Source of the DNA: Paraburkholderia sp. Tr-20389
Lineage (GTDB): Bacteria > Pseudomonadota > Gammaproteobacteria > Burkholderiales > Burkholderiaceae
NCBI RefSeq assembly: GCF_017104565.1
Contig: NZ_JAAGPD010000057.1
Coordinates: forward strand, 1 to 64,000
DNA length: 64,000 nt
Direction: 5' to 3'
The notes beneath the pieces are model-generated. The model was not told where the DNA came from and did no database searches. It worked only from the letters and a program-made list of their open reading frames with translations. Both the position numbers and the translations under genes were made by a program. Position 1 is the first letter of the stretch; every line of letters starts with the position of its first letter. This document shows positions 1-64,000 of this stretch, in pieces.

Positions 1-46
1 CGTCGCCCGCGAGGAACCTCGTCAGCGTGATGTTTGCGTGACGCAT
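1..46 (-). CDS. cbbF: Start of class I fructose-1,6-bisphosphatase (partial)
   Basis: Only the first 15 codons are inside the window. The peptide begins MRHANITLTRFLAGD, and the ITLTRFL stretch resembles the amino terminus of class I fructose-bisphosphatases. The enzyme would dephosphorylate fructose 1,6-bisphosphate in the regenerative part of the Calvin cycle. The ATG is preceded by AGGAG at a normal distance and lies 9 bp after the cbbX stop, so it is almost certainly the next gene of the cbb operon. The identification rests on a short peptide plus context. Confidence 0.6.
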   Translation of the reverse strand, partial: MRHANITLTRFLAGD

Positions 47-55
47 GATGCTCTC

Positions 56-1045
56 CTACGAAGTGGGGAATTCTGTCGCGGCGCCCGCTTGCGTGGCGGC
101 GCCGCCTGATTCGGAGAACACGCTGCTTGCGCGGATGTCGGCGGCGCTCAGCAGCGTCAGCGCGGCGGGATCGGCGCTCGCGCCGCCGCCCAGCGCATCC
201 GCGAACAGGCGATTGGCCTGGCGCAGGCGCGCGCGGTCGAGCGCGTTGCGCACCGAGCGCGCGTTCGCGAAGTTCGGCTGACGCAGCCGCCGCGCGAGGT
301 AGTCCTCGAAAGCGCGGCGCGCGTCGGCGTCGAACCGGTAGTGCATCGTTTCGAGCATGCGTTCGGCGATGAACAGCAACTCATCGGCGGCATAGTCGGG
401 AAATGACAGATGGTGCGCAATCCGCGAGCGGAAGCCCGGATTGCTGCGGAAGAACGTGTCCATTTTCGACGCGTAGCCGGCGAGAATCACGACCAGATCG
501 TCGCGCTGGTTCTCCATCGTCTGCAGCAGGATTTCGATCGATTCCTGACCGTAATCGCGCTCGTTTTCCGGGCGATACAGGTAATACGCTTCGTCGATGA
601 ACAGCACGCCGCCCATCGCACGCTTGAGCACTTCGCGCGTTTTCGGCGCGGTGTGGCCGATGTACTGCCCGACGAGATCGTCGCGCGTCACCGAAACAAG
701 ATGATTGCGGCGGATATAACCGAGCCGGAACAGCACGTCCGCCATGCGCATGGCGACCGTCGTCTTGCCCGTGCCGGGGTTGCCGCTGAAGCACATGTGC
801 AGCGTCGGCGCACCGCTCTCGATACCGAGCGCTTCACGCGCGCGTCCGACGAGCAACTGAGCGGCGATTTCACGGATGCGCGTCTTCACGGGCACGAGAC
901 CGACGAGATCATGGTCGAGTTCGTCGAGCACGCCAGCAATGCCGGACTCGCGAAACAGCGCGAGCAGATCGACCTGCTGCGGCGCGTCGGGCGCGGGCTG
1001 TCGCGCGTGCGTGTGCTGCAACGGCTCCGTGATCACGGCATTCAT
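56..1045 (-). CDS. cbbX: RuBisCO activase CbbX (AAA+ ATPase)
   Basis: CbbX is the AAA+ remodelling ATPase that frees red-type RuBisCO from inhibitory sugar phosphates by pulling on the C-terminus of the large subunit. The 329-residue protein has a Walker A motif GNPGTGKTT at residues 88-96 and a Walker B region ending in FIDEAYYL with D151 and E152, both standard for the family. It lies downstream of cbbL and cbbS on the same strand, 55 bp after cbbS, which is the usual place in proteobacterial form IC operons. Family assignment is firm. Confidence 0.96.
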
Positions 1046-1100
1046 GACGATGTCTCCCTGTTCGTGTTCTGTTGTGCCCGGCTATGCTGGTTCTCGACGG

Positions 1101-1502
1101 CTAGCGCGGCGCGGCGTGCACCGTCGTCAGCGAATAGCGCTGCACGCGCGAGCGGTCGTCCTGACGGCCCAGCACGAGCTTCGGTTCCACCTCGGGCCGG
1201 TTCACGATGAACGAGAGCCGCATCGTTTCGAAGCCGCGCACCGAATCGAATGCGTTCACCTTCACGTAGTGCTGCGGATACGCTTCCCGGCAGCGCGTCA
1301 CTTCCATCATCACGCCCGCTGCGTCGCGCAGATCGAACATCGGCAGTCCCCACATTTCCCAGTACGTGTTGCGCGGATGCGGGTCGTCGGTGAATTCGAC
1401 CGAGCATGCCCAGCCCTGGTCGAGCGCGTACTGGATCTGCAGGCGGATTTCGTCGTCGGTCAACTCGGGCAGAAAGGAAAACGTTCCCTGGGTGATGCGC
1501 AT
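1101..1502 (-). CDS. cbbS: RuBisCO small subunit, form IC
   Basis: This is the small subunit of red-type ribulose-1,5-bisphosphate carboxylase/oxygenase. The 133-residue protein starts [19 protein letters not shown] and has the family-typical [20 protein letters not shown] segment. It carries the C-terminal extension (about residues 105-133) that forms the beta-barrel in red-type enzymes and is absent from green-type small subunits. It follows cbbL by 46 bp on the same strand and precedes cbbX, so the three form one transcription unit. Confidence 0.97.
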
Positions 1503-1548
1503 GGCTGGCTCCAGAATCTTCGTGAATGACGGTCGAATGGTCGATTGT

Positions 1549-3447
<1,899 letters not shown>

Positions 3448-3522
3448 ATGCAGTGGACTACCCCTGGTTACACCGATATGCGTTTCGGGTTTGAAATCAC
3501 GATGTATATCGCCACGAGGTGA
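3448..3522 (+). CDS. pqqA: PQQ precursor peptide PqqA
   Basis: This 24-residue peptide is the ribosomal precursor of pyrroloquinoline quinone. It begins MQWTTPGYTDMRFGFEIT, and E16 and Y20 are the two conserved residues that PqqE cross-links and that become the PQQ skeleton. An almost ideal AAGGAGG lies 6 bp upstream of the ATG, consistent with high translation. It is unusual in lying about 11.8 kb upstream of pqqB, with a repeat element and the methanofuran/fhc genes in between. A terminator-like hairpin follows directly, so it probably makes its own short transcript. Confidence 0.96.
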   Translation: MQWTTPGYTDMRFGFEITMYIATR

Positions 3523-3527
3523 TAGTC

Positions 3528-3579
3528 GCCGCTCCGCGGCGAGGGTTTTCAGTTTTTTCCCTTCCGCGGAGCGGCTTTT
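3528..3579 (+). terminator. Terminator-like hairpin after pqqA
   Basis: GCCGCTCCGCGG at 3528-3539 can pair with CCGCGGAGCGGC at 3564-3575, with further GGG/CCC pairing inside the loop, and TTTTC follows. It starts 5 bp after the pqqA stop. A strong transcript end or attenuator here would explain excess pqqA message over downstream genes, as reported for several PQQ operons. Confidence 0.65.
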
Positions 3580-3661
3580 CTGGTGTTTTGCGGCGCCGCA
3601 ATATTCGGTGCGGTGTGGTTTTTTTCGCTGCTGGCATCCGCGATTTCATGTCGGTATTCAT

Positions 3662-4271
3662 GCGTTGCCCCTGTGCGGGGCGGCACCTACTTTTCTTTGC
3701 AGCGGCAAAGAAAAGTAGGCAAAAGAAAGCCGCTAACACCGCTAACCCTACTCCTTGCCTGCGGGCCCCCAACCGTTCTTACGCTCCACGCGGCATCGAA
3801 CTAGTCTTGCTCGTTGCCAACGCTCCTGGATTTGCATCACCCGCTTCACACTCCCACGTCATGGACTGCGTTAACAGCACTCCACCGCCGCCCAGGTGGC
3901 AAACTGTGTGTAGGCGATCGCGACGTCAATGCACCACTTCGGACTGGAAAGCGATGCGCTTCGGACTGAAAAGCGGGATCGGTGTCGTAGGAGCGCCGAC
4001 GCATGCGATGCGATCGCCTACACACAGTTTGCCACCTGGGCGGCGGTGACGATTCGCTGCCGTTGGCTGCGCTACGGGTGACTGAGGCGGGTGATGTGCC
4101 TATTCAATGCGCTGGCAACGGGCGGATAATAGTGCGTTGCCGTGCGGAGTGCGGGACCCGTTGGGGGCCCGCAGGCAGGGAGAAGGATTGGCGGTGTTAG
4201 CGGCTTTCTTTTGCCTACTTTTCTTTGCCGCTGCAAAGAAAAGTAGGTGCCGCCCCGCACAGGGGCAACGC
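3662..4271. repeat. Composite inverted-repeat element, copy 1
   Basis: Outer arms of 82 bp at 3662-3743 and 4190-4271 are inverted copies of one another with about one mismatch. Inner arms of 37 bp at 3885-3921 and 4010-4046 are perfect inverted copies. The 88-bp centre contains two near-identical CTTCGGACTG(G/A)AAAGCG units. The same architecture recurs at 57956-58543 in inverted orientation. Open frames within it read through the arms and end in the same short peptide in every copy, which looks like repeat translation rather than a gene. I see no transposase. Confidence 0.85.
3885..4046. repeat. Inner inverted repeat of copy 1
   Basis: The 37-bp arms at 3885-3921 and 4010-4046 contain GGTGGCAAACTGTGTGTAGG and its reverse complement and match perfectly. 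They enclose an 88-bp unique centre. The arms could form a long cruciform or an RNA hairpin if transcribed. Confidence 0.85.
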
Positions 4272-4375
4272 CAGCAAACCAGAAGCAAAACGCGGATGCC
4301 AGCGTAAAAAATGCCAACACAAAAAAGGGCACACCGCAGCAGTGCCCCCAACCCCGTGTAACGGAAACCCCAACG

Positions 4376-4981
4376 ATGATTCACGAAACAATCATCACCA
4401 CATCAAGCCCCGGCGGTACGCCACATATAGCCCCGATGGGCGTGCGCTTCGAACAGGGCCTGGCGATCCTGGCCCCCTTCAAGCCGTCCAGAACGCTGGA
4501 CAACATCCTGGCAACGCGAGCCGCGATCATCAACTTCACGACCGACGTGCGCATATTCGCCGGCTGCGTAACGGGAGCCCAACGCGACTGGCCAACTTGC
4601 GCGGCAACCAAAGTAAGCAGCGTGCGGCTCGCACAAACCCTCGCGCACAGCGAGCTACATCTCGACCACATCACCGACGATCCGCAACGCCCCGTTCTGC
4701 ACATGCGCTGCGTGCACACGGAAACACACGCGCCGTTCGGCGGCTTCAACCGCGCGCAGGCCGCCGTCGTCGAAGGCGCGATCCTCGTGAGCCGGCTCTT
4801 CATGCTGCCCGCCGAGAAAATCGATCACGAAATGGCCTATCTGCAAATCGCCATCGATAAAACAGCAGGCCCCTACGAACGCGTCGCGTGGGACTGGATC
4901 ACGCAAGCCGTCGACCATTTTCGCGCGACAGGCGAAGCGGCCGACAAGGCGCCCGGCACCGACGCCACGCACACGTCCTGA
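4376..4981 (+). CDS. DUF447 family protein
   Basis: The 201-residue protein starts MIHETIITTSSPGGTPHIAPMG, typical of the DUF447 family. Those proteins have a split-barrel, flavin-binding-like fold and occur in methanogens and in bacteria with tetrahydromethanopterin (H4MPT)-linked formaldehyde oxidation. Its biochemical role is not established to my knowledge. The ATG at 4376 is chosen because the longer frame to 4247 runs into the repeat element and does not match the family. mfnB follows 24 bp downstream, so the two are probably co-transcribed. A role in making or reducing a methanofuran/H4MPT-type cofactor is inference from context. Confidence 0.85.
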   Translation: MIHETIITTSSPGGTPHIAPMGVRFEQGLAILAPFKPSRTLDNILATRAAIINFTTDVRIFAGCVTGAQRDWPTCAATKVSSVRLAQTLAHSELHLDHITDDPQRPVLHMRCVHTETHAPFGGFNRAQAAVVEGAILVSRLFMLPAEKIDHEMAYLQIAIDKTAGPYERVAWDWITQAVDHFRATGEAADKAPGTDATHTS

Positions 4982-5005
4982 GCCCTTGCCTCCACGGAGC
5001 ATTCG

Positions 5006-5704
5006 ATGACCGCATTGCTCGCAAGCGTCCGTTCCGCCGAAGAAGCGCTCGACGCCGCCGGCGCCGGCGCCGACCTGATCGATCTGAAGGAACCGCGCAA
5101 AGGTGCGCTGGGCGGCGTGTCGCTCGACAACATCTGGCGCATCGCGCGCACGCTGCGCTCGCGGCATCCCGTCAAACCCATCAGCGCGACGATCGGCGAT
5201 CTGCCGCCCGACGCCATCGACACCATCGCGGCACGCGCAACGGAAGTCGGCGAGACAGGCGTGGATTTCGTGAAAGTCGGCGTCGTGCCGGGCCCGCATG
5301 CGCGCGCGTGCCTCACGCGCATCGCCGGCTTGCAGGCCGCCGTGCTGCCCGTTCTGCTGTGCGACGACGGCGTCGACGCGGCGCTCGTCCAGCATGCCGT
5401 GTCGCTCAGATTCGTCGGCATCGTGTTCGACACGGCAGGCAAGACGGGACGCACGCTGTTCGACTGCATCGACGGCCAGACGCTCGCGCGCTACATCGCG
5501 ACGATCCGCGCGTCGGGTGCGATGGCGTGCATCGCGGGCTCGCTCGGCTGGACGCAACTCGACGGCATCCGTGCGCTCGCCCCCGACGTCGCCGGCTTTC
5601 GCACCGCGCTATGCGAACACGGCCGCACCTCGCGGCTCGATCCGCGCCGCGTTACGCAATGGGCGGACGCGCTCCATCACGCGGCGCCGGGCGCGGCCGC
5701 ATGA
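5006..5704 (+). CDS. mfnB: (5-formylfuran-3-yl)methyl phosphate synthase MfnB
   Basis: MfnB condenses two glyceraldehyde 3-phosphate molecules into the furan precursor of methanofuran. The 232-residue TIM-barrel protein begins MTALLASVRSAEEALDAAGA and has the signature GADLIDLKEPRKGALG with the active-site lysine at K28, plus a FVKVGV strand. Bacterial homologues (formerly DUF556) lie in H4MPT gene clusters of methylotrophs. It is preceded by the DUF447 gene and convergent with mfnE, whose stop is 33 bp away. Confidence 0.92.
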   Translation: MTALLASVRSAEEALDAAGAGADLIDLKEPRKGALGGVSLDNIWRIARTLRSRHPVKPISATIGDLPPDAIDTIAARATEVGETGVDFVKVGVVPGPHARACLTRIAGLQAAVLPVLLCDDGVDAALVQHAVSLRFVGIVFDTAGKTGRTLFDCIDGQTLARYIATIRASGAMACIAGSLGWTQLDGIRALAPDVAGFRTALCEHGRTSRLDPRRVTQWADALHHAAPGAAA

Positions 5705-5737
5705 AGACCTAAAGCCCTTTATGCAGTCCAGCCGCGC

Positions 5738-6328
5738 TCACACGGCCGATGCATTCAACAAACGCTCCCGCACCAGCGCGACATCCGTCTTGCTGAACAG
5801 CTCCACTTCGTAATTGGCCTCCTTCACGTAGTGGACGAAACTCTCGTCCACGATCCCGCTCGACGCGAGCGTCACGAGCGGCACGTTCGCGCCGACAGGG
5901 CACGACTTCACGACCATCAACCGCTCGGCATTCAGCGACGTCGACAGCCACGCGGCCAGACTGTCGGACGTCGTGTCCCAGTTGGTCATCGAGTCGGGCG
6001 TGACGCGCATCAGGCACACGGGCATCCACACGGCGACCTTGCCCTTGCGCAACGCGCGCCGGATCAGGTCTTCGTTGGTCGCGAGCACGAGGTCGGGCAG
6101 CACGGCCTGCATCATTAGCGCGTACTGCGTCATCGCGAGCAGACACATGTTGTGGGCCGCGAGATCGTCGAATTGCCATTCCCGTTGATACGCCCGCACG
6201 CTGTCCGCAAAATCGCCGCCGCCCGGCACGATCACCACGCGCCCGCCGCCGACTTCCCACAGCTGCGTGAGCCAGTCCCGCAGCGACGGGTCGTGACTCA
6301 GGCTGCCCCCGATCTTCACCACCCACAT
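5738..6328 (-). CDS. mfnE: Amino-acid-kinase-fold protein, probable MfnE
   Basis: The 196-residue protein opens with MWVVKIGGSL and continues with VVIVPGGGDFAD, the two glycine-rich nucleotide-binding motifs of the amino acid kinase family. In methanofuran biosynthesis MfnE phosphorylates [5-(aminomethyl)furan-3-yl]methyl phosphate to the pyrophosphate used for coupling to tyramine-glutamate. The assignment follows from fold, short length and the neighbouring mfnB, mfnF and mfnD. A GAGGT ribosome binding site lies 7-8 bp before the ATG. A 179-bp gap separates it from mfnF upstream, and I see nothing recognisable in that gap. Confidence 0.85.
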   Translation of the reverse strand: MWVVKIGGSLSHDPSLRDWLTQLWEVGGGRVVIVPGGGDFADSVRAYQREWQFDDLAAHNMCLLAMTQYALMMQAVLPDLVLATNEDLIRRALRKGKVAVWMPVCLMRVTPDSMTNWDTTSDSLAAWLSTSLNAERLMVVKSCPVGANVPLVTLASSGIVDESFVHYVKEANYEVELFSKTDVALVRERLLNASAV

Positions 6329-6507
6329 GTCGATTACCTCGCTTTCGTTCGACGACGCGGCCGTGCCGCGCCAGCCATTGCCCCGGCTTCTGCGGCTTCG
6401 TCACGCATCGTGTGCGACGCCTGACGCCATCGCGAGTCTGCACGGTCGATAGCGCGCGCGTCGATGGTCCTGCGTCGCGTGCATTCGCGGCCTCGCTGCA
6501 CGCCCGC

Positions 6508-7590
6508 TCAAGCCGCCCGCTGTTGTTGTTGCCCCCGCCCCATCATCAACCATGCGACGGCCACGCTGGGCGCGCACGTCGCGATCCATTCGGCGGCATC
6601 GCGCGGCGCGTCCGCCGCCGTCTGCACGAACGTGCCGAAGTCGACGTAGTCGCGCGCGTGCGCCTCAGCCAGCGCCGCCGCCAGAAACCGTCCGCAGCCC
6701 GCGCCCACGACGGGCGCGCCCGCCAGCGACGGATGCGCTGCCCATACCTGCTCGACGCTCGCAGCGATCGCGCGCAATTGCGCGTTGCGCCATGCGTGAG
6801 CGAACGCACGCCATTCGTCTTCCGTCGCGTCAGCGGCATCGCGGCCGATCGTCCTCGCGAGCCTCGCGCAGCTTGCCGCGACCGTCTTCGGGCCGTTGTC
6901 GGCGCTCGGGTGCTGGTCGTGCGGCGCCCACAGCTCGCCCGTCACGCGATAAATATCGGCGCTCGTCGCGAACCATTCGTTCATCACGCTCGCCGTTTCG
7001 TCGCGAAACACGATCCGATGCGCGATGCCGCACAACGGCGTGCGTACGACGCCGTGATACGCGAGTTCGCCCGTCACGAGCCGCGACGCATCGCTGTCGC
7101 CACGCGCCGCGACGCGCGCGTCGACGATGGGCACGATATCCGTCGTTGTGCTGCCGATATCGATCAGCACGCAATCGCGCATGCGCGCGGCGACTAGCTG
7201 CGCCGTCGCGAGCCAGTTCGCCGACGCCACCGCGCGCCATTGCGCGACGCTCTGCGCGGCATCGAGCCAGCCGGACGCGCCCGCGAAAAACGCGGTATCC
7301 GCGCCGAGCCGTCCGGCGAGCACATCGACGAGCGCCTGCACGCCGTGCTCGCGATCCGCGAACAGATCGACCATTTCGCCCGTCATCGTGATCGCGTGAC
7401 GCGAACGCACATCGCAGGCATCGGGCCAGCGCGTGCACGCGGCGTCGATTGCGCGATGCAGATGGTCGAGTCCCTGCCACAACGGACACGCCCATTGCGC
7501 GATATCGTCGACGACGCCCGCTGCATCCACCCGCGACACCTTCACATGCGCGCCGCCGACGTCCCAGCCGAACACCGCGGGCGCGCTCAT
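6508..7590 (-). CDS. mfnF: Hydantoinase/oxoprolinase-family protein, probable MfnF
   Basis: The 360-residue protein has an actin/ASKHA-like start, FGWDVGGAHVKV, a second phosphate motif DIGSTTTDIVPI and a late GAGCGRFLA segment. MfnF joins the activated furan unit to the tyramine-glutamate moiety to give the methanofuran core. I start at the ATG at 7590, which overlaps the mfnD stop as ATGA. An in-frame start 15 bp upstream would lie inside mfnD. The overlap implies translational coupling in a mfnD-mfnF-mfnE unit. Confidence 0.86.
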   Translation of the reverse strand: MSAPAVFGWDVGGAHVKVSRVDAAGVVDDIAQWACPLWQGLDHLHRAIDAACTRWPDACDVRSRHAITMTGEMVDLFADREHGVQALVDVLAGRLGADTAFFAGASGWLDAAQSVAQWRAVASANWLATAQLVAARMRDCVLIDIGSTTTDIVPIVDARVAARGDSDASRLVTGELAYHGVVRTPLCGIAHRIVFRDETASVMNEWFATSADIYRVTGELWAPHDQHPSADNGPKTVAASCARLARTIGRDAADATEDEWRAFAHAWRNAQLRAIAASVEQVWAAHPSLAGAPVVGAGCGRFLAAALAEAHARDYVDFGTFVQTAADAPRDAAEWIATCAPSVAVAWLMMGRGQQQQRAA

Positions 7591-8660
7591 GATGCCGTTC
7601 CGCATGCAGACAATCTCGCGTGCGCGGAGCCGCCGTCGGAAGCAGCTTCATGCGCTCGCGGCGAAACCTGCAGACCGTGCGCCGCGAGCACATCCACAGC
7701 CAGATTGCGGCCGAGCCTCGCGGACAGGCCTGCATAGGCGACCGTCGCACGCGGATTCACTTCGATCACGACGGGACCGCGCTCAGGATTCCACACGACA
7801 TCGATGCCGACAAAACCGCGCAAGCCCGGCAACGACGCCGCGACCTGCCGCGCCAGCGCATCGAGGGTACGGCCTTGCGCGCTATCGCGAGCGATGCGGT
7901 CGATATCCACGCCCTCGAAGCCGACGACCCGGCCCGCATGGCCCGTCGCGGGGGCGGCCACCTCGATCCTCTGCCGGTTGATGCTGACGAGCGTCGCGCC
8001 CGCGTCATTGCAGATCAGCGACAGGCTCAGCGGCTCGCCTTCCACCCACGCCTGCAGCACGGTTTCGCGCTGCGCCGAGCAACGCGCAGCGTATTCGGCG
8101 CGGGCGGCGCCGGCATCGTCGAAGACGAAGGTATCGAGACCGCCCGCGCCGTCGTCCGGCTTGACGACCCAGCGCCCCTGCGTATGCGTGCCGTTGCCCG
8201 GCTCGATCTGCGCGGGTTCGAGCGCGGGTGTCACGTCGATGCCGCGCGCGGCGAGCCGCGCCGCCGTCGCGCGCTTGCTCGATGCGAGCGCGATCGCCTC
8301 TTTCGTGCAGCCGATCCAGCGCGCCGGGCCCACGGCATCGGCGAGATCGAGCATCAGGCCGTCGCACTCGGGCGCGACGATCCACGCAAAATCGTGTTCG
8401 CGCGAAGCCCGCGACACGAATTCCAGCATCGACTCCCCCGGCTTCGCGCGGCCATGCGGCACGTCTTGCGCGACCTGCTCGAAGCGCGAACTCGCGAAAC
8501 TCACCTGCACGCCGTCGAGCTGCCGCAGATCGCCGACGATCGCGTCGCGCATCACACGCCCTTCCACCACGAGTGCGCTCAGATCGGCGAGACTGCTGCT
8601 GCCGGCCAGTTGCGCGTCGATGCCACCGCCGGTGAGATACTCATAAACCCAGAGCTTCAT
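7587..8660 (-). CDS. mfnD: ATP-grasp ligase, probable tyramine-glutamate ligase MfnD
   Basis: The 357-residue protein begins MKLWVYEYLTGGG and has an ATP-grasp core, including WVVKPDDGAGG and the metal-binding VVIEVNPRATVAYAGL near the C-terminus. MfnD attaches glutamate to tyramine in methanofuran synthesis; homologues lie in the H4MPT clusters of Methylobacterium and Burkholderia. The ATG at 8660 matches the family start, while a codon 18 bp upstream would overlap the divergent gene. Its start is only 16 bp from that of the HisA-like gene on the other strand. Confidence 0.87.
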   Translation of the reverse strand: MKLWVYEYLTGGGIDAQLAGSSSLADLSALVVEGRVMRDAIVGDLRQLDGVQVSFASSRFEQVAQDVPHGRAKPGESMLEFVSRASREHDFAWIVAPECDGLMLDLADAVGPARWIGCTKEAIALASSKRATAARLAARGIDVTPALEPAQIEPGNGTHTQGRWVVKPDDGAGGLDTFVFDDAGAARAEYAARCSAQRETVLQAWVEGEPLSLSLICNDAGATLVSINRQRIEVAAPATGHAGRVVGFEGVDIDRIARDSAQGRTLDALARQVAASLPGLRGFVGIDVVWNPERGPVVIEVNPRATVAYAGLSARLGRNLAVDVLAAHGLQVSPRAHEAASDGGSAHARLSACGTAS

Positions 8661-8676
8661 CAAGGAACGTCTCCGC

Positions 8677-9456
8677 ATGCAGGTGATCCCGGTTCTCGAT
8701 CTGCTCGACGGTCACGCGGTGCGCGCCATACGCGGCGACCGCGCGAACTATCGGCCCATCCAGTCTTCGTTGTGCGCGACGAGCGAACCGCTCGACGTCG
8801 CCCGCGCGCTCATTGCCGCAACGGCAGCCTCCGCGCTGTACGTCGCCGACCTGGGCGCGATCATGTCGTGCGACGCCGACCCGTCGACGCTTGCCGCGCT
8901 GGCTGCGTCGTCAGATCGCGCGCGACCGTTCGAAATCTGGCTCGACGCAGGCTTCGCCGATTTCCCGTCGATGCTCGCGCATCTCGAACGCATCGCCTCC
9001 GCCGACAACGCCGCGCCGAAGCAAGCCGCGTCGAACGCGCGCATCGTGCCCGTGTTCGGCTCCGAGTCGCTTCATTCGCTCGACGCGTTGCGCGAAGCCG
9101 AAGCAGCCGGCTACACGCCCATCCTGTCGCTCGACCATCGCCACGGTCAGCTGATCGCCGCACCCGACCTCGCCGATGCGCTGCGCTCGCCCGCATCGTG
9201 GCCGTCGCGGGTGATCGTGATGACGCTCGATCAGGTCGGCGCCGATGCCGGCCCCGATCTCGACACGTTCGGCCACGTCCACGCCCAGGCGGGCCAGCGC
9301 ATGACGATCGGCGCAGGCGGCATCCGTCATCGCGGCGATCTCGATGCCGCGGCACGCAGCGGCGCACATGCGTGGCTCGTCGCATCGGCGCTTCACGACG
9401 GCAGACTCGGACCCGCACAAGCAAAGCACGCGACACGCTCCGACACTACGGCGTGA
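8677..9456 (+). CDS. HisA/HisF-related TIM-barrel protein of H4MPT clusters
   Basis: The 259-residue protein begins MQVIPVLDLLDGHAVRAIRG, the phosphate-binding entry of the HisA/HisF fold, and has IGAGGIRHRGDL near the end. It matches the HisA-like proteins seen in methanogens and in bacterial H4MPT clusters rather than true HisA of histidine synthesis. Context and the poorly conserved middle part support this. The substrate is unknown; a role in methanofuran or methanopterin synthesis is inference. It has no obvious ribosome binding site. Its promoter must overlap mfnD, because the two starts are only 16 bp apart. Confidence 0.8.
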   Translation: MQVIPVLDLLDGHAVRAIRGDRANYRPIQSSLCATSEPLDVARALIAATAASALYVADLGAIMSCDADPSTLAALAASSDRARPFEIWLDAGFADFPSMLAHLERIASADNAAPKQAASNARIVPVFGSESLHSLDALREAEAAGYTPILSLDHRHGQLIAAPDLADALRSPASWPSRVIVMTLDQVGADAGPDLDTFGHVHAQAGQRMTIGAGGIRHRGDLDAAARSGAHAWLVASALHDGRLGPAQAKHATRSDTTA

Positions 9457-9747
9457 TCCGCGAAACAATATCCATGCCACGCGGTCCGCGTTGCAGCAAC
9501 GGCGCGGCTCCCATGCTCACTGGGCAGCGCACTGTCCTCAAGTGACACACTGTTGCAGCGCGGAGCACATACTGTGCTGCGCGCTGCCTGTCGCACGGTT
9601 CGCCGTGATCAGGCGTTCGATGTGTCCACGTTCGGCACAACGTGGCATCGGTCGGAGTCTTCTCCTCGAAATACATGAAGCGGCGACCACGCCAGCTTCC
9701 CGCAAGCAGCGGGCAATATCGGCACGGACCTTGCTGGACGGGTTCTC

Positions 9748-11157
9748 ATGCATGAGCCCACGCCCCCCATAACGAATGCCAACGCGACTTCGGCCGCCAG
9801 CGGACCGTTGCCATCCGTTTCGGCGACCCACGACTGGACGTGCCCCTTCTGCCCGCTGTTGTGCGACGACATCGACGCCCATCTTTCGGACGATCAGTCG
9901 CTCGCCGCACCGGCGACCCAATGCGCGCGCCTCGCCGCTGCGCTCGCGCGTTACGACGGCAGCGACAACGTCTGCGCGCCTTCCATCGACGGCTCCCCCG
10001 TCTCGCTCGAAGACGCACTCGAAGAAGCCTCCGCCATACTCATGCAGGCACGGCGGCCCTTGTTCGGCGGATGCGGAACGGACATCGCGGGTGCCCGCGC
10101 ACTCTACGAGCTTGCCGCCGGCTGCGGCGCGACGCTCGATTCGATGCACGGCGACGCGCTGAGCGCCGCGACGCTCGCGCTGCAAGATCGCGGCGCGTTC
10201 TTCACGACCTTGTCCGAAGTACGCTCGCGCGCCGATCTGCTCGTCGTGTTCGGCTGCGAGCCGGCCGCGCGCCATCCACGCTTCTACGAGCGCATCGCGA
10301 GCGGCACCTCGACGCAGCGCGAGATCCGCTTCGTCTGTTGCGCACTGGATCCCGCTGCCGACACCTGCGCGGAATCGATGCTCGCCGATGCTTCGCCGCA
10401 CGACGTGCTCGCGTTCTGGTCGGCGATCGCGGAGGGCCGCAAGCCGGAATCGCTCGAAAACGGTTCGGGTATCGCGACGGCGCTCGCGTCGCTGATGGAA
10501 CGTATCGTCGCGGCGCGCTACACCGCGTTCGTGATCGAGCCCGCTGCACTTCCGCAACCGCACGCGGCGCTGCTGATCGAAGCACTGCACCGGATCGTCA
10601 AGGCCATCAACCGCACGAATCGCGCGGGCGTGTTGACGCTCGGCGGCGCGGACGGCGCGTTGAGCGTCAATCAGACGGTGACGTGGCTGTCGGGGTTTCC
10701 GCTGCGCACGCGCGTGTCGACGCCCGACCGGCCGCCCGGCACGCCGCCGCTCGACCACGATCCGTATCGCTATCGCACTGAGCGCCTGCTCGCCGCGCGC
10801 GAAGCCGATGCGCTGCTGTGGATCGCGAGCTTCGATCCGCATCCGCTGCCCGCCGCACTCGCCGCCGATACGCCCGCGATCGTGCTCGGCACGCCGGCGC
10901 TTGCATCGGCGCTTGCATCGGCGATTACGTCGCCCAATACGCAGCCACGCAACGCGAAGACCGTGTTCATTCCCGTTGCGACGCCGGGCATCGACAGCGA
11001 CGGCCATCTGTTTCGCGTCGATGCATCGGTGGTCGTGCCGCTGCATGCGGCGCGGCACGTTGCGCTGCCGAGCGTTGCATCGATCGCCGCGCAACTCGTC
11101 GATCATCTTGCCGCCGGCCGCGCCGCGCGCGCCGCGTTGACGCGGAGGCCGGCATGA
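9748..11157 (+). CDS. fhcB: Formyltransferase/hydrolase complex subunit B
   Basis: FhcB is the bacterial homologue of formylmethanofuran dehydrogenase subunit B. It is part of the complex that releases formate from formyl-H4MPT through a methanofuran-like carrier. The 469-residue protein keeps the N-terminal cysteine motif TCPFCPLLCDD (C32, C35, C39) but lacks the pterin-metal chemistry of archaeal enzymes, as is known for the family. It heads fhcBADC and its stop overlaps the fhcA start as ATGA. The 291-bp upstream region contains the perfect inverted repeat CCCGC-AAGCA-GCGGG at 9699-9713. Confidence 0.92.
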   Translation: MHEPTPPITNANATSAASGPLPSVSATHDWTCPFCPLLCDDIDAHLSDDQSLAAPATQCARLAAALARYDGSDNVCAPSIDGSPVSLEDALEEASAILMQARRPLFGGCGTDIAGARALYELAAGCGATLDSMHGDALSAATLALQDRGAFFTTLSEVRSRADLLVVFGCEPAARHPRFYERIASGTSTQREIRFVCCALDPAADTCAESMLADASPHDVLAFWSAIAEGRKPESLENGSGIATALASLMERIVAARYTAFVIEPAALPQPHAALLIEALHRIVKAINRTNRAGVLTLGGADGALSVNQTVTWLSGFPLRTRVSTPDRPPGTPPLDHDPYRYRTERLLAAREADALLWIASFDPHPLPAALAADTPAIVLGTPALASALASAITSPNTQPRNAKTVFIPVATPGIDSDGHLFRVDASVVVPLHAARHVALPSVASIAAQLVDHLAAGRAARAALTRRPA

Positions 11158-12854
11158 GCATCGCGCGGCTTCACGGCGGACGCATCTACGATCCCGCTAA
11201 CGGCGTCGACGGCATCCAGCGCGACCTGTATATCCGCGACGGCCGCATCGTCGACGCACCCGCCGACGGCGCCGTCGATCACGACTACGACGCGCAAGGC
11301 ATGGTCGTGATGGCGGGCGGCATCGATCTGCACTCGCACATCGGCGGCGGCAAGACCAACCTGTCGCGTCTGCTGCTGCCCGAAGACCATCGCGACGACC
11401 GGCCACGCGACGCTGCATACGAAGCCGTGCAGGACGAACGAGGCCGCTATCTGCGCATGCCGTCGTGCGGCGTCTGCACGCCGGGCACGCTCGCCACCGG
11501 CTACCGTTACGCGGAAATGGGCTACACGGCGGCATTCGAACCGGCGATGATCGCGTCGAACGCGCGCCACGCGCATCTGGAAATGGGCGACACGCCGATC
11601 ATCGACCACGGCGCCTACGTGATGCTCGGCAACGACGAACTGCTGTTGCAGATGCTCGCCGCAAAGGACGACTTCGAACGCGTGCGCGATTATGTGGGCT
11701 GGACGATGCACGCAAGCCGCGCGCTCGGCGTGAAGGTGGTGAACCCCGGCGGCATCTCGGCGTTCAAGTTCAACCAGCGTTCGCTCGATGTCGACGAAGC
11801 GCACGCGCACTACGGCATCACGCCGCGCGATGTGTTGCGCACGCTGACGCGCGCATTGACGGAACTGCGCGTGCCGCATCCGTTGCACGTGCATGCGAGC
11901 AATCTCGGCGTACCGGGCAATATCGAATCGACGATCGCAACGATGGATGCCGCCGACGGCCTGCCCATCCATCTCACGCACATCCAGTTTCATAGCTACG
12001 GCACGGAAGGTCCGCGCAAGTTTTCGTCGGGTGCGCGTGCGATCGCCGATGCCGTGAATGCTCGCGCCAATGTTTCGATCGACGTGGGACAGATCATCTT
12101 CGGTCAGACGGTGACGGCTTCCGGCGACACGATGATGCAGTTCAAAAACGCGCCGCTGGCGAGGCCGCACAAGTGGATCGTCGGCGATATCGAATGCGAT
12201 GCGGGCTGCGGCGTCGTGCCGTTCCGCTATCGCGAGCAGAGCTACGTGAATGCGCTGCAATGGATCATCGGGCTCGAAATCTTCCTGCTGGTGAACGACC
12301 CGTGGCGCGTATCGATGACCACCGATCATCCGAACGGCGGCCCCTTCACGAGCTATCCGCATCTGATCCGCCTCTTGATGGACAAACCGTTTCGCGACGA
12401 ACAGCTCGACCGCCTGCATCCGGAAGCGAAGGTCGCGAGCGCGCTGCCCGACCTCACGCGCGAGTTCTCGCTATACGACATTGCGGTCATCACGCGCGCG
12501 GGCCCGGCGCGGCTGCTCGGCCTGAACGATCGCGGGCATCTGGCGGCAGGCGCGGCCGCCGACATCGCCGTGTATCGCGACGACGCCGACCGCGAGCGGA
12601 TGTTCACGTCGCCCGCCTACGTGTTCAAGGACGGCCAACTGGTCGCACGCGACGGCAACCTCGTGTCGACGCCGACGGGCGGCATCCACTTCGTCTCGCC
12701 CGACTACGACAAGGACATCGAAAAGACGCTGCGCCAGTACAGCGAAACGAGTCTGGCCAGCAACTTCGCGCACGCTGCGATCAGCGACGACGAAATCTGC
12801 GCGTGCTGCCGCGGCGGACGGCTGTTGCCCGTCGCGTGCCTCGCGAGGACCTGA
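11154..12854 (+). CDS. fhcA: Formyltransferase/hydrolase complex subunit A (hydrolase)
   Basis: FhcA is an amidohydrolase-fold subunit that hydrolyses formyl-methanofuran analogue to formate. The 566-residue protein has the metal-binding GGIDLHSHIGGGKTN motif (H60, H62) and a later TTDHPNGGPF segment typical of formylmethanofuran dehydrogenase subunit A. The start at 11154 overlaps the fhcB stop; an open frame continues further upstream but only inside fhcB. It is the second gene of fhcBADC. Confidence 0.94.
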   Translation: MSIARLHGGRIYDPANGVDGIQRDLYIRDGRIVDAPADGAVDHDYDAQGMVVMAGGIDLHSHIGGGKTNLSRLLLPEDHRDDRPRDAAYEAVQDERGRYLRMPSCGVCTPGTLATGYRYAEMGYTAAFEPAMIASNARHAHLEMGDTPIIDHGAYVMLGNDELLLQMLAAKDDFERVRDYVGWTMHASRALGVKVVNPGGISAFKFNQRSLDVDEAHAHYGITPRDVLRTLTRALTELRVPHPLHVHASNLGVPGNIESTIATMDAADGLPIHLTHIQFHSYGTEGPRKFSSGARAIADAVNARANVSIDVGQIIFGQTVTASGDTMMQFKNAPLARPHKWIVGDIECDAGCGVVPFRYREQSYVNALQWIIGLEIFLLVNDPWRVSMTTDHPNGGPFTSYPHLIRLLMDKPFRDEQLDRLHPEAKVASALPDLTREFSLYDIAVITRAGPARLLGLNDRGHLAAGAAADIAVYRDDADRERMFTSPAYVFKDGQLVARDGNLVSTPTGGIHFVSPDYDKDIEKTLRQYSETSLASNFAHAAISDDEICACCRGGRLLPVACLART

Positions 12855-12865
12855 GGCAGACGCGC

Positions 12866-13825
12866 ATGCAGATCCACGACACCCTGATCGACGACACGTT
12901 CGCGGAAGCCTTCCCGATGAAGGCGACGCGCCTCGTCATCACCGCGCACACGCCGCGCTGGGCGCGTGCCGCGGCGGATTCGCTGACGGGCTTCGCGACC
13001 TCGGTGATCGATTGCGGCTGCGAGGCAGGCATCGAGCACGAGATCGCCGCCGACGCGACACCCGACGGCCGCCCCGGCATTTCGGTGCTGATGTTCGCGG
13101 TGTCGTCGAAGGAACTGGCGAAGCAGATCGTGCGGCGCGTCGGGCAATGCGTGCTGACGTGCCCGACCACGGCCGTCTACAACGGCATCGATCCCGCGAC
13201 GACGCGCTCGCCGCTGTCCGATGTGGCGCCGCTTGGCGGCTCGCTGCGCTTTTTCGGCGATGGCTGGCAGATTTCGAAAGTACTGGGCGGCGTGCGCTAC
13301 TGGCGCGTGCCCGTGATGGACGGCGAGTTCGTCTGCGAAGAATCGGTGCAGACGGTGAAGGCCGTCGGCGGCGGCAACCTGCTGCTGCTCGCGCGCGATC
13401 TGGACAGCGCGCTCGCAGGCGCCGAAGCCGCCGTCGCCGCGATGCACCGGCTCGCCAATGTGATCACGCCGTTTCCGGGCGGCGTGGTGCGCTCGGGATC
13501 GAAAATCGGCTCGAAATACAAGGGCGCCGTCGCGTCGACCAACGACGCGTTTTGCCCGACGCTCACGGGCCTGTCGCATCGCAGCGAACTCGATGCGCAA
13601 ACCGGCTGCGTGCTGGAAATCGTGATCGACGGTCTGACGGACGCCGACGTCGGCGCGGCGATGACGGCGGGCATCGAGGCGGCATGCGTGCCCGGCAGCG
13701 GTGTGGTGCGCATTTCCGCCGGGAACTATGGCGGCAAGCTCGGGCCCTACCATTTCAAGCTGCGCGAACTCGCCGCGAACCTTGTGCAGCGCAAAACGGG
13801 CGCAGCGGAAGGCGGGACGGCATGA
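12866..13825 (+). CDS. fhcD: Formylmethanofuran-H4MPT formyltransferase subunit D
   Basis: FhcD transfers the formyl group between H4MPT and the methanofuran analogue. The 319-residue protein begins MQIHDTLIDDTFAEAFPMKA, the characteristic start of formyltransferase Ftr, and contains RSGSKIGSKYKG in the C-terminal half. It lies 11 bp after fhcA and overlaps fhcC by ATGA. The cytoplasmic FhcABCD complex feeds formate to formate dehydrogenases elsewhere. Confidence 0.95.
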   Translation: MQIHDTLIDDTFAEAFPMKATRLVITAHTPRWARAAADSLTGFATSVIDCGCEAGIEHEIAADATPDGRPGISVLMFAVSSKELAKQIVRRVGQCVLTCPTTAVYNGIDPATTRSPLSDVAPLGGSLRFFGDGWQISKVLGGVRYWRVPVMDGEFVCEESVQTVKAVGGGNLLLLARDLDSALAGAEAAVAAMHRLANVITPFPGGVVRSGSKIGSKYKGAVASTNDAFCPTLTGLSHRSELDAQTGCVLEIVIDGLTDADVGAAMTAGIEAACVPGSGVVRISAGNYGGKLGPYHFKLRELAANLVQRKTGAAEGGTA

Positions 13826-14685
13826 GCACGATCACATTGCGCGTCAAGCACGCACCCGGCTTTCGTGTCGACGGTTCATCGTTGTTGCCGTCCGCGTTGC
13901 ACGCACTGTCGGAAGGAGAGATGGCGCGTGTGATGCTATCCGCCGGTAACGACGCGTACGCGCTCGGCGATCTGTTCGACCTCGCCCTCGCTGCGGATGA
14001 CAACGACGCGCACGTCGTGATCGAAGGTGACGCGCATTGGCTGGACCGGCTCGGCGCGCAACTGGATGCGGGCCATTTGCGCATCGAAGGTTCCGCAGGC
14101 GATTACGCGGGCTGGCGCATGACGGGCGGCAAGCTGGAAATAACGGGCGATGCGGGCCAGTTTACGGGTTGCGAGATGCGCGGCGGAGCGCTCTTCATCG
14201 CGGGCAACAGCGGCGACTTCATCGCGAGCGCGCTGCCCGGCGACATGGAAGGCATGACGGGCGGGACGTTGATCGTCGCGGGCAACGCGGGCGAGCGGCT
14301 CGGCGACCGGATGCGGCGCGGCACCGTGCTGATCGGCGGCAATGCGGGCGATTACGCGGCGTCGCGGCTCGTAGCCGGGACGATCGGCATTGCGGGTCGC
14401 CTGGGCGCGCACTATGGTTATGGCATGCGGCGCGGCACGCTGTTGCTGCTGCAACGGCCGGAGCGCGTTCCACCCACGTTCACGACGGGCGGCCGCGGCT
14501 TCGAGGTGTTCTGGTCGCTGTTCGCGCGGGCGCTCGCGGCCGAATGCGGCGCCGCCGCTTCCGTGTCCACCGCGATCGCGCAGCGCCTCGCGCCCTTCGC
14601 CGCGCTCGATGCGCATAAGGTGCCGCAGCGTTACGCGGGAGATCTTGCCGTCGATGGACGCGGCGAGTTGTTGCTCGTCGAATGA
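13822..14685 (+). CDS. fhcC: Formyltransferase/hydrolase complex subunit C
   Basis: FhcC is the structural subunit related to formylmethanofuran dehydrogenase subunit C and the C-terminal domain of glutamate synthase. The 287-residue protein shows the right-handed beta-helix repeat pattern GxxGxxxG, for example GSAGDYAGWRM, GNSGDFI and GNAGERLGDRM, between about residues 92 and 210. Its ATG overlaps the fhcD stop. It closes the fhcBADC unit; the cytochrome b561 gene follows after 40 bp. Confidence 0.93.
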   Translation: MSTITLRVKHAPGFRVDGSSLLPSALHALSEGEMARVMLSAGNDAYALGDLFDLALAADDNDAHVVIEGDAHWLDRLGAQLDAGHLRIEGSAGDYAGWRMTGGKLEITGDAGQFTGCEMRGGALFIAGNSGDFIASALPGDMEGMTGGTLIVAGNAGERLGDRMRRGTVLIGGNAGDYAASRLVAGTIGIAGRLGAHYGYGMRRGTLLLLQRPERVPPTFTTGGRGFEVFWSLFARALAAECGAAASVSTAIAQRLAPFAALDAHKVPQRYAGDLAVDGRGELLLVE

Positions 14686-14725
14686 TGCGAACGATGCAAC
14701 CGCCGCGAATGACCGAGGGAACGAC

Positions 14726-15292
14726 ATGAACGCGACACGCTCGACCGATATCGCGCAGCGCGGAAAAGCGACACCGGAGCGCTTCCCGATGGCGCTGATC
14801 GTGCTGCACTGGCTGATTGCGGTATGCATCATCGCGCTGCTCGCCATCGGCCTGTATATGGTCGGACTGCCGCGCGGCCTGCCGTTCAAGGCCGCGCTGA
14901 TCAACTTTCACAAGTCGCTTGGCTTGACGGTTTTCCTGCTTGTGCTGATCCGCATCGGAGTTCTTATGGTATCCGGCAGGCCGCCGTTGCCGCCGATGCG
15001 AGCGTGGCAACGCGCCGCCGCGAGCGCTACGCAGGTTCTTTTATACGCTGCAATGATCGCCATGCCGGTGACGGGCTATCTGGGCTCGTCGTTCAACACA
15101 TACGGCACGCGCTTCTGGGGCATGCTGCTGCCGAAGTGGGGCTGGGACGACAAGGAGCTGCGTCATTTCTGGTTCACCATTCATGAGGTCGTCGCATGGA
15201 TCTTCATTGCGATGATCGCGTTGCACGTTGCGGGCGCGCTCAAGCATCAGTTGATCGACCGCGACGGACTGTTGCGCAGGATGCTGCCGTAA
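14726..15292 (+). CDS. Cytochrome b561 family membrane protein
   Basis: This 188-residue protein is a dihaem b-type cytochrome of the inner membrane. Four hydrophobic segments lie at about 24-46, 64-82, 102-120 and 152-172. H28, H62, H153 and H167 are placed as likely haem ligands. The ATG follows GAGGGA. Between fhcC and pqqB, a plausible role is passing electrons from a periplasmic PQQ dehydrogenase or its cytochrome into the quinone pool, but this is context only; family members also act in superoxide or general respiratory electron transfer. Confidence 0.85.
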   Translation: MNATRSTDIAQRGKATPERFPMALIVLHWLIAVCIIALLAIGLYMVGLPRGLPFKAALINFHKSLGLTVFLLVLIRIGVLMVSGRPPLPPMRAWQRAAASATQVLLYAAMIAMPVTGYLGSSFNTYGTRFWGMLLPKWGWDDKELRHFWFTIHEVVAWIFIAMIALHVAGALKHQLIDRDGLLRRMLP

Positions 15293-15314
15293 TGCGCAGC
15301 GTTCATCAATCGAA

Positions 15315-15336
15315 GCCTGTTTCACAGGCACTTTTG
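15315..15336 (+). terminator. Short hairpin between cytochrome b561 and pqqB
   Basis: GCCTGT-TTC-ACAGGC is a perfect 6-bp stem with a 3-base loop, followed by ACTTTTGC. It could be a weak terminator or attenuator before pqqB. It is too small to be certain. Confidence 0.35.
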
Positions 15337-15362
15337 CAGGTTCTTTCGGGAGCAAAGGGACG

Positions 15363-16283
15363 ATGAAGGTCAAGGTGCTCGGTTCATCGGCGGGTGGCGG
15401 GTTTCCGCAATGGAACTGCAACTGCCGCAACTGCGACGGCGTGCGCAAAGGCACGATCGCGGCGCAGCGGCGCACACAGTCTTCCATTGCCGTGAGCGTC
15501 GACGGCATTGCGTGGCTGCTCGTGAATGCCTCGCCCGACATCCTCGCGCAGATCGCCGCGAACCCGGAAATGCAGCCCGCGCGTCACGCGCGCGACACGG
15601 GCATCGCCGCCGTGCTGCTGATGGATGCGCAGATCGATCACGTGACGGGCCTGCTGATGCTGCGCGAAAACAGCGCGCCGCTGCCGCTCCATGCAACGGA
15701 CGCCGTCTGGCAGGATCTGTCGACCGGTTTCCCGATCGTCTCGGTCCTGTCGCACTACTGCGGCGTGGAGCGTCACACCATCGACCTCGATGCGGGTCCG
15801 TCGGAGATCGCCGCGTTGCCGGGCGTGCGCGTCGAGGCGCTGCCGCTGTCGAGCAAGGCGCCGCCCTACTCGCCGCATCGCGCGGCCCCGCAGCGCGGCG
15901 ACAACATCGGTCTGCTGATCTCCGCGCCTGCTTCGGGCAAGCGTGTGTTCTATGCACCCGGCCTCGGCGTGCTCGAGCCGCATATCCGCGACGCGATGCG
16001 CAGCGCCGACCTGCTGCTCGTCGACGGCACGGTATGGACGAGTGACGAGATGATCGCACTCGGCCTGTCGAAGAAAACAGCCGCCGACATGGGCCATCTC
16101 GCGCAAACAGGTCCGGGCGGCATGATCGACGTGCTGGATTCGCTCGATAGGCCGAATCAGCGAAAGGTGCTAATACATATCAACAACACGAACCCGATCC
16201 TGATCGACGACGGTCCCGAGCGCCGCACGCTGGCGCAGCACGGCATCGAAGTCGCGCATGACGGCATGCTGTTCGAACTGTAA
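15363..16283 (+). CDS. pqqB: PQQ biosynthesis protein PqqB
   Basis: PqqB is a metallo-beta-lactamase-fold iron hydroxylase that oxidises the tyrosine part of the PqqA-derived dipeptide. The 306-residue protein starts MKVKVLGSSAGGGFPQWNCN and has the family cysteine motif NCNCRNC and a DAQIDHVTGLL metal-binding helix. It begins the pqqBCDE run, 30 bp ahead of pqqC. No pqqA lies immediately upstream; the only copy seen is at 3448. Confidence 0.97.
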   Translation: MKVKVLGSSAGGGFPQWNCNCRNCDGVRKGTIAAQRRTQSSIAVSVDGIAWLLVNASPDILAQIAANPEMQPARHARDTGIAAVLLMDAQIDHVTGLLMLRENSAPLPLHATDAVWQDLSTGFPIVSVLSHYCGVERHTIDLDAGPSEIAALPGVRVEALPLSSKAPPYSPHRAAPQRGDNIGLLISAPASGKRVFYAPGLGVLEPHIRDAMRSADLLLVDGTVWTSDEMIALGLSKKTAADMGHLAQTGPGGMIDVLDSLDRPNQRKVLIHINNTNPILIDDGPERRTLAQHGIEVAHDGMLFEL

Positions 16284-16313
16284 GCCCACTGTGTATTTGC
16301 GGAGAATCGATCG

Positions 16314-17021
16314 ATGAGTGTCAAAGGCGACAGCGGAGCGGCATGGACCCGCGAGGAATTCGAAGCGCAATTGCGCGCGAAGGGACAGGCATACCACATC
16401 CACCATCCGTTCAACGTGAAGATGAACAGCGGCGGATGCTCGCGCGAGCAGATTCGCGGTTGGGTCGCGAACCGCTTCTACTATCAGATCAACATCCCGC
16501 TGAAGGATGCCGCGGTGCTGTCGAACTGTCCTGACCGCGACACGCGTCGCCGTTGGGTGCTGCGCATACTCGATCACGACGGTTACGGCGAAGACGAAGG
16601 CGGCATCGAAACATGGGCGCGGCTCGGCGATGCAGTCGGTCTGTCGCGCGATGAACTGTGGTCGCTCGAACATGTGGTGCCGGGCGTGCGCTTCGCCGTC
16701 GATGCATACGTGAACTTTGCGCGGCGCGCGCCATGGCAGGAAGCCGTATGCTCGTCGCTGACGGAGATCTTCGCGCCGCAGATCCATAAAGACCGGCTCT
16801 CCACGTGGCCCGAGCACTATCCCTGGATCAAGCCCGAAGGGCTCGCGTATTTCCGTTCGCGCATTTCCCTTGCGCAACGCGACGTCGAACACGGGCTCGC
16901 CGTGACGCTCGATCATTTCCGCACGCGCGAACAGCAGGAGCGCGCGCTCGATATTCTGCAATTCAAGCTCGACATTCTGTGGACGATGCTCGACGCCATC
17001 GAGAAGGCCTTCCCAGCATGA
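16314..17021 (+). CDS. pqqC: Pyrroloquinoline-quinone synthase PqqC
   Basis: PqqC carries out the last step, ring closure and eight-electron oxidation of AHQQ to PQQ, without a metal or cofactor. The 235-residue all-helical protein has the family start [20 protein letters not shown], the [11 protein letters not shown] motif and [19 protein letters not shown]. The stop overlaps the pqqD start as ATGA. Length matches the usual 230-250 residues. Confidence 0.98.
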
Positions 17022-17308
17022 ACACGCCGACCAACGACACCGCGCAAGGCAACGACAAACGCGGCCCGAAACTGAGCCCCCTGTTCCGCCTGCAATGGGA
17101 ACCGGCACAGGATGCGCATGTGCTGCTGTATCCCGAAGGCATGGTGAAGCTGAACCAGAGCGCCGCGCAAATCCTGTTGCGTTGCGACGGCACGCGCGAT
17201 CTGCCGACGCTGATCGCCGAACTCGAGCAGACCTTCAACGCGAAGGGGCTCGCACCGGAAGTCGAAGCATTCGTCGACCACGCGCGCTCGCGTGGCTGGC
17301 TGGAGTGA
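17018..17308 (+). CDS. pqqD: PqqA-binding chaperone PqqD
   Basis: PqqD binds the PqqA peptide and presents it to PqqE. The 96-residue protein has the core [21 protein letters not shown] and the winged-helix [18 protein letters not shown]. The start at 17018 overlaps pqqC by 4 bp. It is a free-standing PqqD, not fused to pqqC or pqqE as in some relatives. Confidence 0.97.
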
Positions 17309-17312
17309 CAGC

Positions 17313-18530
17313 ATGACCGATCTCTCGACACCGTCGCAGGAGCACGCGCAGCAGGCATCGCGCAGCAGCGTGGGGCCGCCGTTGTGGCTGCTCGCCGAAC
17401 TCACGTACCGTTGCCCGCTGCATTGCGCGTTCTGCTACAACCCGGTCAACTACACCGACCATCGCGACGAACTGAGCACCGCGCAATGGATCGATGTGTT
17501 GCAGCAGGCGCGCAAGCTAGGCGCCGCGCAACTTGGCTTTTCGGGCGGCGAGCCGTTGATGCGAGACGATCTCGAAGAGCTTGTCGCCGAGGCGCACCGG
17601 CTCGGCTTCTATACGAACCTGATCACGTCGGGTGTCGGTTTGACGGAGGCACGGCTCGACACGCTCAAGGCCAACGGGCTCGATCACATTCAACTGTCGT
17701 TTCAGGACTCGACGCAGGAACTCAACGACTTCCTCAGCAGTACGCGCACGTTCGACCTGAAGAACCGCGTCGCCCGTTCGATCAAGGCGCATGGTTTTCC
17801 GATGGTGCTGAACTGCGTGCTGCATCGCTACAACCTGCCGCACGTCGACAAGATCATCGACATGGCGCTGGCGATGGGCGCCGAGTATCTGGAACTCGCG
17901 AACACGCAATACTACGGCTGGGCGCACACGAACCGCGCGCAACTGATGCCGACGGCCGAACAGCTGCGCGAAGCGGAGGCGGTGGTCGAGCGTTATCGCA
18001 AGGAGATCGGCAACCGCTGCAAGATCTTCTTCGTCGTGCCCGACTACTTCGAAACGCGGCCCAAGCGGTGCATGAACGGCTGGGGCTCGGTGTTTCTCGG
18101 CATCGCGCCCGACGGCGCCGCACTGCCCTGTCATTCGGCGCGCTCGCTGCCCGGTCTCACGTTTCCGAACGTGAAGGACACGCCGCTCGAACACATCTGG
18201 TTCGACAGCGACGCGTTCAACCGTTTTCGCGGCTTCGAGTGGATGAAGGAGCCGTGCCGCAGTTGCGAAGAAAAGACCAAAGACCTCGGCGGCTGCCGCT
18301 GCCAGGCATATCTGCTGACGCAGGACGCAGCCAATGCCGACCCTGTCTGCGACAAGTCTGCGCATCATGAGCAGGTCGTGCGTGTCGTGCGCGAGGCTGC
18401 GAACCGTTCGGCCACGCTTGCGCCCGACGAGCAGCCCGTCACGTTCCGCAACGACGCGAACTCGCGACGCCTCACGGCGAGTGCGCGCGAGCCTGCTGCG
18501 ACGCCCCACAACGAGGGAACGCAATCATGA
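17313..18530 (+). CDS. pqqE: Radical SAM protein PqqE
   Basis: PqqE forms the carbon-carbon bond between the glutamate and tyrosine of PqqA. The 405-residue protein has the radical SAM cysteines C34, C38 and C41 in CPLHCAFC, then SGGEPL, and a C-terminal SPASM/twitch cysteine set including CHSARSL and CRSCEEKTKDLGGCRCQAY. I start at the ATG at 17313, 4 bp after the pqqD stop and behind GGAG; a codon 21 bp upstream lies inside pqqD. The stop overlaps the response regulator start. Confidence 0.97.
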   Translation: MTDLSTPSQEHAQQASRSSVGPPLWLLAELTYRCPLHCAFCYNPVNYTDHRDELSTAQWIDVLQQARKLGAAQLGFSGGEPLMRDDLEELVAEAHRLGFYTNLITSGVGLTEARLDTLKANGLDHIQLSFQDSTQELNDFLSSTRTFDLKNRVARSIKAHGFPMVLNCVLHRYNLPHVDKIIDMALAMGAEYLELANTQYYGWAHTNRAQLMPTAEQLREAEAVVERYRKEIGNRCKIFFVVPDYFETRPKRCMNGWGSVFLGIAPDGAALPCHSARSLPGLTFPNVKDTPLEHIWFDSDAFNRFRGFEWMKEPCRSCEEKTKDLGGCRCQAYLLTQDAANADPVCDKSAHHEQVVRVVREAANRSATLAPDEQPVTFRNDANSRRLTASAREPAATPHNEGTQS

Positions 18531-19240
18531 CGACGCCCGCTATTTCCGTGCTCCTCGTCGACGATCATGCCGTCGTGCGCGAAGGCTACCGGAGGCTGCT
18601 CGAACTCAGTCCCGATGTACGCGTGGCGGGCGAGGCGGCCGACGCGACGCAGGCTTACCAGCGCTTCTGCGCATTGCAGCCGGATGTCGTCGTGATGGAT
18701 CTCGCGCTGCCCGGCGCGAGCGGCATCGAAGCAATGCGGCGCATGCTTGCCCGCGAACCCGAAGCGCGTGTGCTGATTTTCAGCGTGCATGAAGAAACGC
18801 TCTTCGTGCGGCGCGCATTCGATGCCGGCGCCTCCGGCTATGTGACGAAGGCGAGCGCGCCCGATGTGCTCGTCGAAGCAGTGCGCGCTGTTGCACGTCG
18901 CGTACGCTATCTGAGCGCGGATGTTTCGCACGCGCTCGCATTGCGGACGATGTTCAGCGAAGGTCCGCCCGGACGTCAGCTGTCAGCGCGCGAATTCGAA
19001 GTGCTGCGTCTGCTCGTGCAGGGCTTTACGCTGCCCGTGATCGCCGAACGGCTCGGCCTGAGCCAGAAGACGATTGCGAATCATCAGTCGGCGATCCGGC
19101 AGAAGTTCGGCGCGAACAATGGCGTGCAACTCGTGCAGATTGCACAGCGGCTGGGACTTCAATTCTCGGAACTGGCCACGCCTCACGAGCTTTTCGGTTC
19201 GGGGCCGATGGACGCACTCGGCTCGGGCAGTCCGGGCTGA
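18527..19240 (+). CDS. LuxR/NarL-type response regulator
   Basis: The 237-residue protein has a receiver domain with D12-D13, phosphoacceptor D58 in VVMDLALPG and K in YVTKAS. A LuxR helix-turn-helix follows at about 155-210 (LSAREFEVLRLLVQGFTLPVIAERLGLSQKTI, split here as one helical region). Its ATG overlaps the pqqE stop, so it is translated with the PQQ genes, which points to control of PQQ-linked alcohol oxidation. Its last 58 bp overlap the 3' end of the histidine kinase on the other strand, the likely partner. A C-terminal tail of about 25 residues is gene-specific. Confidence 0.93.
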   Translation: MTTPAISVLLVDDHAVVREGYRRLLELSPDVRVAGEAADATQAYQRFCALQPDVVVMDLALPGASGIEAMRRMLAREPEARVLIFSVHEETLFVRRAFDAGASGYVTKASAPDVLVEAVRAVARRVRYLSADVSHALALRTMFSEGPPGRQLSAREFEVLRLLVQGFTLPVIAERLGLSQKTIANHQSAIRQKFGANNGVQLVQIAQRLGLQFSELATPHELFGSGPMDALGSGSPG

Positions 19241-20289
19241 GCCGGCACGCGCGCGCATAGCAACAAGCCGCGCCCCGGCTCGCTTGCCACATGAAACTCG
19301 CCGCCCAGCGCTTCGACGCGCTCGCGCATGCCGATCAGCCCTAAACCCGCGCGCGGCTTCGACAGGTCGAGACCCGGACCGTCGTCGGCGACGGTCACGA
19401 CGATCTCGCCGCTGCGTTCGCTGCCGGCGGGCGCTCTCACCAGATAGATTTCGACGCTCGCCTCGCGCGCGAACTTCGATATGTTCGTCAGCGCTTCCTG
19501 CACGAGACGATAGAGCGTGATGTTGAGTGCGTCGGAAAAACCGTCGAAGTCGCCGTCGATGGTGAGCTTGAACGACGCTTCAGGCAGCCTTTCGCGCCAC
19601 CCGTCCACGCAATGTTCGAGCGCGCTCGGCAGGCCCAGTTCGTCGAGGCCGATGGGCCGCAGTTTGCGGATCATCCCGCCGATCTGCCGATACACGAAGC
19701 CCGCGCTTTGCATCACGGCCAGCGACGCGCGGTGAATCTCGCCGCTGTCATTCGACAGATCGCGAATACGCGCGGCGTCGAGTGCGATCGCATTCAGGTA
19801 TTGCCCCAGTTCATCGTGCAGTTCGCGTGCGAGATGACGGCGCTCGGCTTCCTGTGCTTCGATGACCTGGCTCGCGAGCCGCCGGTTCTCGGCGAGAAGC
19901 CGGGCGGCTTCCTGTTCCGCCGCGCGGCGGCGCAACAACTCCTTGTGCGATTCCCGATAGCGCCGCCATGCGAACCACGCAAGGCCCGCCGCGAGCACGA
20001 ACAGTGTGACGGGCAGTTCGTCGAGTTGATAACGTTCCGCGCGACGGCTCCAGCGATACGCCAGCTCGCTCACGTCGAACACCGAGCACAGCACGCCGAC
20101 GATCACCGTCAGCACGACGACGCACAGGAAGTCGCGCCATGCAACCGAGCGCGACTCTTTTGCATGCGTCGCGATCTGCGGCGTGCGCGGTGATTCTGCC
20201 GCGTCAGCCGCATCCGTGCGACTGTCTGCTGCCTGCCGCTGCTCCGGCTCGCGGTGCGCCGGTCCGGCTGAAGAAAGAGCTTCGGGCAT
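19183..20289 (-). CDS. NarX-type sensor histidine kinase
   Basis: The 368-residue protein has two transmembrane segments at about 53-72 and 92-109 with only a short periplasmic loop. A coiled region follows, then the HisKA_3 box HLARELHDELGQYLNAI with H158, and a HATPase domain with VADDGPGLDL and GLGLIGMRERVEALGG. The short loop argues against classical periplasmic ligand binding. It converges with the response regulator and the two coding sequences overlap by 58 bp. It is divergent from the TonB receptor gene, with 229 bp between. Confidence 0.93.
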   Translation of the reverse strand: MPEALSSAGPAHREPEQRQAADSRTDAADAAESPRTPQIATHAKESRSVAWRDFLCVVVLTVIVGVLCSVFDVSELAYRWSRRAERYQLDELPVTLFVLAAGLAWFAWRRYRESHKELLRRRAAEQEAARLLAENRRLASQVIEAQEAERRHLARELHDELGQYLNAIALDAARIRDLSNDSGEIHRASLAVMQSAGFVYRQIGGMIRKLRPIGLDELGLPSALEHCVDGWRERLPEASFKLTIDGDFDGFSDALNITLYRLVQEALTNISKFAREASVEIYLVRAPAGSERSGEIVVTVADDGPGLDLSKPRAGLGLIGMRERVEALGGEFHVASEPGRGLLLCARVPAQPGLPEPSASIGPEPKSS

Positions 20290-20383
20290 GAGCGTATCGA
20301 TGATAGCGGTGACTCATTCTACTCACGCAGCAGGCGCTTTTTGCACGGTATTTCCCCGGTTTGGGAAGGGCTCCCGAAAGAAT

Positions 20384-20400
20384 CGGGAAAGCTTCCCGGG
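20384..20400. promoter_or_regulatory. Inverted-repeat motif upstream of the TonB receptor
   Basis: CGGGAAAGCTTCCCGGG is nearly palindromic (CGGGAA and TTCCCG arms) and lies about 120 bp before the receptor start. A 14-of-17 match, CGGGAAAAACTCCCGGG on the minus strand, lies at 24176-24192 upstream of the YVTN gene. Further TCCCG/CGGGA half sites surround it at 20353-20390. It is a candidate operator for the response regulator encoded next door. Confidence 0.5.
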
Positions 20401-20518
20401 CATCACGCGCCTTTCCTATGCGACTCTGCAAGCAACGGTCAGGCAACACGAGGCTTTCATGCGCAGCTCGTGCGTGCCGCCGATACAAGGCTAAAACAAC
20501 CTGCTGGAGACGACAACG

Positions 20519-22840
20519 ATGAAACCCTCGCGGCGCCGAACGCGGCGCGTCCGTCTGCGTGCTCGCAAGGGCGCATTTCAACTGGTGTTCAGCAGTGCAT
20601 TGGCCAGCCTGTGTACTGCCGCGTGGTCGCAGGACGCGGCGACACCTTCCGCCGAAGTGCAGCAGACCGCGCAGAACAGCACCGAGCCCGCCGAGATGCC
20701 GTCGATCGTCGTGATCGGTACGACGCCGCTGGTCGGCATCGGCACCGCGATCGAACTGGTGCCCGCGAACGTGCAGACGATACGCGGCCGCGAAATCGAC
20801 CAGCAGCATCCGAATACGCTCACCGACTACTTCGCGAGCAATCTGCAAAGCGTCGATATCAACGACGCGCAAGGCAACCCTTCGCAGATCGACATCAATT
20901 ACCGCGGCTTTACCGCCTCGCCGCTGCTCGGCACGCCGCAAGGACTGTCGGTGTTCATGGACGGCGTGCGCATCAACGAGCCGTTCGGCGACGTCGTCAA
21001 CTGGGACCTGATACCGCCCGCTGCCATCGATACGATCCAGCTGATTCCCGGCTCGAATCCGACCTTCGGCCTCAACACGCTGGGCGGCGCGATCGCCATC
21101 GCGACCAAGAACGGCAGCAATTCGCCCGGCGGCGAAGCGGAGATCAGCGGCGGCTCGTTCGGACGCAAGACCGCACAGATCCAGCAAGGCGGCGCGATCG
21201 GCAACAACCTCGACTACTACTTCACCGGCAATCTGAGCAATGACGACGGCTGGGCCGATCACAACGGCAGCCGTCTGCGCCAGGCATTCGGCAAACTGCG
21301 CTATCACGATGCCGATAACACGCTGTCGTTTTCCGCGGGCGCGGCAGACAACACACTCGACGGCTCGCAGACGATCCCGCGTTCGTTTCTCGACAACCGC
21401 AAGCAGGCGTACACGTTTCCCGATCAGAACAACAACACGGTCGGCTATCTGACGATTGCCGGCGAGCATTACTTCACGCCCAATGTGCAGCTGAGCGGCA
21501 CGCTCTACTATCGCCACTATCGCAACGAGAACGTCAGCAGCAACGTCAACGACGATATCCTGGAAGACGACGACGCCGCGCCCGCCACCAACGTGCAATC
21601 GACGGTCTTTACGGAGAGTTATGGCGGCAGTCTGCAACTGTCGCTGTTGCAGAATCTGTTCGGCAAGCGCAATGAATTGACGCTGGGCGTCGCCGCCGAT
21701 CTCGCGAACACGCACTTCACGCAGTCGTCGCAGGACGCGACGTTCACCGACACGCGTGCGACCGTCGGTACGGGTCCGTACGAGCAGACCACGGACGCGA
21801 AGACGCGCAACGAAACCTACGGCATCTATTTCACGGATACCTTCTCGTTCAACGAAGAGTGGGCGATGACGCTGGCGGGCCGCTACAACTGGTCGCGCGC
21901 GACGATCGGCGACGAGAGCGGCGTGCAGCCGCTGCTCGACGGACGCCATGTGTTTTCGCGCTTCAATCCTGCCGTCGGCATCAACTGGAATCCGACCGAA
22001 ACCTTCACCGCTTACGCGACCTACAACGAAGGGATGCGCTCGCCGACATCGATCGAACTCGCGTGCGCAGACCCCGCCGCGCCCTGCTCGCTGCCGAACG
22101 ACTTCATCGCGGACCCTGCCCTTCAACCCGTCATTTCGAAGACCTTCGAAGTCGGCGCGCGTGGACGGCTCGGCAGCAGCACGACATGGAGCGCGGCGGT
22201 GTATCGCACGACGCTCGACGACGACATCCAGTTCGTCAGCAGCAATGGCGCGGCCAGCACGCTCGGGTATTTTCAGAACGTCGGCAAGACGCGCCGCCAG
22301 GGCTTCGAACTGGCGGGCCGCACGAAGTACGGCAAGGTGGGCGTGAGCGCGAGCTATAGCTATGTCGACGCGACCTATCAGTCGACCTGGACTGAGAGCA
22401 GCGCGAGCAATTCGAGCGCGGACGCGAACGGCAACATTACCGTGCATTCCGGCGACCGCATTCCCGGCATTCCGCAGAACACGGTGAAGCTGCGCATCGA
22501 CTACACGCCGATCGCGGCATGGAACATCGGGACGAACCTCACGTATCGCGGCAGCATTTTCGCGCGCGGCGACGAGAACAATCAGGACGTCAACGGCACG
22601 GTGGCCGGCTACTTTCTGATCGATCTCGATACGACGTACAACGTGACGAAGCAGCTTCAGGTGTTCGCGACCGTCAAGAATCTGCTGAACAAGCACTATG
22701 CGAACTTCGCGATTCTCGGCCAAAACTTCTTCAACGGACCGAACCACACGTTCGATCCGACGGGCGTCACCAACGAGCAGTTTCTTGGCATCGGTGCGCC
22801 GCGCGGCGTGTGGGTCGGCTTGAGGTATGCGTGGAAGTGA
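20519..22840 (+). CDS. TonB-dependent outer-membrane receptor
   Basis: The 773-residue protein has a long basic signal peptide (cleavage near residue 38), a TonB-box-like IVVIG and a plug domain at about 65-190 with YRGFTASPLLGTPQGLSVF and the NTLGGAIAIAT end. A 22-strand type barrel ends in VWVGLRYAWK. It takes up a scarce ligand through the outer membrane using TonB energy. The position beside pqqBCDE, a two-component system and a YVTN protein suggests a lanthanide-chelate or PQQ (PqqU-like) substrate rather than an iron siderophore, but sequence alone does not settle this. It is read away from the kinase gene. Confidence 0.92.
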   Translation: MKPSRRRTRRVRLRARKGAFQLVFSSALASLCTAAWSQDAATPSAEVQQTAQNSTEPAEMPSIVVIGTTPLVGIGTAIELVPANVQTIRGREIDQQHPNTLTDYFASNLQSVDINDAQGNPSQIDINYRGFTASPLLGTPQGLSVFMDGVRINEPFGDVVNWDLIPPAAIDTIQLIPGSNPTFGLNTLGGAIAIATKNGSNSPGGEAEISGGSFGRKTAQIQQGGAIGNNLDYYFTGNLSNDDGWADHNGSRLRQAFGKLRYHDADNTLSFSAGAADNTLDGSQTIPRSFLDNRKQAYTFPDQNNNTVGYLTIAGEHYFTPNVQLSGTLYYRHYRNENVSSNVNDDILEDDDAAPATNVQSTVFTESYGGSLQLSLLQNLFGKRNELTLGVAADLANTHFTQSSQDATFTDTRATVGTGPYEQTTDAKTRNETYGIYFTDTFSFNEEWAMTLAGRYNWSRATIGDESGVQPLLDGRHVFSRFNPAVGINWNPTETFTAYATYNEGMRSPTSIELACADPAAPCSLPNDFIADPALQPVISKTFEVGARGRLGSSTTWSAAVYRTTLDDDIQFVSSNGAASTLGYFQNVGKTRRQGFELAGRTKYGKVGVSASYSYVDATYQSTWTESSASNSSADANGNITVHSGDRIPGIPQNTVKLRIDYTPIAAWNIGTNLTYRGSIFARGDENNQDVNGTVAGYFLIDLDTTYNVTKQLQVFATVKNLLNKHYANFAILGQNFFNGPNHTFDPTGVTNEQFLGIGAPRGVWVGLRYAWK

Positions 22841-22848
22841 GATGCACG

Positions 22849-22878
22849 GCGACGGCCGTTTATGCATCCGGCCGTCGC
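22849..22878. terminator. Hairpin between convergent receptor and YVTN genes
   Basis: GCGACGGCCG and CGGCCGTCGC form a perfect 10-bp stem around a 10-base loop. It lies 8 bp after the receptor stop and 16 bp before the YVTN stop, so it could end both transcripts. No long T run follows. Confidence 0.5.
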
Positions 22879-22894
22879 AGTCGATGCATGACGC

Positions 22895-24046
22895 CTAGCG
22901 CGATTCGATCGACCCCTGACTCGGCGGCGACGTCACGATGCCCCACGCCAGCGGCAAATCGCCAATCTGGCTGACCGTCTGATAGTTGTTCTTCGCGTCC
23001 AGCACGAAGACGGCATTCGAGCGGCCGCACGCCATCAGCACCTTCGAGCCATCGGGCGTGAAGCTGAAATGCCAGCAGCGCTGACCGACGGGCGCATCGG
23101 CCACATGCTCGTAGGTCTTCGCATCGAACACCTGCAAGGTCTTGTCGCGCGCGGCGGCGACCAGCAGATGCTTGCCCGACGGATCGAATGCGACGCCGTA
23201 CGGTCCCATCTTCGTGTCGACCGTCTTTACCGGCTTGAGCGTGCCTGCATCGAGCACGACGAATTTGTTGGTGTTCTCCAGCGTCACCACGTATTGCTTG
23301 CCGTCCGGCGACGCCTTGATGCCGCGCGGCCGCGAACCCTTGTCCAGCTTCAGGGTACGCACCGGCTTACCCGTGCCCGTGTGATACACGGAAACGGTAT
23401 CGTCGCCTTCGTTCGTCACGAGCAGTTCGCGACCGTCCGGCGAAAACTCGACGCCTTCCGTTTCATGCCCGCTTTTCACGGAGCGCACCACTTTCATCGT
23501 CTTCAGATCGACGATGGCGACTTCGGCCGGCGGGCTGTTCGCATCGTCATCGTCGTCGTGCCCACCCTTGCCGCCCTTGCCGCCCGCGGCTTCCGTTTCA
23601 GGTTTGCCCTCGGGCTTGCCTTCGGCTTTGCCCGCATCCTGATTCGCAGCCTGCGGCGGCGGGCCGCTTTCGCCAGGCTCGTACGTGACATACGCGAAGC
23701 CGTGACGCACGCGCACGAACTCAGGGTTTTTGCCAATCTTCACGCGCGCGACCACTTTGTCCGTCGACGTGTCGATCACCGAGAGGTCGCCGGACTTGTT
23801 CGCGACCAGCAGCCTGTGGCCGTCCGCCGTCAGGCTCAGGCCGCGCGGACCGTCCTTGCCCAGGTCGATCGTCTTCGTGAGCGTCATCTGGTCGAGGTCG
23901 ATCACGCCGACGCCGTTCGTCTCGCTCGTCACGTACGCGACGGCGGCCGCCGACGCCGCGCCTGCACCCGCTCCGAGAAGAACGGCGAGCGCGACGGAGG
24001 CCGCCACGCGTGTGAGTCTGCGAGTATGTCCGATAGTGCAATGCAT
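22895..24046 (-). CDS. YVTN beta-propeller periplasmic protein of PQQ loci
   Basis: The 383-residue protein has a signal peptide (cleavage near residue 33) and at least six YVTN/NHL-like repeats, for example GVEFSPDGRELLVTNEGDDTV and ASPDGKQYVVT. Related propellers accompany PQQ-dependent alcohol catabolism genes; their role is not settled. A low-complexity insert at about 124-174, rich in G, K, E and P, ends with H163 followed by five aspartates. I start at the ATG at 24046 behind AGGAG and ahead of a clean signal peptide. It converges with the TonB receptor gene. Confidence 0.88.
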   Translation of the reverse strand: MHCTIGHTRRLTRVAASVALAVLLGAGAGAASAAAVAYVTSETNGVGVIDLDQMTLTKTIDLGKDGPRGLSLTADGHRLLVANKSGDLSVIDTSTDKVVARVKIGKNPEFVRVRHGFAYVTYEPGESGPPPQAANQDAGKAEGKPEGKPETEAAGGKGGKGGHDDDDDANSPPAEVAIVDLKTMKVVRSVKSGHETEGVEFSPDGRELLVTNEGDDTVSVYHTGTGKPVRTLKLDKGSRPRGIKASPDGKQYVVTLENTNKFVVLDAGTLKPVKTVDTKMGPYGVAFDPSGKHLLVAAARDKTLQVFDAKTYEHVADAPVGQRCWHFSFTPDGSKVLMACGRSNAVFVLDAKNNYQTVSQIGDLPLAWGIVTSPPSQGSIESR

Positions 24047-24175
24047 CGATGTCTCCTGCGGAGTGTTGTTCGATGGGCCCGCGTCGAATTGCGCGGACCA
24101 TGTTCGTTGTGCCGCAAGGGCGAATTCACCCAGGCTCAAGTTAGCGCATCGCGCGCCCGGATGACAGCGTGCAAG

Positions 24176-24192
24176 CCCGGGAGTTTTTCCCG
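24176..24192. promoter_or_regulatory. Second copy of the CGGGAA-type motif, upstream of the YVTN gene
   Basis: CCCGGGAGTTTTTCCCG lies 130 bp upstream of the YVTN start, between that gene and the DUF3280-like gene. Read on the minus strand it matches 14 of 17 positions of the motif at 20384-20400. Confidence 0.45.
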
Positions 24193-24213
24193 AAATCGAC
24201 GAACGCGCGCCGC

Positions 24214-24780
24214 TCAATGCGCGGTGTCCGGTTCGGACGCGAGCAGCCCGACGAGCGCATCGACACCGCGCTGCCACGACCGGTCGGTGTTGCCCCGAAT
24301 ATCGACGGAACGCTGGAACACAACCTGCCCGCTCGCCGTGTCTTCGATGCGCAAATTGATGTTGAGGATCAGGTTGCTGATCTTCTGCACCCAGCACACG
24401 CCGACGCGCTGCGTGCCGAGCCGGCGAGCGACCTGCAGTTCGCAGCCATTGCAGGCGCTCAGGTCCTGGGTTGATTTGAACTGGTCGATGAGGGTGGCCG
24501 CCGGACGATTGTCCGCGACCTTGTACAGGCCGCGCTGATCGACGAGCGTGCGGAGCTGCGCACTCGCCATCGTGGCGCGCGCCTGCTGCGACTGGGTGAC
24601 GGAGGGATCGTTATAGGCCGCGTTGTCGTCGAGTACGACGCAGTCCAGCAACGCGATGGCGGGCGGCGCAGCCGCGACTGTCACCGAAACGGTACACAGT
24701 GCGGCGCCGGCAGCGAGCAGACTGAACAGCGTGCGCGCTCGCCGCAGTGTGGGGCTGTAGCGGGTTCGGCAGACGGTCAA
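24214..24780 (-). CDS. DUF3280-like exported protein
   Basis: The 188-residue protein has an N-terminal basic stretch, a hydrophobic segment and an AAAPP signal-cleavage region near residue 38. It continues with AIALLDCVVLDDNAAYNDPS and paired cysteines in SACNGCELQ. It resembles DUF3280 proteins seen beside alcohol or methanol oxidation genes; the function is unknown. The start is taken as TTG at 24780 because GGAGGG lies 9 bp upstream. A longer version from a TTG at 24825 has no ribosome binding site. It is followed by the YVTN gene after 167 bp. Confidence 0.72.
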   Translation of the reverse strand: MTVCRTRYSPTLRRARTLFSLLAAGAALCTVSVTVAAAPPAIALLDCVVLDDNAAYNDPSVTQSQQARATMASAQLRTLVDQRGLYKVADNRPAATLIDQFKSTQDLSACNGCELQVARRLGTQRVGVCWVQKISNLILNINLRIEDTASGQVVFQRSVDIRGNTDRSWQRGVDALVGLLASEPDTAH

Positions 24781-24915
24781 CGCAGCAGGCCCTCCACGAT
24801 CGATTGGCGCGTAGGGCGAGCGCAATCGATGCGCCAGCCTTCGCGACCATCGTGAAGCAGATTACGGGCCCGAACGTTGCCGTGTAAGCAGCGTGCGTGC
24901 TACGTGCAGCGAAGC

Positions 24916-25101
24916 TTACGCTTCGATAGCGGGGTCGGCGATCTGCGCAGCGGCTTCGGCGGCGAGCGCCTTGCCGACTTCGTCGGCGAAACGCTGCAGC
25001 GAAGAAAGCGGCCCGCAGACGCTGTGATACATCTGACTGCCGATCTGCGCGTCGAGCAACACCTGCATGCCGGACTTCTTCGCCATTTCGATCAGATCCA
25101 C
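24916..25101 (-). CDS. Small 61-residue hypothetical protein with GTG start
   Basis: I do not recognise a characterised family. The start is GTG at 25101 behind an excellent AAGGAGG with normal spacing, so translation is likely. The soluble peptide starts MDLIEMAKKSGMQVLLDAQI, has one cysteine, no signal peptide and a predicted helical C-terminal half. It lies 131 bp after the two-component kinase gene and 135 bp before the DUF3280-like gene on the same strand. Confidence 0.7.
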   Translation of the reverse strand: MDLIEMAKKSGMQVLLDAQIGSQMYHSVCGPLSSLQRFADEVGKALAAEAAAQIADPAIEA

Positions 25102-25232
25102 CTGAACCTCCTTGCCGGGTACGCGCCTATCGCGTCAACATCAGCGTATCCCGTCAAAATGACCGCCATTCCAATGAATAGAGGCCAAGGTTCGGATCAA
25201 TTTACCTCTTTCGGCGGCCACGCCGCCCAAGG

Positions 25233-26687
25233 CTATTTCAGCGGCGCCGGAACGACGGGCCGCGACGCCAACGGCGGCTCCTTCGAGGCCAGATCGGCTT
25301 TCGCCGCGCGCGAGGTGTCCGCGCTTCTGATCGAAAACCCGAATGTATTCACGCCGCCGAGACTGCGCGCGAATACCACGCCGCCGTGCATCTCGGCGAC
25401 CGCCTTGACGATCGCAAGCCCGAGCCCGTGATTCTCGCGGCTGTTCGTACGCGACAGTTCCGCGCGATAAAAGCGGTCGAACACGTGGTCGAGCACCTCG
25501 CCCACGATAGGCGCACCGGGATTCGCGACGGCGACCCAGACGCGCCCCCCCTCGCGCGAAATCGTCACCTTGATCGCAGCGCCCGGCGTGCAGTGGTGAA
25601 TCGCGTTGATCAGCAGATTCGCGCACGCCCGGCCGAACAGCGAGCGGTTGACGCGAGCAGCGGCGTCGCCATGCAATTCCGCCTGCACGTGCGCCTCTTC
25701 CATCGGCATTTCGAGGAACTCGACGGTGCGCGCCACTTCCGTCGCGAGCGACACTTCGACCAGTTCCGTCGCGCGTTCGCCCTGGTCCGCGCGCGCGAGA
25801 AACAGCATGTCGTTGATGATGCCGCGCATGCGCTCGAACTCTTCGAGATTCGATTGCAGCGTGCGGCGCAGATCGTCGACCGAGCGATTGCGCGTCAACG
25901 CGACCTGCGTCTGCCCGATCAGGATCGTGACGGGCGTGCGCAATTCGTGCGCGACATCGGCATTGAACGACTCGAGACGAACATAGGCCTGATCGAGCCG
26001 CTCGAGCGCGCCGTTGAACGAATGCGCAAGGTCGTTCAGTTCGAACGGCAGCTCGGTTGTGCGCAGCCGCTGCGAGCGATTGTCGGCGCTCACCTCGGAT
26101 GCATCGACCGTCAACCGGCGCAACGGCGCAAGACCGATGCGCGTGACCCAGTAGCTCAGCAGCGACGCGCCGAACGCACCGAGCGCCGACAACGCGGCCA
26201 ACGCGAGACCGAATTCGCGCAACGCCTGCTCGGTCGGCGCGTAACTGGTCGCGACCTGCAACTGCACCTGCGGCCGCTCGCCGTTCGGCGGAATGGTGAG
26301 CGTGCGCGTGAGCAGATCGTGGCCGGTGCCGTTGTCCGTGACGCGCGCATAGTCGCCGCGCCATTGCTCGGCGATCGTGCCCGTCACGGGGTGTCCGTAA
26401 TTGAAGAGCGGGGTCGTGCTCGAAATCGAATAGAGACTGGTGCCGTCGCGCGGCGTCATGTCACCGAGCTTTTCCTGCGCGATGCGCCACTTGTCGCGAT
26501 TGATCGCGTGATGCACGATGATCCGCGCCACTTCCGTGCGGCTATCCAGTGAATCGCGCAAACGCTGTTCGAGTTGCGAGCGCAGCACGAGGAACAGCCC
26601 CGTGTCCACCAGCGTAAAGACGGACAGTGCGACGAGCGCGAACAGCAACGCGAGGCGCCGCGCAATGGAACGGGTCGAGCGAATCAT
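25233..26687 (-). CDS. EnvZ/OmpR-class sensor histidine kinase (heavy-metal sensor type)
   Basis: The 484-residue membrane kinase has transmembrane segments at about 13-33 and 168-190 flanking a periplasmic domain. A HAMP region follows, then the H box NADVAHELRTPVTIL and an ATPase domain with NLLINAIHHC and HGLGLAIVKAVAEMHGG. It resembles the IrlS/CopS group that senses copper or other metals. The ATG at 26687 overlaps the regulator stop as ATGA. With the regulator it lies directly downstream of the RND efflux genes, which it probably controls. A proline-rich C-terminal tail is extra. Confidence 0.92.
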   Translation of the reverse strand: MIRSTRSIARRLALLFALVALSVFTLVDTGLFLVLRSQLEQRLRDSLDSRTEVARIIVHHAINRDKWRIAQEKLGDMTPRDGTSLYSISSTTPLFNYGHPVTGTIAEQWRGDYARVTDNGTGHDLLTRTLTIPPNGERPQVQLQVATSYAPTEQALREFGLALAALSALGAFGASLLSYWVTRIGLAPLRRLTVDASEVSADNRSQRLRTTELPFELNDLAHSFNGALERLDQAYVRLESFNADVAHELRTPVTILIGQTQVALTRNRSVDDLRRTLQSNLEEFERMRGIINDMLFLARADQGERATELVEVSLATEVARTVEFLEMPMEEAHVQAELHGDAAARVNRSLFGRACANLLINAIHHCTPGAAIKVTISREGGRVWVAVANPGAPIVGEVLDHVFDRFYRAELSRTNSRENHGLGLAIVKAVAEMHGGVVFARSLGGVNTFGFSIRSADTSRAAKADLASKEPPLASRPVVPAPLK

Positions 26688-27370
26688 GTTGCCTCCGCTT
26701 CCTCTCTGACTTCGAGCACGTAGCCCATGCCGCGCATCGTGTGCAGCAGCTTGGTCGGAAACGGCCCGTCGAGCTTCGCGCGCAGCCGCTTGATCGCCGT
26801 CTCGACGACGTTCGTATGGCTGTCGAAGTTCACATCCCACACCAGTTCCGTGATCATCGCCTTCGACAGGATATCGCCCTGCCGGCGCGCGAGCACACTC
26901 AGCAACTGGAACTCTTTCGCGGTCAGATCGAGCCGCACGCCGCCGCGCGTCGCACGTCTTCCGATCAGATCGACATACAGATCGCCGACGCAGATCAGCG
27001 TCGATTCCTGCACGCGCGTGCGCCTTGCGAGCGCATGCAGACGCTCCACCAGTTCGAGGAACGAGAACGGCTTGGTCAGGTAGTCGTCGGCGCCTTCGCG
27101 CAAGCCCCGTACGCGGTCGTTCACGTGATCGCGCGCGGTGAGCATGATGACGGGCGTCGACTTGCGCATGCGCAGCGCCTTGAGCACGCTGAGGCCGTCG
27201 CGCTTGGGCAGCATCACATCGAGCACGATGATGTCGTAGTCGAACTCGGACGCGAGATGCAGACCCTCTTCGCCGTCGAGCGCGACGTCGACCACCCAGC
27301 CCTGCTCCGTCAGGCCACGGCGCAGATAGTCGACGACCTTGAATTCATCCTCCACGATGAGCAGCTTCAT
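26684..27370 (-). CDS. OmpR-family response regulator (heavy-metal type)
   Basis: The 228-residue regulator has a receiver domain starting MKLLIVEDEFKVVDYLRRGL with the phosphoacceptor in IIVLDVMLPKRDG. A winged-helix DNA-binding domain ends in TVVETAIKRLRAKLDGP-like sequence (here HTNVVETAIKRLRAKL). It belongs to the IrlR/CopR group. A TATAAT at 27397-27402 (minus strand) and AAAGGAG before the ATG suggest its own promoter in the 77-bp gap after the outer membrane factor gene. Confidence 0.94.
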   Translation of the reverse strand: MKLLIVEDEFKVVDYLRRGLTEQGWVVDVALDGEEGLHLASEFDYDIIVLDVMLPKRDGLSVLKALRMRKSTPVIMLTARDHVNDRVRGLREGADDYLTKPFSFLELVERLHALARRTRVQESTLICVGDLYVDLIGRRATRGGVRLDLTAKEFQLLSVLARRQGDILSKAMITELVWDVNFDSHTNVVETAIKRLRAKLDGPFPTKLLHTMRGMGYVLEVREEAEAT

Positions 27371-27447
27371 GCGCGCTCCTTTGTATTGTCTTCCTCATTA
27401 TAAGTAGGCTTTTCAAACGTGTTCAGCCCGTCCTTTACAGTCGGTTT

Positions 27448-28938
27448 TCAGTTCGGTGCTTCCTTTGCGGCTTCCTTGACCGTGTTGCTCCCGGCGCCCG
27501 CTTCCTGCACATCCCATCCGCCGCCCAATGCCTTCACGAGCGCGACCGAAGTCGTCATCTGCTGACCGTGAATCTGCACGTCCTGGCGCTCGCTCGTCAG
27601 CAGCGATTGCTGCGCGGTGATCACGTCGAGATACGCGACCAGTCCGCCCGAATAGCGATCGTTGGCGAGCGACAGCAGCCGCTGCGCATCGGCGACGGCA
27701 TCGTGCGACTGCGAAGCGGCGCGGTCGAGGACGGAAAGCCCCGTGATCCCGTCCTGCACCTGCTGGAACGCCGTCAGCACAGCCTGCCGGTAGTTGGCCT
27801 GCGCGGCCTGATAACCCTGGTTGGCGAAATCGACATTGGCGGCGCGGCGGCCGCCGTCGAACACGACCTGACCGAGCGCGGCGCCGAGCGACCACATCAG
27901 GCTCGGCGCACTGAGCAGATTCGCGAACTCCGTGCTCTGCCAGCCGATGCCCGGCGTCAACGTCAGGCTCGGAAAGAACGCTGCCTTGGCGACGCCGATC
28001 TGCGCATTCGCCGACGCCATCACGCGTTCCGCCGACGCGATGTCCGGCCGCCGCTGCAACAGATCGCTCGGCAAACCGAGGGGTATCGCGGGCACGGGAT
28101 ACCCGACCACTTGCGATTCGATCGAAAACTGCGGCGCGGGCACGGCGACGAGCGCCGCGATTGCATGTTCGAACTGTTCCCGCTGCGTGACGAGAAGCTG
28201 CGCCTGCACGCGCGTCTGATCGAGCAGCGACTTCTGCTGCAACACGTCGAGCCCTGAAACAGAGCCGAGATCGTGTTCCGTCGTCACATAGTCGAGCGCT
28301 TTCTGTTGCAGTTGCACCGAGCGGTTCAGCACGTCGATCTCGGCATCGAGTTCGCGCATCGAGAAGTAGTCGGTGGCGAGGTCCGTGGTCAGCACGAGCC
28401 GCGCATTCGCGAGATCGTCGCGCGACTGTTCCGCCGATGCCTGCGCGCCTTCCACATCGCGCCGGATGCGGCCGAACAGATCGACGTCGTAGTTGATCGT
28501 CGGGCCGATCTGAAGATTGTTCTGCACCGTCGACTGGTTCGGCACCGCGTAGTTCGTCACGGGCCGGTTCTTCGAGACCCGTTCGCGCGCCGCCGATGCC
28601 GACAGATCGACTTCGGGAATCAGTTGCGCGCGTGTGTTGGCGAGCGTCGCGCGCGCCTGCGCGTAGTGCGCGCTGGCGGCGACGAGTGTCTGGTTTTGCG
28701 CGAGCGCCTGCGTTTCGAGGCGATCGAGCGTGGCGTCGCCGAACGCCTTCCACCAGTCGGGCGCGAGCGGCGCATGCGAGGGCTGCGCGAGACGCCAGTA
28801 CGAATCCGTATGCCACGCAGGCGGCGCGTCCGTCAGCGGCGTCTTGTAATCGGGGCCGACCGTGCACCCGCACAGCGCCGCCGCCAGAGCGAGCGTGCCG
28901 TATGTGCGGAGTCGTGCGGCATGGATGAGCGTGTTCAC
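27448..28938 (-). CDS. RND efflux outer-membrane factor (OprM/NodT lipoprotein)
   Basis: The 496-residue lipoprotein has a signal with lipobox ALCGC (lipidated C25) and two OEP repeats with NQTLVAASAHYAQARATLAN and RRPDIASAERVMASANAQIG. It forms the outer-membrane duct of a tripartite pump. The start codon is GTG and overlaps the adaptor stop. It is third in the order permease-adaptor-duct; in many RND operons the adaptor comes first. Confidence 0.94.
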   Translation of the reverse strand: MNTLIHAARLRTYGTLALAAALCGCTVGPDYKTPLTDAPPAWHTDSYWRLAQPSHAPLAPDWWKAFGDATLDRLETQALAQNQTLVAASAHYAQARATLANTRAQLIPEVDLSASAARERVSKNRPVTNYAVPNQSTVQNNLQIGPTINYDVDLFGRIRRDVEGAQASAEQSRDDLANARLVLTTDLATDYFSMRELDAEIDVLNRSVQLQQKALDYVTTEHDLGSVSGLDVLQQKSLLDQTRVQAQLLVTQREQFEHAIAALVAVPAPQFSIESQVVGYPVPAIPLGLPSDLLQRRPDIASAERVMASANAQIGVAKAAFFPSLTLTPGIGWQSTEFANLLSAPSLMWSLGAALGQVVFDGGRRAANVDFANQGYQAAQANYRQAVLTAFQQVQDGITGLSVLDRAASQSHDAVADAQRLLSLANDRYSGGLVAYLDVITAQQSLLTSERQDVQIHGQQMTTSVALVKALGGGWDVQEAGAGSNTVKEAAKEAPN

Positions 28939-30173
28939 GACGCCGCCTTGCCCTTGGCCTGCGATTGCGAATGCGGCTGCGTCACTTCGACATGGTCGCC
29001 GTCTTCGATCGAATCGCTCGGGTTGATGATCACGCGGTCGTTCGGCTCGATGCCGCTTTCGATTTCGAGCGTCTGCCCGAGATCCTGCGCAATCGCCACC
29101 TTGCGCAGATGCACGACGCCGTCGTTATCGACGACTGCAAGCCTCGGCCCTTCCGCACGGAACAGCAGCGCGTTGCCGGGCACCGACAGTTGCGCGCGTG
29201 CGCCCGACGGCAATGCGACCTGCACGTAGGCGCCGGGCCTCAGCTTGCCGTCCGGATTGTGCAGCGTCACTTCCACTTGCAACGACCGCGTGGGCACATC
29301 GATCGCACCCGAAATGTTCGCAATGCGCCCGTGAAACTGCTGGCCCGGCAACTCCGCCTGCGTGACGACCACGTCTTCACCGACCTTGATGTTCTGCGCA
29401 TAGGCTTGCGGCAATTGCACATACACGCGCAACGGGTCCGACTGCGCGAGTGCGAAGAGTGCCCGGCTCGTGCCGCTGCCCGCATCGATCAGATCGCCCA
29501 CGTCCACATTGCGCTGCGTTACCACGCCTGCGAACGGCGCGACGATGCGCTTGAAGCTTTCCAGTTGGCGCAAGCGCTTCACGTTGGCCTCGGCGGCGGC
29601 GAGATTGGCGACGTCCTGCGAGTAGGTGCTTTGCCGTTCGTCGAGTTCCTGTTGCGAGACGGCGTCGCGCTGACGCAGTTGCTGCCAGCGTTCATACGAA
29701 CTCTTCGCGAGCCCGAGGCTCGACTGGATCTGGTCGCGTTGCGCAACCGCCTGCGCGAGTTCCTGATCGATCTCCGGTGTATCCAGTTCGGCGAGCAATT
29801 GGCCTTCTTTTACGCGTGCGCCGATGTCGGCATACCAGCGCAGCAGATAACCCGTCGCGCGCGCGTAGATCGGCGATTCGACATAGCCGCGCAACGTCCC
29901 CGGCAACACCGTCACGCCGCTCGCACCATCCGCTTGCGTGGGCGTCACGACGTCGACGTATTGCCGCGCGTTTTGCTGCGTCATCTGCGCGACTGAACGG
30001 TCCTGCACGATGTTCGCGATCACGGTGCGCAACGCGCCTATCGCGAGCAGAAGCAGCACGATCACGATCGCGATCTTCGCGCGGCGCCACTCGCGATGGC
30101 GCGGCGGCAACGCGTGCCCATCCTGGGTTTCACGCGCGGGAATCGCTAGCGAAGAGTGAGTCTTTTCAGTCAT
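28935..30173 (-). CDS. RND efflux periplasmic adaptor subunit
   Basis: The 412-residue membrane-fusion protein has one N-terminal transmembrane anchor at about 33-48. A biotinyl-lipoyl-like segment, GYLLRWYADIGARVKEGQLLAELDTP, is followed by an alpha-hairpin and barrel domain (FAGVVTQRNVDVGDLI). It bridges the inner-membrane pump and the outer-membrane duct. The start is the ATG at 30173, 1 bp after the permease stop; a longer version would overlap the permease gene. It overlaps the duct gene by 4 bp. Confidence 0.93.
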   Translation of the reverse strand: MTEKTHSSLAIPARETQDGHALPPRHREWRRAKIAIVIVLLLLAIGALRTVIANIVQDRSVAQMTQQNARQYVDVVTPTQADGASGVTVLPGTLRGYVESPIYARATGYLLRWYADIGARVKEGQLLAELDTPEIDQELAQAVAQRDQIQSSLGLAKSSYERWQQLRQRDAVSQQELDERQSTYSQDVANLAAAEANVKRLRQLESFKRIVAPFAGVVTQRNVDVGDLIDAGSGTSRALFALAQSDPLRVYVQLPQAYAQNIKVGEDVVVTQAELPGQQFHGRIANISGAIDVPTRSLQVEVTLHNPDGKLRPGAYVQVALPSGARAQLSVPGNALLFRAEGPRLAVVDNDGVVHLRKVAIAQDLGQTLEIESGIEPNDRVIINPSDSIEDGDHVEVTQPHSQSQAKGKAAS

Positions 30174-30174
30174 C

Positions 30175-33100
30175 TCAATCGTCCGTGTTCGGGCTGTGTC
30201 CGTGTGCGTCGTCACGGTCGTTGCGTGGATGGGTGGCGCCGTGCGGTTCGTCGTGCTCGCGTCGTGCCTTGCGATGCGCGAGCCGGCTATGGATGCCTGC
30301 GAACAGCAACGGCACGAAGAAGAGCGTCGATACCGTCGCGAACAACAGGCCGCCGATCACCGCGCGGCCGAGCGGCGCATTCTGTTCGGCGCCTTCGCCC
30401 AGGCCGAGCGCCATCGGCACCATGCCGATGATCATGGCGAACGCGGTCATCAACACGGGCCGGATGCGGCTTGCGCCGGCTTCGAGCGCGGCCGTGAGCG
30501 GCGGCGCGCCCGCCGTCAGACGTTGACGCGCGAACGAGACCATCAGAATGCTGTTCGCCGTGGCGACGCCCATCGTCATGATCGCGCCCGTCAGCGCAGG
30601 CACGCTCAGATGCGTGCCCGTCAGGAACAGCATCCACACGATGCCCGCCAATGCAGCCGGCAACGCGCTCACGATGATGAGCGGATCGATCCCCGACTGG
30701 AAGTTCACGACGATCAGCAGATACACGAGCACGATCGCCATGGCGACGCCGATGCCGAGTCCGAAGTACGACGTGCGCATCGTCTGTACCTGGCCGCGAA
30801 TCGCGATCTGGCTGCCACGCGGCAAACTCGCACGCGCCTGATCGACGAGCTTTTCGATCTGCCGGTCGACGCTGCCGAGATCGCGTCCCTCGACGCTGAC
30901 GAACACATCGATCACGGGGCGGATGTTGTAGTGCGTGACCATCGCGAACTGGTTCTGCGACGACACTTGCACGAGATTGCCGAGCAGTTGTGTCGGTCCC
31001 GTCGACGATGCCGACACCGGCGTGCGCAACAACTGATCCACCGACGAAATCTGATATTGCGGCGTCTGCACCGCGAGGTTGTACTCGACGCCATTGCGCG
31101 GGTTGAACCAGAAACCCGGTGAGGTCTGCGAACTGCCCGACAGCGAAATCAGCACGTTTTGCGCGACGTTGTTCGCATTCAGATTGAGCTGCTGCAAACG
31201 CGTGCGGTCCATCTGCAGATTGATCACGGGCTCGTCGAGTTTCTGCTGGATATGCGAGTCGACGGCGCCGGGAATCGTGCGGACCTCTTTGAGCAGTTTT
31301 CTCGCGATCTCCAGATTCCCCTCCTGATTCGAGCCGACGATCTGCACATCGACGGCAGCGGGCAAACCGAAGTTGAGAATCTGCGTGACGATGTCGGCCG
31401 GTTGAAAAAAGAACTCGGTGCCCGGGAAGCGCTGCGGCAACAGCGCGCGCAAGCGGTCGATATAGTCGAGGCTCGGCTTGTGGTCTTCGTTCAGTGCGAG
31501 CTGGATTTCGCCGTCGAGCGTGCCGATCGTCCCTGCGTTACTGTACGAGAGATTGATGCCGCTATAGGGCAAGCCGAGATTGTCGAGCACCGTGCCCAGT
31601 TCGTCGCGTGGAATCACTTCGCGCACCACGCGCTCGACCTGATCGGCGAGCCGTGCCGTTTCTTCGATGCGCGTGCCCGTCGGCGCCCGCATGTGCAGGC
31701 GTATCTGGCCCGCGTCGACGCGCGGAAAGAAGTCTTCGCCCAACACGACGGTCAGCGCCAGAGAGACCACGCAAAAGCCGAGGAACAGCGTGCCGAACAG
31801 CCGGCGCCGCACCAGCAGACTGCTGAGCACCATGATGTACGCGGCGCGCATCGTCTCGAAGCTGCGGTCGAAACGACGATGCAGACGCACGAACAGGTTG
31901 GGCCGCGCGTTCGGATCGTGCTTGTGCGCGTGGCCCATCAGCAGCATCGCGAGCGTCGGCACGAGGGTTCTCGACAGCACGTACGAAGCCAGCATCGCGA
32001 ACACCACGGCTTCCGCGAGCGGCACGAACAGATAACGCGCCACGCCCGTCAGGAAGAACATCGGTACGAACACGATACAGATGCAGAGGGTCGACACGAG
32101 CGCGGGAATCGCGATCTCGCCCGCGCCATCCAGAATCGCATCATGCAGATTCGTGCCCATGTGCAGATGCCGTTCGATGTTCTCGATCGTGACGGTAGCG
32201 TCGTCGACCAGAATTCCGACCGCCAGCGCGAGGCCGCCCAGCGTCATGATGTTGATCGTCTGTCCGAGCGCATGCAGCGCGATCAGCGAAGTCAGAATGG
32301 AGAGCGGAATCGAGATCGCGATGATGCAGGTGCTGCGCCAGTTGCCAAGAAACAGCAGGATCATCGCGGCCGTCAGTGCGGCGGCGATCACGGCCTCGCG
32401 GACCACGCCGCGAATCGCGGCCTTCACGAACACCGACTGATCGAACAGCGGCGTGACCTTGAGATCGGGCGGCAGCGCGGCCTGTGCATTCGGCAAAAGG
32501 TCGCGCAGCGTATTGACGATCGACAGCGTCGATGCACTGCCGGTTTTCAGAATTGAAATCAGCACGCCGCGCCGGCCGTTCTCGCGCACGATGTTCGTCT
32601 GTGGAGAGAAGCCGTCGCGCACATGCGCCACTTCGCGCAGATAGGTCGTTGCGCCGTTCACCGTGCGCACGGGGATGTCGTTCAGGCCCGCGACCGTCGT
32701 CGGCGAGCCGTTCATGTTGACCGTGTATTCCTTGGGGCCGATTTTTGCAGTGCCCGTCGGCAGGATCAGGTTTTGCGCGTTGACGGCATTGACGACGTCA
32801 AGCGGTGTGAGCCCCTTTGCGAGCAGCGCGCGTGTGTCGAGATCGACGGAAATCAGACGGCTCTTGCCGCCATACGGATACGGCACGGCTGCGCCCGGAA
32901 TCGTCACGAGCTGCGGGCGCAGGAAGTTGAGCGCCGTATCGTTCAGGTCCTGCTCGGAAAGCCGCGGGCTCGACAAACCCAGTTGAATGACAGGAATGCT
33001 CGACGCCGAATAGCTGATGACGAGCGGCGGCGTCGCTCCGGGTGGCATCTGCTTGAGCTGCGCCTGCTCGACGGCGACGGTCTGCGCGATGGCCGTCTGG

Positions 33101-33405
33101 ATGTTCGCATTCGGCTGCAGGAACAGCTTGATGATCGCGATGCCGGCGAGCGATTGCGACTCGATGTGCTCGATGTCGTTGACCGTCGTCGTCAGGCTGC
33201 GCTCGTTGACGGACGTCATGCGGTTCGCCATGTCCTGCGCGGACAGACCCGTGTAGTTCCAGATGATGCTGACGACGGGAATGTTGATTTCCGGCAGCAC
33301 GTCGACGGGCGTGGTGAACAGCACGAATGGCGTCGCCAGCACGATCAGTATGGCCATCACGATGAACGTGTATGGCCGCTTCAATGCGAGATTGACGATC
33401 CACAT
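30175..33405 (-). CDS. RND efflux permease (AcrB/HAE1-like)
   Basis: The 1076-residue inner-membrane pump has the RND layout: TM1 near residues 11-31, two large periplasmic loops (about 40-335 and 560-870) and TM4 with LALAVGILVDDATVTIENI containing the proton-relay aspartates. It exports drugs, solvents or metal complexes using the proton gradient. The VDDA motif favours the hydrophobe-exporting HAE1 class over heavy-metal CusA. The histidine- and aspartate-rich C-terminal tail is unusual. It is the first gene of the efflux operon. Confidence 0.94.
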   Translation of the reverse strand: MWIVNLALKRPYTFIVMAILIVLATPFVLFTTPVDVLPEINIPVVSIIWNYTGLSAQDMANRMTSVNERSLTTTVNDIEHIESQSLAGIAIIKLFLQPNANIQTAIAQTVAVEQAQLKQMPPGATPPLVISYSASSIPVIQLGLSSPRLSEQDLNDTALNFLRPQLVTIPGAAVPYPYGGKSRLISVDLDTRALLAKGLTPLDVVNAVNAQNLILPTGTAKIGPKEYTVNMNGSPTTVAGLNDIPVRTVNGATTYLREVAHVRDGFSPQTNIVRENGRRGVLISILKTGSASTLSIVNTLRDLLPNAQAALPPDLKVTPLFDQSVFVKAAIRGVVREAVIAAALTAAMILLFLGNWRSTCIIAISIPLSILTSLIALHALGQTINIMTLGGLALAVGILVDDATVTIENIERHLHMGTNLHDAILDGAGEIAIPALVSTLCICIVFVPMFFLTGVARYLFVPLAEAVVFAMLASYVLSRTLVPTLAMLLMGHAHKHDPNARPNLFVRLHRRFDRSFETMRAAYIMVLSSLLVRRRLFGTLFLGFCVVSLALTVVLGEDFFPRVDAGQIRLHMRAPTGTRIEETARLADQVERVVREVIPRDELGTVLDNLGLPYSGINLSYSNAGTIGTLDGEIQLALNEDHKPSLDYIDRLRALLPQRFPGTEFFFQPADIVTQILNFGLPAAVDVQIVGSNQEGNLEIARKLLKEVRTIPGAVDSHIQQKLDEPVINLQMDRTRLQQLNLNANNVAQNVLISLSGSSQTSPGFWFNPRNGVEYNLAVQTPQYQISSVDQLLRTPVSASSTGPTQLLGNLVQVSSQNQFAMVTHYNIRPVIDVFVSVEGRDLGSVDRQIEKLVDQARASLPRGSQIAIRGQVQTMRTSYFGLGIGVAMAIVLVYLLIVVNFQSGIDPLIIVSALPAALAGIVWMLFLTGTHLSVPALTGAIMTMGVATANSILMVSFARQRLTAGAPPLTAALEAGASRIRPVLMTAFAMIIGMVPMALGLGEGAEQNAPLGRAVIGGLLFATVSTLFFVPLLFAGIHSRLAHRKARREHDEPHGATHPRNDRDDAHGHSPNTDD

Positions 33406-33534
33406 AAAGGCGTTGGTATCCGGAAGAAGCGCGCGAGCGTGACATGAGGCGGCGGCGGCAGTCTCTTGCTGTGCGTCCGCGGCGACCTGGTGTAAATGCT
33501 AGTTCGGTAGCCCCAACAAGCCGATGACGCGAAA

Positions 33535-33550
33535 ATGGCAGTTTTGCCAT
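33535..33550. promoter_or_regulatory. Inverted repeat between RND operon and pssA
   Basis: ATGGCA-GTTT-TGCCAT is a perfect 6-bp inverted repeat in the 291-bp gap between the divergent RND permease and pssA genes. It may be an operator for the efflux operon 130 bp away. There is no other support. Confidence 0.3.
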
Positions 33551-33696
33551 ATTCGATGTGCCGGGATCTTCGCCATGCGCAGCGCGGCTGCCGTCGATCC
33601 CATGCCACAAGGACTTTGCGAGGCACGCGTCTTGCAGGTCCGGTAATCGACCGTAAGATTTATAGTGGTGAGTCACCGCTGAACAAAAAGGCCAAC

Positions 33697-34305
33697 ATGA
33701 AGCGCTTTTCGATGATCCGCGAGTTTCATCTCGCCGACTGGTTCACGCTCGGCAATGCCGTGTGCGGCACGGGCGCGCTGTTTTCGATGATGAGTTACAT
33801 CGGCAGCGAGGAAGTGATGCACGTGTATTTCGCCAGTGCACTCGTGTTTGCCGCGCTCGTGTTCGACGTGCTGGATGGACGCATCGCGCGCTGGCGACAG
33901 AAGGCTTCGCTGCTGGGCAAGGAACTGGATTCGCTGGCGGATGTGATCTCGTTCGGCGTTGCACCGGCCATCATCGGCTATGGATGTGGAATGCGCGGGC
34001 TTTATGACCGCGTTCTGCTTGCGTACTTCGTCGCGTGCGGCGTGTCGCGGCTTGCGCGCTATAACGTGACGACGGAGACGATGTCGGGCGGAACGGGGAA
34101 AGTCACGCACTTCGAAGGCACGCCCATCCCGACATCGTTCGCTCTCGTGCTGCTGCTCGCCATCGCCGCGTGGCAAGGGGCTCTCGGTCCGCAATTATGG
34201 TTCGGCGAATGGCGTATCGCAGGTCATGTACTGCATCCATTGACGCTGGTGTATGGAATCTCCGGATCGCTGATGATCAGCCGCATCCGCATTCCGAAAC
34301 CGTGA
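33697..34305 (+). CDS. pssA: CDP-diacylglycerol-serine O-phosphatidyltransferase
   Basis: The enzyme makes phosphatidylserine from CDP-diacylglycerol and serine at the inner membrane, the first step to phosphatidylethanolamine. The 202-residue protein has the CDP-alcohol phosphotransferase signature DGRIAR-x8-G-x3-D-x3-D with D60, G61, D78 and D82, and five to six hydrophobic segments. It belongs to the short integral-membrane type II group. The ATG at 33697 fits the family length. It converges with the small exported protein gene after 12 bp. Confidence 0.92.
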   Translation: MKRFSMIREFHLADWFTLGNAVCGTGALFSMMSYIGSEEVMHVYFASALVFAALVFDVLDGRIARWRQKASLLGKELDSLADVISFGVAPAIIGYGCGMRGLYDRVLLAYFVACGVSRLARYNVTTETMSGGTGKVTHFEGTPIPTSFALVLLLAIAAWQGALGPQLWFGEWRIAGHVLHPLTLVYGISGSLMISRIRIPKP

Positions 34306-34317
34306 TAGTCAAATGGA

Positions 34318-34602
34318 TCAATTGCCCTTGTAGAGCGTGTGATTCAGTTGATCGAGTTGCCCGTCGCGTTCGGACTGGATCAATTGCTGACGTACGTCCT
34401 GCCGCGACACCGGGTCGTTGCGCGCACCTTGGGCCGCGCTGCCCCAGTTGACGCCGCCCTGGCCCGTATCCGTTGCCGGATTCGTCGATTGCGCCTGGCT
34501 CTGATCCATCGGCTGGCTGTCGTTGGGCGTGTCCTGAGCATAAGCGCCCGACATGGCTGCCACGCCTGCCGTTACCACGAGACTGAGAAGAAGTTGCTTC
34601 AT
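34318..34602 (-). CDS. Small exported protein, DUF4148-like
   Basis: The 94-residue protein has a clear signal peptide ending AYAQD near residue 23. A Q/S/N-rich linker follows, then a C-terminal helix with PVSRQDVRQQLIQSERDGQL resembling DUF4148 proteins, which are abundant and uncharacterised in Burkholderia. It is likely periplasmic. A 9-bp inverted repeat lies 46 bp upstream of its start. Confidence 0.78.
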   Translation of the reverse strand: MKQLLLSLVVTAGVAAMSGAYAQDTPNDSQPMDQSQAQSTNPATDTGQGGVNWGSAAQGARNDPVSRQDVRQQLIQSERDGQLDQLNHTLYKGN

Positions 34603-34647
34603 TTCGAGGCTCCTTGATCGCGAGAGACTGTGCAGCGAATGCGAACC

Positions 34648-34673
34648 TTGCAGGTGGCTCGCGACACCTGCAA
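34648..34673. promoter_or_regulatory. Inverted repeat upstream of the DUF4148-like gene
   Basis: TTGCAGGTG and CACCTGCAA are perfect inverted copies separated by 8 bp, lying 46 bp upstream of the small exported protein gene. It could be an operator or a 5'-leader hairpin. Confidence 0.45.
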
Positions 34674-34761
34674 CGTCACTTTCACTCTACGCCTCGTCGC
34701 TGGCGCAACGCTGGCATTAGTATGACGAAGCTGCCAGTTTCGCCAGATCGCCCGAAATTCG

Positions 34762-35793
<1,032 letters not shown>

Positions 35794-35848
35794 GGTCGTG
35801 TACGCCGTTGAAGGTACGCACAGTCTACCGGTGCAAAACCGCGTTGCG

Positions 35849-35940
35849 TCAGAACAGATACAGCCCGGCGATGAAGATCAGGCCCGGAGAACAGCAGTGC
35901 CGTCACGCAATAGCCCATGATGTCGCGCACGCCTAGGCAG
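35849..35940 (-). pseudogene. Frameshifted 3' remnant of a membrane protein gene
   Basis: On the minus strand one frame gives LGVRDIMGYCVTALLFSG. After deleting one G near 35880-35884 the next frame gives LIFIAGLYLF and a stop at 35849-35851. Together this reads as a hydrophobic C-terminal transmembrane helix. The 5' end overlaps the GntR stop region, so the remainder of the gene appears to be lost. The family is not identifiable; a transporter seems likely. Confidence 0.55.
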
Positions 35941-36628
35941 ACGTCTCCCCAACCGTCTGCCGCAACAAGGCCGCGGCGATATCCGCGACACGCGCCACGT
36001 GCGCCGTGGCCGCTTCCCGCGCGCGCTGCCCGTCGCGGGCACGCAGCGCGTCGAGTATGCAGTTCATTTCCTGCACCGCCTGCCGGCCGCGATCGTCGGA
36101 AGCGATGGTCATTGCGCGCAGACGGTTGATGCGCGCATTCAGCGTCTGCACGATCTCCCACGCAACCTTCTTGCCGCCGCCATGAAACATCTGTTCGTAG
36201 AAGGCGGTCGTCAGTTCGCGCACCGTCTGATGCGCATGCATGTCGAACGCCTGCTGGATGCGCGCAATGCAATCGGCGAGATTTGCGAACACGGCTTCAT
36301 CGGCATGCAACGCACAGGCCATCGCCGCATCGCCCTCCAGCAGCGCGCGGATTTCATAGATCTCGGCAGCCGTATCCGAATCGAGCAAAGCGACAATCGG
36401 CCCCTGGTTCGGAATCGAATCGACGAGGCCTTCCGTTTCCAGATGCCGCAACACTTCACGCACCACGGTGCGGCTCACGCCCAGTTCCTCGCACAGCGAA
36501 CGCTCGACGAGCCGCTCGCCCGGATGAAAATGCGCTTCGAGTATGGCAGTGCGCATCTTCTCCAGCGCGAGTTCGCGCAACGTCGTCGTGCGACGTTCAA
36601 CTTTGAGTGAAGGCAGCGCGTGACTCAT
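35933..36628 (-). CDS. GntR-family regulator, FCD type (copy 1)
   Basis: The 231-residue regulator has an N-terminal winged helix with ERSLCEELGVSRTVVREVLRHLETEGLV at about 38-66 and a C-terminal FCD ligand domain. It is closely paralogous to the regulator at 46254-46940: about 70 percent identity over the DNA-binding region by eye. It sits inside the long minus-strand set, 8 bp after the ABC ATPase gene. It may bind the TGGNATNCCA sites upstream of the set. The start at 36628 gives the family-typical N-terminus. Confidence 0.92.
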   Translation of the reverse strand: MSHALPSLKVERRTTTLRELALEKMRTAILEAHFHPGERLVERSLCEELGVSRTVVREVLRHLETEGLVDSIPNQGPIVALLDSDTAAEIYEIRALLEGDAAMACALHADEAVFANLADCIARIQQAFDMHAHQTVRELTTAFYEQMFHGGGKKVAWEIVQTLNARINRLRAMTIASDDRGRQAVQEMNCILDALRARDGQRAREAATAHVARVADIAAALLRQTVGETSA

Positions 36629-36636
36629 GGCAATGC

Positions 36637-37734
36637 TCAAGCCTGGGCAAAGAGGCGCACGTCGCGCGCATCCCAATCGACGAGCGCCTGCGTGCCGATC
36701 GACAGCCCACTGTCATGGCGTTGCCCCGCCGGCATGCGAATCGAGATCTCCTGCTGCCACGGCGTTGCGACCGCGTAATGCATTGCATCGCCGAGGTACG
36801 TGATGTCGCGTACCGTCACGGGCAAACCGCTCGCACCGTTCCCCTTCGTCGAATCGTGCAACGCATGAATCCGCATCTGCTCGGGCCGGATCATCAGCGT
36901 ACCGTCGTCGCCTGCCGTGAGCGTCGGATTGAAGCTGCCCGACGCCACCTCGTGACCATTCGGAAACACGCCGTTCATACGGCCGTCGCTATGCGCGGTC
37001 ACGCGCACCGGCAGGAAATTCGAATTGCCGATAAAGCTCGCGACGAAGCGCGACGCAGGGTTCGAATACAGCTCTTCGCCCGTGCCGACCTGCTCGATGC
37101 GCCCTTTGTTGAACACGGCGATGCGATCCGACAGACGCAGCGCCTCTTCCTGATCGTGCGTCACATAGAGAATCGTGACGCCCGTCTCCTGATGGATACG
37201 CCGCAATTCGAGCTGGATTTCCTCGCGCAGCTTCTTGTCGAGCGCGGACAACGGCTCGTCCATCAGCAGCACAGGCGGATCGTAGGCCAGCGCGCGCGCA
37301 ATCGCCACGCGCTGCTGCTGCCCGCCCGACAGTTGCGCGGGCATCCGGTCGCGGCACTCGGACAGATGCACGAGCTTCAGCATCTTCTCGACTTTCGCCT
37401 TCACTTCCGCGTCGGGGCGGCGGCGCACGCGCAACGGAAACGCGACGTTCTCGCCCACCGTCAGATGCGGAAACAGCGTGTAGCGCTGAAACACCATGCC
37501 GATGTTGCGCTTGTTCGGCGCGACGGACAGCAGCGGCTTGCCGTCGAGCAGCACGCGCCCTTCGCTCGGCTCCTGAAAGCCCGCGACGATATAGAGCGTC
37601 GTGCTCTTGCCCGAACCCGACGGCCCGAGAAACGTCATGAACTCGCCCTTGCGCACGTCGAGCGTAACGTTATCGATGGCGACGACGTCGTCGTAAGTCT
37701 TGCGCAGGCGCTGGATTTGCAGGAATGCAGTCAT
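36637..37734 (-). CDS. ABC transporter ATPase, PotA-like
   Basis: The 365-residue ATPase has Walker A GPSGSGKST at 37-45, the signature LSGGQQQRVAIARAL, Walker B VLLMDEPLSALD and a C-terminal TOBE domain. It powers a type I importer of the polyamine/opine/putrescine class. GAGGTGA precedes the ATG at 37734. A longer open frame upstream lies within the permease gene and is rejected. Confidence 0.94.
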   Translation of the reverse strand: MTAFLQIQRLRKTYDDVVAIDNVTLDVRKGEFMTFLGPSGSGKSTTLYIVAGFQEPSEGRVLLDGKPLLSVAPNKRNIGMVFQRYTLFPHLTVGENVAFPLRVRRRPDAEVKAKVEKMLKLVHLSECRDRMPAQLSGGQQQRVAIARALAYDPPVLLMDEPLSALDKKLREEIQLELRRIHQETGVTILYVTHDQEEALRLSDRIAVFNKGRIEQVGTGEELYSNPASRFVASFIGNSNFLPVRVTAHSDGRMNGVFPNGHEVASGSFNPTLTAGDDGTLMIRPEQMRIHALHDSTKGNGASGLPVTVRDITYLGDAMHYAVATPWQQEISIRMPAGQRHDSGLSIGTQALVDWDARDVRLFAQA

Positions 37735-37748
37735 GTCGTTCACCTCGG

Positions 37749-38543
37749 TTATCGCGCGCGGCGCAGCACGGCGCCCGCCAACATCAGAACAGTCGTCAAG
37801 CCGACGAGCAGCGACGAGGCTGCTGCGACGACGGGTGTCAGGTCTTGCCGCAGCGTCGCCCAGATACGCACGGGCAGCGTCTGCAGCGTGGGACTCGCCA
37901 TGAAGATCGACACCACGACTTCGTCCCACGATGCGAGGAACGCGAAGATCGCAGCAGCGAAGAGACCGAGCCGGATCGCGGGCAAGGTGACGCGCAGCTT
38001 CACTTCGAGGGGCGACGCGCCGCAGATCAGCGCGGCATCTTCGAGTGCCGTGTCGAAGCTCGCGAGCGAGTTGCTGATCGAGATGATCGAGAACGGCAGC
38101 GCGATGATCAGATGACCGATCACGAAGCCGGTCATCGTGCCGTTCATGCCGATGCGCAGGAAGAACGCATACAACGCGACGGCCAGCACGACAACGGGCA
38201 ACACCATCGGCGTGAGAAAGAACGCCTTGACCACGTTGCGTCCGCGGAATCTGCCGCGCACCAGTGCGAGCGATGCGAGAAAACCGATCAGCACCGACAG
38301 CACCATCACGATGACCGCGAGCTTGACGCTCGTCAGCAGCGAGTCGATCCAGCCGGCGTCGGTGAACAACTGGCGATACCACTCCAGCGTCCAGCCCGGC
38401 GGCGGAAAGATCAGCCACTGCGAGTCGCCGAACGACAGCGCGACGATGAACACGATCGGGAGCAACAGGAACAGCGCAACGGCAGCGCCAATCGCCAGCA
38501 AGGCCCAGCGCAATGCGCCCAGACGATCGAAATCGAGCAACAT
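37749..38543 (-). CDS. ABC transporter permease, PotC-like
   Basis: The 264-residue permease has six hydrophobic segments and the EAA loop with EDAALICGASPLEVKLRVTLP. It starts MLLDFDRLGALRW behind GGGAGG. It pairs with the permease encoded upstream. The gap to that gene holds a GC-rich repeat instead of the usual tight spacing. Confidence 0.92.
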   Translation of the reverse strand: MLLDFDRLGALRWALLAIGAAVALFLLLPIVFIVALSFGDSQWLIFPPPGWTLEWYRQLFTDAGWIDSLLTSVKLAVIVMVLSVLIGFLASLALVRGRFRGRNVVKAFFLTPMVLPVVVLAVALYAFFLRIGMNGTMTGFVIGHLIIALPFSIISISNSLASFDTALEDAALICGASPLEVKLRVTLPAIRLGLFAAAIFAFLASWDEVVVSIFMASPTLQTLPVRIWATLRQDLTPVVAAASSLLVGLTTVLMLAGAVLRRAR

Positions 38544-38556
38544 GATGTCAGTCCTC

Positions 38557-38625
38557 CCGCCGGGCCGCCCCAAGGGAGGCTGACGCCCCCTCGGGGGGCA
38601 GCGAACGTTGTGAGCGTGGGGGTTG
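38557..38625. repeat. REP-like GC hairpin element between permease genes
   Basis: The 89-bp gap between the permease genes has GCCCCC-TC-GGGGGGC at 38585-38599, followed by GCGAACGTTGTGAGCGTGGG. This sequence type recurs in intergenic regions of many Burkholderiales, as I recall. Being inside an operon, it would be transcribed and could trim or attenuate the message. Confidence 0.5.
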
Positions 38626-38632
38626 TTTCATT

Positions 38633-39517
38633 TCAGCGCCCTCCCATGGTTGCGCGCTCACTGCCGGTGAAGCGCAGTTGCAACGCGTACAGCGCGAGCG
38701 TCACGGCCAGCAGCACGAACGCGGCTGCGCCAGCGAGCCCCCAGTTCAGCAATTGCTGCACGAGCTGCGCGATCAGTTCCGCGAGCATCATGTATTGCGC
38801 GCCGCCGAGCAGAGCCGGGGTCACGAAATAACCGAGCGCCATCACGAACACCATCAGCGCACCGGACGCGATGCCCGGCATCGCGAGCGGCACCAGAATG
38901 CGCCAGAACGCCTGCCAGCGGCTCGCCCCGCAGATCGCGGCGGCCCGCAGCGTCGACGGGTCGATGCTGCGAAGCGTCGCGTGCAGCGGCATCACGAGAA
39001 ACGGCAGCATGATGTACGTCATGCCGATCGTCACGCCGATCAGGTTGTTCACGAGCGTCAGCGGCTCGCTGATGATGCCGAGCGCCATCAGCATGCGGTT
39101 GATGGGACCCGTCTGTTGCAGCAGCACCATCCACGCGAAGGTCCGCGCCAGCAGGTTGGTCCACATCGACAGCAGCAGGATCGCGAACAGCAGCGAACTC
39201 AGCTTGCGCGGCGCGATGGCGAGCAGCCACGCGGTCGGAAAGCCGATTGCGAGCGTCACCAGCGTCACGACCGTGGCCACCAGAAACGTGTTGCCGAACA
39301 CGCGAAGGTAAGTCGTCGAGCCGACCAGTTGCGCATAGTTGTGCAGTCCCGGCGACGGCTCCAGCACGCTGCGCAACAGCAACGACAGCACAGGCAGCAG
39401 GAAGAAGATCACGAGCAGCAGCAGCGCGGGCACCAGCAGACGAATGCTGCGCCAGTCGCGCCGCCGGCGCGCGTCCGTCGCGGGCGGGTGCGCAACGGTA
39501 CTCAGGACATTAGGCAT
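38633..39517 (-). CDS. ABC transporter permease, PotB-like
   Basis: The 294-residue permease has six transmembrane segments, an N-terminal cytoplasmic extension with DARRRRDWRSIRLL and the EAA loop LRAAAICGASRWQAFWRILVPL. It belongs with the downstream permease and ATPase and the upstream binding protein to one importer. Confidence 0.93.
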   Translation of the reverse strand: MPNVLSTVAHPPATDARRRRDWRSIRLLVPALLLLVIFFLLPVLSLLLRSVLEPSPGLHNYAQLVGSTTYLRVFGNTFLVATVVTLVTLAIGFPTAWLLAIAPRKLSSLLFAILLLSMWTNLLARTFAWMVLLQQTGPINRMLMALGIISEPLTLVNNLIGVTIGMTYIMLPFLVMPLHATLRSIDPSTLRAAAICGASRWQAFWRILVPLAMPGIASGALMVFVMALGYFVTPALLGGAQYMMLAELIAQLVQQLLNWGLAGAAAFVLLAVTLALYALQLRFTGSERATMGGR

Positions 39518-39568
39518 GGTGTATCCCCATCCACTCCGATGACTGTGCGACGCACATGGACTGCGCGC

Positions 39569-40600
39569 TTACTTGGACTGCCACGCGTACCAGCGCTTGG
39601 CAATGGCGTCGCGATTGTCGGCCCAGTACTTCATGTCGAGATTGATCTGCGAGGTCTTGTACTGATCGGGCAGCGTCTTCGCAACCGCCGGCGACATCAG
39701 CGAAGCCGACTTCACGTTGATAGGCGCATAGCCCGTGTCGGTTGCGAACTTCGCCTGCGCCTGCGGGCTCGTTGCGGCAGCGAGGTACTTCATCGCTTCT
39801 GCCTTGTGCTTCGCGCCTTTCGGAATCACGAGCATGTCGGCTGCCGTCAGGTTCTGGTTCCATGAAATGCCGACGGGCACGCCCGTCTGTTCGAGCGCAT
39901 GTAGACGTCCGTTCCAGAACATGCCGATGGGCGCTTCACCCGACGCCAGCAGCTGCTGCGATTGCGCGCCGCCGCTCCACCAGACGATATCGCCCTTGAT
40001 CGTGTCGAGCTTCTTGAACGCGCGATCGAGGTCGAGCGGATAGAGCTTGTCCGGCGCCACGCCGTCGGCGAGCAGCGCAATTTCCAGCACGCCCGGCGCG
40101 GACCATTTGTAGAAGGTGCGCTTGCCGGGGAATTTCTTCGTGTCGAACAGATCGGCCCACGTTTGCGGCTGCGCGCCCGTGTACTTCGACTTGTTGTAGC
40201 CGAGCACGAACGAGTAATAAAAGCTGCCGACGGCATCGGGCGTCGAAAAGCGCGGATCGAGTTCATCCTTCTTCACGACCGAATAGTCGATCGGCTCGAT
40301 CAGCCCTGCCTTTTGCGCCGCATACGCGAAATCGCCTTCGACGTCGACGACATCCCAGTTCACATTGCCGCTGTCGACCATCGCTTTGAGCTTGCCGTAG
40401 TCGGTCGGACCGTCCATCAGCACGTTGATGCCCGTCGCCTGCGTGAACGGCTGCGCCCAGTTCTTCTGCTGCGACGATTGCGTGGTGCCGCCCCAGCTCG
40501 TGAAGACGATCGGGTCCGCGGCAAGCGCCGGCGTTGCCGCAAGCGTCGCCGCGCAAAGCGCGATCAGCGGCGCGAAATACGTGGTGCTTCTGCTGCTCAT
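39569..40600 (-). CDS. ABC transporter periplasmic binding protein, PotD-like
   Basis: The 343-residue protein has a signal peptide ending ALAADP near residue 28 and the PotD-type opening PIVFTSWGGTTQSSQQKNWA. It captures the imported solute; the family binds polyamines, opines and related amines. The ligand is unknown here. GGAGA precedes the ATG. It is the first transporter gene after the catabolic genes on this strand. Confidence 0.93.
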   Translation of the reverse strand: MSSRSTTYFAPLIALCAATLAATPALAADPIVFTSWGGTTQSSQQKNWAQPFTQATGINVLMDGPTDYGKLKAMVDSGNVNWDVVDVEGDFAYAAQKAGLIEPIDYSVVKKDELDPRFSTPDAVGSFYYSFVLGYNKSKYTGAQPQTWADLFDTKKFPGKRTFYKWSAPGVLEIALLADGVAPDKLYPLDLDRAFKKLDTIKGDIVWWSGGAQSQQLLASGEAPIGMFWNGRLHALEQTGVPVGISWNQNLTAADMLVIPKGAKHKAEAMKYLAAATSPQAQAKFATDTGYAPINVKSASLMSPAVAKTLPDQYKTSQINLDMKYWADNRDAIAKRWYAWQSK

Positions 40601-40675
40601 GTCAGTCTCCAGGGAGGTGTTGCGTATCGATGCGATGTGATGTGATGCGTACGGCGGCCCGTCGAACGCACTGTT

Positions 40676-40990
40676 TCAGGCAAGCGGCGAAAACCGCGCC
40701 GGCTTCATGATCTTGTTTTCCATCTCTTCCATCAGCGCCTGAATCTTCGGCGCAAAGGCCTGCCATGCCGGGTCTTCGGCGAGCGCCGCGCGTCGGCGTT
40801 CGCGTTCGTCGAGGCTCGGATAGGCCCAAATGTGCACGATCTGATTCAACGGACCGACCTCCGAAACGAAGTAGCCGATCAGTTGACCCAGATACCGCTT
40901 CTGCAACGCAATGCCCTCTTCCTCGACGAGCTTCAGATAGGCAGGCACGGCACCCGTCTTGATGCGGTACGTGCGGATTTCGTAGAACAT
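40676..40990 (-). CDS. NIPSNAP family protein
   Basis: The 104-residue protein MFYEIRTYRIKTGAVPAYLK has the ferredoxin-like alpha/beta-barrel dimer pattern and the QIVHIWAYPSLDERERRRAAL core of NIPSNAP proteins. Members often accompany monooxygenase or catabolic genes, but their reaction is unknown. It lies between the aldehyde dehydrogenase and the transporter genes. Confidence 0.88.
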   Translation of the reverse strand: MFYEIRTYRIKTGAVPAYLKLVEEEGIALQKRYLGQLIGYFVSEVGPLNQIVHIWAYPSLDERERRRAALAEDPAWQAFAPKIQALMEEMENKIMKPARFSPLA

Positions 40991-41018
40991 GCGGACTCCC
41001 GGTGCGAGGGTTGGCGGA

Positions 41019-42491
41019 TCAGCGCATCACGAACGGATCGGCAATCGGCTCGTCCGACGTGCGGATCCACACCGATTTCGTGCGCGTGTAATCGAGCACG
41101 GCGTCGAGCCCGCCTTCGCGTCCAAGGCCGCTCATGCCATAGCCGCCGAACGGCACGATGGGCGACACCGCACGATACGTGTTGACCCATACGATGCCCG
41201 CGCGCAGCGCGCGCGTGAGCCGATGCGCGCGCGTCAGGTCGCGTGTGAACACGCCCGATGCCAGGCCATACCGTGTGTCGTTGGCGAGCGCGATCGCGTC
41301 GGCCTCCGTGTCGAACGTAACGACGCTAAGCACGGGCCCGAACAGTTCTTCCATCACGCTCGGCACCTGCGCGTTCGGACAGTCGACGATGGTCGGCAGG
41401 AAGTAGTGGCCTTTGCCAACGCCTTCGGGCTGCTTGCCACCCGTGACGATGCGGCCGCCCGCTTCAATGCTCGCGCTTAAAACCTGCCTGATGTGTTCGA
41501 GTTGCCGGCGCGTCGCGAGCGGGCCCATCTCGGTCGCCATGTCCTGCGGATTGCCGATGCGAATGTTCTGCGCCTTCGCGACGAGGCGTTCGATCAGCGC
41601 CTCGCGGATGCCACGTTGCACGACCAGGCGCGAGCCCGCGACACAGCTTTGCCCCGTCGCCGCGAAAATGCCTGCAATCACCGCATTGGATGCGCTGTCG
41701 AGATCGGCGTCGTCGAATACGAGCACGGGTGACTTGCCGCCCAGTTCCAGCGACATCGCAGCCAGGTTCTCAGCCGAATTGCGCACCACATGCCGCGCCG
41801 TTTCGGGGCCGCCGGTAAAGGCGATCTTCGATACGAGCGGGTGGCTCGTCAGCGTGCGGCCGCAATCGTTGCCGAAGCCGGTCACGATGTTGACCACGCC
41901 CTTCGGAAAGCCTGCTTCGTGCACGAGACGTGCGAATTCGAGCAAGGGCGCAGGGCCTTCTTCGGATGCCTTCAACACGATCGTGCAGCCCGCCGCCAGT
42001 GCGGGGCCGACCTTCACGGCAGACAGGAACAGCTGCGAATTCCATGGCACGATGCCCGCGACCACGCCGACCGGCTCGCGCCGCAGCGTCACTTCCATGT
42101 CGGGCTTGTCGACGGGCAGCCACGCGCCCTGAATCTTGTCGGCGACACCCGCGTAATAGCGGTAGTACTCGGCGACATAGCCGATCTGGCTGCGCGTCTC
42201 GCGAATGATCTTGCCCGTGTCCTGCGTTTCGAGTTCCGCCAGACGCGGCGCATGTTGCGCGACGAGATCGGCGAGCCGGTACAGCAGCTTGCCGCGCGCG
42301 CTCGCCGTCAGGTTCGCCCACGCCGGATCGCTCAATGCGCGATGCGCGGCGCGCACCGCGCGATCGACATCCTCCGCGCTCGCAGCGGGCATCTGTGCCC
42401 ACACGTCGCCCGTCGACGGATCGATGCTGTCGAAATGCTCGCGCGCATCTTCGAAGGCGCCGTCGATGTATTGCTGGAACCGCTGAACCAT
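41019..42491 (-). CDS. NAD(P)-dependent aldehyde dehydrogenase
   Basis: The 490-residue enzyme has the ALDH landmarks GIVPWNSQLF, the cofactor-binding FTGGPETARHV, the general base in MSLELGGKSPVLVFDDAD and the nucleophile in AATGQSCVAGSR. It oxidises an aldehyde to the acid. Within this gene set it most likely acts on an aldehyde released by the flavin monooxygenase or from an amine. The sequence resembles amino-aldehyde and betaine-aldehyde type enzymes generally, without a decisive feature. Confidence 0.92.
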   Translation of the reverse strand: MVQRFQQYIDGAFEDAREHFDSIDPSTGDVWAQMPAASAEDVDRAVRAAHRALSDPAWANLTASARGKLLYRLADLVAQHAPRLAELETQDTGKIIRETRSQIGYVAEYYRYYAGVADKIQGAWLPVDKPDMEVTLRREPVGVVAGIVPWNSQLFLSAVKVGPALAAGCTIVLKASEEGPAPLLEFARLVHEAGFPKGVVNIVTGFGNDCGRTLTSHPLVSKIAFTGGPETARHVVRNSAENLAAMSLELGGKSPVLVFDDADLDSASNAVIAGIFAATGQSCVAGSRLVVQRGIREALIERLVAKAQNIRIGNPQDMATEMGPLATRRQLEHIRQVLSASIEAGGRIVTGGKQPEGVGKGHYFLPTIVDCPNAQVPSVMEELFGPVLSVVTFDTEADAIALANDTRYGLASGVFTRDLTRAHRLTRALRAGIVWVNTYRAVSPIVPFGGYGMSGLGREGGLDAVLDYTRTKSVWIRTSDEPIADPFVMR

Positions 42492-42527
42492 GTTTGCCGC
42501 TCCGTTATGAGTTCCGCAAAGTTGGAT

Positions 42528-43571
42528 TTAGCGTGTTGCGAAAGCCGGCATCACGTCGGAAATGAATAGTTCAAGCGACTTGCGCTTGCGCTCGAAGCTC
42601 ATATGACTGTCGAGCCAGAAGCTGTACTGGTCATAGCCGAGTTCCTCGTAACCCTTGAGGCGCGCGATCACCTGCTTCGGCTCGCCGATCACGAGGTTGC
42701 GGCGAATCGCATCGGACGAGTATTGCGGGAACATCGCCACGTCGGCGTCCGTCAGCGGTTCGATGAAGCCTTGCTCGATGGGGCGTTCGTTCTTGAACCA
42801 CTTGCTGAAGTAGCGATAGAAGCGCGCGAGATCTTCGACGGCCTCATCCACTTCCGCCGCATTCGCACCGACGAACGTGTGCATCAGCATCATCACCTGC
42901 GGACGCGGCACTTCGGGATGCGAGGCGCATGCGGCGTTGAAGCGCTCCATCAGGCTCACCACTTCCGCATCGCCGGAAGCGAGCGACGTCACTTGCACGT
43001 TGCAGCCGTTCGCCACCGCAAATGCATGCGAGTTCGGATCGCGCGCGGCGAGCCACATCGGCGGATGGGGCCTTTGGATGGGACGCGGCACGGGCGTCGT
43101 TTTCGGCCACGACCAGAACTCGCCCTGATGCGCGTAATCGCCTTCGAAAAGCTTGCGCAAGGCCGGCACCAGTTCGCGCATGCGCGCGCCCGCCGTCATC
43201 GCATCGAGGCCCGGCAACAGACGCTCGTATTCGAAGTTGTAGGCGCCGCGCGCGATGCCGAGATCGAGCCGCCCATTGCTTGCGACGTCGACCATCCCTG
43301 CTTCGCCCGCGAGTGCGATGGGATGCCAGAACGGCGCGATCACCGTGCCTGTACCCAGACGAATGCGCTCCGTCTTCGCGGCGAGATACGCGAGATTGAC
43401 GAACGGATTCGGCGCGATAGTGAATTCCATCGCATGGTGCTCGCCGATCCACGCCGTCTCGAAGCCGCCGCGTTCGGCAAGCTGCACGAGATCGGTCATC
43501 TGGTCGAACAGTTCGCGATGCGACGTCTTGTCGTCGTATCGCTCCATGTGCAGGAACAGTGAAAACTTCAT
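42528..43571 (-). CDS. Luciferase-like flavin-dependent monooxygenase
   Basis: The 347-residue protein starts MKFSLFLHMERYDDKTSHRE and has WIGEHHAMEF and GTGTVIAPFWHPIALAGE, as in LuxA-type flavin monooxygenases. These use FMNH2 supplied by a separate reductase, encoded immediately upstream. It is not close in sequence to RutA. The reaction is unknown; oxidative cleavage of a C-N or C-C bond or Baeyer-Villiger chemistry are options. GGGAGA precedes the ATG at 43571. Confidence 0.9.
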   Translation of the reverse strand: MKFSLFLHMERYDDKTSHRELFDQMTDLVQLAERGGFETAWIGEHHAMEFTIAPNPFVNLAYLAAKTERIRLGTGTVIAPFWHPIALAGEAGMVDVASNGRLDLGIARGAYNFEYERLLPGLDAMTAGARMRELVPALRKLFEGDYAHQGEFWSWPKTTPVPRPIQRPHPPMWLAARDPNSHAFAVANGCNVQVTSLASGDAEVVSLMERFNAACASHPEVPRPQVMMLMHTFVGANAAEVDEAVEDLARFYRYFSKWFKNERPIEQGFIEPLTDADVAMFPQYSSDAIRRNLVIGEPKQVIARLKGYEELGYDQYSFWLDSHMSFERKRKSLELFISDVMPAFATR

Positions 43572-43587
43572 GATGTGTGTTCTCCCT

Positions 43588-44556
43588 TCAGTGAGCGAGC
43601 GCAAGCGTCTGCACGGTGCCCGCTTCCGTGTCGCCGACATAGATGCCGAAGGCGTCTTCGCTGCGTTCGCGCACATAGCGTTCGAGCATCGAGCGCACGG
43701 CGTCGTCGCGCAATTCATTCCACGGAATCTGCGCCAGCGGCACGATGCGGATCGAACTGTCCATCCACGCGGCGCCGCTGTGGATCACACGGCCGCGATA
43801 ATAGATTTGTACACTCGGCGTTTGTCCGCTGCCCGCTTCGAATACGGCAAACAGAAAGTCGAGATGAACCTCGAGGCCGAGCTTGGCGAGCACGCCGCGC
43901 AGACTCGCGCTATCGCTTGCCGGTTCGAGTTTGTTGCCCGTGGGCAGTTGCAGTCCTTTGGGCGTGTCGAGCAGCACGATGCCGTCGCGATGTTCGAGAA
44001 TCGCGCCCACATGCGCACTCGGACCGGCTGCCGCCAGCGCTTCCTGCGAGAGACTGAAGTTCACATACGCACCCCGGCAATAACCGAGCGGCGACGAGCT
44101 GGTATGAAGAAAATCGACGACACGTCCGATCAATATGATGTGATCGCCTGCGTCGACGACTTCATGCGTCGTGCAGTCGAAGCTCGCCGCGGCGTTCTCG
44201 ATCACGGGCGCACCTGTCATGCGTTTTTGCCAGGCGACCTGCGTGAACTTGTCGGCCGCCTTCGACGCGAACACACCCGACACGGCCTTCTGATCTTCCG
44301 CGAGCACGCTCACGGCGAAGTGACGTGTCTGCGAGAACACCTCGTAGCTCGATGCCGTCTTCGCGATGCACACGAGAATCAGCGGCGGATCGAGCGACAC
44401 CGACGTGAACGAGTTCGCCGTGAAGCCGCGCGGCGAGCCGTCCGGCTGGATCGTCGTGACGACCGTCACGCCCGTCACGAACGCGCCGAGCGCGCGGCGA
44501 AAGCTGGCGATGTCGAAAGCCTGTTCCGCGGTCTGTCCGGTGATCGGCTCAGTCAT
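43588..44556 (-). CDS. Flavin reductase with C-terminal extension
   Basis: The N-terminal about 165 residues form an FMN-binding split barrel, with RRALGAFVTGVTVVTT and GFTANSFTSVSLDPPLILVC as in HpaC/RutF reductases. They would supply reduced flavin to the monooxygenase. About 155 further residues (GLQLPTGNKLEPASDS, SVQIYYRGRVIHSG) are longer than the usual HpaC length and look like a separate, NUDIX-like domain. The ATG at 44556 overlaps the hydrolase gene by 8 bp. Confidence 0.88.
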   Translation of the reverse strand: MTEPITGQTAEQAFDIASFRRALGAFVTGVTVVTTIQPDGSPRGFTANSFTSVSLDPPLILVCIAKTASSYEVFSQTRHFAVSVLAEDQKAVSGVFASKAADKFTQVAWQKRMTGAPVIENAAASFDCTTHEVVDAGDHIILIGRVVDFLHTSSSPLGYCRGAYVNFSLSQEALAAAGPSAHVGAILEHRDGIVLLDTPKGLQLPTGNKLEPASDSASLRGVLAKLGLEVHLDFLFAVFEAGSGQTPSVQIYYRGRVIHSGAAWMDSSIRIVPLAQIPWNELRDDAVRSMLERYVRERSEDAFGIYVGDTEAGTVQTLALAH

Positions 44557-45442
44557 GGCGTTCTCCAGAGATCGATCCATTCGTCGTATCGAATGCGTGG
44601 GCTGCGTTCGCCGCCGATGCTTGCGCGAGGAAGGCGAGCAGCCGTTGGTTGACGCGTGCCGGATCGGTGACATTCATCATGTGGCGCGCGTTCGAGAGCA
44701 CCTCGGCGCGGCCTAGCGGCGCGGCTTCCGCCATTGCGCGCGACATCGACGGGCTCGAATTCGGATCGCACTCGCCTGTCAGAAAGAGCGCGGGCACCGC
44801 AAGAGCCGCCAGGCGGCCGACGTGTGCATCGTCCGAACTGGCGAACAGCCGGTAGGTGCGCGCATAGCCGATGGGATCGACGGACAGCAGCAGATCGCGC
44901 ACGGCCTGCGCCGCCTGCGTCAGATGACCGGGAACGGGATCGCCGAACCAGCGTGACAGCGTGGCGTCAACGCCCGCGACGGCGGGTGCGTCGCCGAGCG
45001 TGGCGGCGCGCGTCATCACGGCTTCGCGCTGCGCGGGCGTGCGGTCATAGACGGCGTTCAGTGCGGCGACGCTCAGCGTGCGTTGCGGATGCGCGAGCGC
45101 GAATTCAAGTGCGACGAGCGCGCCCATCGAATGTCCGACCACATGCGCCCGCTCGATCTGCATCGAATCGAGCAATGCTTCGAGCTGCGAGGCGTATTCG
45201 TCGAGTGTCGGCGCAGGCGTCGGCAACGCGCTCGCTCCGTGGCCGAGCATGTCATACGCGACCACCTGATACGCCGCCGTCAGCGCATCGATTTGCGGCG
45301 CCCATACGCTCTGGTTCATTCCGACGCCGTGAATCAGCACCACCGTTTCGTGCGCGCGGTCTGACTGCGGTGACTGCGGCGCGTACACGCTGTAGCTCGT
45401 GCCCGCCGCCTCGCCACGCCCGGAGACAAGCTCACGCTTCAT
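44549..45442 (-). CDS. Alpha/beta-fold hydrolase
   Basis: The 297-residue hydrolase has the oxyanion strand VVLIHGVGMNQSVW, nucleophile elbow VVGHSMGALVALE, and late D and H positions in LTGECDPNSS and NARHMMN. It resembles lactonase and RutD-type hydrolases. It would hydrolyse a ring-opened or ester intermediate in the pathway. It overlaps DUF1185 upstream by 11 bp and the reductase downstream by 8 bp, so these three are translationally coupled. Confidence 0.9.
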   Translation of the reverse strand: MKRELVSGRGEAAGTSYSVYAPQSPQSDRAHETVVLIHGVGMNQSVWAPQIDALTAAYQVVAYDMLGHGASALPTPAPTLDEYASQLEALLDSMQIERAHVVGHSMGALVALEFALAHPQRTLSVAALNAVYDRTPAQREAVMTRAATLGDAPAVAGVDATLSRWFGDPVPGHLTQAAQAVRDLLLSVDPIGYARTYRLFASSDDAHVGRLAALAVPALFLTGECDPNSSPSMSRAMAEAAPLGRAEVLSNARHMMNVTDPARVNQRLLAFLAQASAANAAHAFDTTNGSISGERHD

Positions 45443-46019
45443 TTGACTCGAGCTCCTTCAGATCCTGATACCGGTCGCCGATCCGATGATGCGGACGGCC
45501 GCCGATCGATGCGCCGAGCGCGATCACGAGTTCATCGGGCGCGGGTGCATCGACGATCGAAAACTGCAAGGTCAGATAGTGCGAGCGCATGCCTTCGTCG
45601 TGCTTGTGCATCAGCGGAATGGAGATCGGGCAGTTCGGGCCGCCGCGCAGATTCGTGAAGCTCAGGTAGCTCTTCGCGCCGACGGCCTTGCGATAGTGAT
45701 TACCGAAACGCAGCGTGTGGATCAGCGCGGACGCGTGTTCGATCTCGCCGGACGTGCCGACGATGGCCGCCTTGCCGTAGCCTTCGATCGCATCGCCCGA
45801 ACCGGCGACGCGCAGCATTTCCGCCGTAAGCATTTCGCCGAGTTGCGGCGCGAGCGCGTGAATTTCCGGCTTCAGATCTTCGACGAAGCCGCGCCCCGCC
45901 CACGGATTGCGCAGCACAGCCGCCGCGCCGAACAGCTTGAGCGGACGGGCTGCCGCCTTGCCCCCTTCGATAAAGGTCTCTTCGACGTAAGTGACCAGCT
46001 TGCGCACTTCCAGCTTCAT
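45432..46019 (-). CDS. DUF1185 (amino acid synthesis) family protein
   Basis: The 195-residue protein starts MKLEVRKLVTYVEETFIEGG and matches the DUF1185/AA_synth family, whose function is unknown despite the family name. It has AAIVGTSGEIEHASALIHT and GGPNCPISIPLMHKHDEGMRSHY, conserved histidine-rich stretches that could bind metal. It is the promoter-proximal gene of the long minus-strand set, behind AGGAG and a promoter flanked by TGGNATNCCA sites. Confidence 0.87.
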   Translation of the reverse strand: MKLEVRKLVTYVEETFIEGGKAAARPLKLFGAAAVLRNPWAGRGFVEDLKPEIHALAPQLGEMLTAEMLRVAGSGDAIEGYGKAAIVGTSGEIEHASALIHTLRFGNHYRKAVGAKSYLSFTNLRGGPNCPISIPLMHKHDEGMRSHYLTLQFSIVDAPAPDELVIALGASIGGRPHHRIGDRYQDLKELESNEA

Positions 46020-46059
46020 ATCGTTTCTCCTGACGGGGCCGTGAATGTCGTTCGATGAG

Positions 46060-46088
46060 ATTATGGTATGCCATCTTATGGCCCACAA
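46060..46088 (-). promoter_or_regulatory. Putative sigma-70 promoter of the DUF1185-led gene set
   Basis: On the minus strand TTGTGG (46088-46083) and CATAAT (46065-46060) are 17 bp apart. The -10 box overlaps the first TGGNATNCCA site at 46064-46073, the expected position for a repressor operator. Confidence 0.5.
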
Positions 46089-46116
46089 CAAGGGCGGAAA
46101 TACTATGGAATACCAT
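46063..46116. promoter_or_regulatory. Two TGGNATNCCA operators
   Basis: ATGGTATGCCAT at 46063-46074 and ATGGAATACCAT at 46105-46116 have the same symmetric pattern. Their centres are 42 bp apart, about four helical turns, so bound dimers would face the same side. A third site lies upstream of the GntR gene at 47009-47018. Confidence 0.6.
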
Positions 46117-46204
46117 GATACGAATGCTGAATTTTTAGGCACGTTTTCGGCTACGGCGACGTGCTTTTGCGATGCACCAAAGCGCTGCGGAGGCGCAAAG
46201 ACAA

Positions 46205-46240
46205 AAGGCCGCCGGGATTGCCGGCGGCCTTCTGTTTTTG
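46205..46240. terminator. Rho-independent terminator after the second GntR gene
   Basis: AAGGCCGCCGG and CCGGCGGCCTT form an 11-bp stem with loop GATTG. TTTTGTCTTT follows on the minus strand and CTGTTTTTG on the plus strand. It ends the GntR transcript before the promoter of the next set. Confidence 0.85.
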
Positions 46241-46253
46241 TAGAGGATGTGCT

Positions 46254-46940
46254 TCAGGCTTGGCCGGTCGAGTCGTCCTGCTGGGCGAGTGCGGCAAGCG
46301 CGAGTTCGGCCGTCCGTTTGATATGGGCGATCGAGGCGGCCGACGCCGCTTCGCCATCGCGTCGTTCGATGGCGTCGAGCAGTTTGTTCATCTCGCGGTT
46401 CGACTCGCCGCCGCGGCCGGGCACGGCGATAGTCAACGCGCGCAGCCGGTTGATGCGCGCGTTCAACGTCTTCACGACGGTTAGCGACACATGCTTCCCG
46501 GCGCCTTCGAACAGTGCCTCGTAGAAGCGCTCGGTATGTTCGAGCACGCGCGGCAGGTCGTTTTGCGCGAACGCGTCTTCGATGGTCTTGCGGATATCGC
46601 GTAGCTGCTGCACGAGTTCGGGCGTCGACTGTTCGGCGCAGGCGCGCGCCGCGTTGGCTTCGAGCAGCCCGCGCAGTTCGTAGATCTCACCAACCTGCGC
46701 CGGATCGAGCCGCGCGACGATCGGCCCTTGCCGTGCGACGATTTCGACGAGCCCTTCCGTCTCCAGATGCCGCAGCACTTCGCGCACGACGGTGCGGCTC
46801 ACGCCCAGTTCATCGCACAGCGTGCGTTCGACGAGCCGCGCGCCGGGACGGAAATAGCCTTGCACGATCGCGCCGCGTAGCTTGTCCAGCGTGAGTTCGC
46901 GCAAGGTCTTCGCGTTGCGGTCGATTCTGAGGTCTGACAT
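46254..46940 (-). CDS. GntR-family regulator, FCD type (copy 2)
   Basis: The 228-residue regulator has winged-helix residues ERTLCDELGVSRTVVREVLRHLETEGLVE and a C-terminal FCD domain. It is the close paralogue of the GntR gene at 35933-36628. It is read toward the DUF1185-led set but is separated from it by a terminator, so it is a separate unit. TGGAATGCCA lies 69 bp upstream, suggesting autoregulation and control of the adjacent set. The ATG at 46940 is chosen although no good ribosome binding site is seen. Confidence 0.92.
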   Translation of the reverse strand: MSDLRIDRNAKTLRELTLDKLRGAIVQGYFRPGARLVERTLCDELGVSRTVVREVLRHLETEGLVEIVARQGPIVARLDPAQVGEIYELRGLLEANAARACAEQSTPELVQQLRDIRKTIEDAFAQNDLPRVLEHTERFYEALFEGAGKHVSLTVVKTLNARINRLRALTIAVPGRGGESNREMNKLLDAIERRDGEAASAASIAHIKRTAELALAALAQQDDSTGQA

Positions 46941-47008
46941 GGGCAGCAAGATGGAAATGGGCGGTGGCCTGCGCTTGCGCCTGCTTTCGGCTGGCGGTGG
47001 ACGTGGGC

Positions 47009-47018
47009 TGGAATGCCA
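47009..47018. promoter_or_regulatory. Third TGGNATNCCA site, upstream of GntR copy 2
   Basis: TGGAATGCCA, in the context CTGGAATGCCAT, matches the pair at 46063-46116 and lies in the 119-bp gap between the GGDEF and GntR genes. Confidence 0.5.
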
Positions 47019-47059
47019 TATTATCGTTTATCTTGCTGGGAAGGCGTGTCGGTCCGCGC

Positions 47060-48250
47060 TTAAAGCAGAATCACGTGATCACTCACCTGAACGCAATTGC
47101 GTCCACTGCGTTTCGCTCGGTAGAGCGCTTCGTCGGCATCGCGCGCCAAATGCTCGATCGTCGCATCGCTGGCCGCCATGCACGAGACACCGATGCTGCA
47201 CGTGTACGCCGGCAGCGTCGCGTCTTCTTTCTGCGCGACACGTTGCCGGATCCGTTCAGCATGCTCCCTCGCCTCGTCGGGACGCACACGCGGCAATAGC
47301 ACCGCAAACTCTTCGCCGCCCCAGCGCGCGACATGACCTGGCGCAGGCAACATCTCGGCGACACGCTTCGCGAAGTCGATCAGCACGCGATCGCCTGCCG
47401 CATGCCCATACGTGTCGTTCACCTGTTTGAAATGATCGAGGTCGATCAGCAAGAGCGTCAGCAAACCGCCCGTACGCATCGATTTTTCGCGCTCCTGCTG
47501 ATGCACGCCCAGAAACGCCCGGCGATTCAGCAGACCCGTCAGCGAGTCCATGAACGACTGCTGTTCGAGCTGATTGCGCAGCCGGTCCATCGCGACGAAC
47601 AGCAAACCGACTGTCACCGTCAGCGACATCAAGGCGCCCGTCGTCAGATAGATCCGCTGAATGAGATCAGGCGCGAACAGCCCTGTGCTGGCCCAGGCCG
47701 GCACGAACATCGACAGGCCGCGCGCCGCCGTCACGAGCGTCTGCACCAGTTGCATCGAGCCCACGACTATCGCGGTGTTGATGCCCTTGCCGAAACGCAG
47801 CATCGTGATGCTGCTCAGTCCGTACGTCGCCGTCAGGATCGCGGACATGCACAGCGTGCGCCCTGCCACCGACGGATGAACCCACGTCATCCAGCTCATC
47901 GCGACCACGCCGATCACGAGAAGCAGCGCAATGAAACGCCGCACAGGACGTTGCCCGAAAAACATCTGGCTGCCGATCACCCACAGCCCCGTGCCGAGAA
48001 TCAGGCCGACGTTGGCGACGACGATGGAAAGCCAATCGGCGATGCTGCCGCGCAACGCAAGCAGCATCGCCGAGATCGACACGATCAGCGCACCGGAGGC
48101 CCAGTGGCCGACACCGCGAATGTTCGCGGGAAAACCGCGCGCCAGCGAGAACATCACGAGCGCCATCAGTCCGGGCATGACTGACGACATCAGAATGACG
48201 GTGCGAAGATCGAAGGCTGGCATACGGTTCCGGAAGCGGGCTCGCGACAT
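47060..48250 (-). CDS. Membrane GGDEF protein, probable diguanylate cyclase
   Basis: The 396-residue protein has about six transmembrane segments in the first 215 residues. A GGDEF domain follows, with DSLTGLLNRRAFL, LLIDLDHFKQVNDTYGHAAGD and the active-site RWGGEEFAVLLP. GGEEF variants are catalytically competent in known enzymes, so synthesis of cyclic di-GMP is likely. The RxxD inhibitory site normally just before the motif is not visible (PAPG there), implying no product feedback. The signal sensed is unknown. It lies next to an orphan flagellin gene. Confidence 0.9.
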   Translation of the reverse strand: MSRARFRNRMPAFDLRTVILMSSVMPGLMALVMFSLARGFPANIRGVGHWASGALIVSISAMLLALRGSIADWLSIVVANVGLILGTGLWVIGSQMFFGQRPVRRFIALLLVIGVVAMSWMTWVHPSVAGRTLCMSAILTATYGLSSITMLRFGKGINTAIVVGSMQLVQTLVTAARGLSMFVPAWASTGLFAPDLIQRIYLTTGALMSLTVTVGLLFVAMDRLRNQLEQQSFMDSLTGLLNRRAFLGVHQQEREKSMRTGGLLTLLLIDLDHFKQVNDTYGHAAGDRVLIDFAKRVAEMLPAPGHVARWGGEEFAVLLPRVRPDEAREHAERIRQRVAQKEDATLPAYTCSIGVSCMAASDATIEHLARDADEALYRAKRSGRNCVQVSDHVILL

Positions 48251-48398
48251 GAAAAGGCGCCCGTCTAGTCGACGGATTGTCGATCAGCCGTTTCATGTGT
48301 GCGTGCAGATCAGGCACGCAATATACCGCAGCATGTGTGCCGCTTGCAGCAAGCTACCTTCTCCGTAACGCTCCGCGCGTCTGCTACGCGAGCCTCGA

Positions 48399-49217
48399 TC
48401 AATCGAGCAGCTTCAGCACGCTCTGCGGCATCGAGTTGGCTTGCGCCAGCACCGAGATACCCGCTTGCTGCAGCACTTGCGCCTTCGACAGATTCGCGGT
48501 TTCGGTCGCGAAGTCGGCGTCGGTGATCTGCGAACGCGCGGAACTCATGTTCGTCGCTTGCGTATTCGTGGTCGAGATCGCAGCCTGGAACGTGTTCTGC
48601 GTTGCACCCAGCGTTGCCTGGAAAGTGTTCACGCTCGTCAGCACGCTGTCGATCGTGCTCATTGCGGCCTGAGCACCCGATGCCGTCGACACGCTCAGCG
48701 AATTGATGCCCAGGCTCGTTGCGTCCCACTTCTGCGAGCCGAAGTCCGCGGTGATCTGCTGATTGTCGAACGCACCGATCTGGAAGTTGACGGTACCGAT
48801 GCCGTTCAATACGGATTGACCGTTGAAGGTCGTCTGTTGCGCCACGCGCGTGATCTCCGTCAGACGGGTCGATACTTCCGACTGGAGGTTCGCGAGCGCG
48901 GCGGAATCGAGCGAACCGTCACCCGCTTCCACTGCCAGCTGGCGAATACGCTGCAGGTTGTCGACGACCGATTTCAGCGCGCCGTTCGTCGTCTGCACCA
49001 TCGAAATGCCGTTGTTCGCGTTCGAAGCACCCTGCGTGAGCGCATTGATCGACGCCGTTTGCGTCGTCGAAATGGCGAGACCTGCTGCGTCGTCAGCGGC
49101 CGTGTTCACGCGCTTGCCCGACGACAGACGGCTGATCGCCTGTGACAGTGCGCTTTGCGAACCCGACAGGTTGTTCTGCGCCGCCAGCGACATGATGTTG
49201 GTGTTGATGTTCAGCAT
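48399..49217 (-). CDS. fliC: Flagellin
   Basis: The 272-residue flagellin starts MLNINTNIMSLAAQNNLSGS and ends with the D0 helix QAGISVLAQANSMPQSVLKL. The variable central region is short, so the filament surface domains are minimal. GAGGAAG precedes the ATG. No other flagellar genes are in the window, so this is an isolated copy. A FliA-type promoter lies 87-113 bp upstream. Confidence 0.97.
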   Translation of the reverse strand: MLNINTNIMSLAAQNNLSGSQSALSQAISRLSSGKRVNTAADDAAGLAISTTQTASINALTQGASNANNGISMVQTTNGALKSVVDNLQRIRQLAVEAGDGSLDSAALANLQSEVSTRLTEITRVAQQTTFNGQSVLNGIGTVNFQIGAFDNQQITADFGSQKWDATSLGINSLSVSTASGAQAAMSTIDSVLTSVNTFQATLGATQNTFQAAISTTNTQATNMSSARSQITDADFATETANLSKAQVLQQAGISVLAQANSMPQSVLKLLD

Positions 49218-49303
49218 TCGCTTCCTCGTTCTTCAATAGCTGCTCATAAGGATCTTCTGCATCGCCGGCGTATAACGCATTCATTCGCGACGCTGCCTCT
49301 TTT

Positions 49304-49330
49304 CTAACGGTTCAATGCGAGCAAAGTTAA
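49304..49330 (-). promoter_or_regulatory. Sigma-28 (FliA) promoter of fliC
   Basis: On the minus strand TTAACTTT (49330-49323), 11 bp, ACCGTTAG (49311-49304) matches the FliA pattern TAAAGTTT-N11-GCCGATAA at 11 of 16 positions with exact spacing. Confidence 0.6.
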
Positions 49331-49356
49331 GAGTTCAAATCCTTTCCGCGTTGCCA
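49329..49356 (+). other. tRNA 3'-end-like fragment
   Basis: The stretch has a T-arm-like AAGAG-TTCAAAT-CCTTT (two of the five stem positions are non-canonical), a seven-base acceptor strand CCGCGTT, discriminator G and CCA at 49354-49356. The spacing fits a tRNA 3' end exactly. Upstream sequence does not fold into the rest of a tRNA and instead holds the fliC promoter. It may be a scar of recombination at a tRNA gene. Confidence 0.4.
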
Positions 49357-49409
49357 ATTACACTTACCTCACCTTTCTTGCCGGATCTTTCCCGACTGGT
49401 ACAGAAACG

Positions 49410-49446
49410 AAAAAGCCCGCACGCGCGAGTTGCGTGTGGGTTTTTT
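49410..49446 (+). terminator. Rho-independent terminator without an obvious upstream gene
   Basis: CCCGCACGC (49416-49424) pairs with GCGTGTGGG (49432-49440), flanked by AAAAA and TTTTTT. No plus-strand gene lies before it except the tRNA-like fragment at 49329-49356. It may also work on the minus strand. Confidence 0.75.
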
Positions 49447-49494
49447 CATCGGATTCAATCGATTAGCTTTCCTATGTTTATAGAAAGCAAAAAA

Positions 49495-49519
49495 GGCTAT
49501 GTGAAAAAATCACATAGCC
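49495..49519 (-). terminator. AT-rich perfect hairpin, minus-strand terminator-like
   Basis: GGCTATGTG and CACATAGCC are perfect 9-bp arms with a 7-base A/T loop. On the minus strand the hairpin is followed by TTTTTT. No convincing minus-strand gene ends just before it. Confidence 0.5.
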
Positions 49520-49560
49520 GAAGTCCAGAATCATTATTCATCTGCGTGGAAGGAGCGAAT

Positions 49561-49596
49561 ATGCAGCGATTTCCGGACAGGCGGAAATCTAAGTGA
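49561..49596 (+). CDS. Possible 11-residue peptide
   Basis: ATG at 49561 follows GGAAGGAG at ideal spacing and encodes MQRFPDRRKSK before a stop. The strong ribosome binding site is the only support. It could be a leader peptide, a toxin-like micro-ORF or chance. Confidence 0.25.
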   Translation: MQRFPDRRKSK

Positions 49597-49822
49597 CGCG
49601 ATTTTTGAAGTCAACGCGCGAAGCCCGACAGAGCGTTTCCCAATCTTTCTTTCCCGCCCTGTCTGGCGAATTGAACGTTGCAAACACTCCGTGTTCCGCG
49701 CTCCGCCATACCGATGCGATGTCCGACAAGCAACCCGGCTACGTGCCACGGCTTCCGCTCAAACGCCCAAGCACGGACGCCTGACTCGCCATCCCAACCC
49801 GCCCGCAAATGCCCATCAACCG

Positions 49823-49842
49823 TTGTAGGACAACGTATAATA
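49823..49842 (+). promoter_or_regulatory. Operator and -10 box of the FadR-type regulator gene
   Basis: GTTGTAGGACAAC (arms GTTGT/ACAAC) ends 1 bp before a perfect TATAAT at 49837-49842, 32 bp upstream of the start codon. A binding protein here would block the promoter, so autorepression is likely. A related sequence lies before the aldehyde dehydrogenase gene at 52310-52322. Confidence 0.6.
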
Positions 49843-49874
49843 GAGATATATCTGAATTCCCCGAGGAGCGTTTC

Positions 49875-50636
49875 ATGGCCGCGACTGCAGCACCAGGTTC
49901 GACCCCAAGGCGGGCACGCGGGAGCCTTGCTGACCAGGTCGTCGGCTACGTCAACGAGCAGGTTGGCTCGCACGCACTGAAGCCGGGCGATCAGTTGCCG
50001 ACGGAAACCAGCTTGATGTCCTTGCTCGGCGTCAGCCGTACCGTCGTGCGCGAAGCCATCTCGCGACTTCAGGCGAACGGCGTGATCGAAACGCGTCACG
50101 GCATCGGCAGTTTCGTTCTGGAGCCGCGTCGCGAACCGCTCGGTCTCGACATGGTGCCCGCCACCACCCTGAGCGACGTGCTCTCCGTGATGGAATTGCG
50201 CATCAGCCTCGAAACCGAATGCGCGGGACTCGCGGCGCAGCGCGCAAGCGAACGCGACATCGCAAAGATCCGCGTCGCGCTCGACGCTATCGAAGCCACG
50301 AGCCGCTCAGGCGGCGACAGCACCGCCGCCGACTTGCGTTTCCACATTTCGATTGCGAGCGCGACGGGCAACCGCTATTTCGTCGACATTCTCACGCAGT
50401 TGGGCACGGCGCTGATTCCGCGGCATCGCGTGGATTCGCCGGGACTCGCGCAGAGCGATCTCAACGCCTATATGGCGCGCGTGAATCTGGAGCACGAGAA
50501 CATTCTCGATGCGATCGCGCGTAAAGATCCTGACGGCGCGCGCGCCGCCATGCGCATGCATCTGTCGAGCAGCCGCGAACGCCTGCGGCGCGCAAGCAGT
50601 CAGGCGGAAGAAGCGGCCGCCATGCGCACCCTCTGA
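49875..50636 (+). CDS. FadR/FCD-type GntR regulator of the glucarate cluster
   Basis: The 253-residue regulator has a winged helix, LPTETSLMSLLGVSRTVVREAISRLQANGVIETRHGIGSFV as a continuous N-terminal region at about 48-88, and an FCD domain with histidine and aspartate metal-ligand candidates. It is divergent in function from the two GntR paralogues near 36 and 46 kb. It faces the 2-oxoglutarate semialdehyde dehydrogenase gene across a shared terminator. Control of hexarate catabolism is inferred from position and operator-like sites. GAGGAG precedes the ATG at 49875. Confidence 0.9.
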   Translation: MAATAAPGSTPRRARGSLADQVVGYVNEQVGSHALKPGDQLPTETSLMSLLGVSRTVVREAISRLQANGVIETRHGIGSFVLEPRREPLGLDMVPATTLSDVLSVMELRISLETECAGLAAQRASERDIAKIRVALDAIEATSRSGGDSTAADLRFHISIASATGNRYFVDILTQLGTALIPRHRVDSPGLAQSDLNAYMARVNLEHENILDAIARKDPDGARAAMRMHLSSSRERLRRASSQAEEAAAMRTL

Positions 50637-50654
50637 GCCTTCCAATGAACCAGT

Positions 50655-50687
50655 AAAAAGCGGCCCCGCAAAGGGCCGCTTTTTTTC
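50655..50687. terminator. Bidirectional terminator
   Basis: AAAAAGCGGCCC and GGGCCGCTTTTTTT flank a short loop between the convergent regulator and dehydrogenase genes. A and T runs on both sides allow use on either strand. Confidence 0.9.
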
Positions 50688-50692
50688 ATCGG

Positions 50693-52276
50693 TCACGCGT
50701 TGACGATCTGTCCATCGCGACGACGCCACAGTCCAAGCGGATTGTCGTCCGCGAGCGCGTCGGGCAGCAGCTCAGCCGGGAAATCCTGGTAACACACGGG
50801 ACGCAGGAAGCGGTCGATCGAGGTCGAGCCAACCGACGTCACGCGGCTATCCGCCGTTGCCGGGAAAGGCCCGCCGTGCACCATCGCGTGACAGACTTCG
50901 ACGCCCGTCGGGAAACCATTGACGAGCAGGCGTCCCGCCTTGCGCTCCAGAATCGGCACGAGCCGCTTTGCGAGCGGCACGTCGTCGCGATCCATCGAGA
51001 GTGTGGCCGTGAGTTGTCCCGCGAAATGCTCCGCCACGGCGAGCAATTCCTGCTCGTCCTTGCATCGCACGATGGTCGATACCGGGCCGAACACTTCGTC
51101 TTCCAGTTCTGACTTCTTCAGGAACACGGTTGCGTCGGTGACGAACAGCGCCGCGCAGGCTTGCGTCGGCCCCGTTGCGTCGAGGCCATGGGCGACGGGC
51201 TCGACGCCTTCGATGGCCGCGAGTCTTGCCTCGCCTTCCTGATACGCGGCGTGAATGCCCGACGTGAGCATCGTCTGCGCGGGTTTCTGGTTGAGCGCCT
51301 GCGCGGCGGCTTGCGCGAAAGCCTGCAACTCCGGGCCGTCGATGCCGATCACCAGACCCGGATTCGTGCAGAACTGACCCGCGCCGAGCGCGAGCGAATC
51401 GACGAATCCACGCGCGATCGTTTCAGCGCGCGCCGCGAGCGCCACCGGCAAGACGAACACGGGATTGATGCTGCTCATTTCCGCGTAGACGGGAATCGGC
51501 TCCGGACGGTTCGCCGCGACCTTCATCAGCGACGTGCCGCCCGCACGCGAACCCGTGAAGCCGACGGCCTTGATCGCGGGATGCGCGACGAGAGCCTCGC
51601 CTACCGTGCCGCCCGCACCGACGATCATCGAGAACACGCCCTCAGGCAGGTTCATCTCGGCTGCCACGCGCTGAATGACGCGGCCGACCATCTCCGACGT
51701 GCCGAGGTGCGCACGGTGCGCCTTGACGACGACGGGACAGCCCGCGGCGAACGCGGCCGCCGTATCGCCGCCCGCCACCGAGAACGCCAGAGGAAAGTTG
51801 CTCGCGCCGAATACGGCAACAGGGCCGACCGCGATCTTCTGCATCCGCAGATCCGAGCGCGGCAACGGCTTGCGCTCGGGCAAAGGGGAATCGAGCGTGG
51901 CCGTGAGCCATTGGCCGGCGCGCACTTCATTGGCGAACAGCTTCAACTGGCCCGTAGTCCGTCCGCGCTCGCCTTCCAGCCGCGCCTTCGGCAAGCCGGA
52001 CTCTGCATGCGCGCGCTCGATCAGCGCGTCACCGAGCGCCGTGATGCCGTCTGCGATCCGATCGAGAAACTCGGCACGCACTGCCAGCGGCAGATGACGA
52101 TAGAGGTCGAAGGCCTGACCGGCCAGTTCGCAGGCACGCGACACATCGTCGATCGTGCCGCTGCCGAACACGGGCGTTTCGATCTCCTTGCCCGTCGAAG
52201 GATTGAATGCGCGCAGCGCCCTGTCCGTACCGCGAACCGCCTGCCGCCCGATCAGCATGTCACCCGTCAATTGCAC
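50693..52276 (-). CDS. 2-oxoglutarate semialdehyde (2,5-dioxovalerate) dehydrogenase
   Basis: The 527-residue aldehyde dehydrogenase has [29 protein letters not shown] and the nucleophile in [15 protein letters not shown], characteristic of the long NADP-dependent KGSADH group. It oxidises 2-oxoglutarate semialdehyde, the product of KdgD, to 2-oxoglutarate. The start codon is GTG. It is the only minus-strand gene of the hexarate cluster, with its promoter facing garL across 230 bp. Confidence 0.92.
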
Positions 52277-52309
52277 GATGTCTCTTCTCCCTATGGCTGG
52301 TTAACATCG

Positions 52310-52322
52310 GTCATCGTACAAC
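52310..52322 (-). promoter_or_regulatory. Possible second operator of the FadR-type regulator
   Basis: On the minus strand GTTGTACGATGAC matches GTTGTAGGACAAC (49823-49835) at 10 of 13 positions. It lies 34 bp upstream of the dehydrogenase start. Confidence 0.4.
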
Positions 52323-52411
52323 ACAAGGCGGTGTGATTGCAACGCGCGACTGCACCAGCAAGCCTTATGGCATAAGGATTCAGGGTTTACCAGCCTTTCT
52401 CCGGGGCGAGG

Positions 52412-52449
52412 TACGACATATCTTGTGTTCAGACATCCTATGACATATC
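52412..52449. promoter_or_regulatory. Direct repeats upstream of garL
   Basis: TACGACATATC (52412-52422) and TATGACATATC (52439-52449) are direct repeats 27 bp apart, 58-95 bp before the garL start. They may bind an activator or the FadR-type regulator. Confidence 0.4.
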
Positions 52450-52506
52450 ATCTTTCGCAGGACGCACTTTGCCGGGTGGCTTTAGCCCGCCCTTCAGGAG
52501 ACAGAA

Positions 52507-53292
52507 ATGGCTTTGTCGTCACCGTATCAACCGTTGCCGAATGGCTTTCGTGCTGCCGTCAAAAACCGCGAGCGGCTGATCGGCTGCTGGGCTTCGCTCG
52601 CCAGTCCGATCACGACCGAACTGCTCGGCACCGTCGGGTTCGACTGGATCCTGCTCGACGCCGAGCATGCGCCCAATGACGAACTGACGCTGATTCCGCA
52701 GTTGATGGCGCTGAAGGACAGCCGCTCGGCGCCCATCGTGCGTCCGCCGGCGAACGACAGCGTGATCATCAAGCGCATGCTGGACGCGGGGTTCTTCAAC
52801 CTTCTGATCCCGTTCGTCGACAGCGCCGACGACGCGCGCCGCGCCGTTGCCGCGACGCGCTATCCGCCGCAAGGCATCCGCGGCGTATCGGTGGGTCATC
52901 GCGGCAATCGTTTTGGATCGGTGACGGACTATCTGCAGGTGGTCAACGACAACATCTGCGTCGTCGTGCAGATCGAAAGCCGCGCGGCCGTGAGCGCGAT
53001 CGACGAGATTCTGGCTGTCGAGGGCGTCGATGGCGTCTTCGTCGGACCTTCGGACCTCGCGGCCGCCTATGGTCACCTCGGCAACGCCGGTCATGCGGAC
53101 GTTCAGCAGGCCATTGCGCACGTGTTCGAACGAGCACAGGCGGCGGGCAAGCCGTGCGGCATCCTCGCGCACGTGCAGCAGGACGCCGACCGCTATCTCG
53201 GCATGGGCGCCACGCTGGTGTCCGTCTGCGCCGACATGGGTCTGCTGCGCAGCGGAGCACTTGGCGTGCGCCAGCACTTCATGCCGGCCTGA
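52507..53292 (+). CDS. garL: 2-dehydro-3-deoxyglucarate aldolase (HpaI family)
   Basis: The 261-residue class II aldolase splits 5-keto-4-deoxy- or 2-keto-3-deoxyglucarate into pyruvate and tartronate semialdehyde. It has [15 protein letters not shown] with the catalytic H54, the VQIESRAAV metal ligand glutamate and [20 protein letters not shown] precedes the ATG. garR follows 42 bp downstream and would use its product. Confidence 0.93.
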
Positions 53293-53334
53293 CGCGACGG
53301 ACGGCATCTCACATCACATTATCGGGAGTAGCGA

Positions 53335-54228
53335 ATGACAACAGCAGGCTTCATCGGACTCGGCATCATGGGCAAGCCCATGGCCGCCAATCTTCGCAAG
53401 AACGGCGTCGAACTCACGGCCTTCACGCGCAGCGGCGTGCCGGACGAACTGACGCAAGCCGGCGTGACCACGAGCACCAGTCCCGCCGACGTCGCGGCAA
53501 AAGCGGATGTGATTTTCATCATGGTGCCGGACACGCCCGACGTCGAACGCGTGCTGTTCGGCGAGAACGGCGTCGCGAGCAAGCTGCGTCAAGGACAGAT
53601 CGTCGTCGACATGAGCTCGATCTCGCCCATCGCCACGCGTGACTTCGCGGCCCGTGTGCGCGAGAAAGGCGCGGACTATCTCGACGCGCCCGTCTCGGGC
53701 GGCGAAGTCGGCGCGAAAGCCGCTTCGCTGACGATCATGGTCGGCGGCGCGCAAGCGACGTTCGACAAGGTCAAGCCGATGTTCGACATGATGGGCAAGA
53801 ACGTGTCGCTGATCGGCGAAGTCGGCGCGGGCCAGATCTGCAAGGTCGCGAATCAGGTGATCGTCGCGGCGACGATCGAAGCAGTCGGCGAAGCGCTGCT
53901 GCTCGCATCGAAAGCCGGCGTCGACGCGGAGAAAGTGCGCAAGGCGCTGATGGGCGGCTTCGCTTCGTCGCGCATCCTCGAAGTGCACGGCGAACGCATG
54001 ACGAAGCGCACGTTCGATCCCGGCTTCCGCATCGAACTGCATCAGAAGGACCTGAATCTCGCCCTGTCGACGGCGCAGTCGCTCGGCGTTTCGCTGCCGA
54101 ACACCGCCACCTGCCAGGCGCTCTTCAACGCGTGTGCAGCGCATGGCGGCAAGGCGTGGGATCACTCGGGCATGGTTCGCGCGCTCGAATATCTCGCCGA
54201 CCACGAGATTGGACAGCAGCAGAAATGA
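53335..54228 (+). CDS. garR: 2-hydroxy-3-oxopropionate (tartronate semialdehyde) reductase
   Basis: The 297-residue beta-hydroxyacid dehydrogenase has the NAD(P)-binding GFIGLGIMGKPMAANL, substrate-binding DAPVSGGEVGA and the catalytic lysine in QICKVANQ. It reduces tartronate semialdehyde to D-glycerate. GGGAG precedes the ATG. Position after garL supports this role over 3-hydroxyisobutyrate dehydrogenase, a close relative. Confidence 0.93.
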   Translation: MTTAGFIGLGIMGKPMAANLRKNGVELTAFTRSGVPDELTQAGVTTSTSPADVAAKADVIFIMVPDTPDVERVLFGENGVASKLRQGQIVVDMSSISPIATRDFAARVREKGADYLDAPVSGGEVGAKAASLTIMVGGAQATFDKVKPMFDMMGKNVSLIGEVGAGQICKVANQVIVAATIEAVGEALLLASKAGVDAEKVRKALMGGFASSRILEVHGERMTKRTFDPGFRIELHQKDLNLALSTAQSLGVSLPNTATCQALFNACAAHGGKAWDHSGMVRALEYLADHEIGQQQK

Positions 54229-54265
54229 TGTTGAAGTTGAAGCGCATTTCGAACGTACACGCATC

Positions 54266-55345
54266 ATGAGCCAGTCCGGCGCAGCATCGTTCTTCGCGCT
54301 CGTCTCGAACGCGGTGGATGGCGATATCGCCGTCTTTCGCGTCGACGGCGCGACGGGCGGCATTGAACGCCTCGCGCGCTATCCGGCCGGCGATACCGTG
54401 ATGCCGATGGCGCTCTCGTCGGATGGCCGCGTGCTGCATGCCGCCACACGCGGCGCGAAGCGCAGCATCGTCACGTACGCGGTCGATCCGGGCACGGGCG
54501 GCCTCGCTCACGTGCAGACCGCGTCGATCGAAGCGAGCCTCGCTTATGTATCGCTGACACCGTCGAATGACTGGCTGCTCGGCGCATCGTATGGCGAGAA
54601 TTCCGTGAGCCTCTATCGCGTGAAGTCGCTCGCGAACGGCGAAGGCGAGCCGCGACAGGTAATCGACGGCTTCGTGCATGCGCACGCGGTCATCGCATCG
54701 CGGGATGGGCGCTTCGCATATGCGACGTCGCTCGGTTCCGATACCGTGTTCTGTTTTGCGATCGTCCGCGACACGAGCGATGCAAGGCTCGAACTCGTGC
54801 AGAAGATGCACGTGGAAGCGGGCTTCGGTCCGCGTCACTTACGTTTGTCGCCCGACGAAAAAACGCTGTACGTATCGAGCGAATTTCGCGCCACGGTCGC
54901 CGTGTTTTCCCGCGACGTTGAAACCGGCACGCTGACAGCGCGCAGCGTAGCGCCGCGTGCCCCTGCACTCGCGCATCTGAACGACGGCTGTCTGCGCACG
55001 GCGCATCTCGATCCGGTGACGGCTGCGTCGCTGGTGTGGGGCGCCGACTTGCAGATCACGCCGGATGGACGCTTCATCTACGTCGCCGAACGCACGTCGA
55101 GCCGCCTGATCGCTTACCGCGTGACCAGCGAAGGCTCGCTCGAATACGCAGGCTACACCGACACGGAAGCGCAACCGCGCGGCTTCAGGATCGACCCTTC
55201 GGGCCGCTTTCTGATCGCGTGCGGCGAAAAGTCGACGCACGTAGCCGTTTATGCGATCGATGCCGGCTCGGGCGCGCTCTCGGCCGTTTCGCGCTGCGAG
55301 GGCGGCCTCGGCGCGAACTGGGTCGACATCGTCCCACAAACGTAG
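54266..55345 (+). CDS. Lactonase-type beta-propeller protein
   Basis: The 359-residue cytoplasmic protein belongs to the 6-phosphogluconolactonase (Pgl/YbhE) seven-bladed propeller family, with [20 protein letters not shown] and [21 protein letters not shown]. In this cluster a sugar-acid lactone such as glucaro-lactone is a more likely substrate than 6-phosphogluconolactone; this is inference. The start is the ATG at 54266, 37 bp after garR; no strong ribosome binding site is visible. Confidence 0.85.
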
Positions 55346-55437
55346 CCGCTCACATCGCGCGGCACACCGAACTCTTTTTGTCGATTTTCACAGGCCCACG
55401 CAGGCCATTTTTGGGAACTCACCCAGGACCGATTCTC

Positions 55438-56787
55438 ATGTCTACGATTGCATCTTCGACCCAAGGCGCACCGACCGTCACCGAATTGCGCGTCGTTCCC
55501 GTCGCCGGCCGCGACAGCATGCTGATGAACCTCAGCGGCGCGCACGGCCCGTTCTTTACGCGCAACATCGTGATACTGCGTGACAGTTCCGGTCACACCG
55601 GCGTCGGCGAAGTGCCGGGCGGCGAGAACATCCGCAAGACCATCGACGATGCGCGTCCGTTCGTCGTCGGTCAGTCGATCGGCAATCTGCAGGCCGTGCT
55701 GAATCAGGTGCGCAAGCAATTCGCCGATCGCGATTCAGGCGGCCGCGGCTTGCAGACCTTCGACCTGCGCACGACGATCCACGCCGTGACCGCCCTCGAA
55801 GCCGCACTGCTCGATCTGCTCGGCCAACATCTGGGCGTGCCCGTTGCGGCGCTGCTCGGCGAAGGCCAGCAACGCGACGAAGTCGAAATGCTGGGCTATC
55901 TGTTCTATATCGGCGACCGCAAGAAAACCGATCTGCCGTATGCGAGCGGCGCCGAAGGCCGCGACGACTGGGAACGCGTGCGCACCGAAGAAGCGATGAC
56001 GCCCGAAACCGTCGTGCGTCTGGCGGAAGCCGCGCAAGCGCGCTACGGCTTCAACGACTTCAAGCTGAAGGGCGGCGTGCTGGCGGGCGACGCGGAAATC
56101 GAAGCCGTGACGGCACTCGCCGAACGCTTTCCGGAAGCGCGCGTGACGCTCGATCCGAACGGCGCGTGGTCGCTCGCCGAAGCGATCCGCCTGTGCCGCG
56201 ACCAGCACCATGTGCTCGCCTATGCGGAAGATCCGTGCGGCGCGGAGAACGGTTACTCGGGCCGCGAAGTGATGGCCGAATTCCGCCGCGCGACGGGCCT
56301 GCCGACGGCCACCAACATGATCGCCACCGACTGGCGCCAGATGGGCCACGCCATCCAGTTGCAATCCGTCGACATTCCGCTCGCCGATCCGCACTTCTGG
56401 ACGATGCAGGGCTCCGTGCGCGTCGCACAGATGTGCAACGACTGGGGGCTCACGTGGGGCTCGCACTCGAACAATCACTTCGACGTTTCGCTCGCGATGT
56501 TCACGCATGTCGCGGCGGCTGCGCCCGGCAAGATCACGGCGATCGACACGCACTGGATCTGGCAGGACGGCCAGTATCTGACGCGCGATCCGCTGCAGAT
56601 CGTCGGCGGCAAGGTGAAGGTGCCGGCCAAGCCGGGTCTGGGTGTCGAACTCGACATGGACGCACTCGAGAAAGCGCACGCGCTGTATCAGCAGCACGGC
56701 CTTGGCGCGCGCGACGATGGCGTCGCGATGCAGTACCTGATCCCGAACTGGAAGTTCGACAACAAGCGCCCTTGCCTCGTGCGCTAA
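55438..56787 (+). CDS. gudD: D-glucarate dehydratase
   Basis: The 449-residue enolase-superfamily enzyme removes water from D-glucarate to give 5-keto-4-deoxyglucarate. It shows the [17 protein letters not shown] catalytic lysine motif, DPNGAWSL and [20 protein letters not shown] metal ligands, [10 protein letters not shown] and the base histidine region [13 protein letters not shown]. The ATG at 55438 follows AGGA; an open frame extending upstream lies within the lactonase gene. It is followed by kdgD. Confidence 0.95.
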
Positions 56788-56872
56788 ACCATCGAGCGCT
56801 AACCACTACACCCGAACAACGCGGCCTGCGTGGCCGCTGAACATTGACTGACATTCAACAGCGAACTGAATC

Positions 56873-57790
56873 ATGACCACGCCACAAGAACTCAAAGCGA
56901 TCGTATCCGAAGGCCTTCTGTCGTTCCCCGTCACCGACTTCGACAGCAACGGCAACTTCCGCGCCGACACGTATGCAGCACGTCTCGAATGGCTCGCGCC
57001 GTATGGCGCGACCGCGCTGTTCGCGGCGGGCGGCACGGGTGAATTCTTCTCGCTGACCAGGTCCGACTACACGAACGTGATCCGCACGGCGACGGAAACC
57101 TGCAAGGGCAAGGTGCCGATTCTCGCGGGCGCGGGCGGCCCGACGCGCGTCGCGATCGAATATGCGCAGGAAGCCGAGCGCAACGGCGCGCATGGCGTTC
57201 TGCTGATGCCGCATTATTTGACGGAAGCATCGCAGGAAGGTATCGCTGCGCACGCCGAGGAAGTTTGCAAGGCGGTTCCGAACATGGGCGTGATCATCTA
57301 CAACCGCGCGAATTCGAAGCTCAACGCCGACTCGCTGGAACGTCTCGCCGACAAGTGTCCGAACCTGATCGGCTTCAAGGATGGCGTAGGCGACATCGAG
57401 AGTATGGTGACGATTCGCCGTCGTATGGGCGATCGGTTCTCGTATCTCGGTGGTCTGCCGACGGCTGAAGTCTATGCCGCTGCGTATAAGGCACTGGGCG
57501 TGCCCGTTTATTCGTCGGCTGTGTTCAACTTCATTCCTAAGACGGCAATGGAGTTTTATCGTGCTATTGCTGCCGATGATCGTGCTACGACCGATCGGTT
57601 GATCGATGAGTTCTTCTTGCCTTATCTCGCGATTCGGAATCGTCGTGCGGGTTATGCCGTGAGTATCGTTAAGGCTGGCGCCAAGCTCGTCGGGCACGAT
57701 GCGGGGCCTGTGCGGGCCCCGTTGACCGATCTTACCGAGGATGAGCTTGCGCAGTTGGATGTGTTGATCAAGAAGCTTGGCGCGCAGTAA
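56873..57790 (+). CDS. kdgD: 5-dehydro-4-deoxyglucarate dehydratase
   Basis: The 305-residue DapA-family lyase converts 5-keto-4-deoxyglucarate to 2-oxoglutarate semialdehyde, water and CO2. It has [12 protein letters not shown], the tyrosine motif VIIYNRANS and the Schiff-base lysine in [10 protein letters not shown]. The product goes to the dehydrogenase at 50693. From about 57400 on the codons shift to T-ending forms (cgt, ggt, gct, gat, gtt), unlike the first half and the neighbours, just before the repeat element. A strong terminator follows. Confidence 0.95.
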
Positions 57791-57821
57791 TCTGGGTTTT
57801 GGTTTTTGGTGTTTTGCGCCT

Positions 57822-57866
57822 GCGCGGCGCGGCGTTGTTTTCCGCGCCGCGCTGTTGTTTTGTGGT
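57822..57866 (+). terminator. Terminator after kdgD
   Basis: GCGCGGCGCGG (57822-57832) and CCGCGCCGCGC (57842-57852) form an 11-bp stem, followed by T-rich sequence. It lies 32 bp after the kdgD stop and ends the hexarate operon. Confidence 0.8.
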
Positions 57867-57880
57867 TTGGTTTTTTTTTC

Positions 57881-57940
57881 TGCGGTGGCATCCGGTCTTT
57901 TGCGCTGGCATCCGGTCTTTTGCGCTGGCATCCGCGTTTT
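57881..57940. repeat. Three tandem 20-bp repeats
   Basis: TGCG(G/C)TGGCATCCGGTCTTT is present three times head to tail, the last unit diverging at its end (CCGCGTTTT). One unit-like sequence (CTGGCATCCGCG) also borders copy 1 of the composite repeat near 3631. It seems to be the edge of that element, amplified in this copy. Confidence 0.85.
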
Positions 57941-57955
57941 CATGTCGGTATTCAT

Positions 57956-58543
57956 GCGTTGCCCCTGTGCGGGGCGGCACCTACTTTTCTTTGCAGCGGC
58001 AAAGAAAAGTAGGCAAAAGAAAGCCGCTAACACCGCCAATCCTTCTTCCTGCCTGCGGGCCCCCTACGGGTCCCGCACTCCACGCGGCAACGCATTGTTT
58101 TCCGCCCGTTGCCAGCGCCTCGAACAGGCGCATCACCCACTCCAATCTCTCGTACCCAGCCAGCGACAGCGAATGGTTTGCGCCGCCCAGGTGGCAAACT
58201 GTGTGTAGGTTATCGCACCGCACGCGTCGGCGCTCCTACGACACCGATCCTGCTTTTCAGTCCGAAGTGGTTCATTTACATCGCGACAGCCTACACACAG
58301 TTTGCCACCTGGGCGGCCCTGGACTCCATGGAAACGCAGTCCCTGACGCGGAAGCGTGAAGTGGGTGATGCGCATCTAAGGGCGCTGGCAACGAGCATGG
58401 ACCATGCTCGTTGCCGCGCGAAGGACGGGGACGTGGGGGCTCCTGGGCAATTACACGGGCTGGCGGTGTGAGCGGCTTTCTTTTGCCTACTTTTCTTTGC
58501 CGCTGCAAAGAAAAGTAGGTGCCGCCCCGCACAGGGGCAACGC
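57956..58543. repeat. Composite inverted-repeat element, copy 2
   Basis: Outer arms of 82 bp at 57956-58037 and 58462-58543 and inner arms of 28 bp at 58182-58209 and 58290-58317 repeat the plan of copy 1 at 3662-4271. The segment between outer-left and inner-left, and the centre (with TTTTCAGTCCGAAG), match the reverse complement of the corresponding parts of copy 1, so the copies are in opposite orientation. The 58318-58461 side differs more. No transposase or convincing gene is present. Confidence 0.85.
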
Positions 58544-58664
58544 ATGAAGTAAGACGGCAAATCGCGGATGCCAGCGAAGAGACCCAAAACCCAAACCAAC
58601 CTCAAACCTAAAATAGATATCAGAAATAGTTGGTTTGAACGCAAACCTGAGTTCACTAGACTCA

Positions 58665-58691
58665 GCTCAATCTTGTTATAACAAGTTGAGC
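58665..58691. promoter_or_regulatory. Long near-palindrome abutting the regulator start
   Basis: CTTGTTATAACAAG at 58672-58685 is a perfect 14-bp palindrome. GCTCAA before it and TTGAGC after it extend the symmetry, with one extra T. It ends 1 bp before the start codon at 58693, so a bound protein would block both transcription and ribosome access. Autoregulation by the HutC-type regulator is likely. Confidence 0.65.
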
Positions 58692-58692
58692 C

Positions 58693-59481
58693 ATGTCGAA
58701 ACCGGCGAGCCTCGTCCCCGTCACGTCAGTGCCCCTGTATGCGCAGATCAAAGACGCGCTGCGAGCAAAAATCCTGAATGGCATCTACGCGCCGCATTCG
58801 CAGATGCCATCCGAACACGAACTCTGCGCGATGTTCGGCGTGAGCCGCATCACCGTCCGCCAGGCGCTCGGCGACCTGCAAAAAGAAGGTCTGCTGTTCA
58901 AGCTGCACGGAAAAGGCACGTTCGTCTCGAAACCCAAGGCATTCCAGAACGTCAGCTCCCTTCAGGGCTTCGCCGAAGCCATGTCGTCGATGGGCTATGA
59001 AATCGTCAACCAGTTACGCAGCTTCCGCGTCGTCGAAGCCGATCGCAACGTTGCCGCGCGCCTCGGACTCGAAGAAGGCGCACCCGTCACCGAAATCCAT
59101 CGCGTGCGACTGCTCAACCGCGAGCCCGTATCGCTCGAACTGACGTGGCTGCCCGAAGCAATCGGCACACGTCTCGCGAATGCCGACCTCGTCACGCGCG
59201 ACATCTTCCTGATCCTCGAAAACGACTGCGGCGTGCCGCTCGGTCACGCGGATGTCGCCATCGACGCCATCCTCGCCGACGACGAAATCGTCGATGCCCT
59301 GCGCGTGGAAGAAGGCAGCCCCGTGCTGCGGATCGATCGTCTCACCCACGATGCAACAGGCGCACCCATCGATTACGAGCACCTGTACTTTCGCGGCGAT
59401 GCGTTCCAGTACCGCTTCCGGATCGACCGCGAAAAAGCAGGCAATAGCACGAAGAACAAGGCTACAAGGAAAACACGATGA
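58693..59481 (+). CDS. HutC/UTRA-type GntR regulator
   Basis: The 262-residue regulator has a winged helix with MPSEHELCAMFGVSRITVRQALGDLQKEGLL at about 37-67 and a UTRA effector domain from about 90 (FAEAMSSMGYEIVNQLRSF, IDYEHLYFRGDAFQYRFRI). The lysine/arginine-rich tail is short. Its stop overlaps the flavoprotein start as ATGA, so it belongs to that operon and probably represses it until an effector related to the transported compound binds. No clear ribosome binding site is seen because the palindrome occupies that place. Confidence 0.9.
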   Translation: MSKPASLVPVTSVPLYAQIKDALRAKILNGIYAPHSQMPSEHELCAMFGVSRITVRQALGDLQKEGLLFKLHGKGTFVSKPKAFQNVSSLQGFAEAMSSMGYEIVNQLRSFRVVEADRNVAARLGLEEGAPVTEIHRVRLLNREPVSLELTWLPEAIGTRLANADLVTRDIFLILENDCGVPLGHADVAIDAILADDEIVDALRVEEGSPVLRIDRLTHDATGAPIDYEHLYFRGDAFQYRFRIDREKAGNSTKNKATRKTR

Positions 59482-61244
59482 ACACTCACGTACTCGAATA
59501 CGACATCGTCGTGGTCGGCGGCGGAACGGCGGGACCGATGGCGGCCGTCAAGGCCAAGGAAAGCAATCCGGGTCTCAAGGTCCTGCTGCTCGAGAAGGCC
59601 AACGTCAAACGCAGCGGCGCGATCTCGATGGGCATGGACGGCCTCAACAATGCCGTCATTCCCGGTCACGCAACACCCGAGCAGTACACCCGCGAAATCA
59701 CCATCGCGAACGACGGCATCGTCGATCAGGCCGCCGTCTACGCCTACGCGAAGCACAGCTTCAAGACGATCGAAGAACTCGATCGCTGGGGCGTGAAGTT
59801 CGAAAAGGACGGCACCGGCGACTACGCGGTGAAGAAAGTGCACCACATGGGCTCGTATGTGCTGCCAATGCCCGAAGGACACGACATCAAGAAAGTACTG
59901 TACCGGCAGCTGAAACGCGCGCGCATCGCGATCACCAATCGCATCGTCGCAACACGGCTGCTCACCGACGCGAACGGCAACGTCAACGGCGTGATGGGAT
60001 TCGATTGCCGCACGGCGGATTTCTACATCGTGCGCGCAAAAGCGGTGATTCTGTCGTGCGGCGCAGCGGGACGGCTCGGCCTGCCCTCGTCCGGCTATCT
60101 GATGGGTACCTACGAAAATCCGACCAACGCCGGCGATGGCTACGCAATGGCTTATCACGCGGGCGCAGCGCTCGCGAATCTCGAATGCTTCCAGATCAAC
60201 CCGTTGATCAAGGACTACAACGGGCCCGCTTGCGCCTACGTGACAGGACCGCTGGGCGGCTTCACGGCAAACGGCAAAGGCGAACGCTTCATCGAATGCG
60301 ATTACTGGAGCGGCCAGATGATGTGGGAGTTCTATCAGGAACTGCAGAGCGGCAACGGCCCCGTGTTCCTGAAGCTCGATCACCTCGCCGAAGAAACCAT
60401 CCAGACCATCGAGCAGATCCTGCATACGAACGAACGCCCGAGCCGTGGACGTTTCCACGCAGGACGCGGCACCGACTACCGCCATCAGATGGTCGAGATG
60501 CACATCTCCGAGATTGGCTTTTGCAGCGGGCACAGTGCTTCGGGCGTGTACGTCAACGAACGGGCCGAAACGACGGTCGGTGGGCTGTATGCGGCGGGCG
60601 ACATGGCGGCCGTGCCGCACAACTACATGCTCGGCGCGTTCACGTATGGCTGGTTCGCCGGACAGAATGCTGCTGCCTTCGTTGCGGACCGCGAACTTGC
60701 GCCGCTCGATCAGCAGCAGATCGATGCCGAACGCGCGCGCATCTATGCGCCGCTCGAACGCGAGCATGGTCTCGCGCCTGCACAGGTCGAATACAAGCTG
60801 CGCCGCATGGTCAACGATTATCTTCAGCCGCCCAAGGTCACCCGCAAGATGGAAATCGGCCTGCAGCGCTTCGAGGAAATTACCGACGACATCGGCTCGA
60901 TCAAGGCGACGCATCCACATGAATTGATGCGCGCAGCCGAAGTGCGCGCTATCCGCGATTGCGCCGAAATGGCCGCACGCGCGTCGCTGTTCCGCACCGA
61001 AAGCCGCTGGGGGCTGTATCACCATCGGGTCGACTATCCACAGCGCAACGACGCCGACTGGTTCTGCCATACGCATCTGCGCAAGGATGCGGCGGGCCGC
61101 ATGGTCAGCGAGAAGCGCGCCGTCGAGCCGTACATCGTGCCGCTCGACGAACGCGAGCGCGGCTCGTACAGCAATCTGCGCATACACGACGCGCGGCCCG
61201 ATTCGCATGCGAACGCTCACGCGCTCGCCGACCTGACCGCCTGA
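59478..61244 (+). CDS. FAD flavoprotein, AprA/fumarate-reductase-like
   Basis: The 588-residue flavoprotein has the FAD-binding DIVVVGGGTAGPMAAVKA (G14-G16, G19). It continues with LLLEKANVKRSGAISMGMDG and GLYAAGDMAAVPHNYMLGAFTYGWFAG, closest in style to the alpha subunit of adenylylsulfate reductase among fumarate-reductase-like proteins. Together with the ferredoxin encoded 14 bp downstream it forms an AprAB-like pair. The rest of a sulfate-reduction or sulfur-oxidation pathway is absent, so adenylylsulfate is not a safe substrate call. Coupling to an SsuABC-like importer points to oxidation or reduction of an imported small sulfur- or nitrogen-containing compound. Confidence 0.85.
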   Translation: MNTHVLEYDIVVVGGGTAGPMAAVKAKESNPGLKVLLLEKANVKRSGAISMGMDGLNNAVIPGHATPEQYTREITIANDGIVDQAAVYAYAKHSFKTIEELDRWGVKFEKDGTGDYAVKKVHHMGSYVLPMPEGHDIKKVLYRQLKRARIAITNRIVATRLLTDANGNVNGVMGFDCRTADFYIVRAKAVILSCGAAGRLGLPSSGYLMGTYENPTNAGDGYAMAYHAGAALANLECFQINPLIKDYNGPACAYVTGPLGGFTANGKGERFIECDYWSGQMMWEFYQELQSGNGPVFLKLDHLAEETIQTIEQILHTNERPSRGRFHAGRGTDYRHQMVEMHISEIGFCSGHSASGVYVNERAETTVGGLYAAGDMAAVPHNYMLGAFTYGWFAGQNAAAFVADRELAPLDQQQIDAERARIYAPLEREHGLAPAQVEYKLRRMVNDYLQPPKVTRKMEIGLQRFEEITDDIGSIKATHPHELMRAAEVRAIRDCAEMAARASLFRTESRWGLYHHRVDYPQRNDADWFCHTHLRKDAAGRMVSEKRAVEPYIVPLDERERGSYSNLRIHDARPDSHANAHALADLTA

Positions 61245-61258
61245 CAGGAGTACCTGCG

Positions 61259-61504
61259 ATGTCCTACACCCCACACGAAATCCTTCATCGAAGCAGCGCG
61301 CCCGTCACGATCGACGAAAGCAAATGCATCGCCGACAAAGGCTGCACCGTATGCGTCGACGTGTGCCCGCTCGATCTGCTCGCGATCGACGTCAGCAAAG
61401 GCAAGGCCTACATGCAGTTCGACGAATGCTGGTACTGCATGCCATGCGAACAGGATTGCCCGACGGGCGCGGTGAAAGTCGATATTCCCTATCTGCTGCG
61501 CTAG
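61259..61504 (+). CDS. AprB-like ferredoxin with two [4Fe-4S] clusters
   Basis: The 81-residue protein has two cluster motifs, C23-x5-C29-x2-C32-x3-C36-P and C57-x2-C60-x2-C63-x3-C67-P. The second reads ECWYCMPCEQDCPTGAV, very like AprB. It would pass electrons to or from the preceding flavoprotein. It is shorter than AprB of sulfate reducers, lacking the C-terminal tail. AGGAG lies 8 bp before the ATG at 61259. Confidence 0.9.
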   Translation: MSYTPHEILHRSSAPVTIDESKCIADKGCTVCVDVCPLDLLAIDVSKGKAYMQFDECWYCMPCEQDCPTGAVKVDIPYLLR

Positions 61505-61568
61505 CGTCATCCAAAGGCCGCGCGTTCAGCACGGCCACCGCCACGATACCAACGAAAGAGCCGACATC

Positions 61569-63008
61569 ATGACCATTCGCTACGCTCTACCCAAACTGAT
61601 TGGCGCCACCATCGCGCCCCTCGCATTTGCGCTTGCGGCAGGCACGGCCCACGCCGAAACGATCCGCGTCGCCATCGGCACGCAGGATACGACGATCAAC
61701 TGCGCGACAGGCGGCCTGCTGATTCGCGAACTGCATCTGCTCGACAAGTATCTGCCGCACACGGGCAAATACAAGGACGTCACTTACGACGTGCAATGGA
61801 AGGACTTCACGTCCGGCGCGCCGATCACGAACGAGATGGTCGCGGGCAAGCTCGACTTCGGCACGATGGCCGACTTCCCGGGTTCGCTGAACGGCGTGGC
61901 GTTCCAGAAGGCGGGCCGCAAGAGCGTCTTCATCACCGTGCTGTCGGGCAGCGTGGACGGCAGCGGCAATGGCATCGTCGTGCCCGAGAACTCGCCGCTG
62001 CATTCGATCGCCGACCTCAAGGGCAAAACGATCTCCGTGCCGTTCGCGTCGACTTCGCACGGCATGCTGTTGCGTGCAATCAAGGCGCAAGGGTGGAACC
62101 CCGACACCGACGTGAACATCATCACGCAGGCGCCCGAGGTGGCGGGCAGCGCGTTGAAGGCGAACAAGATCGACGCACACGCCGACTTCGTGCCGTTCGC
62201 AGACCTGTTCCCGTATCGCGGCATCGCGCGCAAAATCTACGACGGTGCGCAAAGCCACGCGCCGACCTATCACGGCGCACTCGTTGACGCCGCCTATGCG
62301 CAGAAGTATCCGGAAGTGGTCGTCGCGTATCTGCGCGCCGCCATCGAGGCAAACCAGCTGATCGCGCAAGACCCCGAGAAATACAGCCTGCTGATCGAGA
62401 AGACGACGGGCATCGAAGCGCCCGTCGACTATCTGTACCACGGACCGCTCGGCATCCAGACGCGCGACCTGACATGGAAGCCCGAGTATCGTCAGGCCAC
62501 GGCCACTGCGATTGATACGCTCAAGCTGCTGAAGAAGACCGACGTCGATCTGGACGTGAACACGTTCATCGACGACCGCTATATCCGCGAAGCCTTCAAA
62601 GAGTCCGGCCTCGATTACAACGCCGCATTGAAGAACTATGCGAAGCAGCCGCTCGTCGCCAACGATGCAGTGACGGGCAAGCCGATCCACGATTTCAACG
62701 ATGTCACGCAAGTGTGGCTCGACAGCGAAGCGAAGGTCCGCAATTACGCGTCGCCGGCTGAAGCGTTTGCTGCGCTCGGCAAGATCGAACAATCGGGCGG
62801 CAAGACGCGGGCCGTATTCGTTCATGACCACTCAAGCGGCCTCAAGCTGTTCGCCAACCAGGCGTGGTACGTGAAGGATGCGCATGGCGCGATCACCGCG
62901 TTCCTGTTGAAAGCGAGCGCCGATCGCTACGCGCAACAGGTATCCGGCTCGGTCGTCGAGTACGCCGCCGCGAAAACGGGCGCCGCGCAAGCCGTCGCGG
63001 CGCGCTGA
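61569..63008 (+). CDS. SsuA/NMT1-type binding protein with NosL-like C-terminal extension
   Basis: The 479-residue protein has a signal peptide cleaved after THAHA-type sequence near residue 29. A periplasmic binding domain of about 330 residues of the sulfonate/nitrate/thiamine-precursor class follows. Residues from about 410 to 465 (FVHDHSSGLKLFANQAWYV, then AFLLKASADRYAQQVSG) resemble the copper-chaperone NosL domain. Family members are usually about 320-350 residues, so the extension is notable. The HDH pair could bind a metal. The ligand is unknown. Confidence 0.85.
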   Translation: MTIRYALPKLIGATIAPLAFALAAGTAHAETIRVAIGTQDTTINCATGGLLIRELHLLDKYLPHTGKYKDVTYDVQWKDFTSGAPITNEMVAGKLDFGTMADFPGSLNGVAFQKAGRKSVFITVLSGSVDGSGNGIVVPENSPLHSIADLKGKTISVPFASTSHGMLLRAIKAQGWNPDTDVNIITQAPEVAGSALKANKIDAHADFVPFADLFPYRGIARKIYDGAQSHAPTYHGALVDAAYAQKYPEVVVAYLRAAIEANQLIAQDPEKYSLLIEKTTGIEAPVDYLYHGPLGIQTRDLTWKPEYRQATATAIDTLKLLKKTDVDLDVNTFIDDRYIREAFKESGLDYNAALKNYAKQPLVANDAVTGKPIHDFNDVTQVWLDSEAKVRNYASPAEAFAALGKIEQSGGKTRAVFVHDHSSGLKLFANQAWYVKDAHGAITAFLLKASADRYAQQVSGSVVEYAAAKTGAAQAVAAR

Positions 63009-63045
63009 GCGCGTTTTCTTTTCACGCTACATCGGGAACATGGTC

Positions 63046-63891
63046 ATGGCCGCCATCTTCGATCTTCACGACAGGCACGCATCGCGACGCCGGCGCGCGC
63101 CTCTCTTCACGCCTTCGACGAAGCGTCGCGCATGGCGTGCGGCCTCGCTTGCTGCGTGTGTCGCGCTCTGGCAACTAGCCGTGCACTTCCGGGTGTCGGC
63201 GGGCATCGTCACGTTCGCCAACGTGCCCGCCCCTTCCGATGCGCTGCCCGCGCTGTGGTCGCTGCTGCACTCGCCGAAGCTGCCGATGCATCTGGCCGCA
63301 AGCATCTGGCGCGTGCTGGCAGGCTTCTGCACGGCAGCCGCGGCCGGTGTCGGGTTGGGTCTCGCAATCGGCCGCTATCGTGCCGTCGAAGACACCCTGC
63401 TGCCCGCACTCGAAGTGCTGCGACCGATACCCGCCGTCGCGTGGATACCGCTGGCGATACTGATGTTTCCGTCGTCGGAACTGAGCATGATGTTCATCAC
63501 GTTTATCGGCGCACTGTTTCCGATCCTGCTCAACACCGTGCATGGCGTGGAAGCCGTCGACCCACGCCTCGTCGCGACGGCGCGGAGTCTCGGCACGCGG
63601 CCGCTTGCACTCTATACGGAAGTCGTGCTGCCCGGTGCCGCGCCCGCGATTTTCACGGGCCTCGCAATCGGCATGGGCACCGCCTGGTTCTGCCTCGTGA
63701 CGGCGGAGATGATCGCGGGCCAGTACGGCATCGGTTATTTCACGTGGGAGTCGTACACGTTGCAGAACTACCCGGATATCGTCGTCGGCATGGCGCTGAT
63801 CGGCGCGCTCGGCATGGGCAGCAGTGTGCTCGTCAAGCGCCTGGGCATTGCGCTCACGCCGTGGTATCGACTGCAGGAGACACGCCGATGA
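63046..63891 (+). CDS. ABC transporter permease, SsuC-like
   Basis: The 281-residue permease has six hydrophobic segments and the EAA-type loop DPRLVATARSLGTRPLALYTEVVLPGAAPAI of the sulfonate/nitrate/taurine class. The ATG at 63046 is preferred to the one at 63040 because GGGA is 8 bp from the former and only 2 bp from the latter. The stop overlaps the next start as ATGA. Confidence 0.92.
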   Translation: MAAIFDLHDRHASRRRRAPLFTPSTKRRAWRAASLAACVALWQLAVHFRVSAGIVTFANVPAPSDALPALWSLLHSPKLPMHLAASIWRVLAGFCTAAAAGVGLGLAIGRYRAVEDTLLPALEVLRPIPAVAWIPLAILMFPSSELSMMFITFIGALFPILLNTVHGVEAVDPRLVATARSLGTRPLALYTEVVLPGAAPAIFTGLAIGMGTAWFCLVTAEMIAGQYGIGYFTWESYTLQNYPDIVVGMALIGALGMGSSVLVKRLGIALTPWYRLQETRR

Positions 63892-64000
63892 GCAGCGTCG
63901 CCGTCGAAGCCGTCAGCAAAGCCATCACTGCACCCGCGCGCGTGAACGTGCGCGCGCTGTCCGTCGAAGTCGGGCCGCCGCATGCACGCCTCGCCACCCT
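63888..64000 (+). CDS. Probable ABC transporter ATPase (partial)
   Basis: The first 37 codons are present and begin MSSVAVEAVSKAI; the Walker motifs lie beyond the window. Coupling to the permease by ATGA overlap and the missing ATPase of this importer make an SsuB-like subunit the best guess. Confidence 0.55.
   Translation, partial: MSSVAVEAVSKAITAPARVNVRALSVEVGPPHARLAT

What the first reader, a model, noticed from the sequence alone, without database searches (positions are those of the whole stretch)
58665..64000. AprAB-like flavoprotein/ferredoxin pair with an SsuABC-like importer
A two-subunit FAD/[4Fe-4S] enzyme resembling adenylylsulfate reductase is co-transcribed with a sulfonate/nitrate-class importer and a HutC-type regulator. 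No sulfate activation or sulfite reduction genes accompany it. This looks like an undescribed system for uptake and redox conversion of a small compound, perhaps organosulfur.
Basis: inference. Interest (0 to 1): 0.75.

Follow-up and report, generated by a model that had tools for sequence, protein, structure and literature searches.

The report
APS-reductase-like enzyme with sulfonate importer
A widespread bacterial gene set pairs a sulfonate-type importer with an unassigned enzyme related to sulfate-reduction enzymes, and its neighbours point to freeing sulfite from organic sulfur compounds; the substrate has not been tested as far as I could find.

Summary
From 58693 to contig position 66041, beyond the window, runs one co-directional set of eight genes: GntR/UTRA regulator, flavoprotein, 2x[4Fe-4S] ferredoxin, long SsuA/TauA-like binding protein, permease, ATPase, HEAT-repeat protein, GBBH-like_N protein.

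The flavoprotein is a strong member of NCBIfam NF006131, whose label (fumarate reductase/succinate dehydrogenase) is uninformative. It groups with AprA and an archaeal PAPS reductase but fails the AprA cut-offs and has different flavin-pocket residues: not an APS reductase.

Importer and enzyme co-occur (all 20 importer genomes among 398 have the enzyme), yet 38 of 80 named loci keep only the enzyme core. Neighbours in some relatives include ferredoxin-NADP reductase, YeiH and TauE/SafE (sulfite tolerance or export).

Best reading: import of an organosulfur anion and reductive release of sulfite, electrons running NADPH to ferredoxin to FAD. Substrate and chemistry are inferred. A 2025 paper on acidophile plasmids lists a ferredoxin/APS-reductase/GntR cargo module and predicts organosulfonate assimilation. 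New variant of a known kind.

The parts
58672..58685 (.). palindrome CTTGTTATAACAAG, probable operator of the operon's own GntR regulator
   Evidence: exact palindrome in the sequence; 78 of 92 loci with gntR have it with at most 2 mismatches, shuffles 1 of 1840; exactly one exact site of the wider pattern in 17 of 19 genomes searched, none with the reversed control pattern
58693..59481 (+). GntR/UTRA regulator, 262 aa
   Evidence: Pfam UTRA 136.2 bits, GntR 79 bits; below the HutC equivalog cut-off
59478..61244 (+). FAD flavoprotein, AprA/PAPS-reductase-like, 588 aa (NF006131/PRK08275)
   Evidence: 1137.7 bits vs cut-off 587; best solved relative 8a8o_A PAPS reductase alpha, E 2e-60, then AprA 2fja 9.4e-46
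61259..61504 (+). 2x[4Fe-4S] ferredoxin, AprB-like, 81 aa, with the CWxCxxCxxxCP motif
   Evidence: Fer4_7; AprB 3gyx_B E 8.2e-10; motif in 114 of 114 loci
61569..63008 (+). periplasmic binding protein, 479 aa: SsuA/TauA-type domain plus about 130-residue C-terminal part with weak NosL similarity
   Evidence: 2x26 SsuA E 1.1e-18; TIGR01728 116.3 bits, cut-off 163.5; NosL in 6 of 10 members scanned, window member below the Pfam cut-off; fold search top hits SsuA and TauA
63040..63891 (+). ABC permease
   Evidence: BPD_transp_1 77.6 bits
63888..64000 (+). start of the ABC ATPase; ends at contig position 64691. HEAT-repeat protein (64711-65706) and GBBH-like_N protein (65703-66041) follow outside the window
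   Evidence: L009 ORFs; ABC_tran, HEAT_2 and GBBH-like_N

Best explanation
An organosulfur acquisition system. The SsuA/TauA-like binding protein, permease and ATPase import a sulfonated anion. In the cytoplasm the flavoprotein and its two-cluster ferredoxin form an AprAB/PAPS-reductase-like complex. NADPH reduces the ferredoxin through a ferredoxin-NADP reductase (encoded nearby in some relatives), electrons reach FAD past the ferredoxin's conserved Trp, and reduced FAD cleaves the sulfo group off the substrate as sulfite, which is assimilated or, in excess, exported. HEAT is a partner or scaffold of the flavoprotein; GBBH-like_N (or Mrp in cyanobacteria) is probably linked to Fe-S assembly. 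Shown by sequence: gene content, order, family, co-occurrence, conserved operator-like site. Inferred: sulfur substrate (about 0.75), reductive direction (about 0.6), direct S-bond cleavage at the flavin (about 0.45).
For: Closest solved enzymes are a PAPS reductase alpha subunit and AprA; in a 46-row tree the family groups with them, apart from four fumarate-reductase-type proteins, with 100/100 support. The ferredoxin is AprB-like and keeps the Trp beside a cluster Cys in 114 of 114 loci; the paper on 8a8o proposes such a Trp for electron transfer (section 9 read). The SBP resembles sulfonate-binding proteins in sequence and fold. In 398 Pseudomonadota genomes the flavoprotein (E<=1e-100) is in 21 and the SBP (E<=1e-60) in 20, all 20 within the 21. 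Neighbours in relatives: ferredoxin-NADP reductase in 11 of 114 loci, YeiH family in 8 of 114, TauE/SafE in two cyanobacterial plasmids and Aquabacterium (annotation; Pfam-checked in Pseudanabaena and Aquabacterium), and a second SsuA-type binding protein with an NtaA/DmoA-type monooxygenase in Cupriavidus pinatubonensis (annotation). YeiH drives sulfite resistance in Salmonella (abstract). Organosulfonate assimilation was predicted by others for plasmid cargo of this description (passages).
Against: No substrate, expression or enzyme data. 38 of 80 named loci lack the importer cassette and 37 of those genomes show no such SBP, so the imported compound is not the enzyme's only supply. The position of A. 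fulgidus AprA R265 (sulfo contact, role recalled) is Leu243, invariant in the family, and Trp-Tyr at the flavin (Mt W206-Y207) is Tyr212-Glu213. C-S cleavage would need a poor leaving group, so a sulfate ester or activated sulfonate is chemically easier. The sulfite-handling neighbours are patchy: YeiH within 9 kb in 6 of 11 genomes tested, five of one genus, and none detected in the 80 Burkholderia/Pseudomonas-type named loci; tblastn with two of the TauE proteins found no further locus among the 114. The SBP fold also binds nitrate, bicarbonate and pyrimidines.
Confidence: 0.45

Rival explanations
1. It works like the published view of AsfA/AsfB: the flavoprotein and ferredoxin only pass electrons to an oxygenase (such as SsuD or a TauD-like enzyme), which cleaves the sulfonate with O2.
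For: The asf cluster has the same kind of parts: reductase, ferredoxin, binding protein, ABC transporter, regulator (passages of PMC4267179; PMC2864759). In Cupriavidus pinatubonensis an annotated NtaA/DmoA-type FMN-dependent monooxygenase and an SsuA-type binding protein lie beside the operon, on the other strand.
Against: No oxygenase stood out among the most recurrent neighbour clusters of the 114 loci (only the 45 largest clusters were listed, few were annotated and smaller ones were not looked at). The best AsfAB candidate of C. metallidurans CH34 scores only 56.2 bits against NF006131, so homology to AsfA looks distant. The best solved relatives are catalytic sulfo-group reductases.
Confidence: 0.2
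2. The flavoprotein reduces or dehydrogenates a C-C or C-N bond of an organic anion, as other fumarate-reductase-family enzymes do; the importer carries that compound and the sulfur link is incidental.
For: Succ_DH_flav_C and FAD_binding_2 domains. Some neighbours are not sulfur genes: GNAT and amidase genes in Nostoc and Methylocystis, ammonium transporter and glnK in Aquabacterium.
Against: Grouping with AprA and PAPS reductase, sulfonate-class binding protein, sulfite tolerance and export genes next door in several lineages.
Confidence: 0.17
3. It runs oxidatively: a sulfinate or sulfite is oxidised at FAD and electrons leave through the ferredoxin.
For: Dissimilatory APS reductases catalyse a reversible reaction and an FAD-sulfite intermediate is proposed for this fold (section read).
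Against: Ferredoxin-NADP reductase next door in some relatives and a two-[4Fe-4S] ferredoxin fit reduction better; sulfite exporters imply sulfite as a product. [quoted passage not shown]
Confidence: 0.1
4. A true APS or PAPS reductase.
For: Overall homology.
Against: 184.0 bits vs cut-off 641.75 for AprA and 296.8 vs 557 for NF005331; flavin-pocket residues replaced.
Confidence: 0.04

Closest known systems
PAPS reductase of Methanothermococcus thermolithotrophicus (8a8o) and dissimilatory APS reductase AprAB
   Same: FAD subunit of the fumarate-reductase family plus two-cluster ferredoxin with a Trp beside a cluster Cys; N57 and H352 aligned with an Asn and a His conserved in AprA
   Different: below the AprA and AprB cut-offs; W-Y at the flavin replaced by Y212-E213, the Arg at A. 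fulgidus 265 by L243; ferredoxin of 81 residues against 150-166 for AprB; linked to an importer and a HEAT protein
asfRABC arylsulfonate gene cluster (Pseudomonas putida S-313, Cupriavidus metallidurans)
   Same: reductase plus ferredoxin plus sulfonate-type binding protein and ABC transporter; regulator in the cluster (passages)
   Different: the C. metallidurans CH34 megaplasmid has no close relative (best hit to the window protein 30% over 269 residues); LysR instead of GntR; no HEAT or GBBH-like_N gene noticed by eye around the candidate pair
SsuABC / TauABC importers
   Same: binding-protein fold and subunit make-up
   Different: C-terminal extension of about 130 residues with weak NosL similarity; below SsuA and TauA family cut-offs; no SsuD or TauD in the operon
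PRK13800 (NF010374) of Actinomycetota
   Same: same flavoprotein and HEAT protein, with GntR, ferredoxin and ABC importer genes beside it in Tsukamurella
   Different: flavoprotein and HEAT fused in one 893-aa chain
Plasmid cargo 'ferredoxin/APS reductase/GntR' with NirT/TauT sulfonate transporter in 'Fervidacidithiobacillus caldus' (PMC12375680, passages)
   Same: the pTcM1 locus holds GntR, this flavoprotein family, a ferredoxin and HEAT, which appears to be the module named there
   Different: adds FdxA and a large Pyr_redox_2 protein; ABC genes there lie further downstream on the other strand

Membership tests
NCBIfam NF006131 (PRK08275) | whole-protein score above 587 bits | tested here: met
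   1137.7 bits, residues 1-571
AprAB (APS reductase) | AprA score above 641.75 bits (TIGR02061) | tested here: not met
   184.0 bits
AprAB (APS reductase) | AprB score above 135.65 bits (TIGR02060) | tested here: not met
   38.1 bits
AprAB (APS reductase) | pocket residues W234 and R265 of A. fulgidus (roles recalled; positions counted on the chain printed) | tested here: not met
   Y212 and L243 in 32 of 32 family rows, W and R in the 9 AprA rows; an AprA Asn and His are kept as N57 and H352
AprAB (APS reductase) | reduces APS | not testable with these tools
   needs enzyme assay
AprAB/PAPSR electron-transfer architecture | two-[4Fe-4S] ferredoxin with Trp next to a cluster Cys | tested here: met
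   CWxCxxCxxxCP in 114 of 114 loci; AprB aligned; Trp role
AsfA/AsfB | close homology to the AsfA of C. metallidurans CHR2 (Rmet_4334/5) | tested here: inconclusive
   only distant flavoproteins on that replicon; the record carries no gene names, so the AsfA candidate (L166) is my inference
AsfA/AsfB | needed for aromatic sulfonate use | not testable with these tools
   mutant growth test needed
SsuABC-type importer | SsuA family score above 163.5 bits (TIGR01728) | tested here: not met
   116.3 bits; broad Pfam NMT1 cut-off is met
HutC | score above 220 bits (TIGR02018) | tested here: not met
   137.4 bits; GntR and UTRA domains met
NosL domain in the binding protein | Pfam PF05573 above 24 bits | tested here: not met
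   18.8 bits in the window protein; 6 of 10 members of A1 match at E<=0.01, best 1.3e-6

The most novel reading that the evidence does not exclude
The complex is an oxygen-independent, NADPH-driven organosulfonate (or organosulfate) reductase: an APS-reductase-type flavin that strips sulfite from an organic sulfo group directly, a third substrate class for this enzyme fold beside APS and PAPS, spread over Pseudomonadota, Cyanobacteriota and Actinomycetota and often on plasmids.
Probability: 0.4. Interest if true: 0.8.

Novelty: new variant of a known kind. Interest (0 to 1): 0.56.

Why it matters
[quoted passage not shown] A conserved, often plasmid-borne reductive route would change how organosulfur use is predicted from genomes, would work without oxygen, and could explain unassigned 'fumarate reductase/succinate dehydrogenase flavoprotein' annotations across many genomes.

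Tried and rejected
True AprAB: rejected on cut-offs and pocket residues. Identity with AsfAB: followed through the C. metallidurans CH34 megaplasmid. The replicon has no close relative of this protein; one FAD/ferredoxin pair beside SsuABC-like genes (L166) is a plausible AsfAB but could not be named, and my estimate of where Rmet_4334/5 should lie did not fit it well. A first candidate near 794 kb looked like tricarballylate genes by eye. FNR-type anaerobic control: the adjacent Crp/Fnr-family regulators lack a clustered four-Cys pattern, so oxygen sensing is not supported. Copper or nitrous-oxide link through NosL: weak and below cut-off in the window protein; not pursued. Missing importer sought genome-wide: absent at E<=1e-60 in 37 of 38; an ATPase remnant remains between ferredoxin and HEAT in 1 of those 38 loci (L042, E 4e-6) and, weakly, in L090, which hints at loss of the importer there. 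Other operator sites that might mark a substitute transporter: none with the exact pattern; the single site in each of 17 genomes lies, by arithmetic on the coordinates, about 0.8 kb before the flavoprotein; 2 of the 19 searched had no exact site and L011 was not held. Structure of the flavoprotein: mean pLDDT 51, not used. Binding-protein model: mean pLDDT 67; only its SBP fold was used. Nodule transcriptomes of Paraburkholderia phymatum mention sulfonate transporters but I could not tie them to this operon (passages only). Rhodococcus biodesulfurisation proteome and an Fe-S flavoenzyme review: nothing on this family in the passages read.

Paper searches for prior description used words, not sequences; a description under another name could be missed.
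Full report
What is there. The finding's genes are real and form one co-directional run. Regulator (58693-59481), flavoprotein (59478-61244), ferredoxin (61259-61504), binding protein (61569-63008) and permease (63040-63891) lie in the window, and the ATPase begins at 63888. The contig goes on to 69790, where the ATPase ends at 64691 and is followed by a HEAT-repeat protein (64711-65706) and a GBBH-like_N protein (65703-66041). Regulator and flavoprotein, permease and ATPase, and HEAT and GBBH-like_N overlap by four bases; the other gaps are 14 to 64 bases. A palindrome, CTTGTTATAACAAG, sits just before the regulator. Of 92 loci with the regulator, 78 carry it with at most two mismatches, against 1 of 1840 shuffled controls, and 17 of 19 genomes searched hold exactly one exact copy of the wider pattern, about 0.8 kb before the flavoprotein in each. 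That fits a self-regulated single operon. Against full co-transcription: a weak terminator-like hairpin overlaps the end of the binding-protein gene (9 such sites found against 7.0 in shuffles), so lower expression of the distal genes is possible; the sigma-70 scan found no promoter-like site anywhere in the stretch.

What the proteins are. The flavoprotein scores 1137.7 bits against NF006131 (cut-off 587), a family labelled only 'fumarate reductase/succinate dehydrogenase flavoprotein subunit'. Its closest solved relatives are the PAPS reductase alpha subunit of Methanothermococcus (E 2e-60) and AprA (9.4e-46), ahead of succinate dehydrogenases (best 8e-24). In a tree of 46 rows the family, AprA and PAPS reductase are split from four fumarate-reductase-type proteins with 100/100 support; whether the family is one clade beside AprA is not resolved because of long branches. 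It fails the AprA and NF005331 cut-offs. On the alignment of 32 family rows with 9 AprA rows, N57 and H352 are shared with AprA, while the Trp-Tyr pair at the flavin of PAPS reductase (W206-Y207) is Y212-E213 and the A. fulgidus R265 position is L243, all invariant in the 32 rows (the roles of R265 and of the Asn and His are recalled). So the electron path looks like AprAB but the substrate pocket is its own.

Ferredoxin. It is AprB-like (3gyx_B E 8.2e-10), shorter, and has the CWxCxxCxxxCP motif in 114 of 114 loci. The Trp next to a cluster Cys is the residue type proposed to relay electrons in PAPS reductase (Trp42).

Importer. The binding protein resembles SsuA and TauA by sequence and fold, and carries a C-terminal extension with weak NosL similarity (6 of 10 members scanned). 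Long versions of it (447-503 residues) lie beside or near the enzyme in plasmid loci of Pseudanabaena, Leptolyngbya, Methylobacterium, Rhizobium, Methylocystis, Tsukamurella, Acinetobacter, Cupriavidus pinatubonensis and Aquabacterium.

Distribution. Among 72,556 plasmid records 53 hold a match at E<=1e-60, 48 of them over at least 80% of the query; besides Pseudomonadota they include four cyanobacterial and two actinobacterial records (one of the latter is an 11.9-Mb record).

Conservation and linkage. The ferredoxin is found in 114, HEAT in 111 at over 60 bits (the misses are L087, cut by its contig end, L137, where HEAT is annotated but divergent, and L141, where it is fused), GBBH-like_N in 90, the regulator in 92 and the binding protein at 38% identity or more in 69. 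Among 398 Pseudomonadota genomes the flavoprotein occurs in 21 and the binding protein in 20, all 20 among the 21. Yet 38 of the 80 named loci have ferredoxin and HEAT adjacent with no importer between, and 37 of those 38 genomes have no such binding protein at E<=1e-60. An ATPase remnant in one of these 38 loci (L042) and in L090 hints at loss. The importer seems to need the enzyme, not the reverse. In Tsukamurella HEAT and flavoprotein are one chain.

Neighbours that bear on function. Ferredoxin-NADP reductase lies near in 11 of 114 loci and FdxA in 7. YeiH-family genes lie near in 8. As a control, 11 genomes with the system from outside the window's class hold 1-2 YeiH genes each, and in 6 of the 11 one copy is within 9 kb of the flavoprotein; five of these six are one genus, so they are not independent. 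None was detected in the 80 named loci. TauE/SafE genes are annotated beside the system in Pseudanabaena, Leptolyngbya and Aquabacterium (Pfam-checked in the first and last), but tblastn with two of these proteins found no other locus of the 114. In Cupriavidus pinatubonensis a second SsuA-type binding protein and an NtaA/DmoA-type monooxygenase lie beside the operon on the other strand: this fits a sulfur role, and also the oxygenase rival. YeiH is the main driver of sulfite resistance in Salmonella (abstract of PMC12880088). In cyanobacteria an Mrp-type Fe-S carrier follows HEAT, which suggests, but does not show, that GBBH-like_N serves Fe-S assembly. The LysR neighbour in Pseudanabaena has a C-terminal region weakly like the binding-protein fold (NMT1_2 21.1 bits, below cut-off). 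Several neighbours do not speak of sulfur: GNAT, amidase, Crp/Fnr-type regulators, ammonium transporter.

Mechanism. The best-supported account is import of a sulfonated anion and NADPH-driven reductive release of sulfite at the flavin, as proposed for PAPS reductase with PAPS (N5 attack on sulfur). The sulfur link rests on three lines (enzyme kinship, binding-protein kinship, sulfite-handling neighbours). The reductive direction rests on the ferredoxin and, in some relatives, its reductase. Direct cleavage at the flavin is the least certain step: the pocket differs and a carbon leaving group is poor, so a sulfate ester or an activated sulfonate is easier chemically. The published view of AsfAB as an electron supply for an oxygenase is the main rival.

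Known or new. NCBIfam already holds the family under a generic name. A 2025 paper on 'F. [quoted passage not shown] the pTcM1 locus seen here appears to be that module. I found no experimental work on the family in ten word searches of open-licence papers; most subscription papers are not held. It is therefore a new variant of a known kind: AprAB-like electron path, own substrate pocket, importer-linked, function predicted but, as far as found, untested.

Noticed in passing
57923-58064 and 58435-58576: A 142-nt inverted repeat (86% complementary) between the upstream genes and the operon, each arm holding a near-perfect 34-nt palindrome. A probe from 58470-58550 has 40 near-full-length copies (99-100%) in this genome, with 40 of 258 candidates scored: an abundant dispersed palindromic repeat of unknown type.
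   Followed up: partly
53335-57790: Genes just upstream look like a D-glucarate-type catabolic set (a 2-hydroxy-3-oxopropionate-reductase-like protein, a lactonase-like protein, glucarate-dehydratase-like and 5-keto-4-deoxyglucarate-dehydratase-like proteins); names are by eye from the translations and were not searched.
   Followed up: no
L139 8995-18426: On the Nostoc edaphicum plasmid the flavoprotein and ferredoxin are separated by two HAD hydrolases, a methyltransferase, a GNAT and a VOC protein, with a GNAT and an amidase further on; Methylocystis (L143) also has GNAT and amidase beside HEAT. This may hint at an acylated or amide substrate.
   Followed up: no
L166 390-6863: Cupriavidus metallidurans CH34 megaplasmid (about 923.4-929.9 kb): a distant FAD/ferredoxin pair opposite an SsuABC-like importer and an amidohydrolase-like gene, a plausible but unproven AsfAB.
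   Followed up: partly
L135 10574-14035: On A. caldus pTcM1 HEAT is followed by FdxA and a 1153-aa protein with only a Pyr_redox_2 match (residues 372-576), possibly the electron donor there.
   Followed up: partly
L146 14269-17716: Beside the operon in Cupriavidus pinatubonensis, on the other strand: acyl-CoA-dehydrogenase-family protein, NtaA/DmoA-type FMN-dependent monooxygenase and an NrtA/SsuA/CpmA-type binding protein, as annotated.
   Followed up: no
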